In this document: one piece after another, positions 1-53,591 of the stretch
Numbering within the stretch: position 1 is the first letter of the stretch
Layout of the letters: the number at the start of each line of letters is the position of its first letter
DNA from: Acidobacteriota bacterium
Lineage (GTDB): Bacteria; Acidobacteriota; Terriglobia; Acidiferrales; UBA7541
Length of the DNA: 53,591 nucleotides
Assembly (NCBI GenBank): GCA_003223325.1
Contig: QHYS01000218.1
Span: forward strand, 1 to 53,591
Direction: 5' to 3'
Made by a program: the position numbers and the translations under genes
The notes under the pieces: model-generated
Databases searched by the model: none
Seen by the model: only the letters and a program-made list of their open reading frames with translations
Told to the model about the DNA's origin: nothing

Positions 1-55
1 TAGCCACACCCAAAATTTAGGAACGGGGGTCAGGGCCGGATCGATTGCAGTTTCG

Positions 56-1732
56 CTATCTTGGAGAGGCGGACTGCCCCGAGCCGCCCAGCACTCGCAA
101 AAGATTTTGCGCCTGCGTATTTTCCGGATCGAGGCGCAGAGCCGCTTCCGCGTCGGCGCGGGCAAGGGCCGGCTCTCCCTGCTTGTAACGAATCACAGCG
201 CGGTTGGACCAGGCCCGCGAGTAGTTGGGCGATTCCGTGGTCTCGCGATTCAGCACGTTAAGCGCGCCTTCCATATGGTTGGTCTGCATCAACAATGCCG
301 CGTAATTAACGGCCAGGAAATCGTAGTTGGGATTCTTCCGGTCGCTCATATAAAACGCACGCTCCAACATGCGTCCTGCAGCGTCGTTATGTCCCCTCCA
401 CGCTTCCAAAAGACCGTAACCGGCGAGCGCGTCAGGATAATCCGGGTTGATGCGCAGCGCAGTTTGATATTCGCCTGCGGCCAAATCCCGCTGCCCTGAA
501 GCCATGTATTCGCCTCCCAGGTTACTGTGCATTTTTGCGCTGCCCGGCGAGACGTGCACACCGGCGGAATAGAGACTCAGATTGTCTCGCCAATCCTGGT
601 TGCGCACCATCGCTCGCATGCCAAGGGCTGCCACAACGGCTGTCAAAGCCGCCAGCGCTACGGTTCGCTCCCGCTCCAGCAACCAGTTCCATCCCAAGGC
701 CGCCAGCAAGCAAAATCCCGCCGACGGAAGGTATGCCAGACGCTCGCCCATAATCGTTCCGGTGGGCATCAGGATGTTCGCAGTGACCGCAAAACCTCCG
801 AAATAGATTCCGCCAGCCAGGATCAGCCCCCTTCGCCGCTTCCAAAGCGCCCATGTCCACGCGCCGATCACGGCGAGCGTCGCGAGCAACGCAGGCAGCG
901 TATGGCGCCAATTGAGATAGATCGGAATCGTGTTAAAGGAGTAGTCACAGGAGAGTTTGGCCGGATAGAAATGGAGCGCCGCGTACTTCCACGCTACGCG
1001 GAGGGCGTTGAGAATTCGCCATCGTGCGGGAATGACAAGAAGGGGATTATCGAGCCGAGAGATGCTCATTGGGCCGAATCGCCCTCCCTGTACTTTCCAA
1101 AGAACTCCTAGGTACAACAACGTAACTCCCGCAATCAGCGCGTAACGAAGAGGCGGTTTCCATTTCCCGCGTGCATAATCGCCCACTAGCACGAGTAGCA
1201 GGAAGATCACGGCGGATTCCTTCGACAGCAGCGCCAGAATAAAGCAGATCAGCGCCGGGATTTGCTGATCGCTCAGGTGCAAGATCCATGCCGCAAAGAG
1301 GAAGCCAGCGGCAAGCAGTTCCGCGCGTCCCACCACGGAGGATACTGCCTCGGTATGCAGCGGATGCACGGCAAACACCAACGCCGCAGCGAAGGCCACG
1401 GCCTTACCTGCGGGAGAGGCACCGAGCAGCGCCTCTAGCAGCAGACACAGCAGCAGACTGGCGCCCACGTGCAGGATCAGATTGAACAGATGAAAGCCAA
1501 AGGGCCGCGCTCCGCCGAGCCGCCAGTTCAGAGCGAAACTAGCGAACGTTACCGGCCTGAATACGTTACTGACCCCGTGCGGAGCGAACAGCCCTCGCAT
1601 CGATGAATGGGTCACTTGCGGATTGCCAAGGATGTAGATGCCATCATCCATCGTGAAGTCGTTCCGCAGCGCGTTGGCGTAAACCAGCCCCGCCACGGCC
1701 AGGAACAATCCGATACGCAGAGATTCCTTCAT
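56..1732 (-). CDS. TMTC-like multi-pass membrane protein with C-terminal TPR repeats
   Basis: 558 aa. The N-terminal two thirds is strongly hydrophobic with about ten predicted membrane segments; the last ~160 residues form three to four TPR units (for example SAKMHSNLGGEYMASG and YSRAWSNRAVIRYKQG). Near the N-terminus is an acidic loop motif (FTMDDGIYI) after the first membrane segment, and about residue 125 a HPLHTEAVSSVVGR motif. This layout is that of the TMTC / GT-C glycosyltransferase-like family, whose animal members are O-mannosyltransferases. The acidic loop is the likely lipid-linked sugar site. In bacteria the substrate is unknown, so the activity is inference. It starts with ATG at 1732 and appears monocistronic. 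Other reading: a structural TPR membrane protein without enzyme activity. Confidence 0.8.
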   Translation of the reverse strand: MKESLRIGLFLAVAGLVYANALRNDFTMDDGIYILGNPQVTHSSMRGLFAPHGVSNVFRPVTFASFALNWRLGGARPFGFHLFNLILHVGASLLLCLLLEALLGASPAGKAVAFAAALVFAVHPLHTEAVSSVVGRAELLAAGFLFAAWILHLSDQQIPALICFILALLSKESAVIFLLLVLVGDYARGKWKPPLRYALIAGVTLLYLGVLWKVQGGRFGPMSISRLDNPLLVIPARWRILNALRVAWKYAALHFYPAKLSCDYSFNTIPIYLNWRHTLPALLATLAVIGAWTWALWKRRRGLILAGGIYFGGFAVTANILMPTGTIMGERLAYLPSAGFCLLAALGWNWLLERERTVALAALTAVVAALGMRAMVRNQDWRDNLSLYSAGVHVSPGSAKMHSNLGGEYMASGQRDLAAGEYQTALRINPDYPDALAGYGLLEAWRGHNDAAGRMLERAFYMSDRKNPNYDFLAVNYAALLMQTNHMEGALNVLNRETTESPNYSRAWSNRAVIRYKQGEPALARADAEAALRLDPENTQAQNLLRVLGGSGQSASPR

Positions 1733-2115
1733 TGAATGTTAGCCCGCCACAAGGTATTGGCGCCTGGAATATCGCTGCGCCCAAAAGACAAAATACCCCG
1801 AAAAAGAGGGTAGAGCGGGCGGGCCATGCCCCACCTGTTCCTAATCTGCTAATTTATGGCACGAACATGCCGTGCGAATTTCTTGTGCCACAACATATGG
1901 CAATGGCGTTGTTGCCGGCTGCCGGCTTGTCATAGACGCCCAGCCATGCCCAAGGCGGGAGACGTCGTAGGACTCTTCCCGCAATTATTGAGTATCGAGA
2001 GAGTCTAAGCGCCAATCTACAGTATTTTGCTTATTGCACAGACAGGCAGCCTACTTTAGCTATACTATCGGCAACGCTGGGCCCCGCCCGCTGCCTCGCC
2101 CTTGCCAGAGATAAC
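1733..2115. other. Intergenic region, no gene seen
   Basis: About 380 bases between the divergent TMTC-like gene and the receiver gene. I find no credible coding stretch. A TATACT hexamer at 2061-2066 could be a -10 element for the gene at 2116, but no good -35 lies at the right distance. Confidence 0.5.
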
Positions 2116-2496
2116 GTGGCACTACCTGCCAAGATCCTCGTGGCCGACGACCAGCCGTTGGTACGGCGCACCCTGCGCTCGCTGCTGACTCAGCAACCGC
2201 ATTGGAAAATCTGTGAGGCTGAAAACGGCAAGGTAGCTCTCGAGCGAATCCGCAAGGAGAAACCGCAGGTGGCCGTGTTGGATATTGTCATGCCGGAAAT
2301 GGGCGGCATCGAGGCGGCTTACGAGATTCGCCGATTAGCACCAGAAACGAAAATCATCCTGATCAGCAGTCACTACACCGCAGAAGAGGCCGCTCACTTG
2401 GCCCGCCTCTTCGGGGATGGCGTTTTCATCGAGAAATCCCGGAGCGGCAAAGAGTTGATCTCGGCGATCAATCGTCTTCTGCCCAAAGATGAGTAA
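2116..2496 (+). CDS. Single-domain response regulator (CheY-like receiver)
   Basis: 126 aa, only a receiver domain. Acidic pair in VADDQPLV (residues 10-11), phospho-acceptor Asp in VAVLDIVMPE, conserved Ser in ILISSH and Lys in FIEKS are all present, so it should be phosphorylatable. It starts with GTG at 2116; no strong ribosome binding site precedes it. No output domain and no kinase is adjacent, so the partner is encoded elsewhere. A second, decayed receiver gene follows 190 bases downstream on the same strand. Receivers of this type with a VAVLDIVMPEMGGIEAA core usually come from NarL-like parents, which suggests loss of an output domain (inference). Confidence 0.85.
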   Translation: MALPAKILVADDQPLVRRTLRSLLTQQPHWKICEAENGKVALERIRKEKPQVAVLDIVMPEMGGIEAAYEIRRLAPETKIILISSHYTAEEAAHLARLFGDGVFIEKSRSGKELISAINRLLPKDE

Positions 2497-2687
2497 TCCT
2501 CTTCGTTTCTGGATGATAGGTGAGTTGTGCATCCCGCAGGCGAAGAGCCGCAAAGGAATCTACGGTCTCCCCCGTCCACCCCGTATTGAACTGACAGACC
2601 TCTGGTAGAGACTATATCCTTATCCGCCCCGCCCCGTCCCGTCCCGGAGCTTTGCGGCCCCTGGCAGTTGGGCCTAGGAGTGGAAAA

Positions 2688-3082
2688 TTGGCCGCCCGAA
2701 TGCTCGTCGTCGACGACAACCCTGCCGCGCGGACGGCCATCGGTCGCTGCTGGATTTGAACTCCTTCCACGTATGCGGTGAGGCTAGGGTGGCTAGGGAC
2801 GGTAATGAGGCCATTGAGAAGGTCGGCGAGTTAAAGCCGGACATCGTTCTTCTCGACATCAATATGCCCGGAATGAATGGCGCCATCACTGCGTCCAAGA
2901 TTCGCAAATTGCACCGAACCAAAATCGTGTTCCTGACCATCCTTGCAACGCACCAGTTGTCCGATGGATTTGTGCCCAAGTCTGCGGCGGCAACGGAACT
3001 GATCCCCACGCTGATTCAAGTTGCTCGACGCGTGGACGGATTTACCAAACGAACGAAATCGCCACACACCAGTACTTCCTGA
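2688..3082 (+). pseudogene. Decayed receiver-domain protein (frameshift plus internal deletion)
   Basis: The first part reads in one frame from a TTG at 2688 (AGGAG ribosome binding site at 2676-2680) or ATG at 2700: MLVVDDNPAARTAI, the classic acidic-pair segment of a receiver. That frame stops at 2757. The continuation (RSLLDLNSFHVCGEA... DIVLLDINMPGMNG) lies in another frame. Adding one C after the ATC codon at 2739-2741 would give ATC CGG TCG CTG CTG GAT and rejoin the frames. Further on, FLTILATHQLSDGFVPKS lacks about ten residues usually found between the FLT and GFVPKS motifs. Two lesions in one short gene favour a pseudogene over a single sequencing error. Confidence 0.7.
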
Positions 3083-3444
3083 CGCCTGTACCTCCAAAAA
3101 ATACAAACTAGCGCTAAGCTAACGGCAACGGCCGGTCTTTTCAAAGTCCCAGAACCGGCAGGCTCCGGTCTTTCGCCGGAAACCTCCCGCGCTCAGGTGC
3201 AAGAATTTCGGATGGGCAGGTTGGAGAGCGGAATGGAAGCCCCATGCGCTCTCTAAATTTAATCGCGAGCGTATGAGTCTCTTCGGTGATACGCGGATAG
3301 TGGGCTTGACCCATTCCCAGTATTCCCAGTCGAAGTGCGCTTGACTGTGTGCAAAGCTATCCTTAAAATCACATCCAGTTTCTAAGGATCGGCCGGATCC
3401 AACCTGACGATGGAAGTTCTATACTCATTAAGAGGGGGTGACCC
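3083..3444. other. Intergenic region with one strong inverted repeat
   Basis: About 360 bases without a gene. An inverted repeat at 3223-3254 (GGAGAGCG ... CGCTCTCT, with an inner ATGG/CCAT stem) can form a stable hairpin and may terminate transcription from the receiver genes, although no T-run follows it. The promoter of the downstream exported-protein operon lies at 3341-3369. Confidence 0.45.
3341..3369 (+). promoter_or_regulatory. Sigma-70-type promoter of the DUF6152/paralog operon
   Basis: TTGACT at 3341-3346 and TAAAAT at 3364-3369 with an ideal 17-base spacer. Transcription would start near 3376, giving a leader of about 70 bases before the TTG start at 3445. Confidence 0.6.
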
Positions 3445-3867
3445 TTGAAACGCAAGTTCCTTGTTTTTTTTACCCTGATGTGTGTTTCCGTTCTTTCTCT
3501 TCCGCTGTCCGCCCACCACGGCAACGCGGCGTATGACACGGAGAACAAAATTACGCTCAAAGGGACGGTCACACAATGGTTTTGGGCCAATCCTCATTGC
3601 GTACTTCAGTTTGACGTGACAGATGATCATGGCCAAGTGGTGCATTGGGGCGCGGAGACTGAAAATCCGACAACAATGACCCACTCGGGCTGGACCAAGA
3701 CATCCTTCAAGCTCGGCGATGAAGTCACGGTAACCATGATAACCGTCAAAAATGGCAAGCCGATCGGACGCATCGTGGACGTCGTGCTGCCCACTGGCCA
3801 GAAACTGGCCGGCCGTGTGATCCCGCAGCTACCGCCCTACAACCCGGACGACCCTCCCAAACAGTGA
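3445..3867 (+). CDS. Exported DUF6152-family protein
   Basis: 140 aa with a signal peptide (residues 1-23, hydrophobic LVFFTLMCVSVLSLPLSA, cleavage likely before HHGNA). The mature part begins with the His-His pair and the segments HHGNAAYDTEN, LKGTVTQWFWANPHC and EVTVTMITVKNGKPIGRIVDVVLPTGQ that I associate with the DUF6152 family of periplasmic beta-rich proteins. The start is TTG at 3445 preceded by AGAGGGGG. The family has no known function; the His-rich mature N-terminus could bind a metal (inference). It is the first gene behind the promoter at 3341-3369 and is followed by three tandem paralogous exported proteins. Confidence 0.8.
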   Translation: MKRKFLVFFTLMCVSVLSLPLSAHHGNAAYDTENKITLKGTVTQWFWANPHCVLQFDVTDDHGQVVHWGAETENPTTMTHSGWTKTSFKLGDEVTVTMITVKNGKPIGRIVDVVLPTGQKLAGRVIPQLPPYNPDDPPKQ

Positions 3868-3966
3868 GGGGTCGCTCAGGCGCGATCGGGTGTGACTTTG
3901 TCAGGGTGCCTTTGTTTCCGAGTTGGAATTCAATGTGGGATTTTGGACAATGAAAAGGTTCCCACT

Positions 3967-4869
3967 ATGCTAAAGCCTCTTATTGTCTCGGGACTTGTAC
4001 TAGTGCTATCGATAGCGTCACCTCTCGCCCGTGCTCAAGTCGCGCCGCCACAATCAGCAACGGCCAAGGTTCAGACGGCAGCCACTGCTGGCCACGCTCC
4101 GCTAGACCACGATGGTTGGGGACGGCCGGTAACCGCATCGACAAACGGTCAGAAGAGTGCACCCGCTCCACGCCATGACATTTCTGGAACCTGGGACCCG
4201 GGCGACGGCGGAATCCAGCAACTCGGCGCGAGGGCCATGCCCGAAGACGGCAGGCCAGAACATCGGTTGCCTTACACTCCTTTGGGGCAGGAAGCTTTGA
4301 ACCGCGCAAAGCCGAGCAATGGACTGAGAAGCGTCCTTCCTGCGGAGACAAATGATCCAGTAGTAACCTGCGATCCCCAGGGGATGCCCCGCGAAGACCT
4401 CTACGAACTAAGGGCGACGCAGATCATTCAGACGCCGGAGAAGGTGTTCCTCATGTACACGTTTGGCAAGGTCTGGCGGGTCGTCTGGACCGACGGGCGA
4501 GAACTCCCCAAGGACCCCGAACCAAGATGGTACGGGTATTCGGTCGGCAAGTGGGTGGATGATTACACGCTAGTCGTACAGACGACGGGGCTGGACGAAA
4601 GAACATGGATCGATCGAGCGGGTCGTCCCCATAGCAGCGATCTGCGCATCGAGGAGCGCTACCACCGCGTGGACCAGAATCATTTAGAGCTGACGGTGAC
4701 GATCGATGATCCCCAGATGTATACAAAACCTTGGGTAGCCCTCGACAAGTTGCAGTTCGAATTGCAGCCACCCAGTTTCGATGTCCGGGAGATGATCTGT
4801 TCGCCGTCAGAGTTTGCGGAATACAACAAATTGATTGGCAATCCCGCTAGCGACAAGGGCCACCAATAG
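3967..4869 (+). CDS. Exported protein of an uncharacterised family, tandem paralog 1
   Basis: I do not recognise a function. From the ATG at 3967 it has 300 aa and a clear signal peptide (MLKPLIVSGLVLVLSIAS, cleavage near ARA-Q); an in-frame GTG at 3892 would spoil that signal, so I prefer 3967. Conserved blocks shared by the three tandem copies are DGWGRP, PRHDISGTW, PYTPLG, CDPQG-PRED, DPEPRWYGYSVGKWVDDY, RPHS, EER-HRVD and DVREMICSPS. The mature N-terminus is Pro/Ala/Gln-rich and low in complexity, like a spacer. The many aromatic and acidic residues suggest a beta-rich periplasmic or surface binding protein (inference). Confidence 0.8.
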   Translation: MLKPLIVSGLVLVLSIASPLARAQVAPPQSATAKVQTAATAGHAPLDHDGWGRPVTASTNGQKSAPAPRHDISGTWDPGDGGIQQLGARAMPEDGRPEHRLPYTPLGQEALNRAKPSNGLRSVLPAETNDPVVTCDPQGMPREDLYELRATQIIQTPEKVFLMYTFGKVWRVVWTDGRELPKDPEPRWYGYSVGKWVDDYTLVVQTTGLDERTWIDRAGRPHSSDLRIEERYHRVDQNHLELTVTIDDPQMYTKPWVALDKLQFELQPPSFDVREMICSPSEFAEYNKLIGNPASDKGHQ

Positions 4870-4881
4870 ATTCTCACGGCT

Positions 4882-5856
4882 ATGGAAAAGCTTTCCGCGA
4901 TGCTGAAGCGCCTTGTGGCCCCGAGACTTCTACTCGCAGTTTTGATATTTTCATCGCTTGCGCATTCTCAAGCCGTCGCGCCCAAATCAGGAGCGCCGCC
5001 ACAATCAGGAATGCCAAAGGTCCAGCAGGCAGTCCCCGCTGCCCCCGCGCCCGTAGACTACGATGGCTGGGGACGGCCGATACCTCGACCCGTGAAGAAT
5101 CCGAATCCATCGGCCCCTGCTCCACGACATGATATTTCCGGGACCTGGGACCCGGCAAACGGGCCAGATGACGGAGGCCAGTTCCTCGGCGCGAAGGCCT
5201 TGCCGGTAGACGGCAAGCCGGGACATGAGCCACCTTACACTCCTCTGGGACTGGGGGCTTATAGCCAAACCAAGCCGAGCAATGGAGCGAGAATGGTTCC
5301 CCCTACGGAGACAAATGATCCGGAAATCATATGTGATCCTCAGGGATTCCCTCGCGAAGACCTTTTTCAATTAAGGACGACGCAGATTCTTCAGACGCCT
5401 GTGTCGGTGGTCATTCTGTATGAATTCGACCGGGTATGGCGGGTCATCTGGACCGACGGGCGCGATCTCCCCAAAGATCCCGAACCTAGGTGGTACGGCT
5501 ATTCGGTCGGCAAGTGGGTGGATGATTACACGCTCGTCGTCGAGAGCAATGGGACGGATGACAGAACTTGGGTGGATCATGCTGGCCGTCCGCATAGTGG
5601 CGATCTGCGCGTGGAGGAGCGATTCCATCGCGTGGACCATGACCATCTGGAGTGGACGGTACAAATTGACGATCCGAAGATGTATACAAAACCCTGGTTG
5701 GCCATGGACAGATTCCCCATGAAGCTGCAGCCGCCGGATTTCGATGTCCGGGAGATGATCTGTTCACCGTCAGACTATGTGGAATACAACAAGTTAGTTG
5801 GCAGTCCCGCCAGCGATCCCTCTAGAGACCCGCCTGCAAACAAAGACCGCCAATAG
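4882..5856 (+). CDS. Exported protein, tandem paralog 2
   Basis: 324 aa, starting at ATG 4882 only 12 bases after the stop of paralog 1. Signal peptide MEKLSAMLKRLVAPRLLLAV... cleaved near AHSQ, then a Pro/Ala-rich spacer. All conserved blocks of the family are present (DYDGWGRP, PRHDISGTW, GYSVGKWVDDYTLVV, RPHSGDLRVEERFHRVD, FDVREMICSPSD). It is closer to paralog 3 than to paralog 1 in the central block (PREDLFQLRTTQILQTP is identical in copies 2 and 3). The C-terminus carries an extra basic/Pro tail (DPSRDPPANKDRQ). No obvious ribosome binding site, so translation may be coupled to the preceding gene. Function unknown. Confidence 0.8.
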   Translation: MEKLSAMLKRLVAPRLLLAVLIFSSLAHSQAVAPKSGAPPQSGMPKVQQAVPAAPAPVDYDGWGRPIPRPVKNPNPSAPAPRHDISGTWDPANGPDDGGQFLGAKALPVDGKPGHEPPYTPLGLGAYSQTKPSNGARMVPPTETNDPEIICDPQGFPREDLFQLRTTQILQTPVSVVILYEFDRVWRVIWTDGRDLPKDPEPRWYGYSVGKWVDDYTLVVESNGTDDRTWVDHAGRPHSGDLRVEERFHRVDHDHLEWTVQIDDPKMYTKPWLAMDRFPMKLQPPDFDVREMICSPSDYVEYNKLVGSPASDPSRDPPANKDRQ

Positions 5857-5869
5857 GTCTCCGAGGACT

Positions 5870-6796
5870 ATGAAAAAGGCTGCCTCGATGCTGACGCGCC
5901 TCGTTGCCTCAAGACTTGGGATCGCCGTGTTGACATTTTCAGCGCTCATGCGTGGTCAAACAGCGCCTCCACAATCAGGAACGCCGAAGGAGCAGAAGAC
6001 CGCTTCGGTCGCCCCGGCACCAATTGACGTCGACGGTTGGGGGCGACCCATAACCGCTCCCATGCAGGGTCAGAAGGCTCCCGCTCCGCGCCGCGACATT
6101 TCCGGAACTTGGGAGCCGGCCAACGGGCCGCTTGATGGCGTGCAGTTCTACGGCTCCAAGGCAGTGCCGGAAGATGGCAAGGCTGACCGTGAGCCACCTT
6201 ACACGCCGCTGGGGCGGGAACTATGGAACGGCAACAAACCCAGCATTGGATCTAGAAGCGTTCTGCCCGCAGAGGCAAACGATCCCGTAATCAACTGCGA
6301 TCCTCAAGGATTTCCCCGCGAAGATCTTTTTCAATTAAGGACAACCCAGATTCTTCAGACGCCCATGTCGGTGGTCATTCTGTATGAATTTGACCGGATA
6401 TGGCGGGTAATCTGGATGGATGGGCGAGCGCTTCCCGAAGATCCCGAACCGAGGTGGTTCGGATATTCGGTTGGCAAGTGGGTGGATGATTACACTTTGG
6501 TCGTCGAAACGACAGGGATGGATGAAAGGACCTGGCTCGATAATGTAGGTCGTCCCCATAGCCAGGAACTGCACGTGGAGGAGCGCTTCCACCGCGTGGA
6601 TCGGGATCACTTGGAGTGGACGGTGACGATTGAGGACCCTAAGATTTATACCAATCCCTGGGTGGCCATGGACAAATTGCCGTTCTATTTGCAGCCGCCC
6701 AGTTTCGATGTCCGAGAGATGATCTGTTCGCCGTCAGAATCCGCGGAATACGACAACTTAATCGGCAATCCGGCTAGCGAAAAAGACCGCCACTAG
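5870..6796 (+). CDS. Exported protein, tandem paralog 3
   Basis: 308 aa from ATG 5870, which has GAGGA just upstream and gives a normal signal peptide (KKAASMLTRLVASRLGIAVLTFSA). An in-frame start at 5798 would overlap paralog 2 and is less likely. The family blocks are all kept (DVDGWGRP, PRRDISGTW, RWFGYSVGKWVDDYTLVV, RPHSQELHVEERFHRVD, DVREMICSPSE). The three genes sit head to tail with 12-13 base gaps and look like products of repeated duplication that have since diverged. Function unknown; co-transcription with the DUF6152 gene is inferred from spacing and the single promoter. Confidence 0.8.
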   Translation: MKKAASMLTRLVASRLGIAVLTFSALMRGQTAPPQSGTPKEQKTASVAPAPIDVDGWGRPITAPMQGQKAPAPRRDISGTWEPANGPLDGVQFYGSKAVPEDGKADREPPYTPLGRELWNGNKPSIGSRSVLPAEANDPVINCDPQGFPREDLFQLRTTQILQTPMSVVILYEFDRIWRVIWMDGRALPEDPEPRWFGYSVGKWVDDYTLVVETTGMDERTWLDNVGRPHSQELHVEERFHRVDRDHLEWTVTIEDPKIYTNPWVAMDKLPFYLQPPSFDVREMICSPSESAEYDNLIGNPASEKDRH

Positions 6797-6911
6797 CTTC
6801 GCCCGTGCTGCTCTCTACAATTTGAGGCTGCGAACGGAGCCGTAAGTCTGCGCGCTTGCAGTACGCCTTCAGCAGGCTCAGAACGTTGTCACGAGCCTAC
6901 AAGTCGTGGCT

Positions 6912-7256
6912 CTAGGGGCAAGTCGTCGAGATCATCTTGACCGCGGTCAGCTTCATATAGTGCGCGGCTTTCGGTACCTTCGGCTCCGTCTCCGCTTCCT
7001 TAGCTGGGACGGCCGTGCCCGTGACCTCAATCTTATGACCGACGTGGGGCGCAAGGTTGGCAGTCGACGACACGATGCCGATGGTCTTCGGACCATTCCC
7101 TTCCACATCGGTGACCATATAAGTGTCGGCTTCCGTGCCCTTCTTCAAGCATCCGGTCATGCTGTGCTCTTTGGGAGCCGCCTGCTGGGCCTGAACGGCT
7201 AGCATAAAGGTAAATGCACACGACACAACTAGGGCCGCCATGAAGAACCCTTTCAT
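6912..7256 (-). CDS. Small exported protein of unknown function
   Basis: 114 aa with a signal peptide (MKGFFMAALVVSCAFTFMLAVQA, cleaved near QAQ). The ATG at 7256 has a perfect AGGAGGG six bases upstream, which decides the start against an upstream in-frame codon at 7307. The mature part reads HSMTGCLKKGTEADTYMVTD, LAPHVGHKIEVTGTAVP and MKLTAVKMISTTCP. The pattern TGCL-KG ... Y-VTD ... HVGHKIEVTG resembles small OB-fold-like exported proteins frequent in acidobacterial genomes; I cannot name the family with certainty. Two Cys (in TGCL and STTCP) may form a disulfide. It diverges from the PQQ dehydrogenase gene. Confidence 0.7.
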   Translation of the reverse strand: MKGFFMAALVVSCAFTFMLAVQAQQAAPKEHSMTGCLKKGTEADTYMVTDVEGNGPKTIGIVSSTANLAPHVGHKIEVTGTAVPAKEAETEPKVPKAAHYMKLTAVKMISTTCP

Positions 7257-7300
7257 AGAACCCTCCTCTAGAAAATTTACCGGACTGGATAGGCGGCATG

Positions 7301-7329
7301 TTAGCACAGTTTTTCGTCTATTGTGTCAA
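7301..7329 (-). promoter_or_regulatory. Possible promoter of the small exported protein gene
   Basis: On the minus strand, a perfect TTGACA (7324-7329) is followed after 17 bases by TGCTAA (7301-7306). The -35 is excellent and the -10 weak. Position fits the gene starting at 7256. Confidence 0.4.
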
Positions 7330-7479
7330 CGCGAAACCCGCTCTATGACCGACGATGGGAAATGTGCCCTGCTTCTTCCCAAATTCCCTTGTTTGCGGCC
7401 GAAAGTCGGAACAGAATACAGGCTCTTGGATTGGGCCCACCAATGCGGCGGAAGCCGCATAGCCCATAGGAGGACAGCA

Positions 7480-9552
7480 ATGGTGAAGTCTTCTCGCTTG
7501 GCGCTGGTTTTTGTGTGCCTGCTTTGCGTGGGCCCGCTTGGTGTCAGGACGAGCGCGCGCCCCCAGTCGGGCACAAAGAATGGTGAGTGGAGCAACTATG
7601 GAGGCGACCTGGGGAGCACGCGCTACGCGCCCCTCGATCAAATCAACGCTGACAATTTCAGCAAGCTGGACATCGCATGGCGCTTCAAGACAGATTCGCT
7701 GGGCCCGCGGCCGGAATTCAAGTTCGAATCGACCCCCCTGATGGTTCACGGCGTCGTGTACTCAACCGGTGGTTCGCGCCGCGCAGTAGTGGCCCTGGAT
7801 GCGGCCACGGGCGAGCTTCTATGGATCCATCGCGAGGACGAGGGCGTGCGCGGCACCTACGCACCCAGGCAACTTTCCGGGCACGGGGTGGCCTATTGGA
7901 CCGATGGCAAGGAAGAGCGGATCCTGTACGTTACGCCGGGCTACCGCCTGATCGCGCTGAACGCGAAAACCGGCGTGCCCATTCCAGGTTTCGGCAAAAG
8001 TGGCGTGGTCGACCTCAAGCAAGACGACGATCAGGATATCGACCTCGTGACCGGCGAGGTGGGCCTGCATTCGACGCCGGTGGTCGCCAAGGATGTGGTG
8101 ATCGTCGGGGCCGCACACCTCACGGGAAGCACTCCCAAGAGCCGGAAAAATGTAAAGGGTTACGTCCGTGGGTTCGATGTGCGGACCGGCAAGCGGCTCT
8201 GGATTTTTCACACCATTCCCCGTCCCGGCGAGTATGGGGCCGACACGTGGGAGAAAGACTCCTTATCATACACGGGCAACACGGGTGTATGGGCGCAAAT
8301 CTCCGTTGACGAGAACTTAGCGCTCGCCTATCTGCCGGTGGAGTTGCCCACCGGCGATTACTACGGAGGCGATCGCCCAGGTAAGGGACTCTTCGGCGAG
8401 AGCCTCGTCGCCGTTGATCTGCAAACGGGCAAGCGCAAGTGGCACTACCAACTGGTCCATCATGGAATATGGGACATGGATATTCCCTGTGCGCCGATCC
8501 TGACGGATATCACCATCGGTGGGCGAACGGTGAAAGCAGTCGCGCAGCCGACCAAACAGGGCTTCCTTTACGTCTTCAACCGCGAAACCGGCGAGCCCAT
8601 CTGGCCCATCGAGGAGCGTCCTGTGCCGAAGGGCGACGTGCCAGGAGAGTGGTATTCGCCTACGCAGCCATTTCCGACGAAGCCCCCAGCTTACGATAAT
8701 CAAGGAGTTTCTATCGACAACTTGATTGACTTCACCCCGGAGCTGCGGGCCGAGGCCGAAAAGCTGGCCTCGAAATATCGCATTGGGCCTCTATTCACGC
8801 CGCCATCGGTTAGCAAGGCCGACGGGCCGCTGGCCTCGATTACTTCGCCCGGGTCAACCGGCGGAGCGAACTGGCCGGGCGGGTCCTACGATCCCGAGAC
8901 GCACAAGCTATACGTTTACTCACAAACCGCCATTGCACTGCTGGGATTGGTGCCCACGCCGGGGCCTCAATTCTCCGATATGGAATATGTGCAGGGCACA
9001 GCAGGCAAAGATCCGCGGCCCAGCGCGCCGATGGGCGCCCCGCCCCGGCCGGCTCCTCCTGCTGCGGCGACCCAGGGCGAAGGCGGCGAGGGCGGCCCCA
9101 CCCTGACCGTCCGTGGCTTGCCCTTGCTGAAACCTCCCTATGGGCGCATTACGGCGTACGACATGGACAAAGGCGAAATTGCCTGGCAGGTGCCGCACGG
9201 CGAAACGCCAGATAACGTCCGCAATCATGCGGCGCTCAAAGGCCTGACGATTCCCCGCACCGGCCAGTCAGGGCTGGTAGGAGTGCTGGCTACCAAGTCG
9301 CTGGTGATCGCCGGCGAGCCTACGTTTACGACCACTGCATCTGGCGCGCGCGGTGCCATGCTGCGTGCCTACGATAAAGCGACCGGGAAAGAAGTGGGCG
9401 CCGTTTACATGCCCGCGCCGCAGAGCGGTTCACCAATGACGTACATGTTGAATGGGCAGCAGTACATCATCGTTTCGATCAGTGGACGGGACTTTCCTGG
9501 CGAACTGGTAGCCTTCCGGCTCCCGGCTGTAACCGAATCGAGAGCTAATTGA
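7480..9552 (+). CDS. Periplasmic PQQ-dependent dehydrogenase (quinoprotein)
   Basis: 690 aa from ATG 7480, which has ATAGGAGGA seven bases upstream and a signal peptide (VKSSRLALVFVCLLCVGPLG); longer in-frame starts lack both. The protein has repeated beta-propeller blades typical of PQQ dehydrogenases: EWSNYGGDLGSTRYAPLDQI, AVVALDAATGELLW, LIALNAKTG, VRGFDVRTGKRLWIFHT, LVAVDLQTGKRKWHYQ, LYVFNRETGEPIW, ITAYDMDKGEIAW and LRAYDKATGKEVG. It oxidises a sugar or alcohol in the periplasm and passes electrons to the respiratory chain. No heme c motif or membrane domain is seen, so electrons must go to a separate acceptor. A Pro/Ala/Gly-rich insert lies near residues 520-540. The substrate cannot be told from sequence. 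Confidence 0.85.
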   Translation: MVKSSRLALVFVCLLCVGPLGVRTSARPQSGTKNGEWSNYGGDLGSTRYAPLDQINADNFSKLDIAWRFKTDSLGPRPEFKFESTPLMVHGVVYSTGGSRRAVVALDAATGELLWIHREDEGVRGTYAPRQLSGHGVAYWTDGKEERILYVTPGYRLIALNAKTGVPIPGFGKSGVVDLKQDDDQDIDLVTGEVGLHSTPVVAKDVVIVGAAHLTGSTPKSRKNVKGYVRGFDVRTGKRLWIFHTIPRPGEYGADTWEKDSLSYTGNTGVWAQISVDENLALAYLPVELPTGDYYGGDRPGKGLFGESLVAVDLQTGKRKWHYQLVHHGIWDMDIPCAPILTDITIGGRTVKAVAQPTKQGFLYVFNRETGEPIWPIEERPVPKGDVPGEWYSPTQPFPTKPPAYDNQGVSIDNLIDFTPELRAEAEKLASKYRIGPLFTPPSVSKADGPLASITSPGSTGGANWPGGSYDPETHKLYVYSQTAIALLGLVPTPGPQFSDMEYVQGTAGKDPRPSAPMGAPPRPAPPAAATQGEGGEGGPTLTVRGLPLLKPPYGRITAYDMDKGEIAWQVPHGETPDNVRNHAALKGLTIPRTGQSGLVGVLATKSLVIAGEPTFTTTASGARGAMLRAYDKATGKEVGAVYMPAPQSGSPMTYMLNGQQYIIVSISGRDFPGELVAFRLPAVTESRAN

Positions 9553-9628
9553 GACGTGCCGAACCTCTGACGCTCGGCCAGATGCTCTTCGACCTCTGGC
9601 GCGGTCTTGTGTGAACAGGGATGATGAG

Positions 9629-9652
9629 CGCGGCTGTGGTCTCGCAGCCGCG
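9629..9652 (+). terminator. Hairpin behind the PQQ dehydrogenase gene
   Basis: Perfect 8-bp stem CGCGGCTG / CAGCCGCG with an 8-base loop, about 75 bases after the stop codon. No T-run follows, so it may stabilise the mRNA end or act with Rho. Confidence 0.35.
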
Positions 9653-9957
9653 AAGGAATCGGTTTCTCATTCCTTGGGATCGCCAAATGTTTGCTGCACT
9701 TTCACAGTGAAGAACTTGAGATCCATAAAACTGTGTCGGCGCTAAAATCGATGGCCGAGAAAATCCAGATAAAGTTCACTGCTTGATCTACGACCGTGTC
9801 TCGACTCATCTGCCATCACTTTTTCCCAATGGGGTTGTGATCAGGAGGCGGGCGAGCGCGGGAGGGAAAAGAAACAGCATCACATCGCATATCTGCGTGA
9901 CCATCCCGAAGAGCTGCACCCAGCCTCCCTCCCTATAAGTGCCGTGCCGGCTTGTCA

Positions 9958-9983
9958 TACCACCCGCGTTTTTGACTCCGTGT
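9958..9983. repeat. 26-bp direct repeat, copy 1
   Basis: Ends with GTTTTTGACTCCGTGT and matches the copy at 11390-11415 in 24 of 26 positions. In copy 2 the TTGACT core serves as a -35 box; here no matching -10 follows at 17 bases. Confidence 0.6.
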
Positions 9984-10266
9984 ACGGTCGGCGCGCGTGT
10001 GCTCCAAATCCGCCATCGGTTGAACTTTGCTGGGCCGCGCGCGCTAATTAACAGAGCACCGCTACCCTGATGCATTTTGCATTTGAGTCGGATTTGATTT
10101 TGCAGCATCCGGCCAATGGGTCCTCGCTCGATTGATTCGGCAGCAAAGTAATACGTCTTTCGGGCAACCCTCCGCATCTAACGAACCAGCAAGAAACATC
10201 GCCAAAGGACCCAGACCCGTGCTGTCATTCAGGCAGTTGTCACAAAAGAGGTCAGCGACACGCAGG

Positions 10267-10566
10267 ATGAAGTGGATTTGGATCGGTTTAGGCGCGACGC
10301 TGGCAGTGCACTTCTATTACGTCCGGGAGATGATCGCCGCCCTGATCCTCTTCTCGATTCTGTTCTTGGCCGTAGCCGCTGTGGCCGTGATTGTTTTCCT
10401 TCTGAGTCGCGCAAGCGAGCGCATTACAACTTGGGCCGAGGCGGGCGTCGTTCGTGCGCTGCAGTGGGTCGTTCACGCAGTCGAAAGCATGATTGCGAAG
10501 CCGGTCTGGGCCCCGGCCGCGCCGCATCGCTTCCGAAAGGAACTGAAGGGAAGCGAAAAGAACTAA
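10267..10566 (+). CDS. Small membrane protein of unknown function
   Basis: 99 aa from ATG 10267. Hydrophobic segments cover about residues 3-15 and 19-45 (EMIAALILFSILFLAVAAVAV), followed by a polar, amphipathic C-terminal tail rich in basic residues. No family recognised. Ribosome binding is weak (AGG directly before the ATG) and the frame is open up to 10132, so the true start is uncertain. It is convergent with the bactofilin relic 43 bases downstream. The membrane topology is seen directly; any role in envelope organisation with bactofilin is only a guess from adjacency. Confidence 0.5.
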   Translation: MKWIWIGLGATLAVHFYYVREMIAALILFSILFLAVAAVAVIVFLLSRASERITTWAEAGVVRALQWVVHAVESMIAKPVWAPAAPHRFRKELKGSEKN

Positions 10567-10609
10567 GGCAATATATCCGTGGTCCGCTTCGCTTCGGTGA
10601 AAGTGGGTA

Positions 10610-11113
10610 TCAAGCCGATTTGGAAAGTGCTCGAGAGACGGAATTATCCATACTCGAGTCAAGTTGCTTACCGCTCTCTACAATTTCGATACTGCCCTTA
10701 AAACCGGCACCGTCCTCGATCACGATTCGCCGCGTGGTCACGTTGCCGACCACCGAAGCCTCCTTCTTGATCTAGATGCTTTCACTTACCACACTGTGAT
10801 TGCCTTCAACTTTGCCGTAGATGACGATTTCGCGCGCCGCAAGGCCACCGCTAACCTGGCCGTTGCGGCCCACAGTGAGCTTGTGTTCCCCCACCGAGAT
10901 CGACCCTTCGACCTTACCATCGACGACCAGGTCTTCGTTGCCTGAGATTTCCCCCTTCAGCCTCATGCTCGGGGGCAGCCAGGAACTGGCAGGCGCTCTC
11001 GTGCCGCTTGTGCTGCCAATACTGCCTGGAACCTTCGGGGTGCTCGAATTTTCCGCGATTCGTCCCGAAGATGCGCTCGGCGCGGTTGATTGCGACTCCT
11101 TATTCCGCCACAC
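10610..11113 (-). pseudogene. Bactofilin interrupted by an in-frame amber codon
   Basis: GTG start at 11113 with GGAGGAG upstream. The frame reads a low-complexity N-terminus, then the bactofilin core MRLKGEISGNEDLVVDGKVE, LTVGRNGQVSGGLAAREIVI and YGKVEGNH. A TAG codon at 10772-10774 ends it after 113 residues. The same frame continues beyond the TAG with IKKEASVVGNVTTRRIVIED and GAGFKGSIEI, exactly the expected remaining beta-helix turns, and stops at 10610. The amber codon sits where the family normally has Glu or another polar residue (ESI-stop-IKK), so one substitution such as GAG to TAG explains it. Bactofilins form polymers at the inner membrane. The product would lack the last turns unless the codon is read through or is a base-call error. 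Confidence 0.85.
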
Positions 11114-11389
11114 AGTTCTCCTCCATCCAATCTAGCGAGCAGGGGCGGGATGCTCGTCCAGGGATTCACTATGCAAGAAACGGCCTTCCCATCATCCTGC
11201 TTCGGCATGGCTTCTGTAAAGAGGAAATGGTCAGTCACGTCACCGCAATCAAAATGCGCGCGGGTTCAACGCAAGAGGCCTCGCGAGGTCAACCCCGGCG
11301 ATGTCACCGGAGTACGGAACACCGGGTGCCCCTGGAGGCCGGTGCAGGTCGTTAGGTGGCACCAACGTGGCCTGCTACTATTGCATTGC

Positions 11390-11415
11390 TACTACCCGGG
11401 TTTTTGACTCCGTGT
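11390..11415. repeat. 26-bp direct repeat, copy 2
   Basis: Second copy of the element at 9958-9983 (24 of 26 identical). Its TTGACT is the -35 box of the nuoB promoter. Confidence 0.6.
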
Positions 11416-11432
11416 GGCGCCGGAGCTATACT
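11404..11432 (+). promoter_or_regulatory. Sigma-70-type promoter of nuoB
   Basis: TTGACT (11404-11409), 17-base spacer, TATACT (11427-11432). Start of transcription near 11439 would leave a leader of about 23 bases carrying GGAGG at 11445-11449. Confidence 0.65.
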
Positions 11433-11461
11433 GACGTGCTTTTTGGAGGCATTCGCACACC

Positions 11462-12022
11462 GTGGGCGTTCTCGATCAGCGCTTTGAAAAGAATTTCATG
11501 ATTTCGTCGGTGGACTACGTCTTCAACTGGGCGCGCAAGTCCGCCATCTGGCCGCTCACCTTTGGACTGGCCTGCTGCGCCATTGAAATGATCGCCTCCA
11601 CGACGGCGCGGTTCGACATTGCCCGCTTCGGCGCGGAGGTCTTTCGGCCTTCGCCGCGGCAGGCCGATTTAATGATCGTCGCGGGCACCGTAACCCTGAA
11701 GATGGGCCCGGTGCTCAAGCGCGTCTGGGAGCAGATGGCCGACCCGAAGTGGTGCATTTCCATGGGCGCGTGCTCGAGCGTTGGCGGTCCTTTTAATGCC
11801 TATTCGGTCTTGCAGGGTGTGGATCGCATCGTGCCCGTGGACGTTTACGTGGTCGGCTGCCCGCCCCGGCCCGAGGGCCTCTTTTACGCATTGCTCAAGC
11901 TGCAGGATAAAATCGAACAGATGTCCCTGGCAAAGCGGCCCACCGAAGTACGCTTGCAACCCGAAATGGTCGAGCAATTCAAGCGCGGCGTCATGGTTGC
12001 GCAGACCCCCTCGCCGCGTTAG
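11462..12022 (+). CDS. nuoB: NADH-quinone oxidoreductase subunit B (isolated)
   Basis: 186 aa. The N-terminus [20 protein letters not shown] matches the usual NuoB start and supports the GTG at 11462, with GGAGG twelve bases upstream. The four ligands of the N2 [4Fe-4S] cluster are visible: the Cys38-Cys39 pair in LACCAIEM, Cys104 in GACSSVGG and Cys133 in VGCPPRPE. NuoB sits at the quinone end of the peripheral arm of complex I on the cytoplasmic side of the membrane. Unusually, no nuoA, nuoC or nuoD is adjacent; the next gene encodes a Rieske-type ferredoxin. It may be a split-off complex I gene or a second copy. The C-terminal tail (after [11 protein letters not shown]) is short and variable. 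Confidence 0.93.
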
Positions 12023-12120
12023 CCGCCGTGTTTCCCGGTTTTTCGAGCGCTACATCGATTCGAATGCTCGAGCGGCTACAGTCATGCGAATAAATGGATG
12101 GAAAGAGGAGGCTCCTGGAA

Positions 12121-12426
12121 ATGGCATTTCTGCGTGCGGCGCGAAAAGATGAGATCCCCGCGGGAACCATCCGCGAATTTCAGGTCGACGGCCAGACCTT
12201 GGCCATTTCCAACGTAGATGGAAGTTTCTATGCCATTCACAACACTTGCCTGCATCGTGGCGGACCGCTCGGCGAGGGCGAACTGAAAGGCAAAGTGGTC
12301 ACCTGCCCCTGGCACGGCTGGCAATACGACGTGAGCACTGGCAAGGCTGCCCTTAACCCCGCCGTCGCCGTGGCCTGCTTTCCCGTAGAGGTTCGCGGCG
12401 AAGACATTTGGGTCGACTGCGGCTAG
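12121..12426 (+). CDS. Rieske-type [2Fe-2S] ferredoxin
   Basis: 101 aa from ATG 12121, which has AGAGGAGG eight bases upstream. The Rieske ligands are complete: C43-x-H45 in TCLHRGG and C62-x-x-H65 in CPWHGWQYD. There is no signal peptide, membrane anchor or catalytic domain, so this is a soluble cytoplasmic electron carrier of the NirD / dioxygenase-ferredoxin type. The redox partner is not adjacent. It lies 98 bases after nuoB on the same strand and may share its promoter at 11404-11432; whether the two proteins work together is unknown. Confidence 0.9.
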   Translation: MAFLRAARKDEIPAGTIREFQVDGQTLAISNVDGSFYAIHNTCLHRGGPLGEGELKGKVVTCPWHGWQYDVSTGKAALNPAVAVACFPVEVRGEDIWVDCG

Positions 12427-12860
12427 TAGCCCAGACCAGACGTTCGCTGCCAGGCGCCTCCGCCCCAATCCTATTCGAGCTAAGTTTCCCTTCATCCAGA
12501 CGCTATTTAGAACAGCCTTCGGGATAATTCGGTTGAATACTATACAGTAAATGGATAATTTGGGGATCAATCAAGTGAGATATACTATGCTCGCGTATGT
12601 TCATCAGCAATCCGTCCCGTTCTCTCGCGGCTGACAGCTTCGCCAGACTGCTTGCGCCTGCGCTCTCAGCTTTTTCCACACAGCAGGGTGCCAACCCAGT
12701 TGCCCGCCGATTGCGTGCCGCCGGCTGTTTTCGATAAGCGCTGGAGAATGAACACTTGAGCAGAAGCACATCCGCAACTCCCGCAGAATCAGCACTTCCC
12801 ATTCTCGATACTTAAATCTGCTTAGCATGAAACACTTAAAAAAACCCGGGGGAAGGAGGA
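12427..12860. other. Intergenic region upstream of the ruvA leader
   Basis: About 430 bases with no supported gene. A TATACT at 12581-12586 with a poor -35 is the only promoter-like element noted. A ruvC gene, which often precedes ruvA, is not here. Confidence 0.45.
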
Positions 12861-12896
12861 ATGGAGCAGCCCGTGATTGAGGTTGTCGAGCGCTAA
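12861..12896 (+). CDS. Putative 11-codon leader peptide upstream of ruvA
   Basis: ATG at 12861 preceded by GGAAGGAGG, a near-perfect ribosome binding site, then MEQPVIEVVER and TAA. The site is stronger than that of many full genes here. It is directly followed by two tandem hairpins and then ruvA. A leader peptide controlling the hairpins is possible; it could also be the fossil start of a lost gene. Confidence 0.35.
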   Translation: MEQPVIEVVER

Positions 12897-12988
12897 AAAG
12901 ACCGTGACCATCACGGCGCTTTTCGCGCATAAAGAAGTTCCGCCGTTGTCAAGGGGCAAAAGGGCGTGGGCATCACGCCCCTTTTGCC
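12896..12988 (+). promoter_or_regulatory. Tandem hairpins in front of ruvA
   Basis: Hairpin 1 (12896-12923): CCGTGA / TCACGG around a CCA loop, with an outer AAAAG/CTTTT. Hairpin 2 (12955-12988): 14-bp stem GGCAAAAGGGCGTG pairing with its complement with one bulged C, 5-base loop, ending 17 bases before the ruvA ATG. Both share the plan AAAAG...GTG...TCACG...CTTTT. They could terminate upstream transcription or attenuate ruvA. Confidence 0.5.
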
Positions 12989-13005
12989 GTATAACAAAGA
13001 ATAAA

Positions 13006-13647
13006 ATGATCGGATATCTCCGCGGACAACTCGTAGACAAGCGGCCCAACCAGGTCCTGGTGGACGTGAATGGCGTTGGCTACCTGGTCTCCATTCCGCT
13101 GTCCAGCTTTTATGCGCTCGGCGAGCTGCACGAAGACGTCACGCTGCTGATCCACACGCACCTGCGCGAAGACTCCATCGCCCTTTACGGTTTTTTCACC
13201 GCTCGCGAAAAGCAATTTTTCGAGCTGCTGATCTCCGCTTCGGGAGTCGGGCCTGCGCTGGCGCTGAAGATTCTCTCGGGCATGAGTGTGGACGAATTGC
13301 TGCCCGCGATTCGCGCCGGTGATCTCGTGCGCCTCACGCGCATCCCCGGCGTCGGACGAAAGACGGCTGAGCGCATCGTGGTCGAACTGCGCGATAAGCT
13401 AGCAGCCATGGAACCGCCGCAGCCGGAGCGCGTCCCGGCCGCCGGCCGCACGCAGCTGGAATCCGACGTCGCTTCCGCGCTGCTCAATCTCGGCTATGAT
13501 CGCCGCGCGGCGGAGAAAGCTATCGAAGAGGTCTTCGATAATGGCCGCGGCATCCGCACCGGCGAAAGTGTCATGCAGAGTTTTGAAGCCCTGCTTCGCG
13601 CGACCCTGCAGCACTTGAGCCATCCGGTCAAACAGGGCGCGAAGTAA
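13006..13647 (+). CDS. ruvA: Holliday junction branch migration protein RuvA
   Basis: 213 aa, starting [20 protein letters not shown] at ATG 13006, the canonical RuvA N-terminus. Domain I (OB fold, residues 1-64) includes [14 protein letters not shown]; domain II has the two helix-hairpin-helix motifs ([20 protein letters not shown] and [20 protein letters not shown]); domain III (about 150-200: [20 protein letters not shown]) contacts RuvB. RuvA binds four-way DNA junctions and loads the RuvB motor. It is followed after ten bases by ruvB. ruvC is not adjacent. The stretch upstream carries an unusual leader with two hairpins. Confidence 0.97.
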
Positions 13648-13657
13648 AATAGACCTC

Positions 13658-14683
13658 GTGACGCAAACGTCCAAACGCATCGTTTCCGGGCGCGCCTTCG
13701 ATGAAGATGCGCGGGTCGATGCCAGCGTCCGTCCTACGCGCATCGCAGATTTCATCGGCCAGGCGCGCGTCAAAGAAAATATCCTGATCGCCATCGAAGC
13801 GGCGCGCAGCCGCGGCGATTCGCTCGATCACGTGCTGCTTTACGGCCCTCCCGGCCTCGGGAAGACTTCACTAGCGCAGATTATCGCCAATGAATTGGGT
13901 GTCTCGATCAAAACGAGTTCCGGCCCGCTGCTCGAGCGCAAGGGCGACCTGACTGCGATTCTCACTTCGCTCGAACTACGCGAAGTTTTGTTCCTCGACG
14001 AGATTCATCGCCTGCTTCCCGCGATCGAAGAGATTCTTTACCCGGCTATGGAAGATTATCGAATCGACCTGGTCATTGGGCAGGGCCCCGGCGCGCGCAT
14101 TCATCCCTTTCAGTTGAACCGCTTCACGCTAGTGGGAGCGACGACTCGCGCCGGCCTGATCACCGCGCCACTACGCTCGCGCTTCGGCATCGTGCATCGG
14201 CTGGAATACTACCAACCCGAGGACCTGCTGGAGATTTTGCGCCGCTCGGCACAAATTTTGTCTATCCCTCTCGACGCAGGCGGAGCCGTAGAAGTAGCGC
14301 GCCGCAGCCGCGGCACTCCGCGCGTTGCCAATCGCCTGCTACGCCGTGTGCGCGACTTCGCCGAAGTCCGCGCTCAGGGCCGCGTCACCGCCGAGGTTGC
14401 CCGCGAAGCGCTCGACCGGCTCGGCGTGGATGAACACGGATTAGATGAAGTGGACCGCAATTTGATGCTCACGATCATTCAGAAATTTTCGGGAGGTCCC
14501 GTTGGGCTCAATACCATCGCCGCTTCGCTCAGTGAAGAAGAAGATGCCATTGAGGAGATCTACGAGCCGTACCTGATGCAGATGGGGCTCCTCGACCGCA
14601 CCCAGCGCGGCCGGGTGGCCACGCCGCTGGCTTACAAACACTTCGGTTTGGAACCGCCGCGCGCGCAGCACGCTCTTTTCTGA
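13658..14683 (+). CDS. ruvB: Holliday junction helicase RuvB
   Basis: 341 aa, GTG start at 13658. AAA+ ATPase with Walker A GPPGLGKT (residues 63-70), Walker B LFLDEIHR (Asp114), sensor 1 GATTRAG and arginine finger region APLRSRFG. The C-terminal winged helix ([20 protein letters not shown] ... [18 protein letters not shown]) is intact. It drives branch migration of Holliday junctions with RuvA. Full family length, no lesion. Confidence 0.98.
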
Positions 14684-14716
14684 GTAGCCGAATCCCGATC
14701 GTGATCAAGGGCTGTC

Positions 14717-15220
14717 GTGAATTCCAGAACGGTTTACATTTCGCTCGGTTCGAATCTCGGAGATCGTGCCGCGATGCTCGAGCGCGCCATCGCCGCCATG
14801 AATTCCACCGGCATTCACTTGGCGCGGCAATCTTCGTTGTACGTCACCGAACCCCTCGATGCACCCGGCCAGGCCTGGTTCTTGAATGCGGTGGTGGAAG
14901 CGGAAACGTCGCTGCTGCCGGTGCAATTGCTGCACGCAGTACTGCAGATCGAACGGCAGTTGGGCCGGCGGCGCATCACGCCGCATGGTCCGCGCACCAT
15001 TGACCTGGACATCCTGTTTTATGGCTCGAGTGTGATTCGCAGCAGAGAACTGGAAGTGCCCCATCCGCGGCTGACCGAACGCCGATTTGTTCTGGTACCT
15101 CTGGCGCAGATCGCGCCGGAATTTCGCCACCCCACACTATGCCTGACCGTGACTCAGCTTCTCGCGGCGACGGTTGACCGCAGCGAAGTGCGGCTTTGGC
15201 ACGCGGCCGCACAGACATAA
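14717..15220 (+). CDS. folK: 2-amino-4-hydroxy-6-hydroxymethyldihydropteridine pyrophosphokinase
   Basis: 167 aa from GTG 14717 with AAGGG upstream. It shows the HPPK signature: YISLGSNLGDR at the N-terminus, SSLYVTEPL, GQAWFLNAVVE, the catalytic GPRTIDLDILFYG (two Asp bind Mg) and VPHPRLTERRFVLVPLAQIAP. It transfers pyrophosphate from ATP to the pterin in folate synthesis. It follows ruvB by 33 bases; the other folate genes are not nearby. The last 20 residues are not conserved. Confidence 0.95.
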   Translation: MNSRTVYISLGSNLGDRAAMLERAIAAMNSTGIHLARQSSLYVTEPLDAPGQAWFLNAVVEAETSLLPVQLLHAVLQIERQLGRRRITPHGPRTIDLDILFYGSSVIRSRELEVPHPRLTERRFVLVPLAQIAPEFRHPTLCLTVTQLLAATVDRSEVRLWHAAAQT

Positions 15221-15272
15221 ACGCGATCGCAAATAGTGAAGAGAGAATTGGGCTGGGGCAAGGAAGCGGATC

Positions 15273-15310
15273 GAATTTCTGCGAGCGAATTTCTGCGAGC
15301 GAATTCTCGG
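15273..15310. repeat. Short tandem repeat, 14-bp unit
   Basis: GAATTTCTGCGAGC is repeated exactly at 15273-15286 and 15287-15300 and followed by a partial third unit. It lies between convergent folK and the receiver-like gene. Probably a slippage duplication. Confidence 0.6.
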
Positions 15311-15316
15311 CTTCGA

Positions 15317-15931
15317 TCAGCCCAACGTGAGCGGATTCTTCTTCTTTTTTTTCTGTGCTTCCGTCTCTTGCCGTTCGTATTCGGCTAGTTCCTCTTCGCT
15401 CCACTGATAATCTTCATGGTTGGAAAACATGCCGGTATTTCGACCGCCGTCGCGACTGGCATCACGGCCGTGGCGACGAGACCTGCGGCCGGAGGTCATC
15501 CCTTCCTGCTTCACCTTGCGAAGCGGAGCGCCAATCGCTTCGGTCTCCATCAGCAGGTCGCTTACGCGTTCGAGGAGATCGTGAAAGGTAACCGGCTTCA
15601 GCACGTAGGGCAGGTGCTCCTCTTCGAGCCGAGGTGTGGCCTCAGCCGCGGTCGCTTCGGGCACCAGGAACAAGACGCGTACGTGCGCCTTGGCGGCTTC
15701 GCCTTCAATAGGCAGCGCTAGTTCCCTGAGCGTGACGAAGAGTGCGCTCCTCAGGCCGATCGTCGCGATGTTCGCGAGCACCAGAGCCCATTTGCCTGTG
15801 GCAAGTTGTTGGAACGCTTGGCTACTCGAGACCGCCCCTTCAACGACCCAACCCTCGGCTCCGAGTACCTGAAGCAACGCCGCTTGGCTAGCAGCGTCGT
15901 CTTCGATAATGAGTACGCCGACGTTCTCCAC
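15317..15931 (-). CDS. Receiver-like protein lacking the phospho-acceptor Asp
   Basis: 204 aa from GTG 15931 (GGGAGA upstream); an ATG at 16033 would add an unlikely tail. Residues 1-125 follow the receiver fold: acidic pair in VLIIEDDAAS, Lys in YVLKPVTF. The expected phosphorylated Asp is replaced by Asn (ALVLANIATIG instead of VLLDI-MPG). It therefore probably does not take phosphate and may signal by protein contact. The C-terminus has a basic linker (GRRSRRHGRDASRDGG), then a conserved-looking acidic tail MFSNHEDYQWSEEELAEYER and a KKKKK run. No output domain recognised. It diverges from the radical SAM gene. Confidence 0.75.
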   Translation of the reverse strand: MENVGVLIIEDDAASQAALLQVLGAEGWVVEGAVSSSQAFQQLATGKWALVLANIATIGLRSALFVTLRELALPIEGEAAKAHVRVLFLVPEATAAEATPRLEEEHLPYVLKPVTFHDLLERVSDLLMETEAIGAPLRKVKQEGMTSGRRSRRHGRDASRDGGRNTGMFSNHEDYQWSEEELAEYERQETEAQKKKKKNPLTLG

Positions 15932-16068
15932 TGTCTCCCGCTTTCTGGCTGAAGGTGCCAGTATATCGCCCGATTTTGGGGGAAGAATGGAAGTGGTTTG
16001 CCCTGAGCGACGGATTCGACAATAGCGGCCCAAAGCCCCGCAAGCGATGGCAGCGATGGCGAATTACC

Positions 16069-16097
16069 TTGACAAGCGAATAAAAAGCGAATATAAC
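16069..16097 (+). promoter_or_regulatory. Near-consensus promoter of the radical SAM gene
   Basis: TTGACA (16069-16074), 17-base spacer, TATAAC (16092-16097). Only one base departs from consensus, the best promoter in the window. It predicts a leader of about 16 bases. Confidence 0.75.
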
Positions 16098-16119
16098 TGG
16101 CCCATCAGGCGGGCGTGCA

Positions 16120-17223
16120 ATGGCCACTCTTCCCAAGCTTCGTGCTTTCGCGGGCTCCGATGAACCCGCATTGAGCACGAACCAATCCCTGCCTCTATTC
16201 CCCTCATTCCCGGGCCACCGGGACGTCGAGGGCCAGGCTCCGCCGCCACCGGAGCCGGCCGTCGACCGAATTGGCATTGCACGCCTCGCTGCCACTTCTC
16301 CGCTGGCTGACAGCAAGCGGGGCGCGGAATATTTCCTGTTGCCCGCCCGCTCGATCCTGAACCGCTGCGACTCCGACCGGGTCCCCTTCACCTGGACAGT
16401 GAATCCTTACCGGGGCTGTGAATTCGGCTGCAAATACTGCTATGCGCGTTACACGCACGAATATATGGAGCTCGACGGAGGTGAATTCGAGCGCAAGATT
16501 TTTGTCAAGCAAGATGCCCGCGAGATAGCCTTTCGGGAGCTGCGTTCGAGCGCCGTCCGCGGCGAACATATCGCCATTGGCACGGCGACCGATCCCTATC
16601 AGCCGGCCGAACGAGATTTCGGCGTTACACGCGCCATACTCGAGGAGATGGCCGAACTCGAGGGACTCAGCGTCTCGATTACGACAAAATCGGATCAGGT
16701 TCTTCGAGACCTGGATCTTTTGAAACGCGTCCATGAGCGCTCGAGGCTGAGCGTGAACCTGTCGGTCACGACGCCGCGGCGCGGTCTTGCCAGGCTGCTG
16801 GAGCCGAGAGCGCCTCGGCCCGATCTGCGCATTGGGGCAGTTCGCACACTGCGCCAGGCTGGTATCGCCGCGGGGATTCTGGTTATGCCGGTGCTGCCGG
16901 GTCTAACGGATCGCACGGCGGACCTGGAGAATTTGGCGCGCGCGGCGCGCGACAGCGGGGCATGCTGGTTTGCCGCCAATGTCCTCTTCTTAATGCCGGC
17001 TTCGCGCACGCAATTCTTCCCATTTTTGGCGGCAAAATTTCCGCAACTGGCCCGCCAGTATCAGGATTGGTATACGCGATCAGGTTACGCGCCGGAATCC
17101 TACCGTGCTGAGATCGCCGAGCGGTTCGCATCCCTGCGTCGGAAGTATGGCCTGGACACCAGACCGGAAGAGCCCGAGCGGAAATCCGCGCATGCGGAAC
17201 AACAGCTCGCACTCGCACTTTAG
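16120..17223 (+). CDS. Radical SAM protein, spore-photoproduct-lyase-like family
   Basis: 367 aa. The radical SAM cluster motif is C100-x3-C104-x2-C107 (RGCEFGCKYCYAR). Other family features are NPYRGC before the motif, the HIAIGTATDPYQPAE block, SITTKSDQVLRDLDLL, VNLSVTT, and the GILVMPVLPGLTD turn. This matches the broad SPL/Rv2578c-type group, whose members include the spore photoproduct lyase; acidobacteria do not form spores of that kind, so a different substrate, perhaps damaged DNA or a protein, is likely (inference). The N-terminal 75 residues are Pro-rich and variable. It is driven by a strong promoter (16069-16097) and appears monocistronic. Confidence 0.88.
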   Translation: MATLPKLRAFAGSDEPALSTNQSLPLFPSFPGHRDVEGQAPPPPEPAVDRIGIARLAATSPLADSKRGAEYFLLPARSILNRCDSDRVPFTWTVNPYRGCEFGCKYCYARYTHEYMELDGGEFERKIFVKQDAREIAFRELRSSAVRGEHIAIGTATDPYQPAERDFGVTRAILEEMAELEGLSVSITTKSDQVLRDLDLLKRVHERSRLSVNLSVTTPRRGLARLLEPRAPRPDLRIGAVRTLRQAGIAAGILVMPVLPGLTDRTADLENLARAARDSGACWFAANVLFLMPASRTQFFPFLAAKFPQLARQYQDWYTRSGYAPESYRAEIAERFASLRRKYGLDTRPEEPERKSAHAEQQLALAL

Positions 17224-17281
17224 GACTCGCGGCTTTCACGCGGTCTGGGATCTTTTTATGAAGCGTTGAACCGAAATGATC

Positions 17282-17932
17282 CTAAGGGGCAATGATGCGC
17301 GAGGTCTCAGGCCGCAAATCCTGTTGGGGAAATTGGCCGCGCAGAAATTGCAAATAGATTCGGGCGCGAGGACGTCCGTTCGTCCAATTGCGTATGAGCC
17401 GGGCCAGGAAAACAAGCGCATAAAATATCTCGGAATCCTTAAGCGCCGAGAATCCCACGAGCTCGCTTTCCTTTTTCTTGTAGTCGTGGATGAAACTTCC
17501 CAACGCGCTGTACATTCCAGCGGCCGGCTGCATACTGGGCGGCCTCTCGTAATAAATGCCGGAGATGAGCGTGCGATATGTCTCGGCAAGCGCTTTGATT
17601 GCGGTAAGAACGTGTTCGTCAGTCAGGCCACGCTGGTTCGCGGCGAACTGTGAAATGCTGAAAGCCAATCCGGAGAGGAAGCGTTCACGCTCGTAGATCA
17701 GGCCAGAAGAGAATTCCACACCGGGAAAGGGAATGTCGCTTTCAGCAGGCGGCTTGCGATGTTCTTGCTCGTAGCGATGCGCGGCTACCAGGTAAGCGCA
17801 ATCGGGCGGGCAATCGAGTGTGACCTCGCGTTCTCTGCCGCAACAGGGCGCGCAGATTTTCTCGCCCTTCGCCGGGCACAACCGTTCCGGCCGCCGTTTG
17901 GCGCAAATCGCACATGTGCGTCGCTCTGACAT
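17282..17932 (-). CDS. Cys-rich N-terminal zinc-binding-like protein of unknown function
   Basis: 216 aa from ATG 17932 (MSERRTCAICAKRR); an upstream in-frame start at 18010 is less likely. The first 45 residues hold eight Cys: C7xxC10, C19, C27xxC30C31, C41xxxC45, a pattern fit for two zinc sites. The rest is mostly helical (LTDEHVLTAIKALAETYRTL, SEIFYALVFLARLIRNWTNG). No enzyme motif is seen. I do not recognise a named family. It is convergent with the radical SAM gene (58 bases between stops). A role in nucleic acid or protein binding is only a guess. Confidence 0.65.
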   Translation of the reverse strand: MSERRTCAICAKRRPERLCPAKGEKICAPCCGREREVTLDCPPDCAYLVAAHRYEQEHRKPPAESDIPFPGVEFSSGLIYERERFLSGLAFSISQFAANQRGLTDEHVLTAIKALAETYRTLISGIYYERPPSMQPAAGMYSALGSFIHDYKKKESELVGFSALKDSEIFYALVFLARLIRNWTNGRPRARIYLQFLRGQFPQQDLRPETSRIIAP

Positions 17933-18104
17933 GTCTACAGGGACTCGCCGCGAGTCAACGAAAGTTTCAGTATATCTGATGGAAGCGGTTTGAGCCCCAC
18001 GTGGATGCATGGATAGGTCGGCTTCGGGTGACGAGGTTTTGCCACGCAGGGATGGCGGGCGCGGATTACGGCGGTCGCGGCGCAGGAAGAGACGGTTCCA
18101 ATGG

Positions 18105-18818
18105 CTACTTCAGGGATTTTGGATCCGACGTGTTTTTCGGAGAATGTTGATCGAGCAAGGAGATCATCTTTTGCGCCGCGGGAGGTATTGGTACGCCCCC
18201 CTTGCGAACGATATCTATGGCGTCCATCTTTTTGTGATAAACGTTCTCGTTGGCCTTATTGTCCGGGCGCAGCGTGGAGCCTTCGAGCGATACGCCCGCG
18301 AAAAGACCGCGCGCGCGAGAATAAGTCAGCATCTCAGCCCGTAGCGTCACATCGGTCGCTGCCTCCGCATTGCGGCCTTTCGGCCCTGCCGCCGCAGAGG
18401 CGTCCGCGCCAAGCTTGACCTTGCTGGACAAGATGGCATTCGCGCCGCGCGGATTCATTACCAGAATGACGAAATCGGTGGCTTGGCCGCCGAGTTGAAA
18501 CCCGACGCTGCCGCCCTCGAGGGCAATCATCGTTGGAGCTCCCCACTTGCCCGTGAAGTGTTCGCCCGACCGGCAGGTCATAGCCCCGCGCCCGTAATCG
18601 CCTCCGAATACAAATGCGGCTTTGAGCACCGAAGGAATGACGATGACGCATTCGGCCTTATCCAGCAAATCTTGAGGAATATTGTCGGGGATACGGAGAA
18701 TCTCATCAAGGACCATGCCGCAATTCTCCAGACGATCTGTTTCTTTGTTGGCGGCCAGGGAAGCGAGCGGCAAGGCGCTGAGAACAATGGCCAGAAACGC
18801 CGAAAATGCCTTATTCAT
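18105..18818 (-). CDS. Exported SYLF-domain (Ysc84-like) lipid-binding protein
   Basis: 237 aa with a signal peptide (MNKAFSAFLAIVLSALPLASLA, cleaved near AA-N). AGGAGG lies six bases before the ATG. The SYLF domain is complete: AECVIVIPSVLKAAFVFGG, GRGAMTCR, WGAPTMIALEGGSVGFQLGG, TDFVILVMNPRG, KLGADASAAAGPKGRNAEA and YSRARGLFAGVSLEGSTLRP. Eukaryotic members bind phosphoinositides; bacterial ones are periplasmic and of unclear role. Gene stands alone, divergent from the PBP4-type peptidase gene. Confidence 0.92.
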   Translation of the reverse strand: MNKAFSAFLAIVLSALPLASLAANKETDRLENCGMVLDEILRIPDNIPQDLLDKAECVIVIPSVLKAAFVFGGDYGRGAMTCRSGEHFTGKWGAPTMIALEGGSVGFQLGGQATDFVILVMNPRGANAILSSKVKLGADASAAAGPKGRNAEAATDVTLRAEMLTYSRARGLFAGVSLEGSTLRPDNKANENVYHKKMDAIDIVRKGGVPIPPAAQKMISLLDQHSPKNTSDPKSLK

Positions 18819-18951
18819 TTACGATCCTCCTGGGCTTGGCAACCCCATCATAAGCGATTTTCCATGCGCCGGGGCAATTACATGGCGTTCGGAAATTAAC
18901 GCCAGTAGTCGAAGTTAAGTTAGCGGTAGAGCTAAACGTTAGAGACCGGTT

Positions 18952-18981
18952 CTGGCCGGATGGGAGAGCAGGCTCTATAAT
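18952..18981 (+). promoter_or_regulatory. Promoter of the PBP4-type peptidase gene
   Basis: Perfect TATAAT at 18976-18981. The best -35 candidate is CTGGCC (18952-18957, 18-base spacer), which is weak. Transcription would start near 18988, about 40 bases before the ATG at 19027. Confidence 0.45.
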
Positions 18982-19026
18982 CGCGGACAGCCCAGCCGAG
19001 CTTCACGGACGAGGCAACGCAGCGCA

Positions 19027-20721
19027 ATGACCGCTTTACTAACCAGCCGAGAGCCCTTTGTCAAGGCCGGACTCCCTTATTTGCTTCTCAGCTGTTTGCT
19101 TTCCCTCAGCGCGGCAATCGCAGGTTCGCGGTCAGGATCGGCACGTGCGCAGGCTCCCGCAACCGTGGGCAGAGCGCACAGAGCAGGGAGATCGAAAGAA
19201 GGGCGCAGCGATATCGCGCGATTCGGCGAGCGAGTGCAGGCCACGCTGGAATCGATGGGTAATGACAAAGCCTACTGGGGATTGATCATCAATGACGCCG
19301 ACACCGGCGAGGTGCTTTATTCGCTCAATGCCAGCCGCTATTTCATGCCGGCGTCAAACGCCAAACTGTTTACCACGGCGATGGCCCTGGCCACGCTTGG
19401 GCCCGACTTTCATATCCGCACGACCGTGGAGAGCGCTGCGGAACCCGATTCGTCCGGGCATCTGGAAGGAGATCTAGTGTTAGTCGGCAGGGGCGACGCC
19501 AATCTCTCCAGCCGCGTGGTTCCTTTTGCGGAACATGCCGAGCGCAACGGCCCGCCGGAGAAGGCGCTGGCTGATCTGGCGGATCAGGTGGCGGCATCGG
19601 GCGTGAAGGAGATTTCCGGCGATATTGTAGCGGACGACGGCTACTTCGCTCCGGAGCGATATCCACCTGGCTGGGGCATCGACGACGCGGTGTGGAGTTA
19701 TGGCGCGGCGGTATCGGCGCTGGCGATCAACGATAATTTTATCTCCGTTATTCTTCATCCTGGCGCTACCATTGGCGCGCCGCTCATTTACAGCGCAGCG
19801 CCCTGGCCGGGAATCTACGAAATGCACAACGACACGCTGACCACCGCGGCGGGAACCGAACCCAAGCTGCGCCTCGCGCGCGATCCCGATTCGCGGACTT
19901 TTCATCTGACCGGAACGCTGCCCCTGGACGCAGCCGCGCGGGAGCTGCAGCTCGCGGTTACCCAGCCGGCCGAGAACGCGGCCGCAATTCTGATGCAGCT
20001 CCTCGAAGCAAGGGGCGTGCGCGTGGAAGGACGCAGCCGCGCTCGGCATGGCGATCGCAGTGCACTGCCGCAGGCGGACTCGCCTACGCACGTGCTGGCG
20101 GAGCACACTTCCCCGGCGCTGCTGGAAGACGTGCGGCTCACCAATAAGCTGAGCATGAATCTGCACGCGGAGCTCTTGCTGCGCGTGGCGGCCAGGGAAA
20201 GAGCCGGAGCGACGACCATAGATGAGGTGCTGGCGTTCGCCACCGGCTTTTGGCAAAGCGTCGGGATCGCGCCGGACGATGTGCAGTTGAGCGACGGGTC
20301 CGGGCTCTCGCGTGGCGACCTGGTGACGCCGCAAAGCGTGGTGCAATTGCTGACCTATGCGCTGCGGCAGCCGTGGGGAGCTGATTTTGCGGCCACGCTA
20401 CCCGTGGCGGGACAAGACGGCACGCTGGAGACTCGCATGCGCGGTACGGCGGCCGCCGGGCAGGTTCATGCGAAAACAGGCTTGGTGGAGCACGTGAATT
20501 CGCTATCCGGCTACGCCACATCGCGGCGCGGCGCCCATTTGATCTTCTCGATTTTTGGCAACAATACGGGAACGCATGGGCGTGACGCGCTTAACGCGGT
20601 GGATTCGATCTGCGTGGCCATGGTGGAAGAGTTGGCGCCACATAAGCAAACGCGCGCGCCACCTTCAGCGATCAATCGTCGGGCGGCCTCCAACCAAGCA
20701 CAGGGACGAATCTCTCGGTAA
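19027..20721 (+). CDS. dacB: D-alanyl-D-alanine carboxypeptidase/endopeptidase (PBP4 family)
   Basis: 564 aa. Signal peptide in the first ~40 residues, then the class C penicillin-binding fold of peptidase family S13. Active-site motifs: S110-x-x-K113 in MPASNAKLFT, the SxN-type SDGSGLSRGD, and KTG in HAKTGLVEHVNSLSGY. The large insertion between the first and second motifs (DIVADDGYFAPERYPPGW ... RGVRVEGRSRARHGD) is typical of PBP4. It trims or cuts peptide cross-links of peptidoglycan in the periplasm. The next gene (LOG protein) starts 12 bases downstream, so the two are probably co-transcribed with mutS2. A TATAAT box precedes it. Confidence 0.93.
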   Translation: MTALLTSREPFVKAGLPYLLLSCLLSLSAAIAGSRSGSARAQAPATVGRAHRAGRSKEGRSDIARFGERVQATLESMGNDKAYWGLIINDADTGEVLYSLNASRYFMPASNAKLFTTAMALATLGPDFHIRTTVESAAEPDSSGHLEGDLVLVGRGDANLSSRVVPFAEHAERNGPPEKALADLADQVAASGVKEISGDIVADDGYFAPERYPPGWGIDDAVWSYGAAVSALAINDNFISVILHPGATIGAPLIYSAAPWPGIYEMHNDTLTTAAGTEPKLRLARDPDSRTFHLTGTLPLDAAARELQLAVTQPAENAAAILMQLLEARGVRVEGRSRARHGDRSALPQADSPTHVLAEHTSPALLEDVRLTNKLSMNLHAELLLRVAARERAGATTIDEVLAFATGFWQSVGIAPDDVQLSDGSGLSRGDLVTPQSVVQLLTYALRQPWGADFAATLPVAGQDGTLETRMRGTAAAGQVHAKTGLVEHVNSLSGYATSRRGAHLIFSIFGNNTGTHGRDALNAVDSICVAMVEELAPHKQTRAPPSAINRRAASNQAQGRISR

Positions 20722-20733
20722 ATTGATGCCTGC

Positions 20734-21294
20734 ATGGCTTCCGCAAGCACCATCATCACTGTATTCGGCAGTTCACGCCCACGCGCCGGCGAACTGGATT
20801 ATGAAGAGGCGCGCCGGCTAGGAGGAGAGTTGGCGCGGCGCGGCTTTCAGGTCTGTTCGGGCGGATATGCGGGAGTAATGGAGGCAGTGTCGCGTGGGGC
20901 CAAGGAGGCCGGTGGCCATACCATCGCGATTACCTCAACATTTTTTCGCACGAAGACCAACCCATGGGTGGACGAGGAACATGCCGCGAGCAACTGGCAG
21001 GAGCGGCTATTTGAGCTCATTCGTTTCGGCGAAGGCTATGTTGCGTGCAAGGGTGGTACGGGCACTCTCGTGGAATTAGCGGTGGTTTGGGAGATGTTGA
21101 ACAAAGGTGTCATAGCAGGCAAGCCGTTTGTGACTCTGGGCGATTTCTGGGGGCCGATCATCGAGCGCGTGCGCGAAGTGGAGATCAACCACGGCTCGCG
21201 ATGGGGAGAAGCACGGGCGCGGCTGGTCGGGAGCGCGAAGAATCCGGCGGAAGCCGCAGAGTACCTCGCTCAGGCGCTGGCCTTCAAGCGATAA
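20734..21294 (+). CDS. LOG-family protein (TIGR00725-like nucleotide-binding)
   Basis: 186 aa, Rossmann-like fold of the lysine-decarboxylase-like (LOG) superfamily. Visible motifs: ITVFGSSRP at the N-terminus, VCSGGYAGVMEAVSRGA and the phosphate loop GGTGTLVELAVVWEM. Authentic LOG enzymes carry PGGxGTxxE; here it reads KGGTGTLVE, so the Glu is kept and the Pro lost. LOG enzymes release cytokinin base from nucleotides by phosphoribohydrolysis; related bacterial proteins may act on other nucleotides. It lies 12 bases after the peptidase gene and 5 before mutS2. Confidence 0.85.
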   Translation: MASASTIITVFGSSRPRAGELDYEEARRLGGELARRGFQVCSGGYAGVMEAVSRGAKEAGGHTIAITSTFFRTKTNPWVDEEHAASNWQERLFELIRFGEGYVACKGGTGTLVELAVVWEMLNKGVIAGKPFVTLGDFWGPIIERVREVEINHGSRWGEARARLVGSAKNPAEAAEYLAQALAFKR

Positions 21295-21299
21295 TCAAG

Positions 21300-23693
21300 A
21301 TGGGACGTCGCGCCGAAGAGATCCTGGAATTCGATCGGTTGCGTGATTTGCTGCGGGCGCGCACCACTTCAGTGCCGGGCCGCCGCGCGATCGAGGCGCT
21401 CGCATTTCGCACGGACCGCCGCGAACTCGAGCGGGAGTTTGCTGCGATCGCAGAAGCGATCGCTTATCTGCGCTCCGGCGAAGAGCTCGGCTTCGGCTCC
21501 TTGGCGGACCCAGAAGCGTGGCTCGAACGGATGGCTCTGCCAGGCACGATACTCGCGCCAGCGGAGCTACTCGATGCCGCGTCGCTGATCGACACCGTAA
21601 CGTCGCTGCGCGAAATCTTTCGCGACGCATCCGCAAAATTCCCGCTACTCACCGAGCGCGCTCGCGCGCTCACGGATTTGCGTTTTATCGCTGCTGCCAT
21701 CCGTAGGGCCGTTCTGCCCAACGGCGATATCAGCGACGACGCCTCACCAGTTCTGCGGCGCGTTCGCGAAGCTATCGCACGCACGCGAGAAAATCTGCAG
21801 AAGACGCTCGAGCGCATTCTGCGCGCGCGCGGCGGCGAGGGTGGCGACGATTACATTACCCAGCGCAATGAACGCTACGTGATCCCGGTTCGGGCATCGG
21901 AGCGGCGGAACCTCGAGGGGGTGGTCCATGCGGCCAGCGCTACGGGGCAGACGCTTTTCGTCGAGCCGCTGGAAACGATCGAGATCAACAATCGCCTGGT
22001 GCAGCTCAGGGAAGAGGAAGCGGCGGAGATCGCGCGTATTCTGGAAGAGCTCACAGCGAGGCTGGTGGCGGAGCGAGGCCCGCTCACTCACGCCGCCGCG
22101 GCCGTCGCGGCAATGGACGCCCTTTTTGCCCGCGCTAGATTTGCGCGCGAATACGACGGTTGCATTCCCGAATTCACCGCTGAAGTCGTGATCGCGCTCG
22201 ATGCGGCTCGGCACCCCGTGCTGGAAAGCACGCTAAGGCCCCAAGGTCGTTCCGTCGTGCCGCTCAGCTTGTCGGTAGGCAAAGACGATACGGTCCTGGT
22301 CATCAGCGGACCCAATACCGGCGGCAAGACGGTGGCGTTGAAGACGGTGGGGCTTGCGGTGCTGGCGGCGCAATCGGGAATTCCCGTGGCAGCGCAGAAG
22401 GCGCGGTTGGGGATCTTGGATCGCGTGCTGGCGGACATAGGCGACGAACAGTCTATCGCTGCGGATCTCTCGACGTTTTCAGCGCACGTGCTGAATCTGA
22501 AGGCGATCCTGGAAACCCTCACGCCACGTTCGCTCGTGCTGCTGGACGAAATGGGCACGGGAACGGCGCCCGAAGAGGGCGCGGCGCTGGCTGTAGCGCT
22601 GCTGGAGGAATTTCGCACGCGGGGCTGCCTGGTTCTAGCGACCACGCACCACGACCGCCTCAAGAGTTATGCGTCGACCACAGCTGGTGTACTGAATGCC
22701 GCCGTGGAATTCGACGAGGAACATTTGATGCCGACCTACCGGCTGCGCGTGGGCGTGCCGGGAGGATCGAGCGGTATCACCATCGCGCAAAGGCTGGGCC
22801 TGCCGAAAAACATCGTTGCGCGGGCACAGAAACTCATTGCTCCCGAGGCGCACGAGGCTGCCGGTCTGATCGCTTATTTGCATCGCAGCCGCGACGTTCT
22901 CGAGCGAATGCAGCGCGATTTGGCCGAGCAGGGGCAGCAACTGCAAACCGAGCGCCGCCAACTGCGGGAAGAATGGATCGCGCGGCAACGCGCGCGCATT
23001 GCGGAATTGGAGCAGAAATTTGCCGCCACTCTCGAGGAGCACGAACGGCAGATGGCGCGGGCCATCGAGGCGGTAAAGGACCCTGAGTTGCGGGGGCCGC
23101 TCGAGAAGCAGTCCAGGCGAAAATTGTCACAAGCGCGCGCGGAAGCCCGCAGCGAGGCCGATGCGGCCGTTGTTGCGCATCTGTCGGAGTCGCAGGCAGA
23201 CCTGGGCATCGCTGCGAATGCCGCGCGGCCGCCTTCGCTCGAGGAACTGGTGGCAGGCATCCGCGTGCGTGTACGCGGGCTGCCTTCGGCTGTTTTGCTG
23301 CGGCGGCAAGACGGCGCCAGCGCGGAGATTGAGGCCGGGCCCTTGCGGATGAAAATCCCTTTGACGGACATCACCGCAGTGGTGACCGAAGAGGAGAACA
23401 AACGCGGTGCGGGCGTGCGGACCTGCGAGAGTGGGGCGAGACCACCTCGCGCATCAGGCAGTGGCGTCACCGTGCATACGGGTCCGGCGGATCGCGAGAC
23501 GAGCGCAGCGGGCGATGAGATCAACGTGATTGGTTGCACGGTCGAAGAAGCATCGCGGCGGGTGGACAAATTTATCGATGGCGCTGCGCTCGCCGGCAAA
23601 TTCCTTTTGGCACATCCGCTGGTCGAAAGAGTTCATCCCGAGGCACAAGAGCGCGGCGGAACAGCGGTGACGGTGGTGGAGCTGCGAAGCTGA
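21300..23693 (+). CDS. mutS2: Endonuclease MutS2 with a defective Smr domain
   Basis: 797 aa from ATG 21300, five bases after the LOG gene. Core and clamp regions are followed by the ABC-type ATPase: Walker A ISGPNTGGKTVALKT, LADIGDEQSIAADLSTFSAH (Q-loop/signature) and Walker B SLVLLDEMGTGTAPEEG, then H-loop ATTHHDRLK. A coiled coil rich in Gln/Glu/Arg follows (about 540-620). The C-terminal Smr domain starts normally (INVIGCTVEEASRRVDKFID) but jumps from GAALAGK to FLLAHPLVERVHPE. The usual segment with the IIHGxGTG catalytic loop, some 20 residues, is missing without a frame change. ATPase and DNA-clamp functions should remain, but nicking should be lost. MutS2 limits recombination or rescues collided ribosomes in other bacteria. 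Confidence 0.93.
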   Translation: MGRRAEEILEFDRLRDLLRARTTSVPGRRAIEALAFRTDRRELEREFAAIAEAIAYLRSGEELGFGSLADPEAWLERMALPGTILAPAELLDAASLIDTVTSLREIFRDASAKFPLLTERARALTDLRFIAAAIRRAVLPNGDISDDASPVLRRVREAIARTRENLQKTLERILRARGGEGGDDYITQRNERYVIPVRASERRNLEGVVHAASATGQTLFVEPLETIEINNRLVQLREEEAAEIARILEELTARLVAERGPLTHAAAAVAAMDALFARARFAREYDGCIPEFTAEVVIALDAARHPVLESTLRPQGRSVVPLSLSVGKDDTVLVISGPNTGGKTVALKTVGLAVLAAQSGIPVAAQKARLGILDRVLADIGDEQSIAADLSTFSAHVLNLKAILETLTPRSLVLLDEMGTGTAPEEGAALAVALLEEFRTRGCLVLATTHHDRLKSYASTTAGVLNAAVEFDEEHLMPTYRLRVGVPGGSSGITIAQRLGLPKNIVARAQKLIAPEAHEAAGLIAYLHRSRDVLERMQRDLAEQGQQLQTERRQLREEWIARQRARIAELEQKFAATLEEHERQMARAIEAVKDPELRGPLEKQSRRKLSQARAEARSEADAAVVAHLSESQADLGIAANAARPPSLEELVAGIRVRVRGLPSAVLLRRQDGASAEIEAGPLRMKIPLTDITAVVTEEENKRGAGVRTCESGARPPRASGSGVTVHTGPADRETSAAGDEINVIGCTVEEASRRVDKFIDGAALAGKFLLAHPLVERVHPEAQERGGTAVTVVELRS

Positions 23694-23743
23694 TTTATGC
23701 AGCGTGGCCCTTTTTCAGAGTAACGAAGGTCCAAGGCAACAGG

Positions 23744-25516
23744 ATGGCGGAAGCAGGCTCAGTTGCCGATCGCGTCGAGCAGCAGGCGGATATCGTCCGC
23801 GTAGTGGGCGAATATGTGCGGCTGAAGAAAAACGGGCAAAACTTCACGGGACTCTGCCCATTTCACTCCGAAAAAACACCTTCGTTTGCCGTGCATCCGG
23901 TGAAGCAGATCTATCACTGCTTTGGTTGCGGGGCGGGCGGAGACGTCTTCAAATTCGTGATGGAAATGGACAAGTGCGATTTCATGGAGGCGGTGCGCAC
24001 GGTCGCCGATAAATGTGGCATTGCAATCCCGCGATCACGGGAACGCTCGCCGGAAGAGCGGCGCGAACAGCAACAGCGCACCGTGCTCGTCGAGTTGCAT
24101 CGTGAGGCCATGGCATTCTTTGCGAGGCAACTGGAAAGCACTGCGGAAGGCAAAGCCGCACGGGGATACCTCGCCGATCGGGGACTGGATGCCGAAGCGA
24201 TCGCGCGCTTTGGATTGGGTTATGCGCCTTCGGGCGGCGACGCGCTGCTGCGACACCTGAAAACGAAATGTCCCGACAAGCTTGTAGAGCTGGCCGGACT
24301 GGCGAGCCGTGATCCGAGTGGGCGTGTGCACGACCGTTTTCGTAGGCGCATTATGTTCCCGATCTCCAACGAATCCGGCAAAGTGGTCGCATTCGGCGGG
24401 CGGGCGCTCGGGGACGATCTCCCCAAGTACTTGAATTCGCCGGAGACACCGATCTACGTCAAGAGCGGCGTGCTCTATCACCTGGATCATGCCAAGGAGG
24501 CGATTCGGGCGGCCGACGCGACGATTCTCGTCGAAGGCTATATGGATACGATCGCCGTGGCTCGGGTGGGGATCAGCAACGTCGTGGCCAGCTGTGGTAC
24601 GAGCCTCACGGAAATGCAGGTCAAGCTGCTCAGCCGCTTCAGCCGCCGCGTTGTCGTCAATTACGATCCCGACGCGGCCGGGCAGGCGGCGACGGAACGA
24701 TCGCTTTCGATCCTGCTCGAACACAATTGCGACGTGCGCGTTCTGGCGCTGCCCGGTGGTAAGGACCCCGATACGTTTATCCGCACCGAAGGCGGAGCCG
24801 CTTACCGCAAACTGCTCGAAGGCGCACCCGCGTATCTTGATTACCTGATCGGCCGAGCACGTCAACTCGGCGTGGCCAGCGTCGAGCAAAAGCTGCGGGC
24901 GATGAATTTTCTTATGCCCTTCGTGCAGCGGATTCCCAACGCGCTGTTGCGCTCGGAATGGGCGTCCCGCATTGCGCAGCAATTACGGGTGGATGAACCG
25001 GTATTGCGGGAAGCGCTGAGACGAGCCGCGGCAGGACGCCGCAGCGAAGTCAAGACGCAGCCGGGGCTGGTGGGCAGGGCGGCGAAGCCCGCGGAGCGGC
25101 GTCTCGTCCAGATGCTGATGGAGGAGAGCGATTTTCGTGAGCGATTGGGCCGAGAAATCCGTGCCCATCAACTTCATTTGGGATTAGAAACGGAGAGAAT
25201 TCTTGGCGCCCTGCTCGAAGCGTGCGCTGCCGGAACGACGGCAGACGCAGTCAGCGTCGCGCCGAAACTCGAAGAATACGATCGGCGGCTGCTCTTCGAA
25301 ATTGCGTTCGAGAGCGGAGCGGAGGCGAGCTGGGAAGAGGCAGAAAGCTGTCTCGAGGTGCTGCGGCGGCGGAAATCAGAGGAAGAACTGGCTTCTGTGC
25401 AACAGCAGATCGAAGCGTGCGTGGGATCAGGCTCGGGAGGGGATGGAGAGGAATTGCGCGCGCTGCAGGCGCGCAAATTGGAGTTGCGGCGCCGCCTGGC
25501 GAGCACGGCGCCGTGA
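23744..25516 (+). CDS. dnaG: DNA primase DnaG
   Basis: 590 aa from ATG 23744. The zinc-ribbon CHC2 domain is complete (C38-x2-H41 in CPFHSEKTPSF, C59-x2-C62 in YHCFGCGAGGD). The polymerase domain shows RIMFPISNESGKVVAFGGRA, KYLNSPETPIYVKS, and the TOPRIM motifs VEGYMDTIA and NYDPDAAGQAA. The C-terminal part (after about 420) is the helicase-binding region and diverges, as usual. It makes RNA primers at the replication fork. It lies 50 bases after mutS2 and is followed by rpoD, the classic macromolecular-synthesis order without rpsU. Confidence 0.97.
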   Translation: MAEAGSVADRVEQQADIVRVVGEYVRLKKNGQNFTGLCPFHSEKTPSFAVHPVKQIYHCFGCGAGGDVFKFVMEMDKCDFMEAVRTVADKCGIAIPRSRERSPEERREQQQRTVLVELHREAMAFFARQLESTAEGKAARGYLADRGLDAEAIARFGLGYAPSGGDALLRHLKTKCPDKLVELAGLASRDPSGRVHDRFRRRIMFPISNESGKVVAFGGRALGDDLPKYLNSPETPIYVKSGVLYHLDHAKEAIRAADATILVEGYMDTIAVARVGISNVVASCGTSLTEMQVKLLSRFSRRVVVNYDPDAAGQAATERSLSILLEHNCDVRVLALPGGKDPDTFIRTEGGAAYRKLLEGAPAYLDYLIGRARQLGVASVEQKLRAMNFLMPFVQRIPNALLRSEWASRIAQQLRVDEPVLREALRRAAAGRRSEVKTQPGLVGRAAKPAERRLVQMLMEESDFRERLGREIRAHQLHLGLETERILGALLEACAAGTTADAVSVAPKLEEYDRRLLFEIAFESGAEASWEEAESCLEVLRRRKSEEELASVQQQIEACVGSGSGGDGEELRALQARKLELRRRLASTAP

Positions 25517-25563
25517 CGGAGTGTGCCGGCGGATCACCTTGCAGTTTTGTACAATGATTCCAT

Positions 25564-25592
25564 TTGACGCCGTGATCTGCGGCTTGTAACGT
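25564..25592 (+). promoter_or_regulatory. Possible rpoD promoter behind dnaG
   Basis: TTGACG (25564-25569), 17-base spacer, TAACGT (25587-25592). Good -35, moderate -10. It would produce a leader of about 210 bases. Confidence 0.4.
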
Positions 25593-25801
25593 GATACGGT
25601 TTAACGGGTAACGGCTTGGGTACCCCGCGCATCCAAATAGCGTGTACGGTGTGGGCTCCTCGAAAGCGGGGAACGGGCGGCAAAAGCAACAAGGTGTTTT
25701 GCCTCACAAGTGAGTGTTCAACACTTATTCTCAGTGAACCTAGGTGCGCCTCTGGCGCTAAGGGGCGGTCCTCAGCCTGACGTCTTGAGGACGCACGGAG
25801 G
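25593..25801 (+). promoter_or_regulatory. Structured 5' leader of rpoD
   Basis: The intergenic stretch before rpoD holds at least four local hairpins: GGCAAAA/TTTTGCC (25679-25703), AGTGAGTG/CACTTATT with G-U pairs (25709-25729), GCGCC-TCT-GGCGC (25746-25758) and GTCCTCA/TGAGGAC (25768-25792). The last ends just five bases before the ribosome binding site GGAGG. There is no coding frame. A control element (thermosensor, riboswitch-like or ribosomal-protein-like feedback) is plausible; I do not match it to a known class. Confidence 0.45.
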
Positions 25802-25807
25802 AATCTC

Positions 25808-27538
25808 TTGGCTCTGGCGCTAGAAGAAAAATACGATCAGGTACGCCAGCTCATCAACATGGGCAAGGAGCGTGGCTACCTGCTGTACGACGAAGTCAAC
25901 GATATCCTGCCGGCAGAAGTTCACTCCTCAGAAGAGATCGACGACCTGCTCTCCACGTTCGAGCGATACGGTATCGATATTTACGAAGATGTGGCCGCGG
26001 CCAAAGCCGCCCGCGCGGCGTTAGAGGTCGCCGAGCCCATCGAAGGAGAAATCAAAGAGGAGGCTGCCGGAAGCGAAGAAGTCGAACTCGATCTGACTCC
26101 CGGACTCCTGGAAAAAACCAACGATCCGGTGCGCATGTATCTGCGGGAGATGGGCACCGTGCCGCTGCTAACGCGCGAAGGCGAAGTGGCCATTGCCAAG
26201 CGCATCGAGCGAGGGCAGCTCCTTGTTCTGAAGACCATCACGCGCTCGCCGATCGTCGTCAAGGAACTGATCGCTATCGCCGAGGATTTGCGCAACGGCA
26301 CGCGCTCGATCAAGGAAATTGTGCAGTTTGATGATGAGGAGCTGACCGAAGAGAAGATCGAAAATAAGACGCGGCAGACCCTCAAGATTCTGGACAAGAT
26401 CGCCAGCCTCTACGATCTGGCGCTGAAGCAAGCGGCCAAGCTGGAGCGCATCCCCAAGGCAAAGAAGCGTTCCTATCTGCACGGGCGATACGCCATTTCG
26501 CGCACGCGCATCGAGATGTCTCAGCTGGCGCGCTCGATTGAATTCAATCCTTTCGAGCGCAAGCGCTTGATCGACAAGATGCGCCACACGGTCGAGCGTC
26601 TGCAGTCGCTCGAGCGCGAGGCGGGGAAGCTGGAGCGGCGGGCCGACGTTTCCAAAGGCGATACCGCGGCCGAGGCGCGGCGGGAATTACGTACACGCCG
26701 CACCGAGCTGAAAGAGATTTCTGACGCCAGCGAAGTCGGTCTGACTGAACTCAAGCGTACCCTTCAGATTATCGTTCGCGGCGAAATGGAGGCCGAGCAG
26801 GCCAAGAAAGAGCTCATCGAAGCCAACCTCCGGCTGGTCGTCTCCATCGCCAAGAAGTACACCAACCGCGGCTTGCAGTTCCTGGATTTGATTCAGGAGG
26901 GCAACATCGGCCTGATGAAGGCGGTGGATAAGTTCGAGTGGCGCCGCGGCTATAAGTTCTCGACTTACGCCACGTGGTGGATTCGCCAGGCCATCACGCG
27001 CGCCATTGCCGACCAGGCGCGCACGATCCGCATTCCCGTGCACATGATCGAGACCATCAATAAGCTCATCCGCACGCAGCGGCAGCTGGTGCAAGAACTC
27101 GGCCGCGAACCCACTTCGGAAGAGATTGCCAAGCGCATGGACATTCCCGTGGCGAAGGTGCGCAAGATTCTCAAGATTGCGCAGGAACCCATCTCTCTCG
27201 AGACTCCCATCGGCGAAGAGGAAGATTCGCATTTGGGCGATTTCATCGAAGATAAAGCGGTGGTTTCGCCGTCGGATGCAGTGATTAATCTAAATCTGAA
27301 AGAACAGACGGCCTCGGTGCTGAAGACACTCACGCCGCGCGAAGAAAAAGTAATCAAGATGCGCTTCGGTTTGGACGACGGCTCCGAACACACCTTGGAG
27401 GAAGTCGGGCAGTCGTTCGCAGTCACGCGCGAACGCATTCGCCAGATCGAGGCCAAAGCACTCCGCAAGCTGCGGCATCCTTCGCGTTCGCGAAAGTTGC
27501 GGGCGTTTCTAGAAGGCTCTTCCCGGGAATACCTCTAG
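25808..27538 (+). CDS. rpoD: Primary sigma factor RpoD (sigma-70)
   Basis: 576 aa from TTG 25808, which has GGAGG six bases upstream; the sequence right after it ([20 protein letters not shown]) is the usual region 1.1. Region 1.2: [20 protein letters not shown]. Region 2: [60 protein letters not shown]. Region 3: [14 protein letters not shown]. Region 4: [20 protein letters not shown] and [20 protein letters not shown]. It is the housekeeping promoter-recognition subunit of RNA polymerase. Complete, no lesion. It follows dnaG with a 290-base structured spacer. Confidence 0.97.
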
Positions 27539-27649
27539 TCAGCCATCGGGAATTTTCTATAACAAGGCCTCGAACCTAAGGAATCGCGGCATCTCACAGA
27601 ATAATTCATAATACCTCTGACGGACGGATCGTTTCCAAAGGCGAGAGTC

Positions 27650-28931
27650 TCAGGCGGCGGTGGGTTCGGTTGCGGGAACCGCGCTCAACGTCCGTATGCG
27701 TGAGGCAGCGAGCAACGCCGCCCCGTAAGTCGCGCCGAGGAGAAGAAAGGCAAGTTGCAGGCTGGCGTGCTCGGCGAGCCAGCCGAGCGCGAAACTCATC
27801 ACGATTTGCAGGATCGTAGCCATAAATGCAAAGGCCGATTGCGTGCGGCCTATCAATCGGTTTGGCACCGAGGCAAGAATTGACGACTGCGTGAGCACTG
27901 CGCCAATCGCGCGGCATCCACCGAACACTAAGTTCATCAGGATAGCTAACGGCAGGAGGCCCACGTAAGGGAAAAGCGCGTGCCCTACCGCGAGCAAGAA
28001 TAAAGCAGTTACGAGCACTTGATAGGGGCGCCTTCGCGCAAGAGGAGCGGCCGCGAATCCACCGATCACAGCGCCCAAGGCCCATCCGGATTCAATAAAG
28101 CCATAACCGCGCGCACCCACATGCAGCAGATTATTCGCCAGCGCCACGACCAGAACGTTGGCGCTGATTACGCCCGCCATCATGCACGCATAAGTCAGGC
28201 CGAGAGCAAAGACGGTCGGTTGAGTGCGCAGGTAGTTTAACCCCTCGTGGAGGTCAGCCAGCACGCCCGGCTCAGGAGAGGCGGACGGTACTGAATAGAG
28301 TCGGGAGAGCAGAGACCCGTGGCGGAAAATAGCCGCGTCGCAGCAGATAGAAACAGAGAGCCGACAAGGCATAGGTCGCACCGTCGATCGCCAAGATTCC
28401 AGCCAGCCCCGCCCGCTCATAAACGAAGCCGACCAAGCCGCCGGCCACCAGCATTCCACCTTGCACCGCAATCAGCACGGCGGAATTGGCGCTGACCAAT
28501 TGCGGAGGAGGAATCACTTCCTGCAGCAAAGCCAGACTGGAAGACCAATAGATCGCGAATCCGACCCCGAGCAGCAAGACCATACCGTAAAGTTGCCAGA
28601 GTTCGAGGCTGCCTCGCCAAGCGAGCAAAGCGGCGGCTGCAACGATTGCCGCGCGCCCTAGATCCAGGATGATGGAAAGGTAGCGCCGATCCGCGCGATC
28701 GGTCAGGACACCCCCGAAAGGAGGAACGAGCAACCGAGGCAGCGTCAGCAGAACCACCGTGAGGCTCACTTGCACAGTCGAATGAGTTTTCGCGAGAACA
28801 TAGAGAGTGACGCCGGCGAAATTCATTCCCGTACCGAATAAAGACACGAACATGGCGGCGAAGAAAAAGGGGAAGCCCCGATTAGAGAACAGCGATTGCC
28901 ACTGAGTTTTGGGGGCCTGAGGCGAAGTCAT
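27650..28931 (-). pseudogene. MFS transporter (EntS-like), frameshifted
   Basis: The gene begins at ATG 28931 (MTSPQAPKTQWQSLFSNRGF) and reads six membrane segments of an MFS exporter, including the motif-A-like GGVLTDRADRR. This frame ends with a stop at 28272. The second half (VLADLHEGLNYLRTQP through membrane segments 7-12, ending at 27650) lies in another frame. The frames cross between about 28280 and 28330, in the central loop between the two halves, so one inserted or lost base explains it. Intact relatives of the MFS_3 / enterobactin-exporter group move small molecules out of the cell. It could also be a base-call error, since both halves are otherwise well preserved. Confidence 0.8.
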
Positions 28932-29108
28932 GCGATACCTGTGAGCTCGGTATGCGAGCCTCACGACATTATAAGAAAAAAACGAAAGGCCGAGCGGCGA
29001 GCGCCTCGTGTGGTATCGGTAATGGTACGGGGCGGGCAAAAGCTGGTTGTTGCCGACCAACAGGTCTTAAATCCACACGCAATTCGAAACGAGCTGCCGG
29101 GCTGTTAG

Positions 29109-30254
<1,146 letters not shown>

Positions 30255-30306
30255 GTAGCGATCCTCTCGTTCCATGAAGTTTCGCGCGAGAGCGGAAGAC
30301 GTTCGG

Positions 30307-30340
30307 TCCTGCCGTGAAAAAAGAGCGGCAGGATTTCCTT
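30307..30340 (+). terminator. Rho-independent terminator behind tgt
   Basis: Perfect 8-bp stem TCCTGCCG / CGGCAGGA (30307-30314 and 30326-30333), 11-base A-rich loop, followed by TTTCCTTTCT. It may end tgt transcription or attenuate yajC-secDF. Confidence 0.7.
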
Positions 30341-30392
30341 TCTGTGCGTGATCCTGCAATAATTAGGGAAATTACCGGGAGCGGAACTAGCA

Positions 30393-30719
30393 ATGATGTT
30401 CAGCGGCGCGGCGTCAACAATGCTCTTCGCCGCTCAAAGTCCAACAGGAAACGGCCTGATCGCTTTCTTGCCGCTGGCGATCATCATGGTGATTTTCTAT
30501 GTGCTGCTCATCCTGCCAGCGCAGCGCCGCCAGAAGAAGACGCAAACCATGTTGAGCACGCTCAAAACCGGCGATAAAGTAGTGACTAGTGGCGGTCTGT
30601 ACGGGACCATTGTGGCGCTGGACGGCGACGCGATACAGCTGCGCATCGCCGACCAGGTGAAGGTGAAAGTGGCCCGCTCAGCAGTGTCGGGGCTTCAGGT
30701 GGAAGGCAAGGAAGGCTAG
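30393..30719 (+). CDS. yajC: Sec translocon accessory subunit YajC
   Basis: 108 aa with one membrane segment (FLPLAIIMVIFYVLLILPA) directly followed by the signature QRRQKKTQTMLSTLKTGDKV and the VVTSGGLYGTIVALDGDAIQ beta domain. YajC associates with SecD-SecF at the inner membrane. secD starts 58 bases downstream. Confidence 0.95.
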   Translation: MMFSGAASTMLFAAQSPTGNGLIAFLPLAIIMVIFYVLLILPAQRRQKKTQTMLSTLKTGDKVVTSGGLYGTIVALDGDAIQLRIADQVKVKVARSAVSGLQVEGKEG

Positions 30720-30777
30720 ACTCGTCGGGAACGCGGCTGCCTGGGGTTCTCCGTGTTCGCGGGGATGAAAAGAAGCA

Positions 30778-32391
30778 ATGGACGCCAATCTTAGATGGAA
30801 GGCCGTTTTTATCGCTCTGGTCGTTTTGTTGTGCATATTTGGGTTGGTGGGGTTGCCCGCGTTTCCGACCTCGCTCGCACAACTTCGCGATAATTTCTCC
30901 AGGCGCATCAAGCTCGGCTTAGACCTGCAAGGCGGCACCCATCTGATTTTGCAAGTGCAGGTAAACGAAGCCGTGAGCTTGCAAACCGATCAGACCATCG
31001 ACCATCTGGGCAGTCAGCTTCGCGATAAGAACATCCGCTACGACGATCTGCGCAAGATCGGCGACACCCAAATCGTCGTGCACAACCTCGCGCCGGAATC
31101 GACCGCGGCCTTCCGCGACCTGGTGAGCTCGAATTTCGGGGAATGGGACGTGGCGCCGGCTCCCGGAGAACAATCCGGCTATTTGCTCACGCTCAAGCCC
31201 TCGACGGTTGCGGCCATTCAAGCTCAGACCATGTCTCAATCCGAGGACACCATCCGGCGCCGCATCGATGCGCTGGGATTGACAGAGCCGGTTGTCGCGC
31301 CCTATGGGCAAGGCGACAACGAAATTATCGTTGAACTGCCTGGTGAGGGCGACCCGAATCGCGCTAAGTCAGTCATTCAAGCCGGCGGGCAACTCGAATT
31401 GCGCCGGGTGGAGGATCCCAATCCCTATCCCTCGGAGGCGGCGGCTCAGGCGGCGCATGGGGGCGTTTTGCCGCCCGGCACCGAATTGTTGCCTTCCAAG
31501 ACAGTCGACGCCTCGGGTCAGGGAAGCTGGTATCTGGTGGACCGCGTGCCGATCATCACGGGCCGCGACCTGCGCAACGCATCGGCAGTTCCCAGCACGG
31601 ATAATCCGGGATCATACGAAGTGAATTTCACGCTGTCCACAGATGCCGCGCGCCGGTTTGGTCCCTTTACTGAGCAGAACGTTGGGCGACCCATGGCTAT
31701 CGTCTTGGACCGCAAAGTTGAGTCGGCGCCGGTAATTCAGAGCCGGATCGAGGATTCCGGACGCATTACCGGCCGCTTCGGCCAGCAGGAAGCCAACGAT
31801 TTGGCGCTGGTGCTGCGCGCCGGAGCGCTTCCCGCATCGATCCGATATTTAGAGGAACGCACGGTGGGACCGTCCCTCGGAGCCGATTCGATCCGTCATG
31901 GCGTGCAGGCTTCGATCATCAGCCTGCTGGTGGTGCTCGTCTTTATGGTTTTCTACTACCGAATTTCCGGTGTGAATGCGGTGATCGCGCTGCTGCTCAA
32001 TCTGGTGATTCTCCTGGCTGCACTGGCCTATTTCGGCGCGGTGCTCACGCTGCCGGGCATCGCCGGCGTAATTTTGACCATCGGCATGGGCGTCGATTCC
32101 AACGTGCTGATCTTTGAACGCATTCGGGAGGAATTGCGCGCCGGGAAGGCGGCGGCCTCCGCGGTGGATATGGGGTTCAAGCGAGCGTTCTTGACTATCA
32201 TCGACACGCACGTAACCACGGTGGTTTCGGCGGTTTTCCTGTTTGTATTCGGGACCGGGCCAGTGCGGGGCTTTGCTGTGACCCTGACCATCGGGTTGAT
32301 CGCGAACCTGTTTACTGCGGTCTATGTTTCGCGCGTAATCTTTGACTGGCACCTGACAAAAATGCAGCGCCAGGCAGCCTTAAGTATTTAA
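30778..32391 (+). CDS. secD: Protein translocase subunit SecD
   Basis: 537 aa. N-terminal membrane segment (residues 8-28), then RIKLGLDLQGGTHLILQV, the D1 motif. A large periplasmic P1 domain follows (DTIRRRIDALGLTEPVVAPY, IIVELPGEG, LRAGALPASIRYLEERTVGP) and five C-terminal membrane segments with GVTLTIGMGVDSN-type residues (GVILTIGMGVDSNVLIFERI). SecD and SecF use the proton gradient to help pull exported proteins across the inner membrane. Full length; next gene secF. Confidence 0.96.
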   Translation: MDANLRWKAVFIALVVLLCIFGLVGLPAFPTSLAQLRDNFSRRIKLGLDLQGGTHLILQVQVNEAVSLQTDQTIDHLGSQLRDKNIRYDDLRKIGDTQIVVHNLAPESTAAFRDLVSSNFGEWDVAPAPGEQSGYLLTLKPSTVAAIQAQTMSQSEDTIRRRIDALGLTEPVVAPYGQGDNEIIVELPGEGDPNRAKSVIQAGGQLELRRVEDPNPYPSEAAAQAAHGGVLPPGTELLPSKTVDASGQGSWYLVDRVPIITGRDLRNASAVPSTDNPGSYEVNFTLSTDAARRFGPFTEQNVGRPMAIVLDRKVESAPVIQSRIEDSGRITGRFGQQEANDLALVLRAGALPASIRYLEERTVGPSLGADSIRHGVQASIISLLVVLVFMVFYYRISGVNAVIALLLNLVILLAALAYFGAVLTLPGIAGVILTIGMGVDSNVLIFERIREELRAGKAAASAVDMGFKRAFLTIIDTHVTTVVSAVFLFVFGTGPVRGFAVTLTIGLIANLFTAVYVSRVIFDWHLTKMQRQAALSI

Positions 32392-32450
32392 AGCCTTTTT
32401 CGGGCACTAACTGGGCCCGTGCGGTGTCTAAGGAAAGGGACCAATTCGGG

Positions 32451-33698
32451 ATGGAGTTTTTTCATCACGACGTCAACCTCGATTGGATGGGCAAGACGAA
32501 GTATTTTGTCGCCCTGTCTTTGACGCTGCTCATCGTTGGCGCCGCGTCCTGGATTCACAAAGGCAGCCTGGATTACGGTATTGATTTCAAAGGCGGCACA
32601 CTCGTCTATGTACGATTCGCCAGCACGCCACCGATTGACAAATTGCGCCAGGGACTGGTGCAGCAGGGCCTCGGTGACAGCGTGATCCAGCAGATCTCCG
32701 ACATTGCTACACCAAACGCGAATGAGGTAGTCATCTATCTTCCGCAGCGGGGACAAGGCAACGAAGCGCTCGATGCAGGCAAAGGCGCCATCCTGAACGC
32801 CCTGCACGCAACTCTAGGTTCCGGCGAGGCAGGCAAACAGGACTTTAATGAAACTGCGCCCGATACGATCGCTGATGTTCTGACGCGTAAAGATCCGCTT
32901 TCCGCAGGTCCCGCCGGCGCCGCGCGGTATCAGCAATTGGCCAGGCAGTTGACTGAGTACCGCAACCGTCAGGCTCGGGGCGTGGTCTCGAATCTCGATA
33001 GTCTTCGAGAAGCTGGCGCGACGCCGCCGGTTCTTTCTGCGCTTCGCGATTCCTTCTATGCCGGTCCGTTCGCGGTGGTGAACGTGGAAATCGTGGGGCC
33101 CAAGGTCGGCGCCGATCTGCGCCGCCAGGCAATCTATGTCACCTTGTACGCTCTGGCGGGAATGCTAGTTTATATTGCACTTCGCTTTGAATTGGTGTAC
33201 GGTGCCGCCGCCGTTCTAGCTGTCTTCCATGATGTGCTCATTACTTTAGGATTGTTTTCGCTTTTACATTTTGAGATTTCGCTAACGGTGATCGCGGCGC
33301 TTCTCACGCTTGTGGGTTACTCGATGAACGACACCATTGTCATCTTTGACCGTATCCGGGAGAACCTGCGGCTGATGCGCCGTGAGCCGTTCAAGACGAT
33401 TGTGAATCGCTCCATCAATCAAACGCTGTCAAGGACGATATTAACGAGCGGACTTACATTCCTAACAGTCATGGTACTGTTCTTAATGGGTGGCCAGGTG
33501 CTTCGTAGTTTTTCATTTGCGCTAGTCGTTGGAATTTTGGTAGGAACGTATTCAAGCTTCGGCATTGCGGCTCCGCTGGTGGTCGCCTGGAACCACTGGA
33601 AGGGTCAGGGCGCAGTGCCTGTTTCCGGGGCAACAGCTGGTTCAAAAACTCGAACGGGAGAGGCGCAAGGCCGCTTGGCGCCAGCCGGCAGGAGGTAA
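32451..33698 (+). CDS. secF: Protein translocase subunit SecF
   Basis: 415 aa from ATG 32451 (MEFFHHDVNLDWMGKTKYFV, the usual SecF start, with AGGAAAGGGA upstream); an in-frame GTG at 32424 would add nine residues. Motifs: DYGIDFKGGTLVYVRF near residue 40, VEIVGPKVGADLRRQAIYVT, LLTLVGYSMNDTIVIFDRIR and TLSRTILTSGLTFLTVMVLF. The periplasmic loop is longer than in enteric SecF (an extra stretch around residues 110-190). The stop overlaps the ribosome binding site of tonB, so secretion and TonB genes are coupled here. Confidence 0.95.
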   Translation: MEFFHHDVNLDWMGKTKYFVALSLTLLIVGAASWIHKGSLDYGIDFKGGTLVYVRFASTPPIDKLRQGLVQQGLGDSVIQQISDIATPNANEVVIYLPQRGQGNEALDAGKGAILNALHATLGSGEAGKQDFNETAPDTIADVLTRKDPLSAGPAGAARYQQLARQLTEYRNRQARGVVSNLDSLREAGATPPVLSALRDSFYAGPFAVVNVEIVGPKVGADLRRQAIYVTLYALAGMLVYIALRFELVYGAAAVLAVFHDVLITLGLFSLLHFEISLTVIAALLTLVGYSMNDTIVIFDRIRENLRLMRREPFKTIVNRSINQTLSRTILTSGLTFLTVMVLFLMGGQVLRSFSFALVVGILVGTYSSFGIAAPLVVAWNHWKGQGAVPVSGATAGSKTRTGEAQGRLAPAGRR

Positions 33699-33702
33699 CA
33701 AC

Positions 33703-34425
33703 ATGTTCGATGATCTTGTCGAATCGAGTGTGGTGAGAAAGAAAACGAATAAGGGATGGGCGATCATTCTCTCCACTGTTTTTCAGGTCTGCGTGTTGAT
33801 CGTCTTGATTTTGATCCCCCTGATTTATACGCAAGCTTTGCCGAAAGCGATGATGGCAACGCTGCTGATTGCGCCTCCGCCTCCGCCGCCTCCGCCACCT
33901 CCTCCCGCCGAGGCTCCGAAAGTCATAAAGCCTGTGGCTCGGCTCATCCAGCAAGGTAAGCTGATGCAGCCGCGGGCGATTCCGAAAGAGGTCGCGGTCT
34001 TTAAGGAGGCTGAATTGCCGCCCGAGGCGCCAATAAGCAACGGTGGCGTGCTCGGAGGAGTGGATCAGGGATTGCTCGGCGGCCTGGGTGCAGGCCCCGC
34101 AGTTGCGGCCCCGCCGCCTCCGCCTCCGAAGCAGCAGCGGATCAAGCTTGGTGGCCAGGTCGTAGCGGCGAAGCTTCTAGCCCAACCTCAGCCAGTTTAT
34201 CCGCCGCTCGCGCGGCAGGCCCGCATTCAGGGCAACGTAGTCCTCCACGCCATCATTGATAAGGATGGGCGCGTCGGCGAATTGCAGGTCATTTCAGGTC
34301 ACCCGCTTCTGGTTCAGTCAGCTTTGGACGCCGTCAAAAACTGGCGGTATCAGCCGACGCAATTGAATGGTGACCCGGTGGAAGTGGATACGACCATCAC
34401 CGTCACGTTTGTATTGGGCGGCTAA
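33703..34425 (+). CDS. tonB: TonB-family energy transducer
   Basis: 240 aa from ATG 33703 with AGGAGG seven bases upstream. One N-terminal membrane anchor (about 19-42), an 11-proline run (58-68), a Gly/Pro-rich periplasmic spacer, and the C-terminal TonB domain: QPVYPPLARQARIQGNVVLH, IDKDGRVGELQVISGHPLL, ALDAVKNWRYQPTQLNGDPV and VTFVLGG. It transmits proton-motive energy from ExbB/ExbD to outer-membrane receptors. The tonB end shows a small duplication: GGCGGCTAAT occurs twice around the stop codon. Confidence 0.93.
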   Translation: MFDDLVESSVVRKKTNKGWAIILSTVFQVCVLIVLILIPLIYTQALPKAMMATLLIAPPPPPPPPPPPAEAPKVIKPVARLIQQGKLMQPRAIPKEVAVFKEAELPPEAPISNGGVLGGVDQGLLGGLGAGPAVAAPPPPPPKQQRIKLGGQVVAAKLLAQPQPVYPPLARQARIQGNVVLHAIIDKDGRVGELQVISGHPLLVQSALDAVKNWRYQPTQLNGDPVEVDTTITVTFVLGG

Positions 34426-34468
34426 TCGTCGGGCGGCTAATTTGAGCTAGGCCCGTGAAAAAATATCC

Positions 34469-34500
34469 GACCGGGGTCGGCTCGTAAGAAGATCCCGGTC
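34469..34500 (+). promoter_or_regulatory. Hairpin in the tonB-exbB spacer
   Basis: Perfect 7-bp stem GACCGGG / CCCGGTC at 34469-34475 and 34494-34500, 32 bases before exbB. It could reduce read-through or protect the mRNA; no T-run. Confidence 0.35.
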
Positions 34501-34531
34501 GAAAGTGTGCCAATGAAAAGGAGCAAACCGT

Positions 34532-35254
34532 ATGGTTGCGAACGTAGCTGTATCTGCACTGAACCTGCTGGCATTGCAGGCAGGGACGTGGGATTTGCGC
34601 TCAATGTGGGGCAGTATGAGCCTGATCGCCAAAGGGGTTGTGTTCATCCTCTTTATCCTCTCGGCTTGGTCTCTTGGCGTAATGATTGACCGGGCTCTGA
34701 TGTACAGCGCAGCGCGCAAGCAGTCACGCGTATTTGTGCAGCAGGTGGCCGGCGCGCTTCGGGAAGGCAAGTTGGACGAGGCCATTTCCATCGCGGAGCG
34801 CAACAAGAAGAGCCACATCGCCAAGGTGGTAGCGACCGGCCTTTCGGAATTTCAGTCCGCTTCGGCCCAAGTCTCGGAAGCGGAAGTTGTCGAGGCGGCC
34901 AAGCGCGGGCTCGACCGCTCGATCGCTATCGTGCACGCGGATATGAAGCGCGGGCTCAGCGGCTTGGCCACTATCGGCTCGACCGCTCCGTTCGTGGGGT
35001 TGTTCGGCACGGTGGTCGGCATCATTAACGCGTTCAAAGGCATCGAAGCGGAAAAGGCAACTGGGCTTTCGGCTGTGGCGGGCGGAATTTCCGAAACGTT
35101 GGTGACCACCGCTCTGGGCCTGCTCGTGGCCGTGCCCGCGGGTTGGGCTTTCAACTATTTCACAAACAAAGTGGAAGCATTCGACGTGGAGATGGACAAC
35201 TCTTCGATGGAGTTAATCAACTATTTCATCACCCGGCGAAGCGGAAAGAAGTAA
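34532..35254 (+). CDS. exbB: ExbB/TolQ/MotA-type proton channel subunit
   Basis: 240 aa, ATG 34532 with AAGGAG upstream. Three membrane segments: about 33-53, then the pair in GLATIGSTAPFVGLFGTVVGIINAF and LVTTALGLLVAVPAGWAFNY, the hallmark of ExbB. The large cytoplasmic region between them is intact. With ExbD it forms the proton channel that powers TonB. exbD starts only three bases after the stop. Confidence 0.94.
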   Translation: MVANVAVSALNLLALQAGTWDLRSMWGSMSLIAKGVVFILFILSAWSLGVMIDRALMYSAARKQSRVFVQQVAGALREGKLDEAISIAERNKKSHIAKVVATGLSEFQSASAQVSEAEVVEAAKRGLDRSIAIVHADMKRGLSGLATIGSTAPFVGLFGTVVGIINAFKGIEAEKATGLSAVAGGISETLVTTALGLLVAVPAGWAFNYFTNKVEAFDVEMDNSSMELINYFITRRSGKK

Positions 35255-35257
35255 GCC

Positions 35258-35719
35258 ATGGCGCATTTCAAGCCTCAAGCAGCGCCAGTGATGGCGGCTC
35301 CGAATATTATTCCTATGGCCGACATCATGCTGGTCTTGCTGATTATTTTCATGGTGGTCACGCCCATGTTGCAAAAGGGCATGACGGTTGAGATGGCCAA
35401 GGTCACCAATCCTGTAGATATGCCCAACGCGGACCGCGACGACGCGATTATCGTGGGCATATCGCGGAGCGGCGATATCTTTCTCGGTAACCAGAAGACC
35501 CCGCTCGATCAGATCGCTTCTCTGGTACGGGATCGCATTTCCAACCGCGTTGACAAAACCGTCTTCATCAAAAGTGACGGCCGCGCCAAATATGGCGATG
35601 TGGTAAAGCTTGTCGATGAGGTTCGCTCGGCCGGCGTAGATAACGTCGGCTTGCTGACAGAAAGGGCTGAACAGGGCCGTACGCCGCCACCGCCGCCGTT
35701 ACGGCCCGCTGGCAATTAG
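35258..35719 (+). CDS. exbD: ExbD/TolR biopolymer transport protein, copy 1
   Basis: 153 aa. Short cytoplasmic N-terminus, one membrane helix with the proton-relay Asp (IPMADIMLVLLIIFMVVTP), periplasmic domain ending VKLVDEVRSAGVDNVGLLTE and a Pro-rich tail. Copy 2 follows 63 bases downstream. Two ExbD copies behind one ExbB are known in acidobacteria, myxobacteria and others. Confidence 0.93.
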   Translation: MAHFKPQAAPVMAAPNIIPMADIMLVLLIIFMVVTPMLQKGMTVEMAKVTNPVDMPNADRDDAIIVGISRSGDIFLGNQKTPLDQIASLVRDRISNRVDKTVFIKSDGRAKYGDVVKLVDEVRSAGVDNVGLLTERAEQGRTPPPPPLRPAGN

Positions 35720-35782
35720 CGGCCTGACATACAAAAGTGGCTTTTGCGGTTTTTAGGGAACGGAAGAAGAGGGAGAACCAAC

Positions 35783-36211
35783 ATGGGAATGGAAGTCGGC
35801 TCGAAAAAAGGCTCGATCGCTTCAATGAATGTCGTTCCTCTGATCGATATTCTTTTGGTCTTGCTCATCATTTTCATGGTAATCACACCACTGACGCCGA
35901 AGGGGCTGGAAGCGCTGGTACCCCAGCCGGCGCCGCCGAATACGCAACAACAGAAGGTTATCGAGGCGAAGACCATCGTTGTTCAGGTCTTGGATAATAA
36001 TCAACTCAAGATCAATGAAGACAACGCTGACTGGGATAACTTGGGGCCTCGCCTAAACGATATTTTCAAACTGCGGGCCGAAAAAGTAGCCTTTGTCAAA
36101 GGTGATGACAACGTCGTTTTCGCGCAGGTGGCGCGTGCGATTGACATCATGCGCAATTCGGGTGTGGACAAGGTCGGTCTGATTACGGCGAAGCTGGAAG
36201 CCGGTCAATAG
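35783..36211 (+). CDS. exbD: ExbD/TolR biopolymer transport protein, copy 2
   Basis: 142 aa from ATG 35783 (AGAGGGAGA upstream); the frame is open further up, but only this start has a binding site. The membrane helix carries the conserved Asp (VPLIDILLVLLIIFMVITPL). The periplasmic domain differs from copy 1 (KVIEAKTIVVQVLDNNQLKI, VARAIDIMRNSGVDKVGLIT), so the two are old paralogs, probably forming a mixed ExbD dimer in the channel. Confidence 0.92.
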   Translation: MGMEVGSKKGSIASMNVVPLIDILLVLLIIFMVITPLTPKGLEALVPQPAPPNTQQQKVIEAKTIVVQVLDNNQLKINEDNADWDNLGPRLNDIFKLRAEKVAFVKGDDNVVFAQVARAIDIMRNSGVDKVGLITAKLEAGQ

Positions 36212-36302
36212 AATCGGACAGTTCCCCACCGGGCCTCGGGAGCGCGGGAACAACCCTGATTCCCGGAAAAGAATCTCAAAAGAGCAGGATGGACGCTTTG
36301 TC

Positions 36303-37087
36303 ATGAACGTACAACCGATAATCCACAGTCATCGCAGGGCGGCAAGAGTGTTCGGTGTGGTCGCGGTGCTGGTTACCCTGTTTAGCGCCGCTGGATGTAA
36401 CAGGCTGAAGGCTCGCGATCTCCTGAATAAAGGGGTAGCAGCCTTCAAGAACGGCCAATACGACTCCAGCATCGAAGACTTCAAGCAGGCGAAGGACCTC
36501 GACCCGACTCTGCTGAATGCGCGCCTGTACCTGGCGACTGCGTATGCCACCGAGTACATCCCGGGTGCCCCTTCGGACGAGAATGTACGTGTCGGCCAGC
36601 AGGCTGTAAGTGAATTCCAGGATGTCCTTTCGGTTGACGCGTCGAACCTCTCTGCTCTGGATGGCATTGGTTCTATCTTGTACAACATGGCCGGTACTCC
36701 GTTTGACCCCCGGAACCGTATTACTGGGTAGGCGTGATCGATTGGACTCTCTCGTACCGGGGCAATGCCGAGGCACGCCAGGCCTACAACATTCAAAATC
36801 CGAAAAAGCAGGTCAAGGAAGCTGATCCCCTCGCGGACAAAGTGCGCGAGCAATTCGCCCAGCAGTACGGCAATCTTGTAGATGAAGGACTTATGATGCT
36901 GCAGAAGGCCACGGAGCTTCGTCCGGACTATGCTGACGCGATCGCCTATCAGAGCCTACTGCTGCGCCAGAAAGCCGATATGTCCGACAACCCCACCCGT
37001 GCTTCACTCGAAAAGCAGGCTGACGATTTGCTCGATAAGGTAAAGGAAATCAAGCAAAAAATCGCCGAGAAGGAATCGAAGTCCTAA
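36303..37087 (+). pseudogene. TPR lipoprotein, split by a frame-changing deletion
   Basis: The first part (ATG 36303) has a lipoprotein signal with lipobox FSAAGC (Cys32) and TPR units (LLNKGVAAFKNGQYDSSIED, DVLSVDASNLSALDGIGSIL). It runs through NMAGTPFDP and then reads RNRITG-stop at 36731. Directly at that point another frame continues with PEPYYWVGVIDWTLSYRGNA and TPR sequence to 37087. Between FDP and PEPYYW a stretch of roughly 25 residues seems to be missing. The junction is a run of five C after TTTGA, as expected if a deletion joined two GACCC-like sites. It follows the exbD genes, where acidobacteria usually keep an intact TPR lipoprotein. The deletion size is an estimate from memory of relatives. 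Confidence 0.75.
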
Positions 37088-37110
37088 TCAATATATTGAC
37101 AGTAGTTTGG

Positions 37111-37143
37111 AAGGGCGCCCCGTTTTCTCGGACGCCCTTTCTC
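37111..37143 (+). terminator. Rho-independent terminator of the tonB-exbBD-TPR operon
   Basis: Stem AAGGGCG / CGCCCTT (37111-37117 and 37133-37139) with a CCCCGTTTTCTCGGA loop, followed by TCTCT. Confidence 0.65.
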
Positions 37144-37217
37144 TAGCCTTGCCAATCGCGAGTCGCTCTGCAACCTGGTGTAGCGCACCCAGCCCTTAGG
37201 ACCTAAAATAGCTCTTT

Positions 37218-39233
37218 ATGGCCACAGCAGATAGATCTGGCCGGCTGCCGCGCCTTGTGGCTGCCAGTAGGGCGGCCCTGGCCGAACGCGGCCTCCAGGC
37301 GCGCTTTGCCGAGTTGCTGGAACAGGCCCAGCAAAATCGCCCGGGCGAGGATCTCGGTCTGCTGCGACGGGCCTTTGCTTTCGCCGCGGAGAAACATCAG
37401 GCGCAAACGCGCCAGTCAGGCGACCCCTATCTCTCGCACCCACTTGAAGTAGCCCATACTCTCGCCGAGTTGCGGCTCGATACGACGACACTCTGTGCCG
37501 CGCTTTTGCACGACGTCGTCGAAGACGCGCGTATTTCCCTCTCCGAGATTGCGGCTGAGTTTGGTCCCGACACCGCCCGCCTGGTGGAAGGGGTAACCAA
37601 GATCAGTCGCCTCGACCTGGTCTCGCCCGAAGTGCGCCAAGTGGAAAGCGTCCGGAAGATGCTGCTGGCCATGGTCACAGACGTGCGCGTGGTGCTCGTC
37701 AAGCTGGCTGACCGGCTGCACAACATGCGCACCCTGGGCTATCTGCCGCCAGAAAAACAGGAGCGCATCGCCCGAGAGACGCTCGACATTTATGCGCCCA
37801 TCGCCCACCGGCTGGGCATGGGTGCAATGCGCGGCGACCTGGAAGACCTGGCCTTCGCTTATCTGGAACCTTCGGCGTACGCCGAACTGCAAAAGGCGGT
37901 TTCCCAACGCAGCAAGGAGTTTGAGAAATTCCTCACCGAGCTTCAGGAAACGATCCGCGAACACCTCGCTGAGAATGGAATCAGTGTCGATCTCGAAGGC
38001 CGCATCAAACGGCTCTACTCGATCCATCAAAAGGTCCAGCGTCAGAAAGGGACCCTGGAACAAGTTTATGATCTGCTGGCCGTCCGCATCATCACCGATT
38101 CCGCGCGCAACTGCTACGCCGCTCTTGGGGTGGTCCATCAAATTTGGAGACCGGTGCCAGGACGATTCAAGGATTATATTGCGATGCCCCGCCCGAACCT
38201 CTATCAGTCGTTACATACTACTGTCATTCATGGAGGGCAGCCATTTGAAGTGCAAATTCGCACCCATCAGATGCACCGCATCGCGGAGCAAGGAGTAGCC
38301 GCGCACTGGCGGTATAAAGACGGCACGAATCCGTCGGAAGACGATCAACGCGTGGTGTGGATGCGGCAGTTGATCGAATGGGCTCGCGAGATGCGCGAGC
38401 CCGCGGAGTTTCTTTCCACGCTCAAAGTGGATCTCTATCCCGAGGAGGTTTACACCTTTACGCCGAAGGGCAAAGTGCTGACGTTGCCCCGCGGAGCGAC
38501 CCCGGTCGACTTTGCCTATAGCATTCATACCGACGTTGGTCATCAATGTGTGGGCGCGAAAGTAAATGGGCAGATGGTGCCACTGCGTCATCCGCTTTCT
38601 AATGGCGATGTCGTTGAGATCGCAACCCAGAAGGGGCATGGTCCAAGCCGTGATTGGCTAAGCTTCGTACGTACCTCACGCGCGAGATCCAAAATCCGGC
38701 AATGGATCAACCTCCACGAACGCAAGCAAGCCACGGAAGTGGGGCGGCGGCTGATCGAACGCGAAGCGCGGCAGGCCGGCGTAAGCCTGAAGAAAATCTC
38801 TCAGGAAGAACTGCTCCGCGTGGCTTCTGATTACGGTCGTGCCAAGGTGGAAGACCTCTACGCGGACGTTGGATATGGAAAGTATTCCGCTCGGCAGGTC
38901 TTGGCGAAACTTACCGGAAAATCAATCGAGGAAAAGCCCCAAGCCGACGGCCAAAACGCCACGAAGATCGTCTCGTCAGTCAAGCGGATGCTCGGGATCC
39001 GAGATCCCTCCATTCTGGTTCTTGGCCAGGACAATCTCATGGTTTATCGCGCCAAATGCTGTAATCCGATCCCGGGCGACCCCATCGTCGGCTATGTCAC
39101 AAGGGGCCGCGGAGTCGCCGTGCATAACACCTCTTGTCCCAACGTGCAGAAGCTGCTCTATCAATCCGAACGCCGACGGTGGTGGTGCACGGCAAGGATC
39201 GTCCCGGACTTCTCGCTGATATTACCAGCGTGA
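37218..39233 (+). CDS. rel: Rel/SpoT-type (p)ppGpp synthetase-hydrolase, ACT domain out of frame
   Basis: 671 aa in this frame. HD hydrolase domain with H74, H98-D99 and E102-D103 (LLHDVVEDARIS); synthetase domain (YDLLAVRIITD, GRFKDYIAMPRPNLYQSLHT, EVQIRTHQMHRIAEQGVAAH); TGS domain (VYTFTPKGKVLTLPRGATPV ... VEIATQKGHGPSRDWL); helical region; and the Cys-bearing zinc-finger/RIS domain (YRAKCCNPIPGDPIVGYVTR, VAVHNTSCPNVQKLL). Just after LLYQSER the frame runs out in non-homologous RRWWCTARIVPDFSLILPA-stop. The missing ACT domain is present in another frame downstream. It makes and degrades the alarmone (p)ppGpp; the truncated form should keep both catalytic domains but lose C-terminal regulation. 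Confidence 0.93.
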   Translation: MATADRSGRLPRLVAASRAALAERGLQARFAELLEQAQQNRPGEDLGLLRRAFAFAAEKHQAQTRQSGDPYLSHPLEVAHTLAELRLDTTTLCAALLHDVVEDARISLSEIAAEFGPDTARLVEGVTKISRLDLVSPEVRQVESVRKMLLAMVTDVRVVLVKLADRLHNMRTLGYLPPEKQERIARETLDIYAPIAHRLGMGAMRGDLEDLAFAYLEPSAYAELQKAVSQRSKEFEKFLTELQETIREHLAENGISVDLEGRIKRLYSIHQKVQRQKGTLEQVYDLLAVRIITDSARNCYAALGVVHQIWRPVPGRFKDYIAMPRPNLYQSLHTTVIHGGQPFEVQIRTHQMHRIAEQGVAAHWRYKDGTNPSEDDQRVVWMRQLIEWAREMREPAEFLSTLKVDLYPEEVYTFTPKGKVLTLPRGATPVDFAYSIHTDVGHQCVGAKVNGQMVPLRHPLSNGDVVEIATQKGHGPSRDWLSFVRTSRARSKIRQWINLHERKQATEVGRRLIEREARQAGVSLKKISQEELLRVASDYGRAKVEDLYADVGYGKYSARQVLAKLTGKSIEEKPQADGQNATKIVSSVKRMLGIRDPSILVLGQDNLMVYRAKCCNPIPGDPIVGYVTRGRGVAVHNTSCPNVQKLLYQSERRRWWCTARIVPDFSLILPA

Positions 39234-39403
39234 TCAGCAGCATAGGAGCCAACATTCAGGTGCTCGACAGCCGGCCGGACAATTTGCAAGCGCGCGTTGA
39301 AGCCACCGTCGACATTACCGATCGCAATCAGTTGGAGCGCATACTTAAGAACATAAAGCGAATTCCCGGGGTGTTTGGTATCGAGCGCGTCTATCAGGTT
39401 TAG
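39171..39403 (+). pseudogene. Out-of-frame ACT domain of rel
   Basis: Reads TPTVVVHGKDRPGLLADITS, VISSIGANIQVLDSRPDNLQ and ends IKRIPGVFGIERVYQV at 39403, a full Rel C-terminal ACT domain with the right terminus. Its frame differs from the rel frame by two. About 10-15 residues that normally link SERR to the first ACT strand are absent, pointing to a short deletion near 39165-39180 with a length not divisible by three. Confidence 0.85.
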
Positions 39404-39514
39404 CGATTGCCCTTCCGGACAGTTCATTCAGAATCCTGTTCGTTAGGCCAGTCAGCGTTGATTATCCAGGCACAACAAGGCTCCGGCGGCTCGGGATAGA
39501 ACTAAAATGAACCC

Positions 39515-40156
39515 ATGGGAATGGTACGTCATGCAGCCTTCGTCTGCGTGCGGCGAGTCTCATGTGCGTTGGCTTTCGTTGTCTGGTTGCTTTTCTTGGC
39601 AACAGGCTGCAACAAAGTTCGCCAGACCAATATGAGCCCCCTCGACGCCGCTGGCATGCATCCCGATAGCCTCGAGCAGCTTCACGAATATCACGTCAAC
39701 GACAGCGAGGTGCAGCAGATTCTGATCGCAGGCAGGGCGGGAATAAGCGAACAGGGCTGTGTAAAGCTGGTGAGCATCGCGCGCTCGCGCCATCGTGTCT
39801 TTGCGGAGGGCGACGCCGTTGCCGGGCTGCTTGGCGCTGGAATGAAGGAAAACTCCGTCATGGAGCTGGTCGGCCTGGATCAGTTAAACCCATTTGCAGG
39901 TGAAGCCGTGGCCATGCGGCTGGCGGGCCTATCTGACGATGTTGTCCTTGACGTGGCGCGGCATCGCGCGAAGGGCGAACCTGTGCTAGCAGGCGCGCGT
40001 CTTGCCGAATTACGTGATGCAGGCTACTCGAATGCACAGCTCGTTGCCGAGCTGGATCGAGGCATCACCGACAAACAGGCCGACGAGGCCATCGCGCGCC
40101 ACAATTACCTCGTCGGCGGTCATGCTTTCGTGCGGCAGCGTGGCCGCCGCCGATAA
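39515..40156 (+). CDS. Lipoprotein of unknown function
   Basis: 213 aa, ATG 39515. Signal with lipobox FLATGC at residues 27-32, so the mature protein is lipid-anchored at Cys32. The rest is helical with repeated short units (DSEVQQILIAGRAGISEQGC, GDAVAGLLGAGMKENSVMEL, VLAGARLAELRDAGYSNAQL, DKQADEAIARHNY), which looks like a chain of small helical hairpins. I do not recognise the family. The C-terminus is basic (RQRGRRR). It lies between rel and the M1-like lipoprotein on the same strand. Confidence 0.65.
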   Translation: MGMVRHAAFVCVRRVSCALAFVVWLLFLATGCNKVRQTNMSPLDAAGMHPDSLEQLHEYHVNDSEVQQILIAGRAGISEQGCVKLVSIARSRHRVFAEGDAVAGLLGAGMKENSVMELVGLDQLNPFAGEAVAMRLAGLSDDVVLDVARHRAKGEPVLAGARLAELRDAGYSNAQLVAELDRGITDKQADEAIARHNYLVGGHAFVRQRGRRR

Positions 40157-40236
40157 GTCCCGCCGCGTTGCTCCTAGGTGAGTCGTCTCGTCTGCGCTTG
40201 CGTCATCTTCTTTGACGCCGCTAAAATTCTAATGCT

Positions 40237-41679
40237 TTGCGTCCCGGAATACGCTCGCTTGCTCTCCTTGTGATCTCCGCGTCGCTACTTGGTTGTGCGG
40301 TCGCCTTGGGACCGGGTTTTAGTCACTCCTATCGCTCGGTCGATGTCTCCGCAAACTCGATTGAGCCGACGGGTATTCACGTCCGGGTCACCGATAAGCT
40401 CGAAAATATCGGAGACCGCCCTTTGGCCTACCTTGACGTTGCCCTGCCGGGCGGCCCATCCTTTGGCACAAAAAACGTAAGCGTGGCCGTTGATGCAAAA
40501 GGGGTTCTGAGCCAAACAGTGGCCCGTCAATCGGGCCCGGCTCTTCGGGTTCCCTTCGATCCACCTTGGCTACAAGGCCAGGAGAGGGAGATTGGGTTCG
40601 CTTATGATCTTGTGCCTGCGCCAGAAGGTCGTGGAGTCGTAGCCGCCACATCAGATGGTTTCTATCTTGTCGATCCGGATGTTTTTCCGGCCTGGCAGCC
40701 GCCCATGGGCCCATTCGTGGAAGCCCCTCTCAGAGCGCACACAGAACAACTCGCGGTCAGCGTGCCTGCGGATTTCCAAGTGTTGGCCGCGGGGCGCGAG
40801 CAGCGAAGCGAGCGCCGGGGAGACTTCGTAGTCCACCACTTTGAAACGCCTGGAGCGGAGTTCCCGCCATACTTGATTGCCGGGCGTTATCGGGAACAGC
40901 GCGCGGAAAGTGGCCAAGACACCGTTGTTTTCTGGACGCGCGAAACGCTCGACAAAGAGTCGGCTCGGAGCGCAGCGCAACGCCTGACGGCTACGGTTGG
41001 AACCTATGAGGTTTTGTTTGGCCCAGTCGCCCGGAATCATTTCCCGATCCACGTCGTCGAAACATCGGCCGAACTTGCCCCTATTGTGGTGGTGACTCCG
41101 AATATTTCCGCCGCCTCATTCCCCCATGGCGTGCTTTTCGATCGCCGCGCTGTGGCTCTGGGCCTAACGAGTGATCCCGTTTTGGATCTCGCCGACTATG
41201 AGCTCGCACGAACCTGGTTCGGCTGGCATGTGCGCCCCCGGCCGGAAGCGGACCTCCTCTTAGGCAGAGGCATGGCCCTTTTCGCGGCGCTTCACGCGGC
41301 GGAAACACGAAGAGGCCTCGGCGCCCGCCAACAGGAAATTGCGCGGCTGATCGCTACATATGACGGCTTGGGTCCCACAGCCGAGGAGAAGCCGGGATTC
41401 GGCCCGGCGGTGGGTTACAGCCGCGCGGAGCTGACGGCCAAGGCGTACAAGGGAGGTCTTTTTTTGTTTTCGCTCGAAGATATCGCGGGTGAAGAAAAGT
41501 TCCATCGCGCCGTGCGTCGCATTCTGACAGATATGGCGGGACAGAAAATCGGCAGCGATGAATTGCGTTCTGCCGTTGAAGCGGAGGCAGGACGGAACCT
41601 AGTCGGCGTATTCCATGCCTGGTTCGATCATCCCGGTCTTCCTGCGGAGTTTCGAGCGCGCTATTCAGCCGCACGATGA
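40237..41679 (+). CDS. M1-peptidase-like lipoprotein without zinc ligands
   Basis: 480 aa. TTG start at 40237 and lipobox SLLGC (Cys20). The N-terminal beta domain resembles the M1 aminopeptidase N-domain (EPTGIHVRVTDKLENIGDRP ... YLDVALPGG; FVVHHFETPGAEFPPYLIAG). In the catalytic region the expected HExxH reads YELAR (DYELARTWFGW) and the downstream Glu block reads LLGRGMALFAAL instead of L-EG-A. All zinc ligands are gone, so I call it a non-catalytic relative. The helical C-terminal domain is present (KAYKGGLFLFSLEDIAGEEK ... GVFHAWFDHPGLP). A TTGCGT/TAAAAT pair just upstream (40198-40227) would start transcription almost at the TTG, so the true start could lie slightly further down. Confidence 0.6.
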   Translation: MRPGIRSLALLVISASLLGCAVALGPGFSHSYRSVDVSANSIEPTGIHVRVTDKLENIGDRPLAYLDVALPGGPSFGTKNVSVAVDAKGVLSQTVARQSGPALRVPFDPPWLQGQEREIGFAYDLVPAPEGRGVVAATSDGFYLVDPDVFPAWQPPMGPFVEAPLRAHTEQLAVSVPADFQVLAAGREQRSERRGDFVVHHFETPGAEFPPYLIAGRYREQRAESGQDTVVFWTRETLDKESARSAAQRLTATVGTYEVLFGPVARNHFPIHVVETSAELAPIVVVTPNISAASFPHGVLFDRRAVALGLTSDPVLDLADYELARTWFGWHVRPRPEADLLLGRGMALFAALHAAETRRGLGARQQEIARLIATYDGLGPTAEEKPGFGPAVGYSRAELTAKAYKGGLFLFSLEDIAGEEKFHRAVRRILTDMAGQKIGSDELRSAVEAEAGRNLVGVFHAWFDHPGLPAEFRARYSAAR

Positions 41680-41749
41680 AACCGAAAGAGATCCAGCAAA
41701 AGCCAGCGGCAAGGTCAGGCCAACGGCAATTCCAGGCCGGGAGGTTCCT

Positions 41750-42127
41750 GTGAAAGACGTGATCACGACGGATTTAGGTCCCAAGGCCATTGGCCCATAC
41801 TCGCAAGCGGTGCGCGCAAGTGGATTGGTGTTTGTGTCGGGTCAAATCGCCCTCGACCCACGCACGCAGCTACTGGTTTCGGGCGATATCATGGCGCAGA
41901 CCGAGTGCGTGCTCGAAAATGTGAAAGGCATCTTAGAGGCGGCCGGCTCGTCGCTCAATAAAGTGGTGCGCACGACCGTCTTCCTGGCAGACATGAACGA
42001 ATTTGCGTCCATGAACGAGGTCTACACGCGGTATTTTCGGCGGGACTTTCCTGCCCGGTCAACCGTGCAGGCCGCACGGCTACCGCGGGACGTTCGCGTC
42101 GAGATTGATGCGATTGCACTTGCCTGA
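41750..42127 (+). CDS. ridA: RidA-family reactive intermediate deaminase
   Basis: 125 aa from GTG 41750, with GGGAGG six bases upstream; a longer frame from 41615 would overlap the preceding gene. Family features: GPKAIGPYSQAVRASGLVFV near the start, SGQIALDP, AAGSSLNKVVRTTVFLADMN, FPARSTVQAARLPRDVRVEI with the substrate-binding Arg and the final EIDAIAL. RidA hydrolyses enamine/imine intermediates formed by PLP enzymes. Convergent with the CopD-like gene (23 bases between stops). Confidence 0.95.
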   Translation: MKDVITTDLGPKAIGPYSQAVRASGLVFVSGQIALDPRTQLLVSGDIMAQTECVLENVKGILEAAGSSLNKVVRTTVFLADMNEFASMNEVYTRYFRRDFPARSTVQAARLPRDVRVEIDAIALA

Positions 42128-42150
42128 CCGGGCGGCCTCGCGTGCATTCC

Positions 42151-42588
42151 CTAACGGCTCAAAAGAACTGCGCCCGGTAGCGTGGCGATGAGGATGGAGA
42201 TAAAGACCAACACAATCAGGATGGAAAGAAGCCGAACGTATCCCCGGTCCAGGGCTACACGTCCTGACGCGAACGCCTTGCTCCTTGTTCCTACAATCAC
42301 GTGCAGGACGATCAAGAGCAATACGAAAATGAACTTGATGTGCAACCAGCGGGCGTGGAGAAAGTAGGAACGGTTGGTCACGATCAGCAGGATTCCCGCC
42401 AAGATTGCGAGAGAAGCGCCGGGGTCGGCTAAGGTCCGAAGGCCGAGTTTCTCGATTCCGGCTAAGCTCGCGCGCGCTGCCGGAGCGCTTACTGCTATGT
42501 GCCGGAGCAAGATGAGAGTGGTTATGAGCAGGCCAGAAATCCACAGTGTGAACCCAAAAATGTGTAGCACCAGTAGCCACGCCACCAT
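42151..42588 (-). CDS. CopD/HemJ-like four-helix membrane protein
   Basis: 145 aa from ATG 42588, with GGAGG upstream that overlaps a CACCTCC complement. Four membrane segments: MVAWLLVLHIFGFTLWISGL, DPGASLAILAGILLIV, WLHIKFIFVLLLIVLHVIVG and VRLLSILIVLVFISILIATL. His residues in the first and third helix (VLHIFG, WLHIKF, VLHVIVG) fit heme or copper ligands in the CopD/HemJ superfamily. HemJ oxidises protoporphyrinogen; CopD takes part in copper handling. I cannot choose between these. Confidence 0.65.
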   Translation of the reverse strand: MVAWLLVLHIFGFTLWISGLLITTLILLRHIAVSAPAARASLAGIEKLGLRTLADPGASLAILAGILLIVTNRSYFLHARWLHIKFIFVLLLIVLHVIVGTRSKAFASGRVALDRGYVRLLSILIVLVFISILIATLPGAVLLSR

Positions 42589-42690
42589 AGCGGAGGTGAC
42601 CTCCTGGTTCAGTCTATCATCGGCAGGGCATTTCGGAATGCCGCGCAAAGCCAAGAGGCAATTGTGCAGGCGTGCAGGAAGCGATCCGCT

Positions 42691-44799
42691 CTACTGCGAT
42701 TGTTTTTGCATTTCCCAGTTGCGGTCTTCTGACAACAGCGGCGGCACCTCCTCGGGTGCCAGCGGTTTAGAGAAGTAGTATCCTTGTGCATACTTGCACT
42801 GTAGTCTCTTCAACAACGCAACCTGCTCGAGAGTCTCTACGCCCTCGGCGACGACATCCAACCGAAGATTCTTAGCCATGGGCATGATCGTCCGCGCTAT
42901 TTCCATGCCCTCGCCCCCTTCTCCCGTACCACTGATAAACGAGCGGTCGATCTTCAAGGTATCCAGCGGGAAGCGGTGCAGGTAGCTCAAGGAGGAATAG
43001 CCGGTGCCGAAATCGTCGATGGCCAGCCGTATACCCAAAGATTTGATCTGCTGCAACATTTCTGCGGCAGCTGCGGGGTCTGCCATCACCGCGCTTTCCG
43101 TAATTTCGAGCTTCAAGGCTTCCGCGGGCAGGGCCACCTCACGTAATAACTTTCCCATGTCATCAACCAAATGAGGTTGCAAAAGCTGTTTGGCGGAAAG
43201 ATTGACGCTGATCGTCAAGTCGAGACAGGCCTCAGAGTGGGCCCTCCATTTGCTCATTTGCCGGCAGGCCTCGTGCAAACTCCACCAGCCCAGTTCGCGA
43301 ATCAACCCGGTCTCTTCGGCAACGAAGATGAATTCTTCCGGTCCAATGATTCCTCTGCTCGGGTGCTCCCAGCGCAACAGAGCCTCGAATCCAACGATGC
43401 GTCCGGAATCCAGAGCGACAATCGGTTGGTAGACATTCCGAAATTCGTCTCGCTCCAAGGCGCGGCGCAGGTCCGTTTCTAATTGCAGGCGCGCCATAAC
43501 GCTGGCGCGCATATCCGCATCGAAAACCTCATAACGGGCCTTGCCCAGTGACTTGGCCCGGTACATGGCGGTATCGGCGTCGCGAAGCATGTCTTCCGGC
43601 TGCTCATACACAGTACTGCTCAAAGTGATGCCGATGCTGATCGAGGTAAATACCTCTTTGCCGGCCAGGAGGAACGGTGGTGCCAATGCTTTCATCAGGC
43701 GCTCTGCGGCCCGTTTGGCATCTTCCGTCTCCTTAATATCGTCGAGTAAGATCGTGAATTCGTCTCCCCCGAGCCTCGCGACCGTAAATGTTTCTCCCAG
43801 GCGTGCCACGGTATCAGAGGAACGCAAACACTTCTCCAATCGGGCGGCCACCCCAACCAGGAGTTGGTCTCCAACCAAATGGCCAAGGCTATCGTTGATC
43901 ATCTTGAAGCCGTCGAGGTCCAAGAAAAGCACGGCAAAGAGATGGTCTTTGCGGCGCTTCGAGTGTTTGATCAGACGTCCGAGGCGGTCAATGAACAAAA
44001 GCCGATTAGGCAAGCCCGTCAGCGGATCGGATACTTTTCGTTCGGTGATATCAGTTTGGGATCCCGCCATGCGCGAGGCTTTTCCCGTGGCATCGTGAAC
44101 GGCAAGTCCCCTGCTGAGCATCCACCGAAAGCTCTCGTCTTTGTGCAATAGGCGATGCTCGCTTTCAAAGTGCGGGGTTAAACCTCTTTGATGGGCGGCT
44201 ATTTCTTCCTTGACGCGGTCCCGGTCCGCGTCGTGAATGCGGTCCAGCCATTCCTCCAATCGATCCTCTATTTCGTGTTCCCCAAAACCTAGCATGGCTT
44301 TCCAACGCGGAGAGAAATACACTGCGCCGGTCACAAGATTCCAATCCCAAAGACCGTCATTGGCACCCCGAGCGGCCAGCGCATAGCGCTCTTCGCTCTC
44401 TCTCAATGCTTCCTGCGCCTTTTTATGGGACAACTGTGTGCCAATTCGCGCCAGGGCGACAGGGAAGTCAATCGGCTTGGTCAGATAATCGTTTGCTCCC
44501 ATTTCCAAGGCTTTGACGATGTCGTCGCTCTGATTCTTTGCCGTGACCATAATGATCGGCAACTCAATCGCAGAATAGGATTCGCGCAAGGCTTGCAGAG
44601 CGTCCAGGCCGGTGACTTCCGGCATTTCGATATCGAGCAATACCAGGTCAATGCCTTCCTCTTTGACTCGCGGCAGCAGTTCTCTGGCGCTGTCTGTCAG
44701 CCCGATAACATAGCCTTTGCGGGCCAGCCGTCGGGCCAGCATGTCTCGATTCATTTCGTTGTCGTCAACGATAAGCAACCGGCTGGGACGCGAGTTCAT
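42691..44799 (-). CDS. Response regulator with PAS, GGDEF and EAL domains (c-di-GMP turnover)
   Basis: 702 aa. Receiver (1-120) with phospho-acceptor Asp56 in LVLLDIEMPE and Lys in YLTKPID; PAS (about 135-250, DGLWDWNLVTGAVYFSPRWK); GGDEF (about 260-425) with an intact GGDEF at 344-348; EAL (about 440-690) with EALLRW at 472-477, TISVNLSAKQLL, EITESAVM and DDFGTGYSSL. Both catalytic motifs are intact, so it could make and break cyclic di-GMP. A short internal repeat precedes the active site (TVARLGETFTVARLGGDEF). Its receiver closely resembles the stand-alone receiver upstream (NEMNRDML-RRL-R-GY). The start overlaps the stop of that gene by four bases (ATGA), so the two are translationally coupled. 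Last gene of the signalling operon. Confidence 0.95.
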   Translation of the reverse strand: MNSRPSRLLIVDDNEMNRDMLARRLARKGYVIGLTDSARELLPRVKEEGIDLVLLDIEMPEVTGLDALQALRESYSAIELPIIMVTAKNQSDDIVKALEMGANDYLTKPIDFPVALARIGTQLSHKKAQEALRESEERYALAARGANDGLWDWNLVTGAVYFSPRWKAMLGFGEHEIEDRLEEWLDRIHDADRDRVKEEIAAHQRGLTPHFESEHRLLHKDESFRWMLSRGLAVHDATGKASRMAGSQTDITERKVSDPLTGLPNRLLFIDRLGRLIKHSKRRKDHLFAVLFLDLDGFKMINDSLGHLVGDQLLVGVAARLEKCLRSSDTVARLGETFTVARLGGDEFTILLDDIKETEDAKRAAERLMKALAPPFLLAGKEVFTSISIGITLSSTVYEQPEDMLRDADTAMYRAKSLGKARYEVFDADMRASVMARLQLETDLRRALERDEFRNVYQPIVALDSGRIVGFEALLRWEHPSRGIIGPEEFIFVAEETGLIRELGWWSLHEACRQMSKWRAHSEACLDLTISVNLSAKQLLQPHLVDDMGKLLREVALPAEALKLEITESAVMADPAAAAEMLQQIKSLGIRLAIDDFGTGYSSLSYLHRFPLDTLKIDRSFISGTGEGGEGMEIARTIMPMAKNLRLDVVAEGVETLEQVALLKRLQCKYAQGYYFSKPLAPEEVPPLLSEDRNWEMQKQSQ

Positions 44800-45176
44800 G
44801 ACGGTTTCTTCTCGGCAATCAGGCTTTCAATTTTTTCGCTCAACCGCTCAAACTCGATGGGCTTGGTGTCGTAATCGTCGCAGCCCGCCTCGAAGGCTTT
44901 CGTGCGGTCCGTTACCAAGGCATGGGCTGTCAGGACAATGATCGGAATATGCCGTGTATCGTCGCTCGCTTTAAGCCGGCGCGTTAATTCCCAGCCATCC
45001 ATCGCCGGAAGGCTGATGTCCATCAGAATCAGATCGGGGCTTTCGGAACGCGCCAGCAGGTGCCCCTGTTCACCATCTTGAGCGGTGATGACGCGATAGC
45101 CTCGCCGCTGTAGTCTTCGGGAGAGCATGTCTCGGTTCATTTCGTTGTCTTCAATGAGCAGGATTTTTGGCATCAT
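44796..45176 (-). CDS. Single-domain response regulator of the signalling operon
   Basis: 126 aa, receiver only. Acidic pair in LLIEDNEMN, phospho-acceptor Asp53 in LILMDISLPAMDG, Thr in IIVLTAHA and Lys105 in DYDTKPIEF; all key residues are present. The ATG overlaps the TAA stop of the kinase gene by one base (TAATG), and its own stop overlaps the next start (ATGA). This coupling points to a phosphorelay chain. The N-terminal 25 residues nearly repeat those of the REC-PAS-GGDEF-EAL protein, indicating a duplication. Confidence 0.95.
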   Translation of the reverse strand: MMPKILLIEDNEMNRDMLSRRLQRRGYRVITAQDGEQGHLLARSESPDLILMDISLPAMDGWELTRRLKASDDTRHIPIIVLTAHALVTDRTKAFEAGCDDYDTKPIEFERLSEKIESLIAEKKPS

Positions 45177-47224
45177 TAGCTTCTCCTGGAGACTTCCATG
45201 TCAATTGGTCGCCCTTCCCTAGTTGCCGCTGGGCGAGAAGGACCCTTGGACTCGGTCAGCGTCGACGACCGCGCTACGCGATGCTTTTCGATCAGCATTG
45301 CGAGCCGGTCACGATCAACAGGCTTTATCAAATAGTTGGAGGCGCCCAAATCAAAACCCATGGCCTGATTATCGACCACTGTGACCATAATCACCGGGAT
45401 CTGTGCCAGACTGGGATCGCTCTTGAGCTTACGCAACACGTCCCAGCCGTCGCATTCAGGCATAATCACGTCCAGGGTAATTACCAAGGGGTTAACTTCC
45501 CGGGCCAGCCGCAGGCCTTCTTCTCCACCTGCTGCGGCGACCGCGCGAAATCCCAGCTTGCTCAGAAAGCGCGACATCAGATCGCGGACTGCCGGATCAT
45601 CGTCAATCACGAGAATCGTATCGAGTTCCGCTTTACGCTGAGCCGATGCCGCCGGAGCCCCGCCCGTTCCTTCCAGCTGCGCGGTTTCGGTCGTATCCAA
45701 TGTGACTTGAGCAGGCAGGTATACAGTAAATGTAGAGCCCTGGCCTGGCTGGCTCTCCACGCTGATACGGCCCTTCATCATCTGCACAAATCGATAACTG
45801 ATAGCAAGCCCGAGACCGGTGCCGCCGTATTTGCGCGAGATTGTTGCGTCGGCCTGAGAGAATTCCTGAAAGAGCTTTTCTTGCTGTTTGGCGCTGATGC
45901 CAATGCCCGTGTCCTTTACGCGGAAACGAATCCACTCCTGGCCTTCCATGGCGCTTTGACTTACATCCAACGCGATGGTCCCATGGTCTGTAAACTTGCA
46001 GGCATTGCTCATCAGGTTAAATAAGATCTGCCGTACCTTGGTGGCATCGGCGCGCATCATGCCTAGGTCGTCAGCCAAGCGAACCCGAACGTTGTTGGCA
46101 TTTTTCGCAATCGCCGGCTGCAGCGTAGTAACCATCTCTTCGACCATCAACGACACGTCGAATGTCTCTAGGTGCAAGCCCATCTTCCCGGCCTCGATCT
46201 TGGAGAGATCGAGCACGTCGTTGATCAAGGACAATAAGTGCTTGCCAGCCGATTGAATCTTCTGCAGGTCCTGCTGATTTTCCAGCTTCCCTGAATCGCG
46301 CGTCTCCTCCTCCAGCATTTCGCTGTATCCGATGATCGCGTTGAGGGGGGTACGCAGCTCGTGGCTCATATTGGCGAGAAAGGCGCTTTTCGCACGGCTG
46401 GCATCTTCGGCTGCGTGCTTGGCCTTGAGCAGTTCTTCCTGCGTCTGTTTGCGGTGGATAATCTCGCCTTCGAGCTCCCGAGTTCGTGTTTTCAATTCGT
46501 CGTTGGCCCGCTGCAGTGCCGTATCCCGTTGTTGAATCTCGGATAGCATGGTATTGAAACCGTTGATGAGCCTGCCAATTTCGTCGCTGTAAAATCTTGT
46601 GGCGCGAACCTCGTAGTTCTTGTTCGTGGAAACCATTCTCATCGCGTTTTCCAGGTGCAAGATGGGCCTGGAAATCAGCCTTTGCAATTGTGACGAGACC
46701 AGCAGTGCAAATAATCCTGAGAAGAGCACGAAAATACCGACAATGGCGCTGTATCGTCTGGCCCGCTCGCTCCACTGGCGCTGGTCCGATTGCAAAAATA
46801 ACGTTCCGACGCGTTCGCCATTTAGCGTAACATCCCGAAAAACTTCCAGATAGCCGCTTTCAAACCGATAACCGTTCTCTTGCGAGCGACCGGGCAAAGT
46901 CGAGGGATGTGCATTGGCGTTCGGAAAATAATGCGCGAAGATCGTTCCATCGGGGCTGTACAGGACTGCGGCCACGATGTCTTCCTTTGCCGTAAGAGCC
47001 GACAGTGTCGCAGTGGCGGCGGCTTCATCGCGGAAAGCCATGGCGGCGGCGCTGTTGTATCCAATGATCTGTGCCTGAGTCATCAGGTCCAGGGTCAGCA
47101 AATGACGGAAGGAGATGAGGTCGTAGATGAGGAAGCTTGCGGACGAAAGGACAAGCGCAGCGCTGCTCGTCAACATCGTGATGAGTATCAGCTTGCCCTT
47201 GATGGATAGGTTCTGAAGGTTCAT
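45176..47224 (-). CDS. Hybrid histidine kinase with periplasmic CHASE8-like sensor
   Basis: 682 aa. Membrane segment 1 (about 11-35); periplasmic domain (38-155) with LMTQAQIIGYNSAAAMAFRD and LSALTAKEDIVAAVLYSPDG, matching CHASE8, the sensor of YfiN-type cyclases; membrane segment 2 (159-178); HAMP (180-232); coiled coil (232-280); HisKA with phospho-acceptor His288 in NMSHELRTPLNAIIGYSEML; ATPase domain with N407, DTGIGIS (438-444) and GGTGLGL (467-473); receiver (535-645) with Asp585 (LDVIMPE) and Lys634. All catalytic residues are present. It lies five bases after the YfiR-family gene and couples to the receiver gene by TAATG. Confidence 0.95.
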   Translation of the reverse strand: MNLQNLSIKGKLILITMLTSSAALVLSSASFLIYDLISFRHLLTLDLMTQAQIIGYNSAAAMAFRDEAAATATLSALTAKEDIVAAVLYSPDGTIFAHYFPNANAHPSTLPGRSQENGYRFESGYLEVFRDVTLNGERVGTLFLQSDQRQWSERARRYSAIVGIFVLFSGLFALLVSSQLQRLISRPILHLENAMRMVSTNKNYEVRATRFYSDEIGRLINGFNTMLSEIQQRDTALQRANDELKTRTRELEGEIIHRKQTQEELLKAKHAAEDASRAKSAFLANMSHELRTPLNAIIGYSEMLEEETRDSGKLENQQDLQKIQSAGKHLLSLINDVLDLSKIEAGKMGLHLETFDVSLMVEEMVTTLQPAIAKNANNVRVRLADDLGMMRADATKVRQILFNLMSNACKFTDHGTIALDVSQSAMEGQEWIRFRVKDTGIGISAKQQEKLFQEFSQADATISRKYGGTGLGLAISYRFVQMMKGRISVESQPGQGSTFTVYLPAQVTLDTTETAQLEGTGGAPAASAQRKAELDTILVIDDDPAVRDLMSRFLSKLGFRAVAAAGGEEGLRLAREVNPLVITLDVIMPECDGWDVLRKLKSDPSLAQIPVIMVTVVDNQAMGFDLGASNYLIKPVDRDRLAMLIEKHRVARSSTLTESKGPSRPAATREGRPIDMEVSRRS

Positions 47225-47229
47225 CCGGG

Positions 47230-47796
47230 CTACCTTGTTTCAGCTGCGGATTGCGGGATGATTCTTGCCAATGCGAGTAACCTGGAGCTGATATTCAGGT
47301 CCGCCTGTTTGGCAGCGTCCAGATTGACCTCAAAACGAACCTTGTTATCTTCGACGACCAGGTTGATGATGCACCCGCGTCTGGCGAATCCTGGCGTTTC
47401 GCCGATGGTCAGAATGGGCAAACCTTTTAGAGCGTGGATGACCTCTTCGAGGTGCGCCGCTTCCGACGAACCAATAAACAAGATGTCGCACCCTTTGAGG
47501 TCCATTCCCCATTTAAGCCGCTTGATTACGAAGCGTCGCGCATCAATCTGTTTGTCTGCCAGAATGCGGTCAATAATTCCGCCAAAAGGATCAGTGCCTA
47601 AAATTCCAATGACGATTGGGGAATCCGGCTGAGCGAAAGCGCCTTGCGGCCATCCCACCAGTTTGGCGAAATTGTAAATAAAGCCGGCCTTAATGAGGTA
47701 TTCCGAGGAATCAGAGGAATCGAGCGTCTGAGCGCTGGCCCCAAGAGCCAGGCTCAAACAGATTCCCATCGCGATAATTGGTCGGAGCACTCTCAT
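47230..47796 (-). CDS. YfiR-family (DUF4154) periplasmic protein
   Basis: 188 aa from ATG 47796, which gives a clean signal peptide (MRVLRPIIAMGICLSLALGA, cleaved near SAQ); a GTG at 47832 would add 12 residues before it. Family marks: EYLIKAGFIYNFAKLVGWPQ, IVIGILGTDPFG, LKGCDILFIGSSE, LPILTIGETPGFARRGCIIN and VRFEVNLDAAKQADLNISSR. Two Cys in the mature part could form the disulfide known from YfiR. In Pseudomonas, YfiR sits in the periplasm and inhibits the CHASE8 cyclase YfiN. Here the neighbour with a CHASE8-like domain is a histidine kinase, five bases downstream, which is the likely partner (inference). Confidence 0.92.
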   Translation of the reverse strand: MRVLRPIIAMGICLSLALGASAQTLDSSDSSEYLIKAGFIYNFAKLVGWPQGAFAQPDSPIVIGILGTDPFGGIIDRILADKQIDARRFVIKRLKWGMDLKGCDILFIGSSEAAHLEEVIHALKGLPILTIGETPGFARRGCIINLVVEDNKVRFEVNLDAAKQADLNISSRLLALARIIPQSAAETR

Positions 47797-47853
47797 TATG
47801 GCCTTATCGCGCGGCACGATAATCGGCATCACGCGAAATCACCTGCCCCCATC

Positions 47854-49926
47854 TTAGAAGGTCCAAGCAATGCCGCCGTAGAACGTACGACGAACTTCAG
47901 TGGGCAACGTGTTGATGAACTCCGGGATAAATTCCAGGTGGCGGCTATTCAACAGGTCCTCGCCGCCAAAAGAAAGTTGCAACTGCGAGATTGGCTTCCA
48001 GCCAACATGGAGATCCAACGAGTAATAGCTCGGTATACTCAGGCTCGGAAGTTGATCGACATAACGCACTATCAGGTCCTGCTCCAAATGCTTCGGCAGG
48101 TCCAAAGAGGAGCGGAAATAGAACTGATTGCGCGGACTCGCACCATTCGGAATGTCCGGCGTCGGATCCAGGCTATCTGCATTCTTGCGTATGTTCATTC
48201 GCAAAAAGCTGTAAGAGCCGGATACCTTCCATCTGGGGAGGACTTTCCACTCGGCGAAAGGTTCGACGCCGTAGGTCCCACCGCTCATCTTATTGCTCGC
48301 GACGAAGGGGAGAACGACATAACTTGGGAATGGACTGCCTGCGAGGATGGGAGCACCCGGCTCCGCTGATCGCAAATTTGTGTAATCGTTATAAAATGCC
48401 GCCACGTCAAGCGAGAAGGAACCGGTCGCTTGAACTCGGTAGCCGACTTCATAAGCAAGGAGATCTTCTGATCGGAACAGAGGGCTCCCGAAAATTGCTT
48501 CGATGACCGGCAAGGGGCTATTCAACGGGGGCATCGCTGGCGGAATAATCCCTGCGTTCAGCTGGAGACCTTCCTCGGTCAAAGCAGGCGTACGGACGGC
48601 CCTCGATACGGCAGCCCAGACGGATTGCTGCTTAGTGAGAGTTCCCAAGACTCTCACGTTAGGTTCGAACTCGAAGCCGGTGAACGGATTGTGCTCGAAT
48701 TTAGACCCAACCGTAATGTGTATACGATTGTCGAGCAGGCTTACTTCGTCCTGCAGGAATGCGCTGTATTGATTCAGGTTGCGATGGTCGGGCAAGAGCG
48801 CCACGGTAAAGCTTGAGCCATTGCTATCCTGAATCGAGCGGTAGCCCAGGCCCCAAACCAGCTCCTGGGCTTCACCAAGATGGATGTCGTGCTGGAAATC
48901 GATATCATATACCGACTCGTGGTCTCCAAACACCGTGGGGTCCGCGATGTTGGTCCGGTCGTAGTACATCTGCAGTGAAGTAGAGGATCGCGCGAAGGAG
49001 TGATTCCAGCGGCCCAGCAGATCGCCGCCGCTGTTGTAGCCATTGTTCGGATAGGTGCTCGAAAACCTGGGTGAGGTTAACGAGGGAACGGTTACAGTCT
49101 CGCCGAAATTATCATGATAGATGTCGCCCTGTATGGTGAACGAGTTCGCCGTCGTTGCATTAGAGTCGACACGAAAGCCGCTACGCAACGCATGCCAGCC
49201 GTCGGAGGCCGTCGCGCCTGTAACATCGATTGAAGGATACCAATCGAAGTATTTGCCGTAGACGCGATAATAAGTGTTGTTGCCGATCTTGGAGCCATAG
49301 CGTACGCTTTCAGCCGTCCGTTCTTCCGATCCGGCCTCTGCGGTTACCAGTCCGCCTTGTGTGGCCTTGGCCGATTTCGTAATTATGTTGATCACGCCGT
49401 CGACCGCATTGGCGCCCCACAAGGTAGCCCCTGGGCCGCGAATGACCTCGATGCGGTCCACGTCCTCGAGCACTACGTCTTGCACGTTCCAGTACACACC
49501 CGAGAAAAGAGGGGTATAGACGCTGCGGCCGTCGATCAAAACGAGCAGCTTGTTGTCGAATCGCCCGTTGAACCCTCGCGAGCCGATAGCCCACTTGTTC
49601 TCGTCAATACGCGCCACTTCCAAGCCCGGAGCCATCCGCAAGGCATCGGGAATGCTTGTAGCTCCGGAACGGCGGATGTCTTCCTGGGTTATGACGAACA
49701 CCGCCGCCGCCGCGTCGCCTACTTTCTGCGTTCTCTTGGAGACCGACGTGACCTGCAGGTTCATCAGGTCTTCCAGGCTCAATTGGGTGGGGTCGAGAAC
49801 ATTCTGCGGGCTGTCGGACCCTGTCGCCGCCATGTTGGCCACGGGGCACACCGCAAGTACACCGGATAAGAGGATCCGGCCCGCAGAGGCCATCAGACTC
49901 TTGTTCTTCTTAGGTATCGACGACAT
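47854..49926 (-). CDS. TonB-dependent outer-membrane receptor
   Basis: 690 aa from ATG 49926 (AGAGGGGGAT upstream), preferred over 49995. Signal peptide about 12-38, then the linker LDPTQLSLEDLMNLQVTSVS, plug domain (SVSKRTQKVGDAAAAVFVIT, SIPDALRMAPGLEVARIDEN, LLVLIDGRSVYTPLFSGVYW, VEVIRGPGATLWGANAVDGV-like block) and a beta-barrel that ends in aromatic Phe (GGIAWTF), as outer-membrane proteins do. It takes up a ligand with TonB energy. The ligand is not evident. The yfiR-type gene follows after 21-57 bases, so the receptor heads the signalling operon. Confidence 0.95.
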   Translation of the reverse strand: MSSIPKKNKSLMASAGRILLSGVLAVCPVANMAATGSDSPQNVLDPTQLSLEDLMNLQVTSVSKRTQKVGDAAAAVFVITQEDIRRSGATSIPDALRMAPGLEVARIDENKWAIGSRGFNGRFDNKLLVLIDGRSVYTPLFSGVYWNVQDVVLEDVDRIEVIRGPGATLWGANAVDGVINIITKSAKATQGGLVTAEAGSEERTAESVRYGSKIGNNTYYRVYGKYFDWYPSIDVTGATASDGWHALRSGFRVDSNATTANSFTIQGDIYHDNFGETVTVPSLTSPRFSSTYPNNGYNSGGDLLGRWNHSFARSSTSLQMYYDRTNIADPTVFGDHESVYDIDFQHDIHLGEAQELVWGLGYRSIQDSNGSSFTVALLPDHRNLNQYSAFLQDEVSLLDNRIHITVGSKFEHNPFTGFEFEPNVRVLGTLTKQQSVWAAVSRAVRTPALTEEGLQLNAGIIPPAMPPLNSPLPVIEAIFGSPLFRSEDLLAYEVGYRVQATGSFSLDVAAFYNDYTNLRSAEPGAPILAGSPFPSYVVLPFVASNKMSGGTYGVEPFAEWKVLPRWKVSGSYSFLRMNIRKNADSLDPTPDIPNGASPRNQFYFRSSLDLPKHLEQDLIVRYVDQLPSLSIPSYYSLDLHVGWKPISQLQLSFGGEDLLNSRHLEFIPEFINTLPTEVRRTFYGGIAWTF

Positions 49927-49950
49927 AGCGAAATCCCCCTCTAGGAGATA

Positions 49951-49965
49951 GCCAGCGAAGCTGGC
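49951..49965 (-). promoter_or_regulatory. Leader hairpin of the receptor operon
   Basis: GCCAGC-TTC-GCTGGC on the transcribed strand, about 25 bases before the receptor ATG and just upstream of its ribosome binding site. It could limit translation. I see no match to a cobalamin or c-di-GMP riboswitch. Confidence 0.35.
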
Positions 49966-50035
49966 CTGGGATCCACGACCCGCGTGCATGGGCACTGCAT
50001 GTTCAACCTTCCCGAACCAATACCGGGCTGCGAGT

Positions 50036-50842
50036 TCATAACGGCTTCTCCCCGGTCACAGTAAAGACTGTGGAATAAGTGAGCGTATCCGGCCGACTCA
50101 GATATTCCAAAAATCTCCGTGAGTGTTCTTTGGCTTCATCTTCATTGCCGAAGATTCGAGTCATCTGAGGCCGCGCAATCTCCAGCTTTAGTTCCCACTG
50201 CTTCAGAACGTCCTGGGTGATCTTCCCGGCGATCAAGTGGTAGCACTCAACCTGAACCTTCAAATTCTCAAGACCTGCTTTGCGCGCCAGCCAAAAGAGC
50301 TTTCGGCCAACGAAGGGATCAAAACCGGTGTCCCCCAGTGCTGCTACTCCCTTCTCCACTGCGCGCTGCAGCACCGGGTCTTCCGGGTAGTGCCACAGAA
50401 GTTGCCCGTCCAGGTCCTGTAGCAGGACCTTTCCGCCGGGCCTGCAAACTCTGACCAATTCAGCGACCGCACGCTCCTTCTTTTGGAGGTATTGGAGCAA
50501 CATGCGGCAATAAACGAGGTCGAAACTATCTGCGGGAAACTGCATCGCAAGTGCGTCTCCGCACACGAACCGCGCTCGCGGATTGTCACGATTTCTCCGA
50601 ATCGCTTCCGCGACGCGATCTGGACTGATATCTAGGCCCGTTCCTCGGACCGACGGATGCAATGCGCAGATCGCTCCTAAAATGACGCCCGGCCCACAAC
50701 CAACGGAGAGCAGCTCCATGCCCGGTGTGATGTGGTGAGCCATATAATTTCGAACCCACGCCTCTGGATCGACCTTAGCTTCCAGCCGCGCGGCCTCACG
50801 CGGGTCATCCATGATGTAATTAATCGTTGCAGCCTTAACCAT
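50036..50842 (-). CDS. SAM-dependent methyltransferase (class I)
   Basis: 268 aa from ATG 50842 (AGGGAAGG upstream). Motif I LLSVGCGPGVILGAI, motif II GTGLDISPDRVAEAIRR, FVCGDALAMQFPADSFDLVY (motifs III-IV) and ELVRVCRPGGKVLLQDLDG (motif V). This is the UbiE/Methyltransf_11 type acting on a small molecule or lipid. The substrate is unknown. The start lies eight bases after the stop of the preceding gene, so the two form an operon. No membrane segment. Confidence 0.88.
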   Translation of the reverse strand: MVKAATINYIMDDPREAARLEAKVDPEAWVRNYMAHHITPGMELLSVGCGPGVILGAICALHPSVRGTGLDISPDRVAEAIRRNRDNPRARFVCGDALAMQFPADSFDLVYCRMLLQYLQKKERAVAELVRVCRPGGKVLLQDLDGQLLWHYPEDPVLQRAVEKGVAALGDTGFDPFVGRKLFWLARKAGLENLKVQVECYHLIAGKITQDVLKQWELKLEIARPQMTRIFGNEDEAKEHSRRFLEYLSRPDTLTYSTVFTVTGEKPL

Positions 50843-50850
50843 GGCCTTCC

Positions 50851-51963
50851 CTAGCTCACGAACGTTAGGTGTGTTGCGTGTCTTTCGGATCGAGCCAATA
50901 GCCTCGAGTAGAAGCCCTCGACATGACGATAGAAGCGCAGCTGTCCGCCCTTGAGCCATATACCCTGGCAATAGTGGCGAAGGAATTCTGCCCCCAATTG
51001 AGTCAAGGCCGTGGCGGCAATCTGGTCCGTGATCACCGGGATCGCGCTCAGCTCAAATCCTTGATACACGGTGGAAGCCGCCTTGAGCAAGGCAGCCGCG
51101 ACACCGAGAACATCGGAGTCCGGAAGCGTCGGATGTAGCAATAGATCGCAGCGATTCTCGATGTAACTGAAGTTGATCCCCAGAGGACCACGATAGGCAA
51201 TGACCGCCCCGATGGGTTCATCCTTGTATCCGCGATAGGCCAGCCACGCGCGCCGGGTGCGTCGGAGCCCTACGCTGCGATACATTTCGTCCACCGCTTT
51301 AAACTCAACATCCTGCTGCAATTCCTCCGCGGTTACGTAAACGCTGCCCCGCGCGGCGGTAGCAATTGCACAAAGCGGTTCTCTTTGAGATGGGCTATAG
51401 GGCACGACGCGGATTCCTTTTTGCACGGGCAAAGCCAATTTTCTCGGCAGCGCAAAATACATATGTCGCTGCACCGAAGAGAAGGACTCGCCAATCGTTT
51501 GAACCATGGAACCAAATACCCGTGATGGAAAGCGGTTCTCAGGCCGAAACCAATTCTGGTGGGACTCATCGACGCCCTTCAAAAAGCTGGCAGCCGATCC
51601 TGCTAGCATCACCGCACGTGAGGCGTAGGGATTGTTCTCGGAGACAAGGTGCTGGGAGGTCCAACCATTCCGAGCGGTGCGCCAGACGGCAATCGATGCC
51701 CGGCCGTGCTTCTCATCGCCGGCAGTCAATACGTAGAGAAGCGATTCTCCGCGGCGCAACATCCGCCGCCAGTTCTCCTTGACTTGCTCCAAATGGGGAA
51801 GCAGCCGGGCTGCTTTGTCCGGATAGAGAAACCCGGTTCGTTCGTAGAGGGCGAAGATTTCATCAACAGGCAGAGCATTAACCTGGACGCCGTACGCATC
51901 GTACACGTCTGCCAATTTTGGCAGGCTGTTGATGATTTCCTGATCTAGGGCATCTATCGGCAT
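50851..51963 (-). CDS. Protein of unknown function, possibly GNAT-like
   Basis: 370 aa from ATG 51963 (MPIDALDQEIINSLPKLADV). I do not recognise it with certainty. It has two halves with related features: EQVKENWRRMLRRGESLLYV ... HGRASIAVWRTARNGWTSQH and RRAWLAYRGYKDEPIGAVIA ... GINFSYIENRCDLLLHPTLP. The pattern of central strands followed by a helix (SDVLGVAAALLKAASTVYQG) recalls a double acetyltransferase (GNAT) fold, but no clear acyl-CoA loop is visible. Strict co-occurrence with the methyltransferase (8-base gap) suggests a joint pathway. Confidence 0.6.
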   Translation of the reverse strand: MPIDALDQEIINSLPKLADVYDAYGVQVNALPVDEIFALYERTGFLYPDKAARLLPHLEQVKENWRRMLRRGESLLYVLTAGDEKHGRASIAVWRTARNGWTSQHLVSENNPYASRAVMLAGSAASFLKGVDESHQNWFRPENRFPSRVFGSMVQTIGESFSSVQRHMYFALPRKLALPVQKGIRVVPYSPSQREPLCAIATAARGSVYVTAEELQQDVEFKAVDEMYRSVGLRRTRRAWLAYRGYKDEPIGAVIAYRGPLGINFSYIENRCDLLLHPTLPDSDVLGVAAALLKAASTVYQGFELSAIPVITDQIAATALTQLGAEFLRHYCQGIWLKGGQLRFYRHVEGFYSRLLARSERHATHLTFVS

Positions 51964-52732
51964 ATGATTTGGCTCATCTCTTGTAGCGTCTTCCCCGACA
52001 ATCCCTCCTAATCGCAAGCTGCTGCGCGGCACACTCCTTCCCTTTCAAAAAATAGAGGACTAGCGACATAGAAATCAGCCAGCTCAGGGTCTCCAATCAC
52101 TTAGATATAGGGGGTTTGGCCGATCTTTCAGAATGGCCCATTAGTACTGTTTCTCAGGCGGCGCTCGAACGGACTATTAACAGCTTCGATACAGCTTTGA
52201 GCGAGCCGCTCTAGGTGAGAACCCTATCTCGACGATTCTCAAAGGCACATACTGAAATCGTCTGCGTGGGTCATACCATACAGAATACACAGGCTTTAAG
52301 TCGAAGCCGAACTCGGCACTGTGCCAGGATCGCTGTCGAAGCACAATCTTCGCCGATGGGCGCCTCAATCGTCCTCTCGCTTGGCGCATTTATCAGCGGC
52401 AACTGGGGGGCTGGCTGTTTCGTCACATCGCTTTGGTCGGGCCGTTCGCCGCGTCGCAGTGGTTGCGGGTGCGAGGTGAGGGATAATCGATCCTTCGAAC
52501 GCGGAACGTGCCTTTTCCGCTTCACCATCTTCACGATTAGTCCCGCCGCCACGGCTCAGATTGCGAGATGCTGGTACGAGCAAGATCAAGCCAATCCAGA
52601 GATTGCGAGGAGATGTTCCGAGATGATGATAAAATGAGGCCGTTGGGAGTCCGAATTCTGGCATCTGGACTTAAAGGACCCTAACTCAAGTCGCGGCGGT
52701 TCTTCCGCAGCAGGGAGAATCGCTTCTACTGC
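51964..52732. other. Long intergenic region before tRNA-Ile
   Basis: About 770 bases. Several open frames of up to 140 codons exist on both strands, but none has convincing motifs or start sites. It adjoins an old integration site, so it may hold gene debris. Confidence 0.5.
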
Positions 52733-52809
52733 GGGCCTGTAGCTCAGGTGGCTAGAGCGCACCCCTGATAAGGGTGAGGTCGGTTGTTCGAGTCAACCCA
52801 GGCCCACCA
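52733..52809 (+). tRNA. tRNA-Ile (GAT anticodon)
   Basis: 77 bases including an encoded CCA end. Acceptor stem GGGCCTG/CAGGCCC; anticodon arm CACCC-CTGATAA-GGGTG with anticodon GAT at 52767-52769; T arm GGTTG-TTCGAGT-CAACC. All stems pair. Its 3' part is repeated at 53491. Confidence 0.95.
52765..52805. repeat. Attachment-site repeat, copy inside tRNA-Ile
   Basis: 41 bases from the anticodon loop to the acceptor stem, identical to 53491-53531. The repeat flanks a decayed tyrosine integrase, as expected for att sites of an element that integrates into tRNA-Ile. Confidence 0.8.
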
Positions 52810-52810
52810 A

Positions 52811-53331
52811 CTAATTCAGTGACTTAGAAGCAATGTCTTCGGAGAGTTGGTTCACGTTTTCGTTCACATCCACATGAGAAGTGCTGGTCTTCCCCCGCTC
52901 CACGATGCCTTCCAAGGCCGCACGCTTCGCGGCCATTCGGATATGGCCATAGTGTTCTAGCATTTTCCGGCCCATGTGGACCGCGATAGCCATGATCGTA
53001 TATTCCGCTGTGTTTTGACTCTCAGCTGACTTAGTAATGCGCGTATGGCGCAGGTCGTGGAACCGAATCTCTCGCTCGCATCTCTGAGTGCCCGCCTCCA
53101 CGCCGTCTGCAGCGGATTGCCACGTCATAAATGTCATACGTCCTCTCGGCTAGGTGGGGTTTGGCCTGTTCAAGCCACGGAATAGCTTCCTTCTCGAGTA
53201 GGCAAAATCCGCCGTTCTACGTGGTTCCACGTCATTTCTAATTCCCGCGTCGCCGGCGTTCAGCATCGCATGCCAACGTCTTGCTCTTTGTGCGCGTGCT
53301 TTCGTGAACGAAACGTCCGCATCAGCGAAAA
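52811..53331 (-). pseudogene. Decayed tyrosine recombinase (integrase) next to tRNA-Ile
   Basis: On the minus strand, fragments of one integrase appear in order but in different frames: GRFVHESTRTKSKTLACDAE (N-terminal arm-binding part, near 53318-53240), LEKEAIPWLEQAKPHLAERT (core-binding part, near 53195-53135), SAWRRALRDASER, and IRFHDLRHTRITKSAESQNT ... MGRKMLEHYGHIRMAAKRAA, the catalytic end. The last fragment keeps the HxLRHT box with its Arg and the Tyr in EHYGH, and stops at 52811, two bases after the tRNA. The middle of the catalytic domain, including the first catalytic Arg region, is largely missing. At least two frame changes and an in-frame stop make it non-functional. Confidence 0.8.
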
Positions 53332-53490
53332 ACATGCTTGGTTCACAATTTGGTTCACACCTCGACCAATCTTCACCGTTATTCACCGTACTCCACCGCA
53401 ACTTGATAGGCCGCTGGAAGCCGCATCGAGAGCACGTTGCAGTGATCTCTGACAATAGACCGTGACACGCAGCATAATACTTAGTGACAA

Positions 53491-53531
53491 CTGATAAGGG
53501 TGAGGTCGGTTGTTCGAGTCAACCCAGGCCC
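53491..53531. repeat. Attachment-site repeat, distal copy
   Basis: Identical 41-bp copy of the tRNA-Ile 3' part. It is followed by GGCCCACCA, so the final GGCCC of the acceptor stem is present twice before ACCA, a 5-base duplication relative to the tRNA. It marks the far end of the remnant element, about 730 bases from the tRNA copy. Confidence 0.8.
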
Positions 53532-53591
53532 GGCCCACCATTTTTCAATCGGACGGCACTTTCGCCGCTCAACTCCTGGGAGTTGCGGTCG

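Follow-up and report, generated by a model that had tools for sequence, protein, structure and literature searches.

The locus analysed here raises the question of how a receptor in the outer membrane could be connected, through a periplasmic protein and a histidine kinase, to the turnover of c-di-GMP. The window, i.e. the whole stretch of 53,591 nucleotides considered here, belongs to a soil acidobacterium (Acidobacteriota bacterium, assembly GCA_003223325.1, contig QHYS01000218.1). As described in the original prediction, down to the coordinates, it contains five tightly packed reverse-strand genes encoding a TonB-dependent receptor (TBDR), a YfiR-like protein, a CHASE8-HAMP-kinase-REC protein, a lone receiver, and a REC-PAS-GGDEF-EAL protein (Table 1). 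With the listed starts, the TBDR and YfiR genes are separated by 21 bp and the YfiR and kinase genes by 5 bp; the kinase and receiver genes overlap by 1 base and the receiver and GGDEF-EAL genes by 4 bases. The true start of the YfiR gene may be an ATG 36 bases inside the listed ORF. The conserved unit exceeds these five genes: the co-directional genes for a methyltransferase and a GNAT-like protein also belong to it. Since the listed ORF of the methyltransferase overlaps the preceding gene, its true start is probably located inside; in two other loci (L088 and L136) the methyltransferase ORF shares 4 bases with that of the TBDR. Promoter-like sites (4 versus 5.4 expected) and terminator-like sites (10 versus 10.4 expected) are not found above chance, hence transcription units are delineated from spacing and conservation only.

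Table 1. Features of the locus, with positions in the window, strand and basis of assignment.
Feature	Position	Strand	Basis
TonB-dependent receptor (TBDR), TOL_0244 family	47854..49926	-	Pfam plug and barrel; NF053590
YfiR-like periplasmic protein, TOL_0243 family	47230..47832	-	DUF4154; NF053591
Hybrid histidine kinase TM-CHASE8-TM-HAMP-HisKA-HATPase-REC, H288, D585	45176..47224	-	Pfam; NF053592
Codons for AAAMAF, kinase residues 59-64	47033..47050	-	Counterpart of YfiN AAVVF
Single receiver domain, D53	44796..45176	-	Pfam Response_reg
REC-PAS-GGDEF-EAL, D56	42691..44799	-	Pfam; GGDEF and EAL motifs
SAM methyltransferase, co-conserved upstream gene	50036..50971	-	Pfam, conserved neighbourhood
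Tandem GNAT-like protein	50851..52032	-	No Pfam family over cut-off

On balance, it is somewhat probable that the locus encodes an envelope relay of the Yfi type, with a two-component output that acts on c-di-GMP. As described for YfiBNR of Pseudomonas aeruginosa (PMC3375315, PMC4655355, PMC4887326), a YfiR-family periplasmic protein adjoins a CHASE8/periplasmic-PAS HAMP protein, the contact motif and the YfiR Phe counterpart are conserved, and there is a link to c-di-GMP. In contrast to YfiBNR, CHASE8 in the window is part of a hybrid kinase and not of a cyclase, the enzyme for c-di-GMP is encoded separately as a response regulator with an EAL domain, and the gene beside yfiR is that of a TBDR and not of YfiB. 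No YfiB (OmpA-like lipoprotein) is detected with Pfam among the nine proteins in and around the operon.

The YfiR gene product matches DUF4154 (YfiR/HmsC-like, PF13689, 1.5e-45) as well as NF053591 (TOL_0243 YfiR-like, 160.4 bits, curated cut-off 125), and finds the YfiR chains of the PDB with an E-value of about 3e-5. A further difference from YfiBNR is that within the YfiR family only the counterpart of Cys110 is a near-constant Cys (104/107); a second column holds Cys in 68 of 107 sequences and Gly in the window, and neither column of the Cys145-Cys152 pair exceeds 60% Cys. The CHASE8-like character that had been proposed for the kinase sensor is borne out by the Pfam profile (PF17152, 2e-17, 63.8 bits versus a cut-off of 27); the remaining Pfam domains of the kinase are HAMP, HisKA, HATPase_c and Response_reg, and the protein scores 232.8 bits against NF053592 (YfiR-associated sensor kinase, HK_near_YfiR_like, curated cut-off 194). 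The phosphotransfer residues named beforehand, His288, Asp585, Asp53 and Asp56, are exact. A sequence search of the PDB with the sensor returned one match (E 0.01), none useful. The structure model of the sensor (mean pLDDT 81) can be superimposed on extracytoplasmic domains of PAS-like fold, among them CitA (2j80_B, Z 12.3, rmsd 2.4 over 102 residues) and WalK (4ywz_B, Z 12.4); the predicted fold fits the CHASE8 reading and is uninformative on YfiR binding.

That YfiR gates the CHASE8 kinase appears well supported, albeit indirectly, by gene adjacency, distance correlation, the contact motif and the swapping of outputs. Overall, the originally proposed interpretation is partly supported, with a putative role for the receptor. 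In YfiN, binding of YfiR has been assigned by genetics to the motif AAVVF (PMC3375315). Its counterpart in the window is AAMAF, whose F64 is nearly invariant in a 45-row alignment. Sensors paired with YfiR carry Phe at this position in 93 of 95 cases, and Leu in the other two. Twelve sensors flagged as unpaired are kept apart from this count: five (L074, L106, L108, L135, L159) are unpaired for technical reasons, with YfiR present in the locus, and all have Phe; the others are the second sensor of L051 (Phe), the contig-edge loci L044 (Phe) and L049 (Glu), and four kinases with room but without an intact YfiR, two of which retain Phe (L043, L050) and two of which have Ser (L048, L068). The retained Phe of L043 and L050 speaks against the gating reading; the Ser of L068, whose adjoining YfiR is a remnant interrupted by an internal stop, agrees with it. 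Fusions of this CHASE8 sensor type to GGDEF-EAL occur in proteobacterial loci, among them Vibrio and Alteromonas, and once in the window's class (L143, grouping with two kinase sensors at an SH-aLRT of 98). With kinase and directly fused GGDEF-EAL exchanged in nature, the portability of the YfiR-CHASE8 gate can be put to the test.

Over 59 loci, the evolutionary distances of YfiR correlate with those of CHASE8 (rho = 0.72), the TBDR (0.58), HAMP (0.55) and the kinase core (0.42). In 300 bootstraps the correlation with CHASE8 exceeds that with the kinase core in all replicates and that with the TBDR in 95%. The partial correlations are 0.57 for CHASE8 (0 of 500 permutations as high), 0.34 for the TBDR (1 of 500), 0.26 for HAMP (2 of 500) and 0.03 for the kinase core (187 of 500). 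Genes of one operon have a common history, therefore correlation is not contact. Computed without gene-tree reconciliation, these values and the linkage might reflect shared inheritance of a cassette alone, with no physical contact between YfiR and the kinase. We consider this very unlikely, as the kinase core is part of the same polypeptide as CHASE8 and yet shows the lowest correlation, and as the motif Phe is retained in nearly all paired sensors. With a contact of YfiR and kinase as the favoured reading, YfiR would dock at the membrane-proximal AAxxF of CHASE8 and lock the kinase dimer in one state, which, judged by the sign of YfiBNR, is probably off or phosphatase-leaning.

The co-occurrence expected from the original prediction is found in a class-wide, DUF4154-anchored sample, in which the same-strand chain of YfiR contains a TBDR at 46 of 57 loci with room, and a CHASE8 sensor at 56 of 59. 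The TBDR is missing from the chain at the other 11 of the 57. Across all 107 nonredundant loci the TBDR is in the chain at 80 of 96 and the sensor at 91 of 96, whereby this set was partly gathered with the sensor model and is biased towards co-occurrence. The nonredundant counts omit five identical YfiR copies (L071, L072, L132, L134, L142; 5/112), three of which (L132, L134, L142) are retained in the class sample, as well as the own-genome fragments L160 and L161, which contain no intact gene. Weak or partial DUF4154 matches (G053, G119, the second match of G007, the remnant of G013) are not counted as separate loci. By the labels of the loci, the receptor-YfiR-sensor core is present in Acidobacteria, Nitrospinaceae, Desulfobacterales, Verrucomicrobiales and several proteobacteria; c-di-GMP genes accompany it in Acidobacteria, Desulfobacterales and some of the proteobacterial loci.

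The receptor matches the Pfam plug (9e-20) and barrel (4e-24) and scores 670 bits against NF053590 (TOL_0244 receptor, curated cut-off 645). Its conserved linkage and the weaker YfiR-TBDR correlation suggest a role as the outer-membrane input, in the place of YfiB, where it would most likely import a ligand that is sensed by YfiR. In the FecA-FecR-FecI cell-surface signalling system, a TonB-dependent receptor likewise serves as the outer-membrane input to a cytoplasmic output. Unlike Fec, the window's receptor has no STN domain (Pfam, E 0.001; plug and barrel only), the relay would consist of YfiR and the kinase, and no sigma or anti-sigma families are detected with Pfam among the nine proteins scanned. 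Inward signalling from outer-membrane receptors is well worked out mainly for such sigma-factor (Fec-type) systems; the receptor-YfiR-CHASE8 relay, if true, would be a second route. Alternatively, YfiR may gate the kinase with the TBDR being merely a co-transcribed importer of a nutrient or cofactor, a target of the pathway and not its input. The missing STN domain and the chains without a TBDR agree with such an importer, as does the fact that, of 14 strong full-length TBDRs of the TOL_0244 family, 3 stand alone, without YfiR. An importer would also fit the low partial correlation of YfiR with the plug, just 0.16; the first third of the barrel gives 0.24 and the other thirds about -0.06 and -0.09. 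We nevertheless regard an importer alone as doubtful, given that the TBDR accompanies most of the nonredundant YfiR loci in several phyla and that a partial correlation as high as that of the whole receptor arose in a single permutation. A rather unlikely variant is that the TBDR, instead of delivering a ligand, acts like YfiB and sequesters YfiR directly at the outer membrane. One surface of YfiR has been proposed for both YfiB and YfiN (PMC4655355), and the proteins scanned include no OmpA-like candidate; the correlation, however, does not centre on the plug, which faces the periplasm, and delivery of a ligand remains our preferred reading. Two observations on the receptor were discarded: an apparent TBDR-YfiR fusion in the L146 ORF, whose TBDR part stops early and enters unrelated letters, is most likely a frameshifted gene, and an N-terminal TBDR motif considered as a dock for YfiR matches 40 of 87 TBDRs with a pattern too strict to be informative.

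On the cytoplasmic side, relief of YfiR would lead to phosphorylation of His288 and to transfer of the phosphate to Asp585, Asp53 and Asp56, either directly or through an HPt, which would be encoded elsewhere, as none is found in the gene chain. The operon and the Asp residues present make it plausible that the GGDEF-EAL regulator receives phosphate from the kinase. The lone receiver matches Response_reg (4e-28), and the final gene product has the architecture Response_reg-PAS_3-GGDEF-EAL with both motifs there and an insert of approximately nine residues between RxxD and GGDEF. Because both enzyme motifs look intact, the phosphorylated regulator could alter c-di-GMP with either sign. In the sensor tree, a quick build with SH-aLRT support only and a long-branch warning (L101 with L107, L133 and others), the clade of the window comprises 20 rows (SH-aLRT 100), 17 of which have the same downstream genes, REC and REC-PAS-GGDEF-EAL. 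Among the 17, a contig end cuts L054 and L087 after REC-PAS and L078 inside EAL; for the remaining three (L058, L081, L084) the contig ends just 0.9-1.9 kb past YfiR.

The real target of the kinase could also be a phosphorelay via an HPt elsewhere or another regulator, with the c-di-GMP protein answering to a different kinase. HPt is absent from the window kinase (Pfam) and, with profiles from two HPt seeds, from all 22 GGDEF+EAL gene chains, six of which are sensor fusions that require none, versus a presence in 9 of 12 GGDEF-only chains; the phosphotransfer route is therefore putative. Furthermore, 75 nonredundant loci contain a sensor followed by 4.5 kb or more of sequence; the chain includes GGDEF or GGDEF+EAL at 34 of them and has no match to GGDEF, EAL or HD-GYP at the other 41, hence c-di-GMP is not a universal output. 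Another target is still fairly unlikely in view of the conserved downstream genes in the window clade, of L133, where REC and REC-PAS-GGDEF-EAL are located directly upstream of TBDR-YfiR-kinase, and of the sensor-GGDEF-EAL fusions.

The core idea is not wholly new. YfiN-like proteins with GGDEF-EAL, HPT or histidine kinase outputs were reported by Malone et al. 2012 (PMC3375315), whose divergent Yfi homologues combine the YfiR-CHASE8 module with a swapped output, usually in the absence of yfiB. Their Fig S5 includes Acidobacteria bacterium Ellin345 among its five divergent examples, with no output type given in the legend. In the parts of that paper considered here, no c-di-GMP regulator in trans and no wider operon is described for these homologues, and the term 'TonB' has 0 occurrences in the main text. 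The receptor, YfiR and sensor families also have existing names in NCBIfam, and the window proteins match all three above the curated cut-offs; the entries, by names and scores, give neither a mechanism nor a REC or GGDEF-EAL partner. No title or abstract on a TBDR-YfiR-kinase system was found in a search that left preprints and most subscription journals outside. New here are the systematic link to a receptor, a c-di-GMP enzyme acting in trans from a chain free of HPt, and the extent of the operon, which also includes genes for a tandem GNAT and a methyltransferase and often those of an ABC exporter.

The GNAT-methyltransferase pair may be part of the same circuit, as indirectly suggested by distant GNAT relatives that carry PilZ and often adjoin HD-GYP-type genes. 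Of 121 class genomes, six contain the GNAT-like gene, always within the TBDR-YfiR-kinase operon. An exclusive link between GNAT and YfiR holds in this sample and fails outside the class: a phylum sample yields 2 of 297 genomes (the window's own and G240), and 0 of 41 distant GNAT loci contain YfiR within the stretch retrieved. The exporter follows in 11 of 14 testable window-type loci and is absent beside the window's copy; elsewhere in the same genome, its permease finds four matches only, with 23-32% identity. A quite improbable extension is a self-signal loop in which GNAT and methyltransferase synthesise a small molecule that the exporter releases and the TBDR retakes, YfiR and the kinase report it, and c-di-GMP feeds back, the feedback being suggested by the PilZ of the distant relatives. 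The exporter would then be encoded elsewhere or lost in the window's genome. If true, the loop would constitute a quorum-type system with a TonB receptor plus periplasmic gate as its readout. The molecule would perhaps be acylated and methylated.

The link between GNAT, methyltransferase and PilZ offers a handle on the physiological signal. PilZ was first guessed from motifs on the GNAT relative of L097, where no Pfam match is found and to which no PilZ match of the genome is tied. The relative in L193 matches the Pfam PilZ family with 27.7 bits (cut-off 22.5), and a profile built from it matches 39 of 41 relatives as well as that of L097 (150 bits).

The five genes of the original prediction are present in the window and read as described; their Pfam domains are listed in the table together with features of related loci. 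The predicted phosphorylation residues, namely His288 and Asp585 of the kinase, Asp53 of the lone receiver and Asp56 of the REC-PAS-GGDEF-EAL protein, are likewise exact in the sequence. The last protein has both a GGDEF and an EAL motif, and an insert of about nine residues (RxxD to GGDEF) recurs among window-type proteins. Judged by its closest named relatives, MAGs labelled gp2 (94-98% YfiR identity), the genome is that of an acidobacterium.

Pfam domains of the five window genes, and coordinates of further features in the window and at compared loci (L-numbers)
Feature	Location	Content
TonB-dependent receptor (TBDR)	window	plug and barrel
YfiR-like protein	window	DUF4154 (YfiR/HmsC-like), 1.5e-45
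Hybrid kinase	window	CHASE8 (63.8 bits against a cut-off of 27), HAMP, HisKA, HATPase_c, receiver
Lone receiver gene	window	receiver domain
c-di-GMP regulator gene	window	REC-PAS-GGDEF-EAL
UPF0093 membrane protein	window, 42151-42654	after the operon; ABC exporter at that place in most testable relatives
Second TBDR-YfiR-CHASE8 kinase-REC locus	L065 (own genome, C62:1-7573)	no c-di-GMP gene within the stretch
Double YfiR	L105:2194-3330	one protein with two YfiR domains
YfiR remnant	L068:5831-5944	broken by an internal stop; the CHASE8-type kinase that closely follows has Ser for the contact-motif Phe
Receiver gene	L066:126-1175	lies immediately before the TBDR gene and overlaps it; HD-GYP profile match
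Receiver gene	L129:3859-4914	lies immediately before the TBDR gene and overlaps it; HD-GYP profile match
YfiR, lone HPt and REC-GGDEF	L150:8094-10079	HPt and REC-GGDEF come directly after YfiR, an arrangement that would fit loss of the kinase
Tandem GNAT-methyltransferase fusion	L188:3841-5772	single protein, flanked by kinase and receiver genes
PilZ-tandem GNAT protein	L193:5961-10064	adjoins a GAF-HD_5 (HD-GYP-type) protein and a methyltransferase

To map neighbouring genes, we derived profiles from the window proteins. A class-wide sample of 121 genomes was anchored on DUF4154 alone, which matched in 47 genomes (over the cut-off in 45), and 61 YfiR loci were taken. The proposed co-occurrence holds in this sample for receptor and sensor: a TBDR lies in the same-strand chain of 46 of the 57 loci with at least 2.3 kb upstream of YfiR, and a CHASE8 sensor in that of 56 of the 59 that extend 2.3 kb or more downstream. 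The corresponding counts are 80/96 and 91/96 in a nonredundant set of 107 loci, which was partly found with a YfiR-associated sensor model and is hence biased towards co-occurrence. The clade of the window kinase comprises 20 rows of the sensor tree (SH-aLRT support 100). REC and REC-PAS-GGDEF-EAL genes are found in 17 of them, including three truncated by contig ends (L054 and L087 after the PAS domain, L078 inside the EAL domain); in the remaining three, the contig ends within the kinase gene or shortly behind it. At L133, on a separate long branch, both genes are located upstream instead. Short DUF4154 fragments on two other contigs of the own genome (L160 on C173, L161 on C362) belong to no intact gene and are possibly YfiR remnants.

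YfiR varies most closely with the periplasmic part of the sensor. Across 59 loci, YfiR distances correlate with those of the CHASE8 segment (rho 0.72) more strongly than with TBDR (0.58), HAMP (0.55) or the kinase core (0.42); CHASE8 exceeded the kinase core in all of 300 bootstraps and the TBDR in 95%, and the correlation of the kinase core did not rise when the core was thinned to 130 columns. With the other parts controlled, the partial correlation is 0.57 for CHASE8 (0 of 500 permutations as high), 0.34 for TBDR (1/500), 0.26 for HAMP (2/500) and 0.03 for the kinase core (187/500). The genetic work of Malone et al. (2012, PMC3375315) led them to conclude that the periplasmic domain of YfiN is bound by YfiR at a motif of five residues, AAVVF. 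The window kinase reads AAMAF at this position, and the motif Phe is retained in 93 of 95 paired sensors, the other two having Leu. Among four kinases with room for, but without, an intact YfiR, the Phe is absent in two (L068, L048) and present in two (L043, L050), a small sample that carries little weight for the motif argument; two contig-edge kinases are divided likewise (L044 with, L049 without). Within the YfiR family, 94 of 107 members have Phe at the position matching Phe162. As to the disulfide cysteines of P. aeruginosa YfiR, the position of Cys110 holds Cys in 104 of the 107; a second column has Cys in 68 of them, the window showing Gly there, and neither column of the Cys145-Cys152 pair exceeds 60% Cys.

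The output is more variable. Of the nonredundant loci, 75 have a sensor and 4.5 kb or more of sequence downstream; 22 of these encode GGDEF plus EAL, 12 encode GGDEF only, and 41 lack both. A CHASE8-type sensor fused to GGDEF-EAL follows YfiR in loci of Vibrio, Alteromonas, Methylophilaceae and other Proteobacteria; Pfam confirmed CHASE8 in the one such sensor scanned (L109). A TBDR precedes YfiR at the fused-sensor loci L106-L111; L101 has none there, and its sensor and enzyme are two ORFs. The same fusion occurs after YfiR in the window's own class at L143, whose sensor contains CHASE8, scores 192.6 bits against the kinase-sensor model (cut-off 194) and groups with two kinase sensors in a quick tree (SH-aLRT 98). 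The fusions, in Proteobacteria and at L143, indicate that the YfiR-CHASE8 gate is portable, as judged from gene architecture, and that c-di-GMP recurs as an end point without being the universal one. The HD-GYP-matching receivers of L066 and L129 are a possible alternative c-di-GMP output.

An HPt domain occurs in 9 of the 12 GGDEF-only chains, in most cases as the last domain of a REC-REC-HPt kinase, and in none of the 22 GGDEF plus EAL chains, six of which are sensor fusions. This distribution favours direct transfer from His288 to the three receivers as the putative route in the window type, although the phosphoryl group may instead pass through an HPt encoded elsewhere.

The window TBDR scores over the cut-off of the TOL_0244 family, and Pfam finds no STN domain on it. 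The family matches at E 1e-30 or better in 18 places in 25 genomes; of 14 strong full-length receptors (>570 bits), 11 stand beside YfiR and three stand alone in the window's genus. The receptor may either supply a ligand to YfiR or bind YfiR itself. Yfi-type kinase, HPT and GGDEF-EAL outputs are already described by Malone et al. (2012), who compared an acidobacterium among divergent homologues, and NCBIfam has named receptor, YfiR and sensor families. The term 'TonB' is absent from the main text of that paper and from PMC4887326, and literature searches, covering titles and abstracts for most papers, found none on a receptor-kinase system. We therefore regard the operon as a variant of a known system rather than as wholly new.

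Genes for a tandem GNAT-like protein and a methyltransferase precede the window receptor. Of the window-type loci, 18 extend 3.4 kb or more beyond YfiR on the upstream side; all of these have the GNAT gene in the chain and 17 the methyltransferase. At L081 a methyltransferase lies on the other strand. Genes for an ABC permease, an ATPase and an HlyD-type protein follow the operon in 11 of 14 testable window-type loci, and are absent there from L086, L088 and the window. The tandem GNAT occurs in 6 of the 121 class genomes, each time within this operon, in 2 of 297 phylum-sample genomes (the own genome and G240), and in 66 of 192 genomes sampled from the class that includes G136, a Desulfobacteraceae MAG. 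We examined 41 distant GNAT loci, from 40 of these 66 genomes plus L173 of G240. PilZ, by a profile built from L193, is present in 39; a methyltransferase lies within 4.5 kb in 25 and an HD-GYP-type (HD_5) gene in 21, and YfiR is found in none within the stretch examined. At L097, in G136, some 4 kb separate TBDR-YfiR-kinase-REC-GGDEF from the GNAT-methyltransferase pair downstream. Together with the L188 fusion, these neighbourhoods tie the pair, by genomic context, to c-di-GMP, and suggest, with low probability, that the operon acts as a self-signal loop. The structure model of the tandem GNAT (mean pLDDT 64) aligns with VipF (7wx7; Z 12.4, rmsd 6.0 over 239) and with a histidine acetyltransferase (9emd; Z 12.3, rmsd 4.3 over 257).
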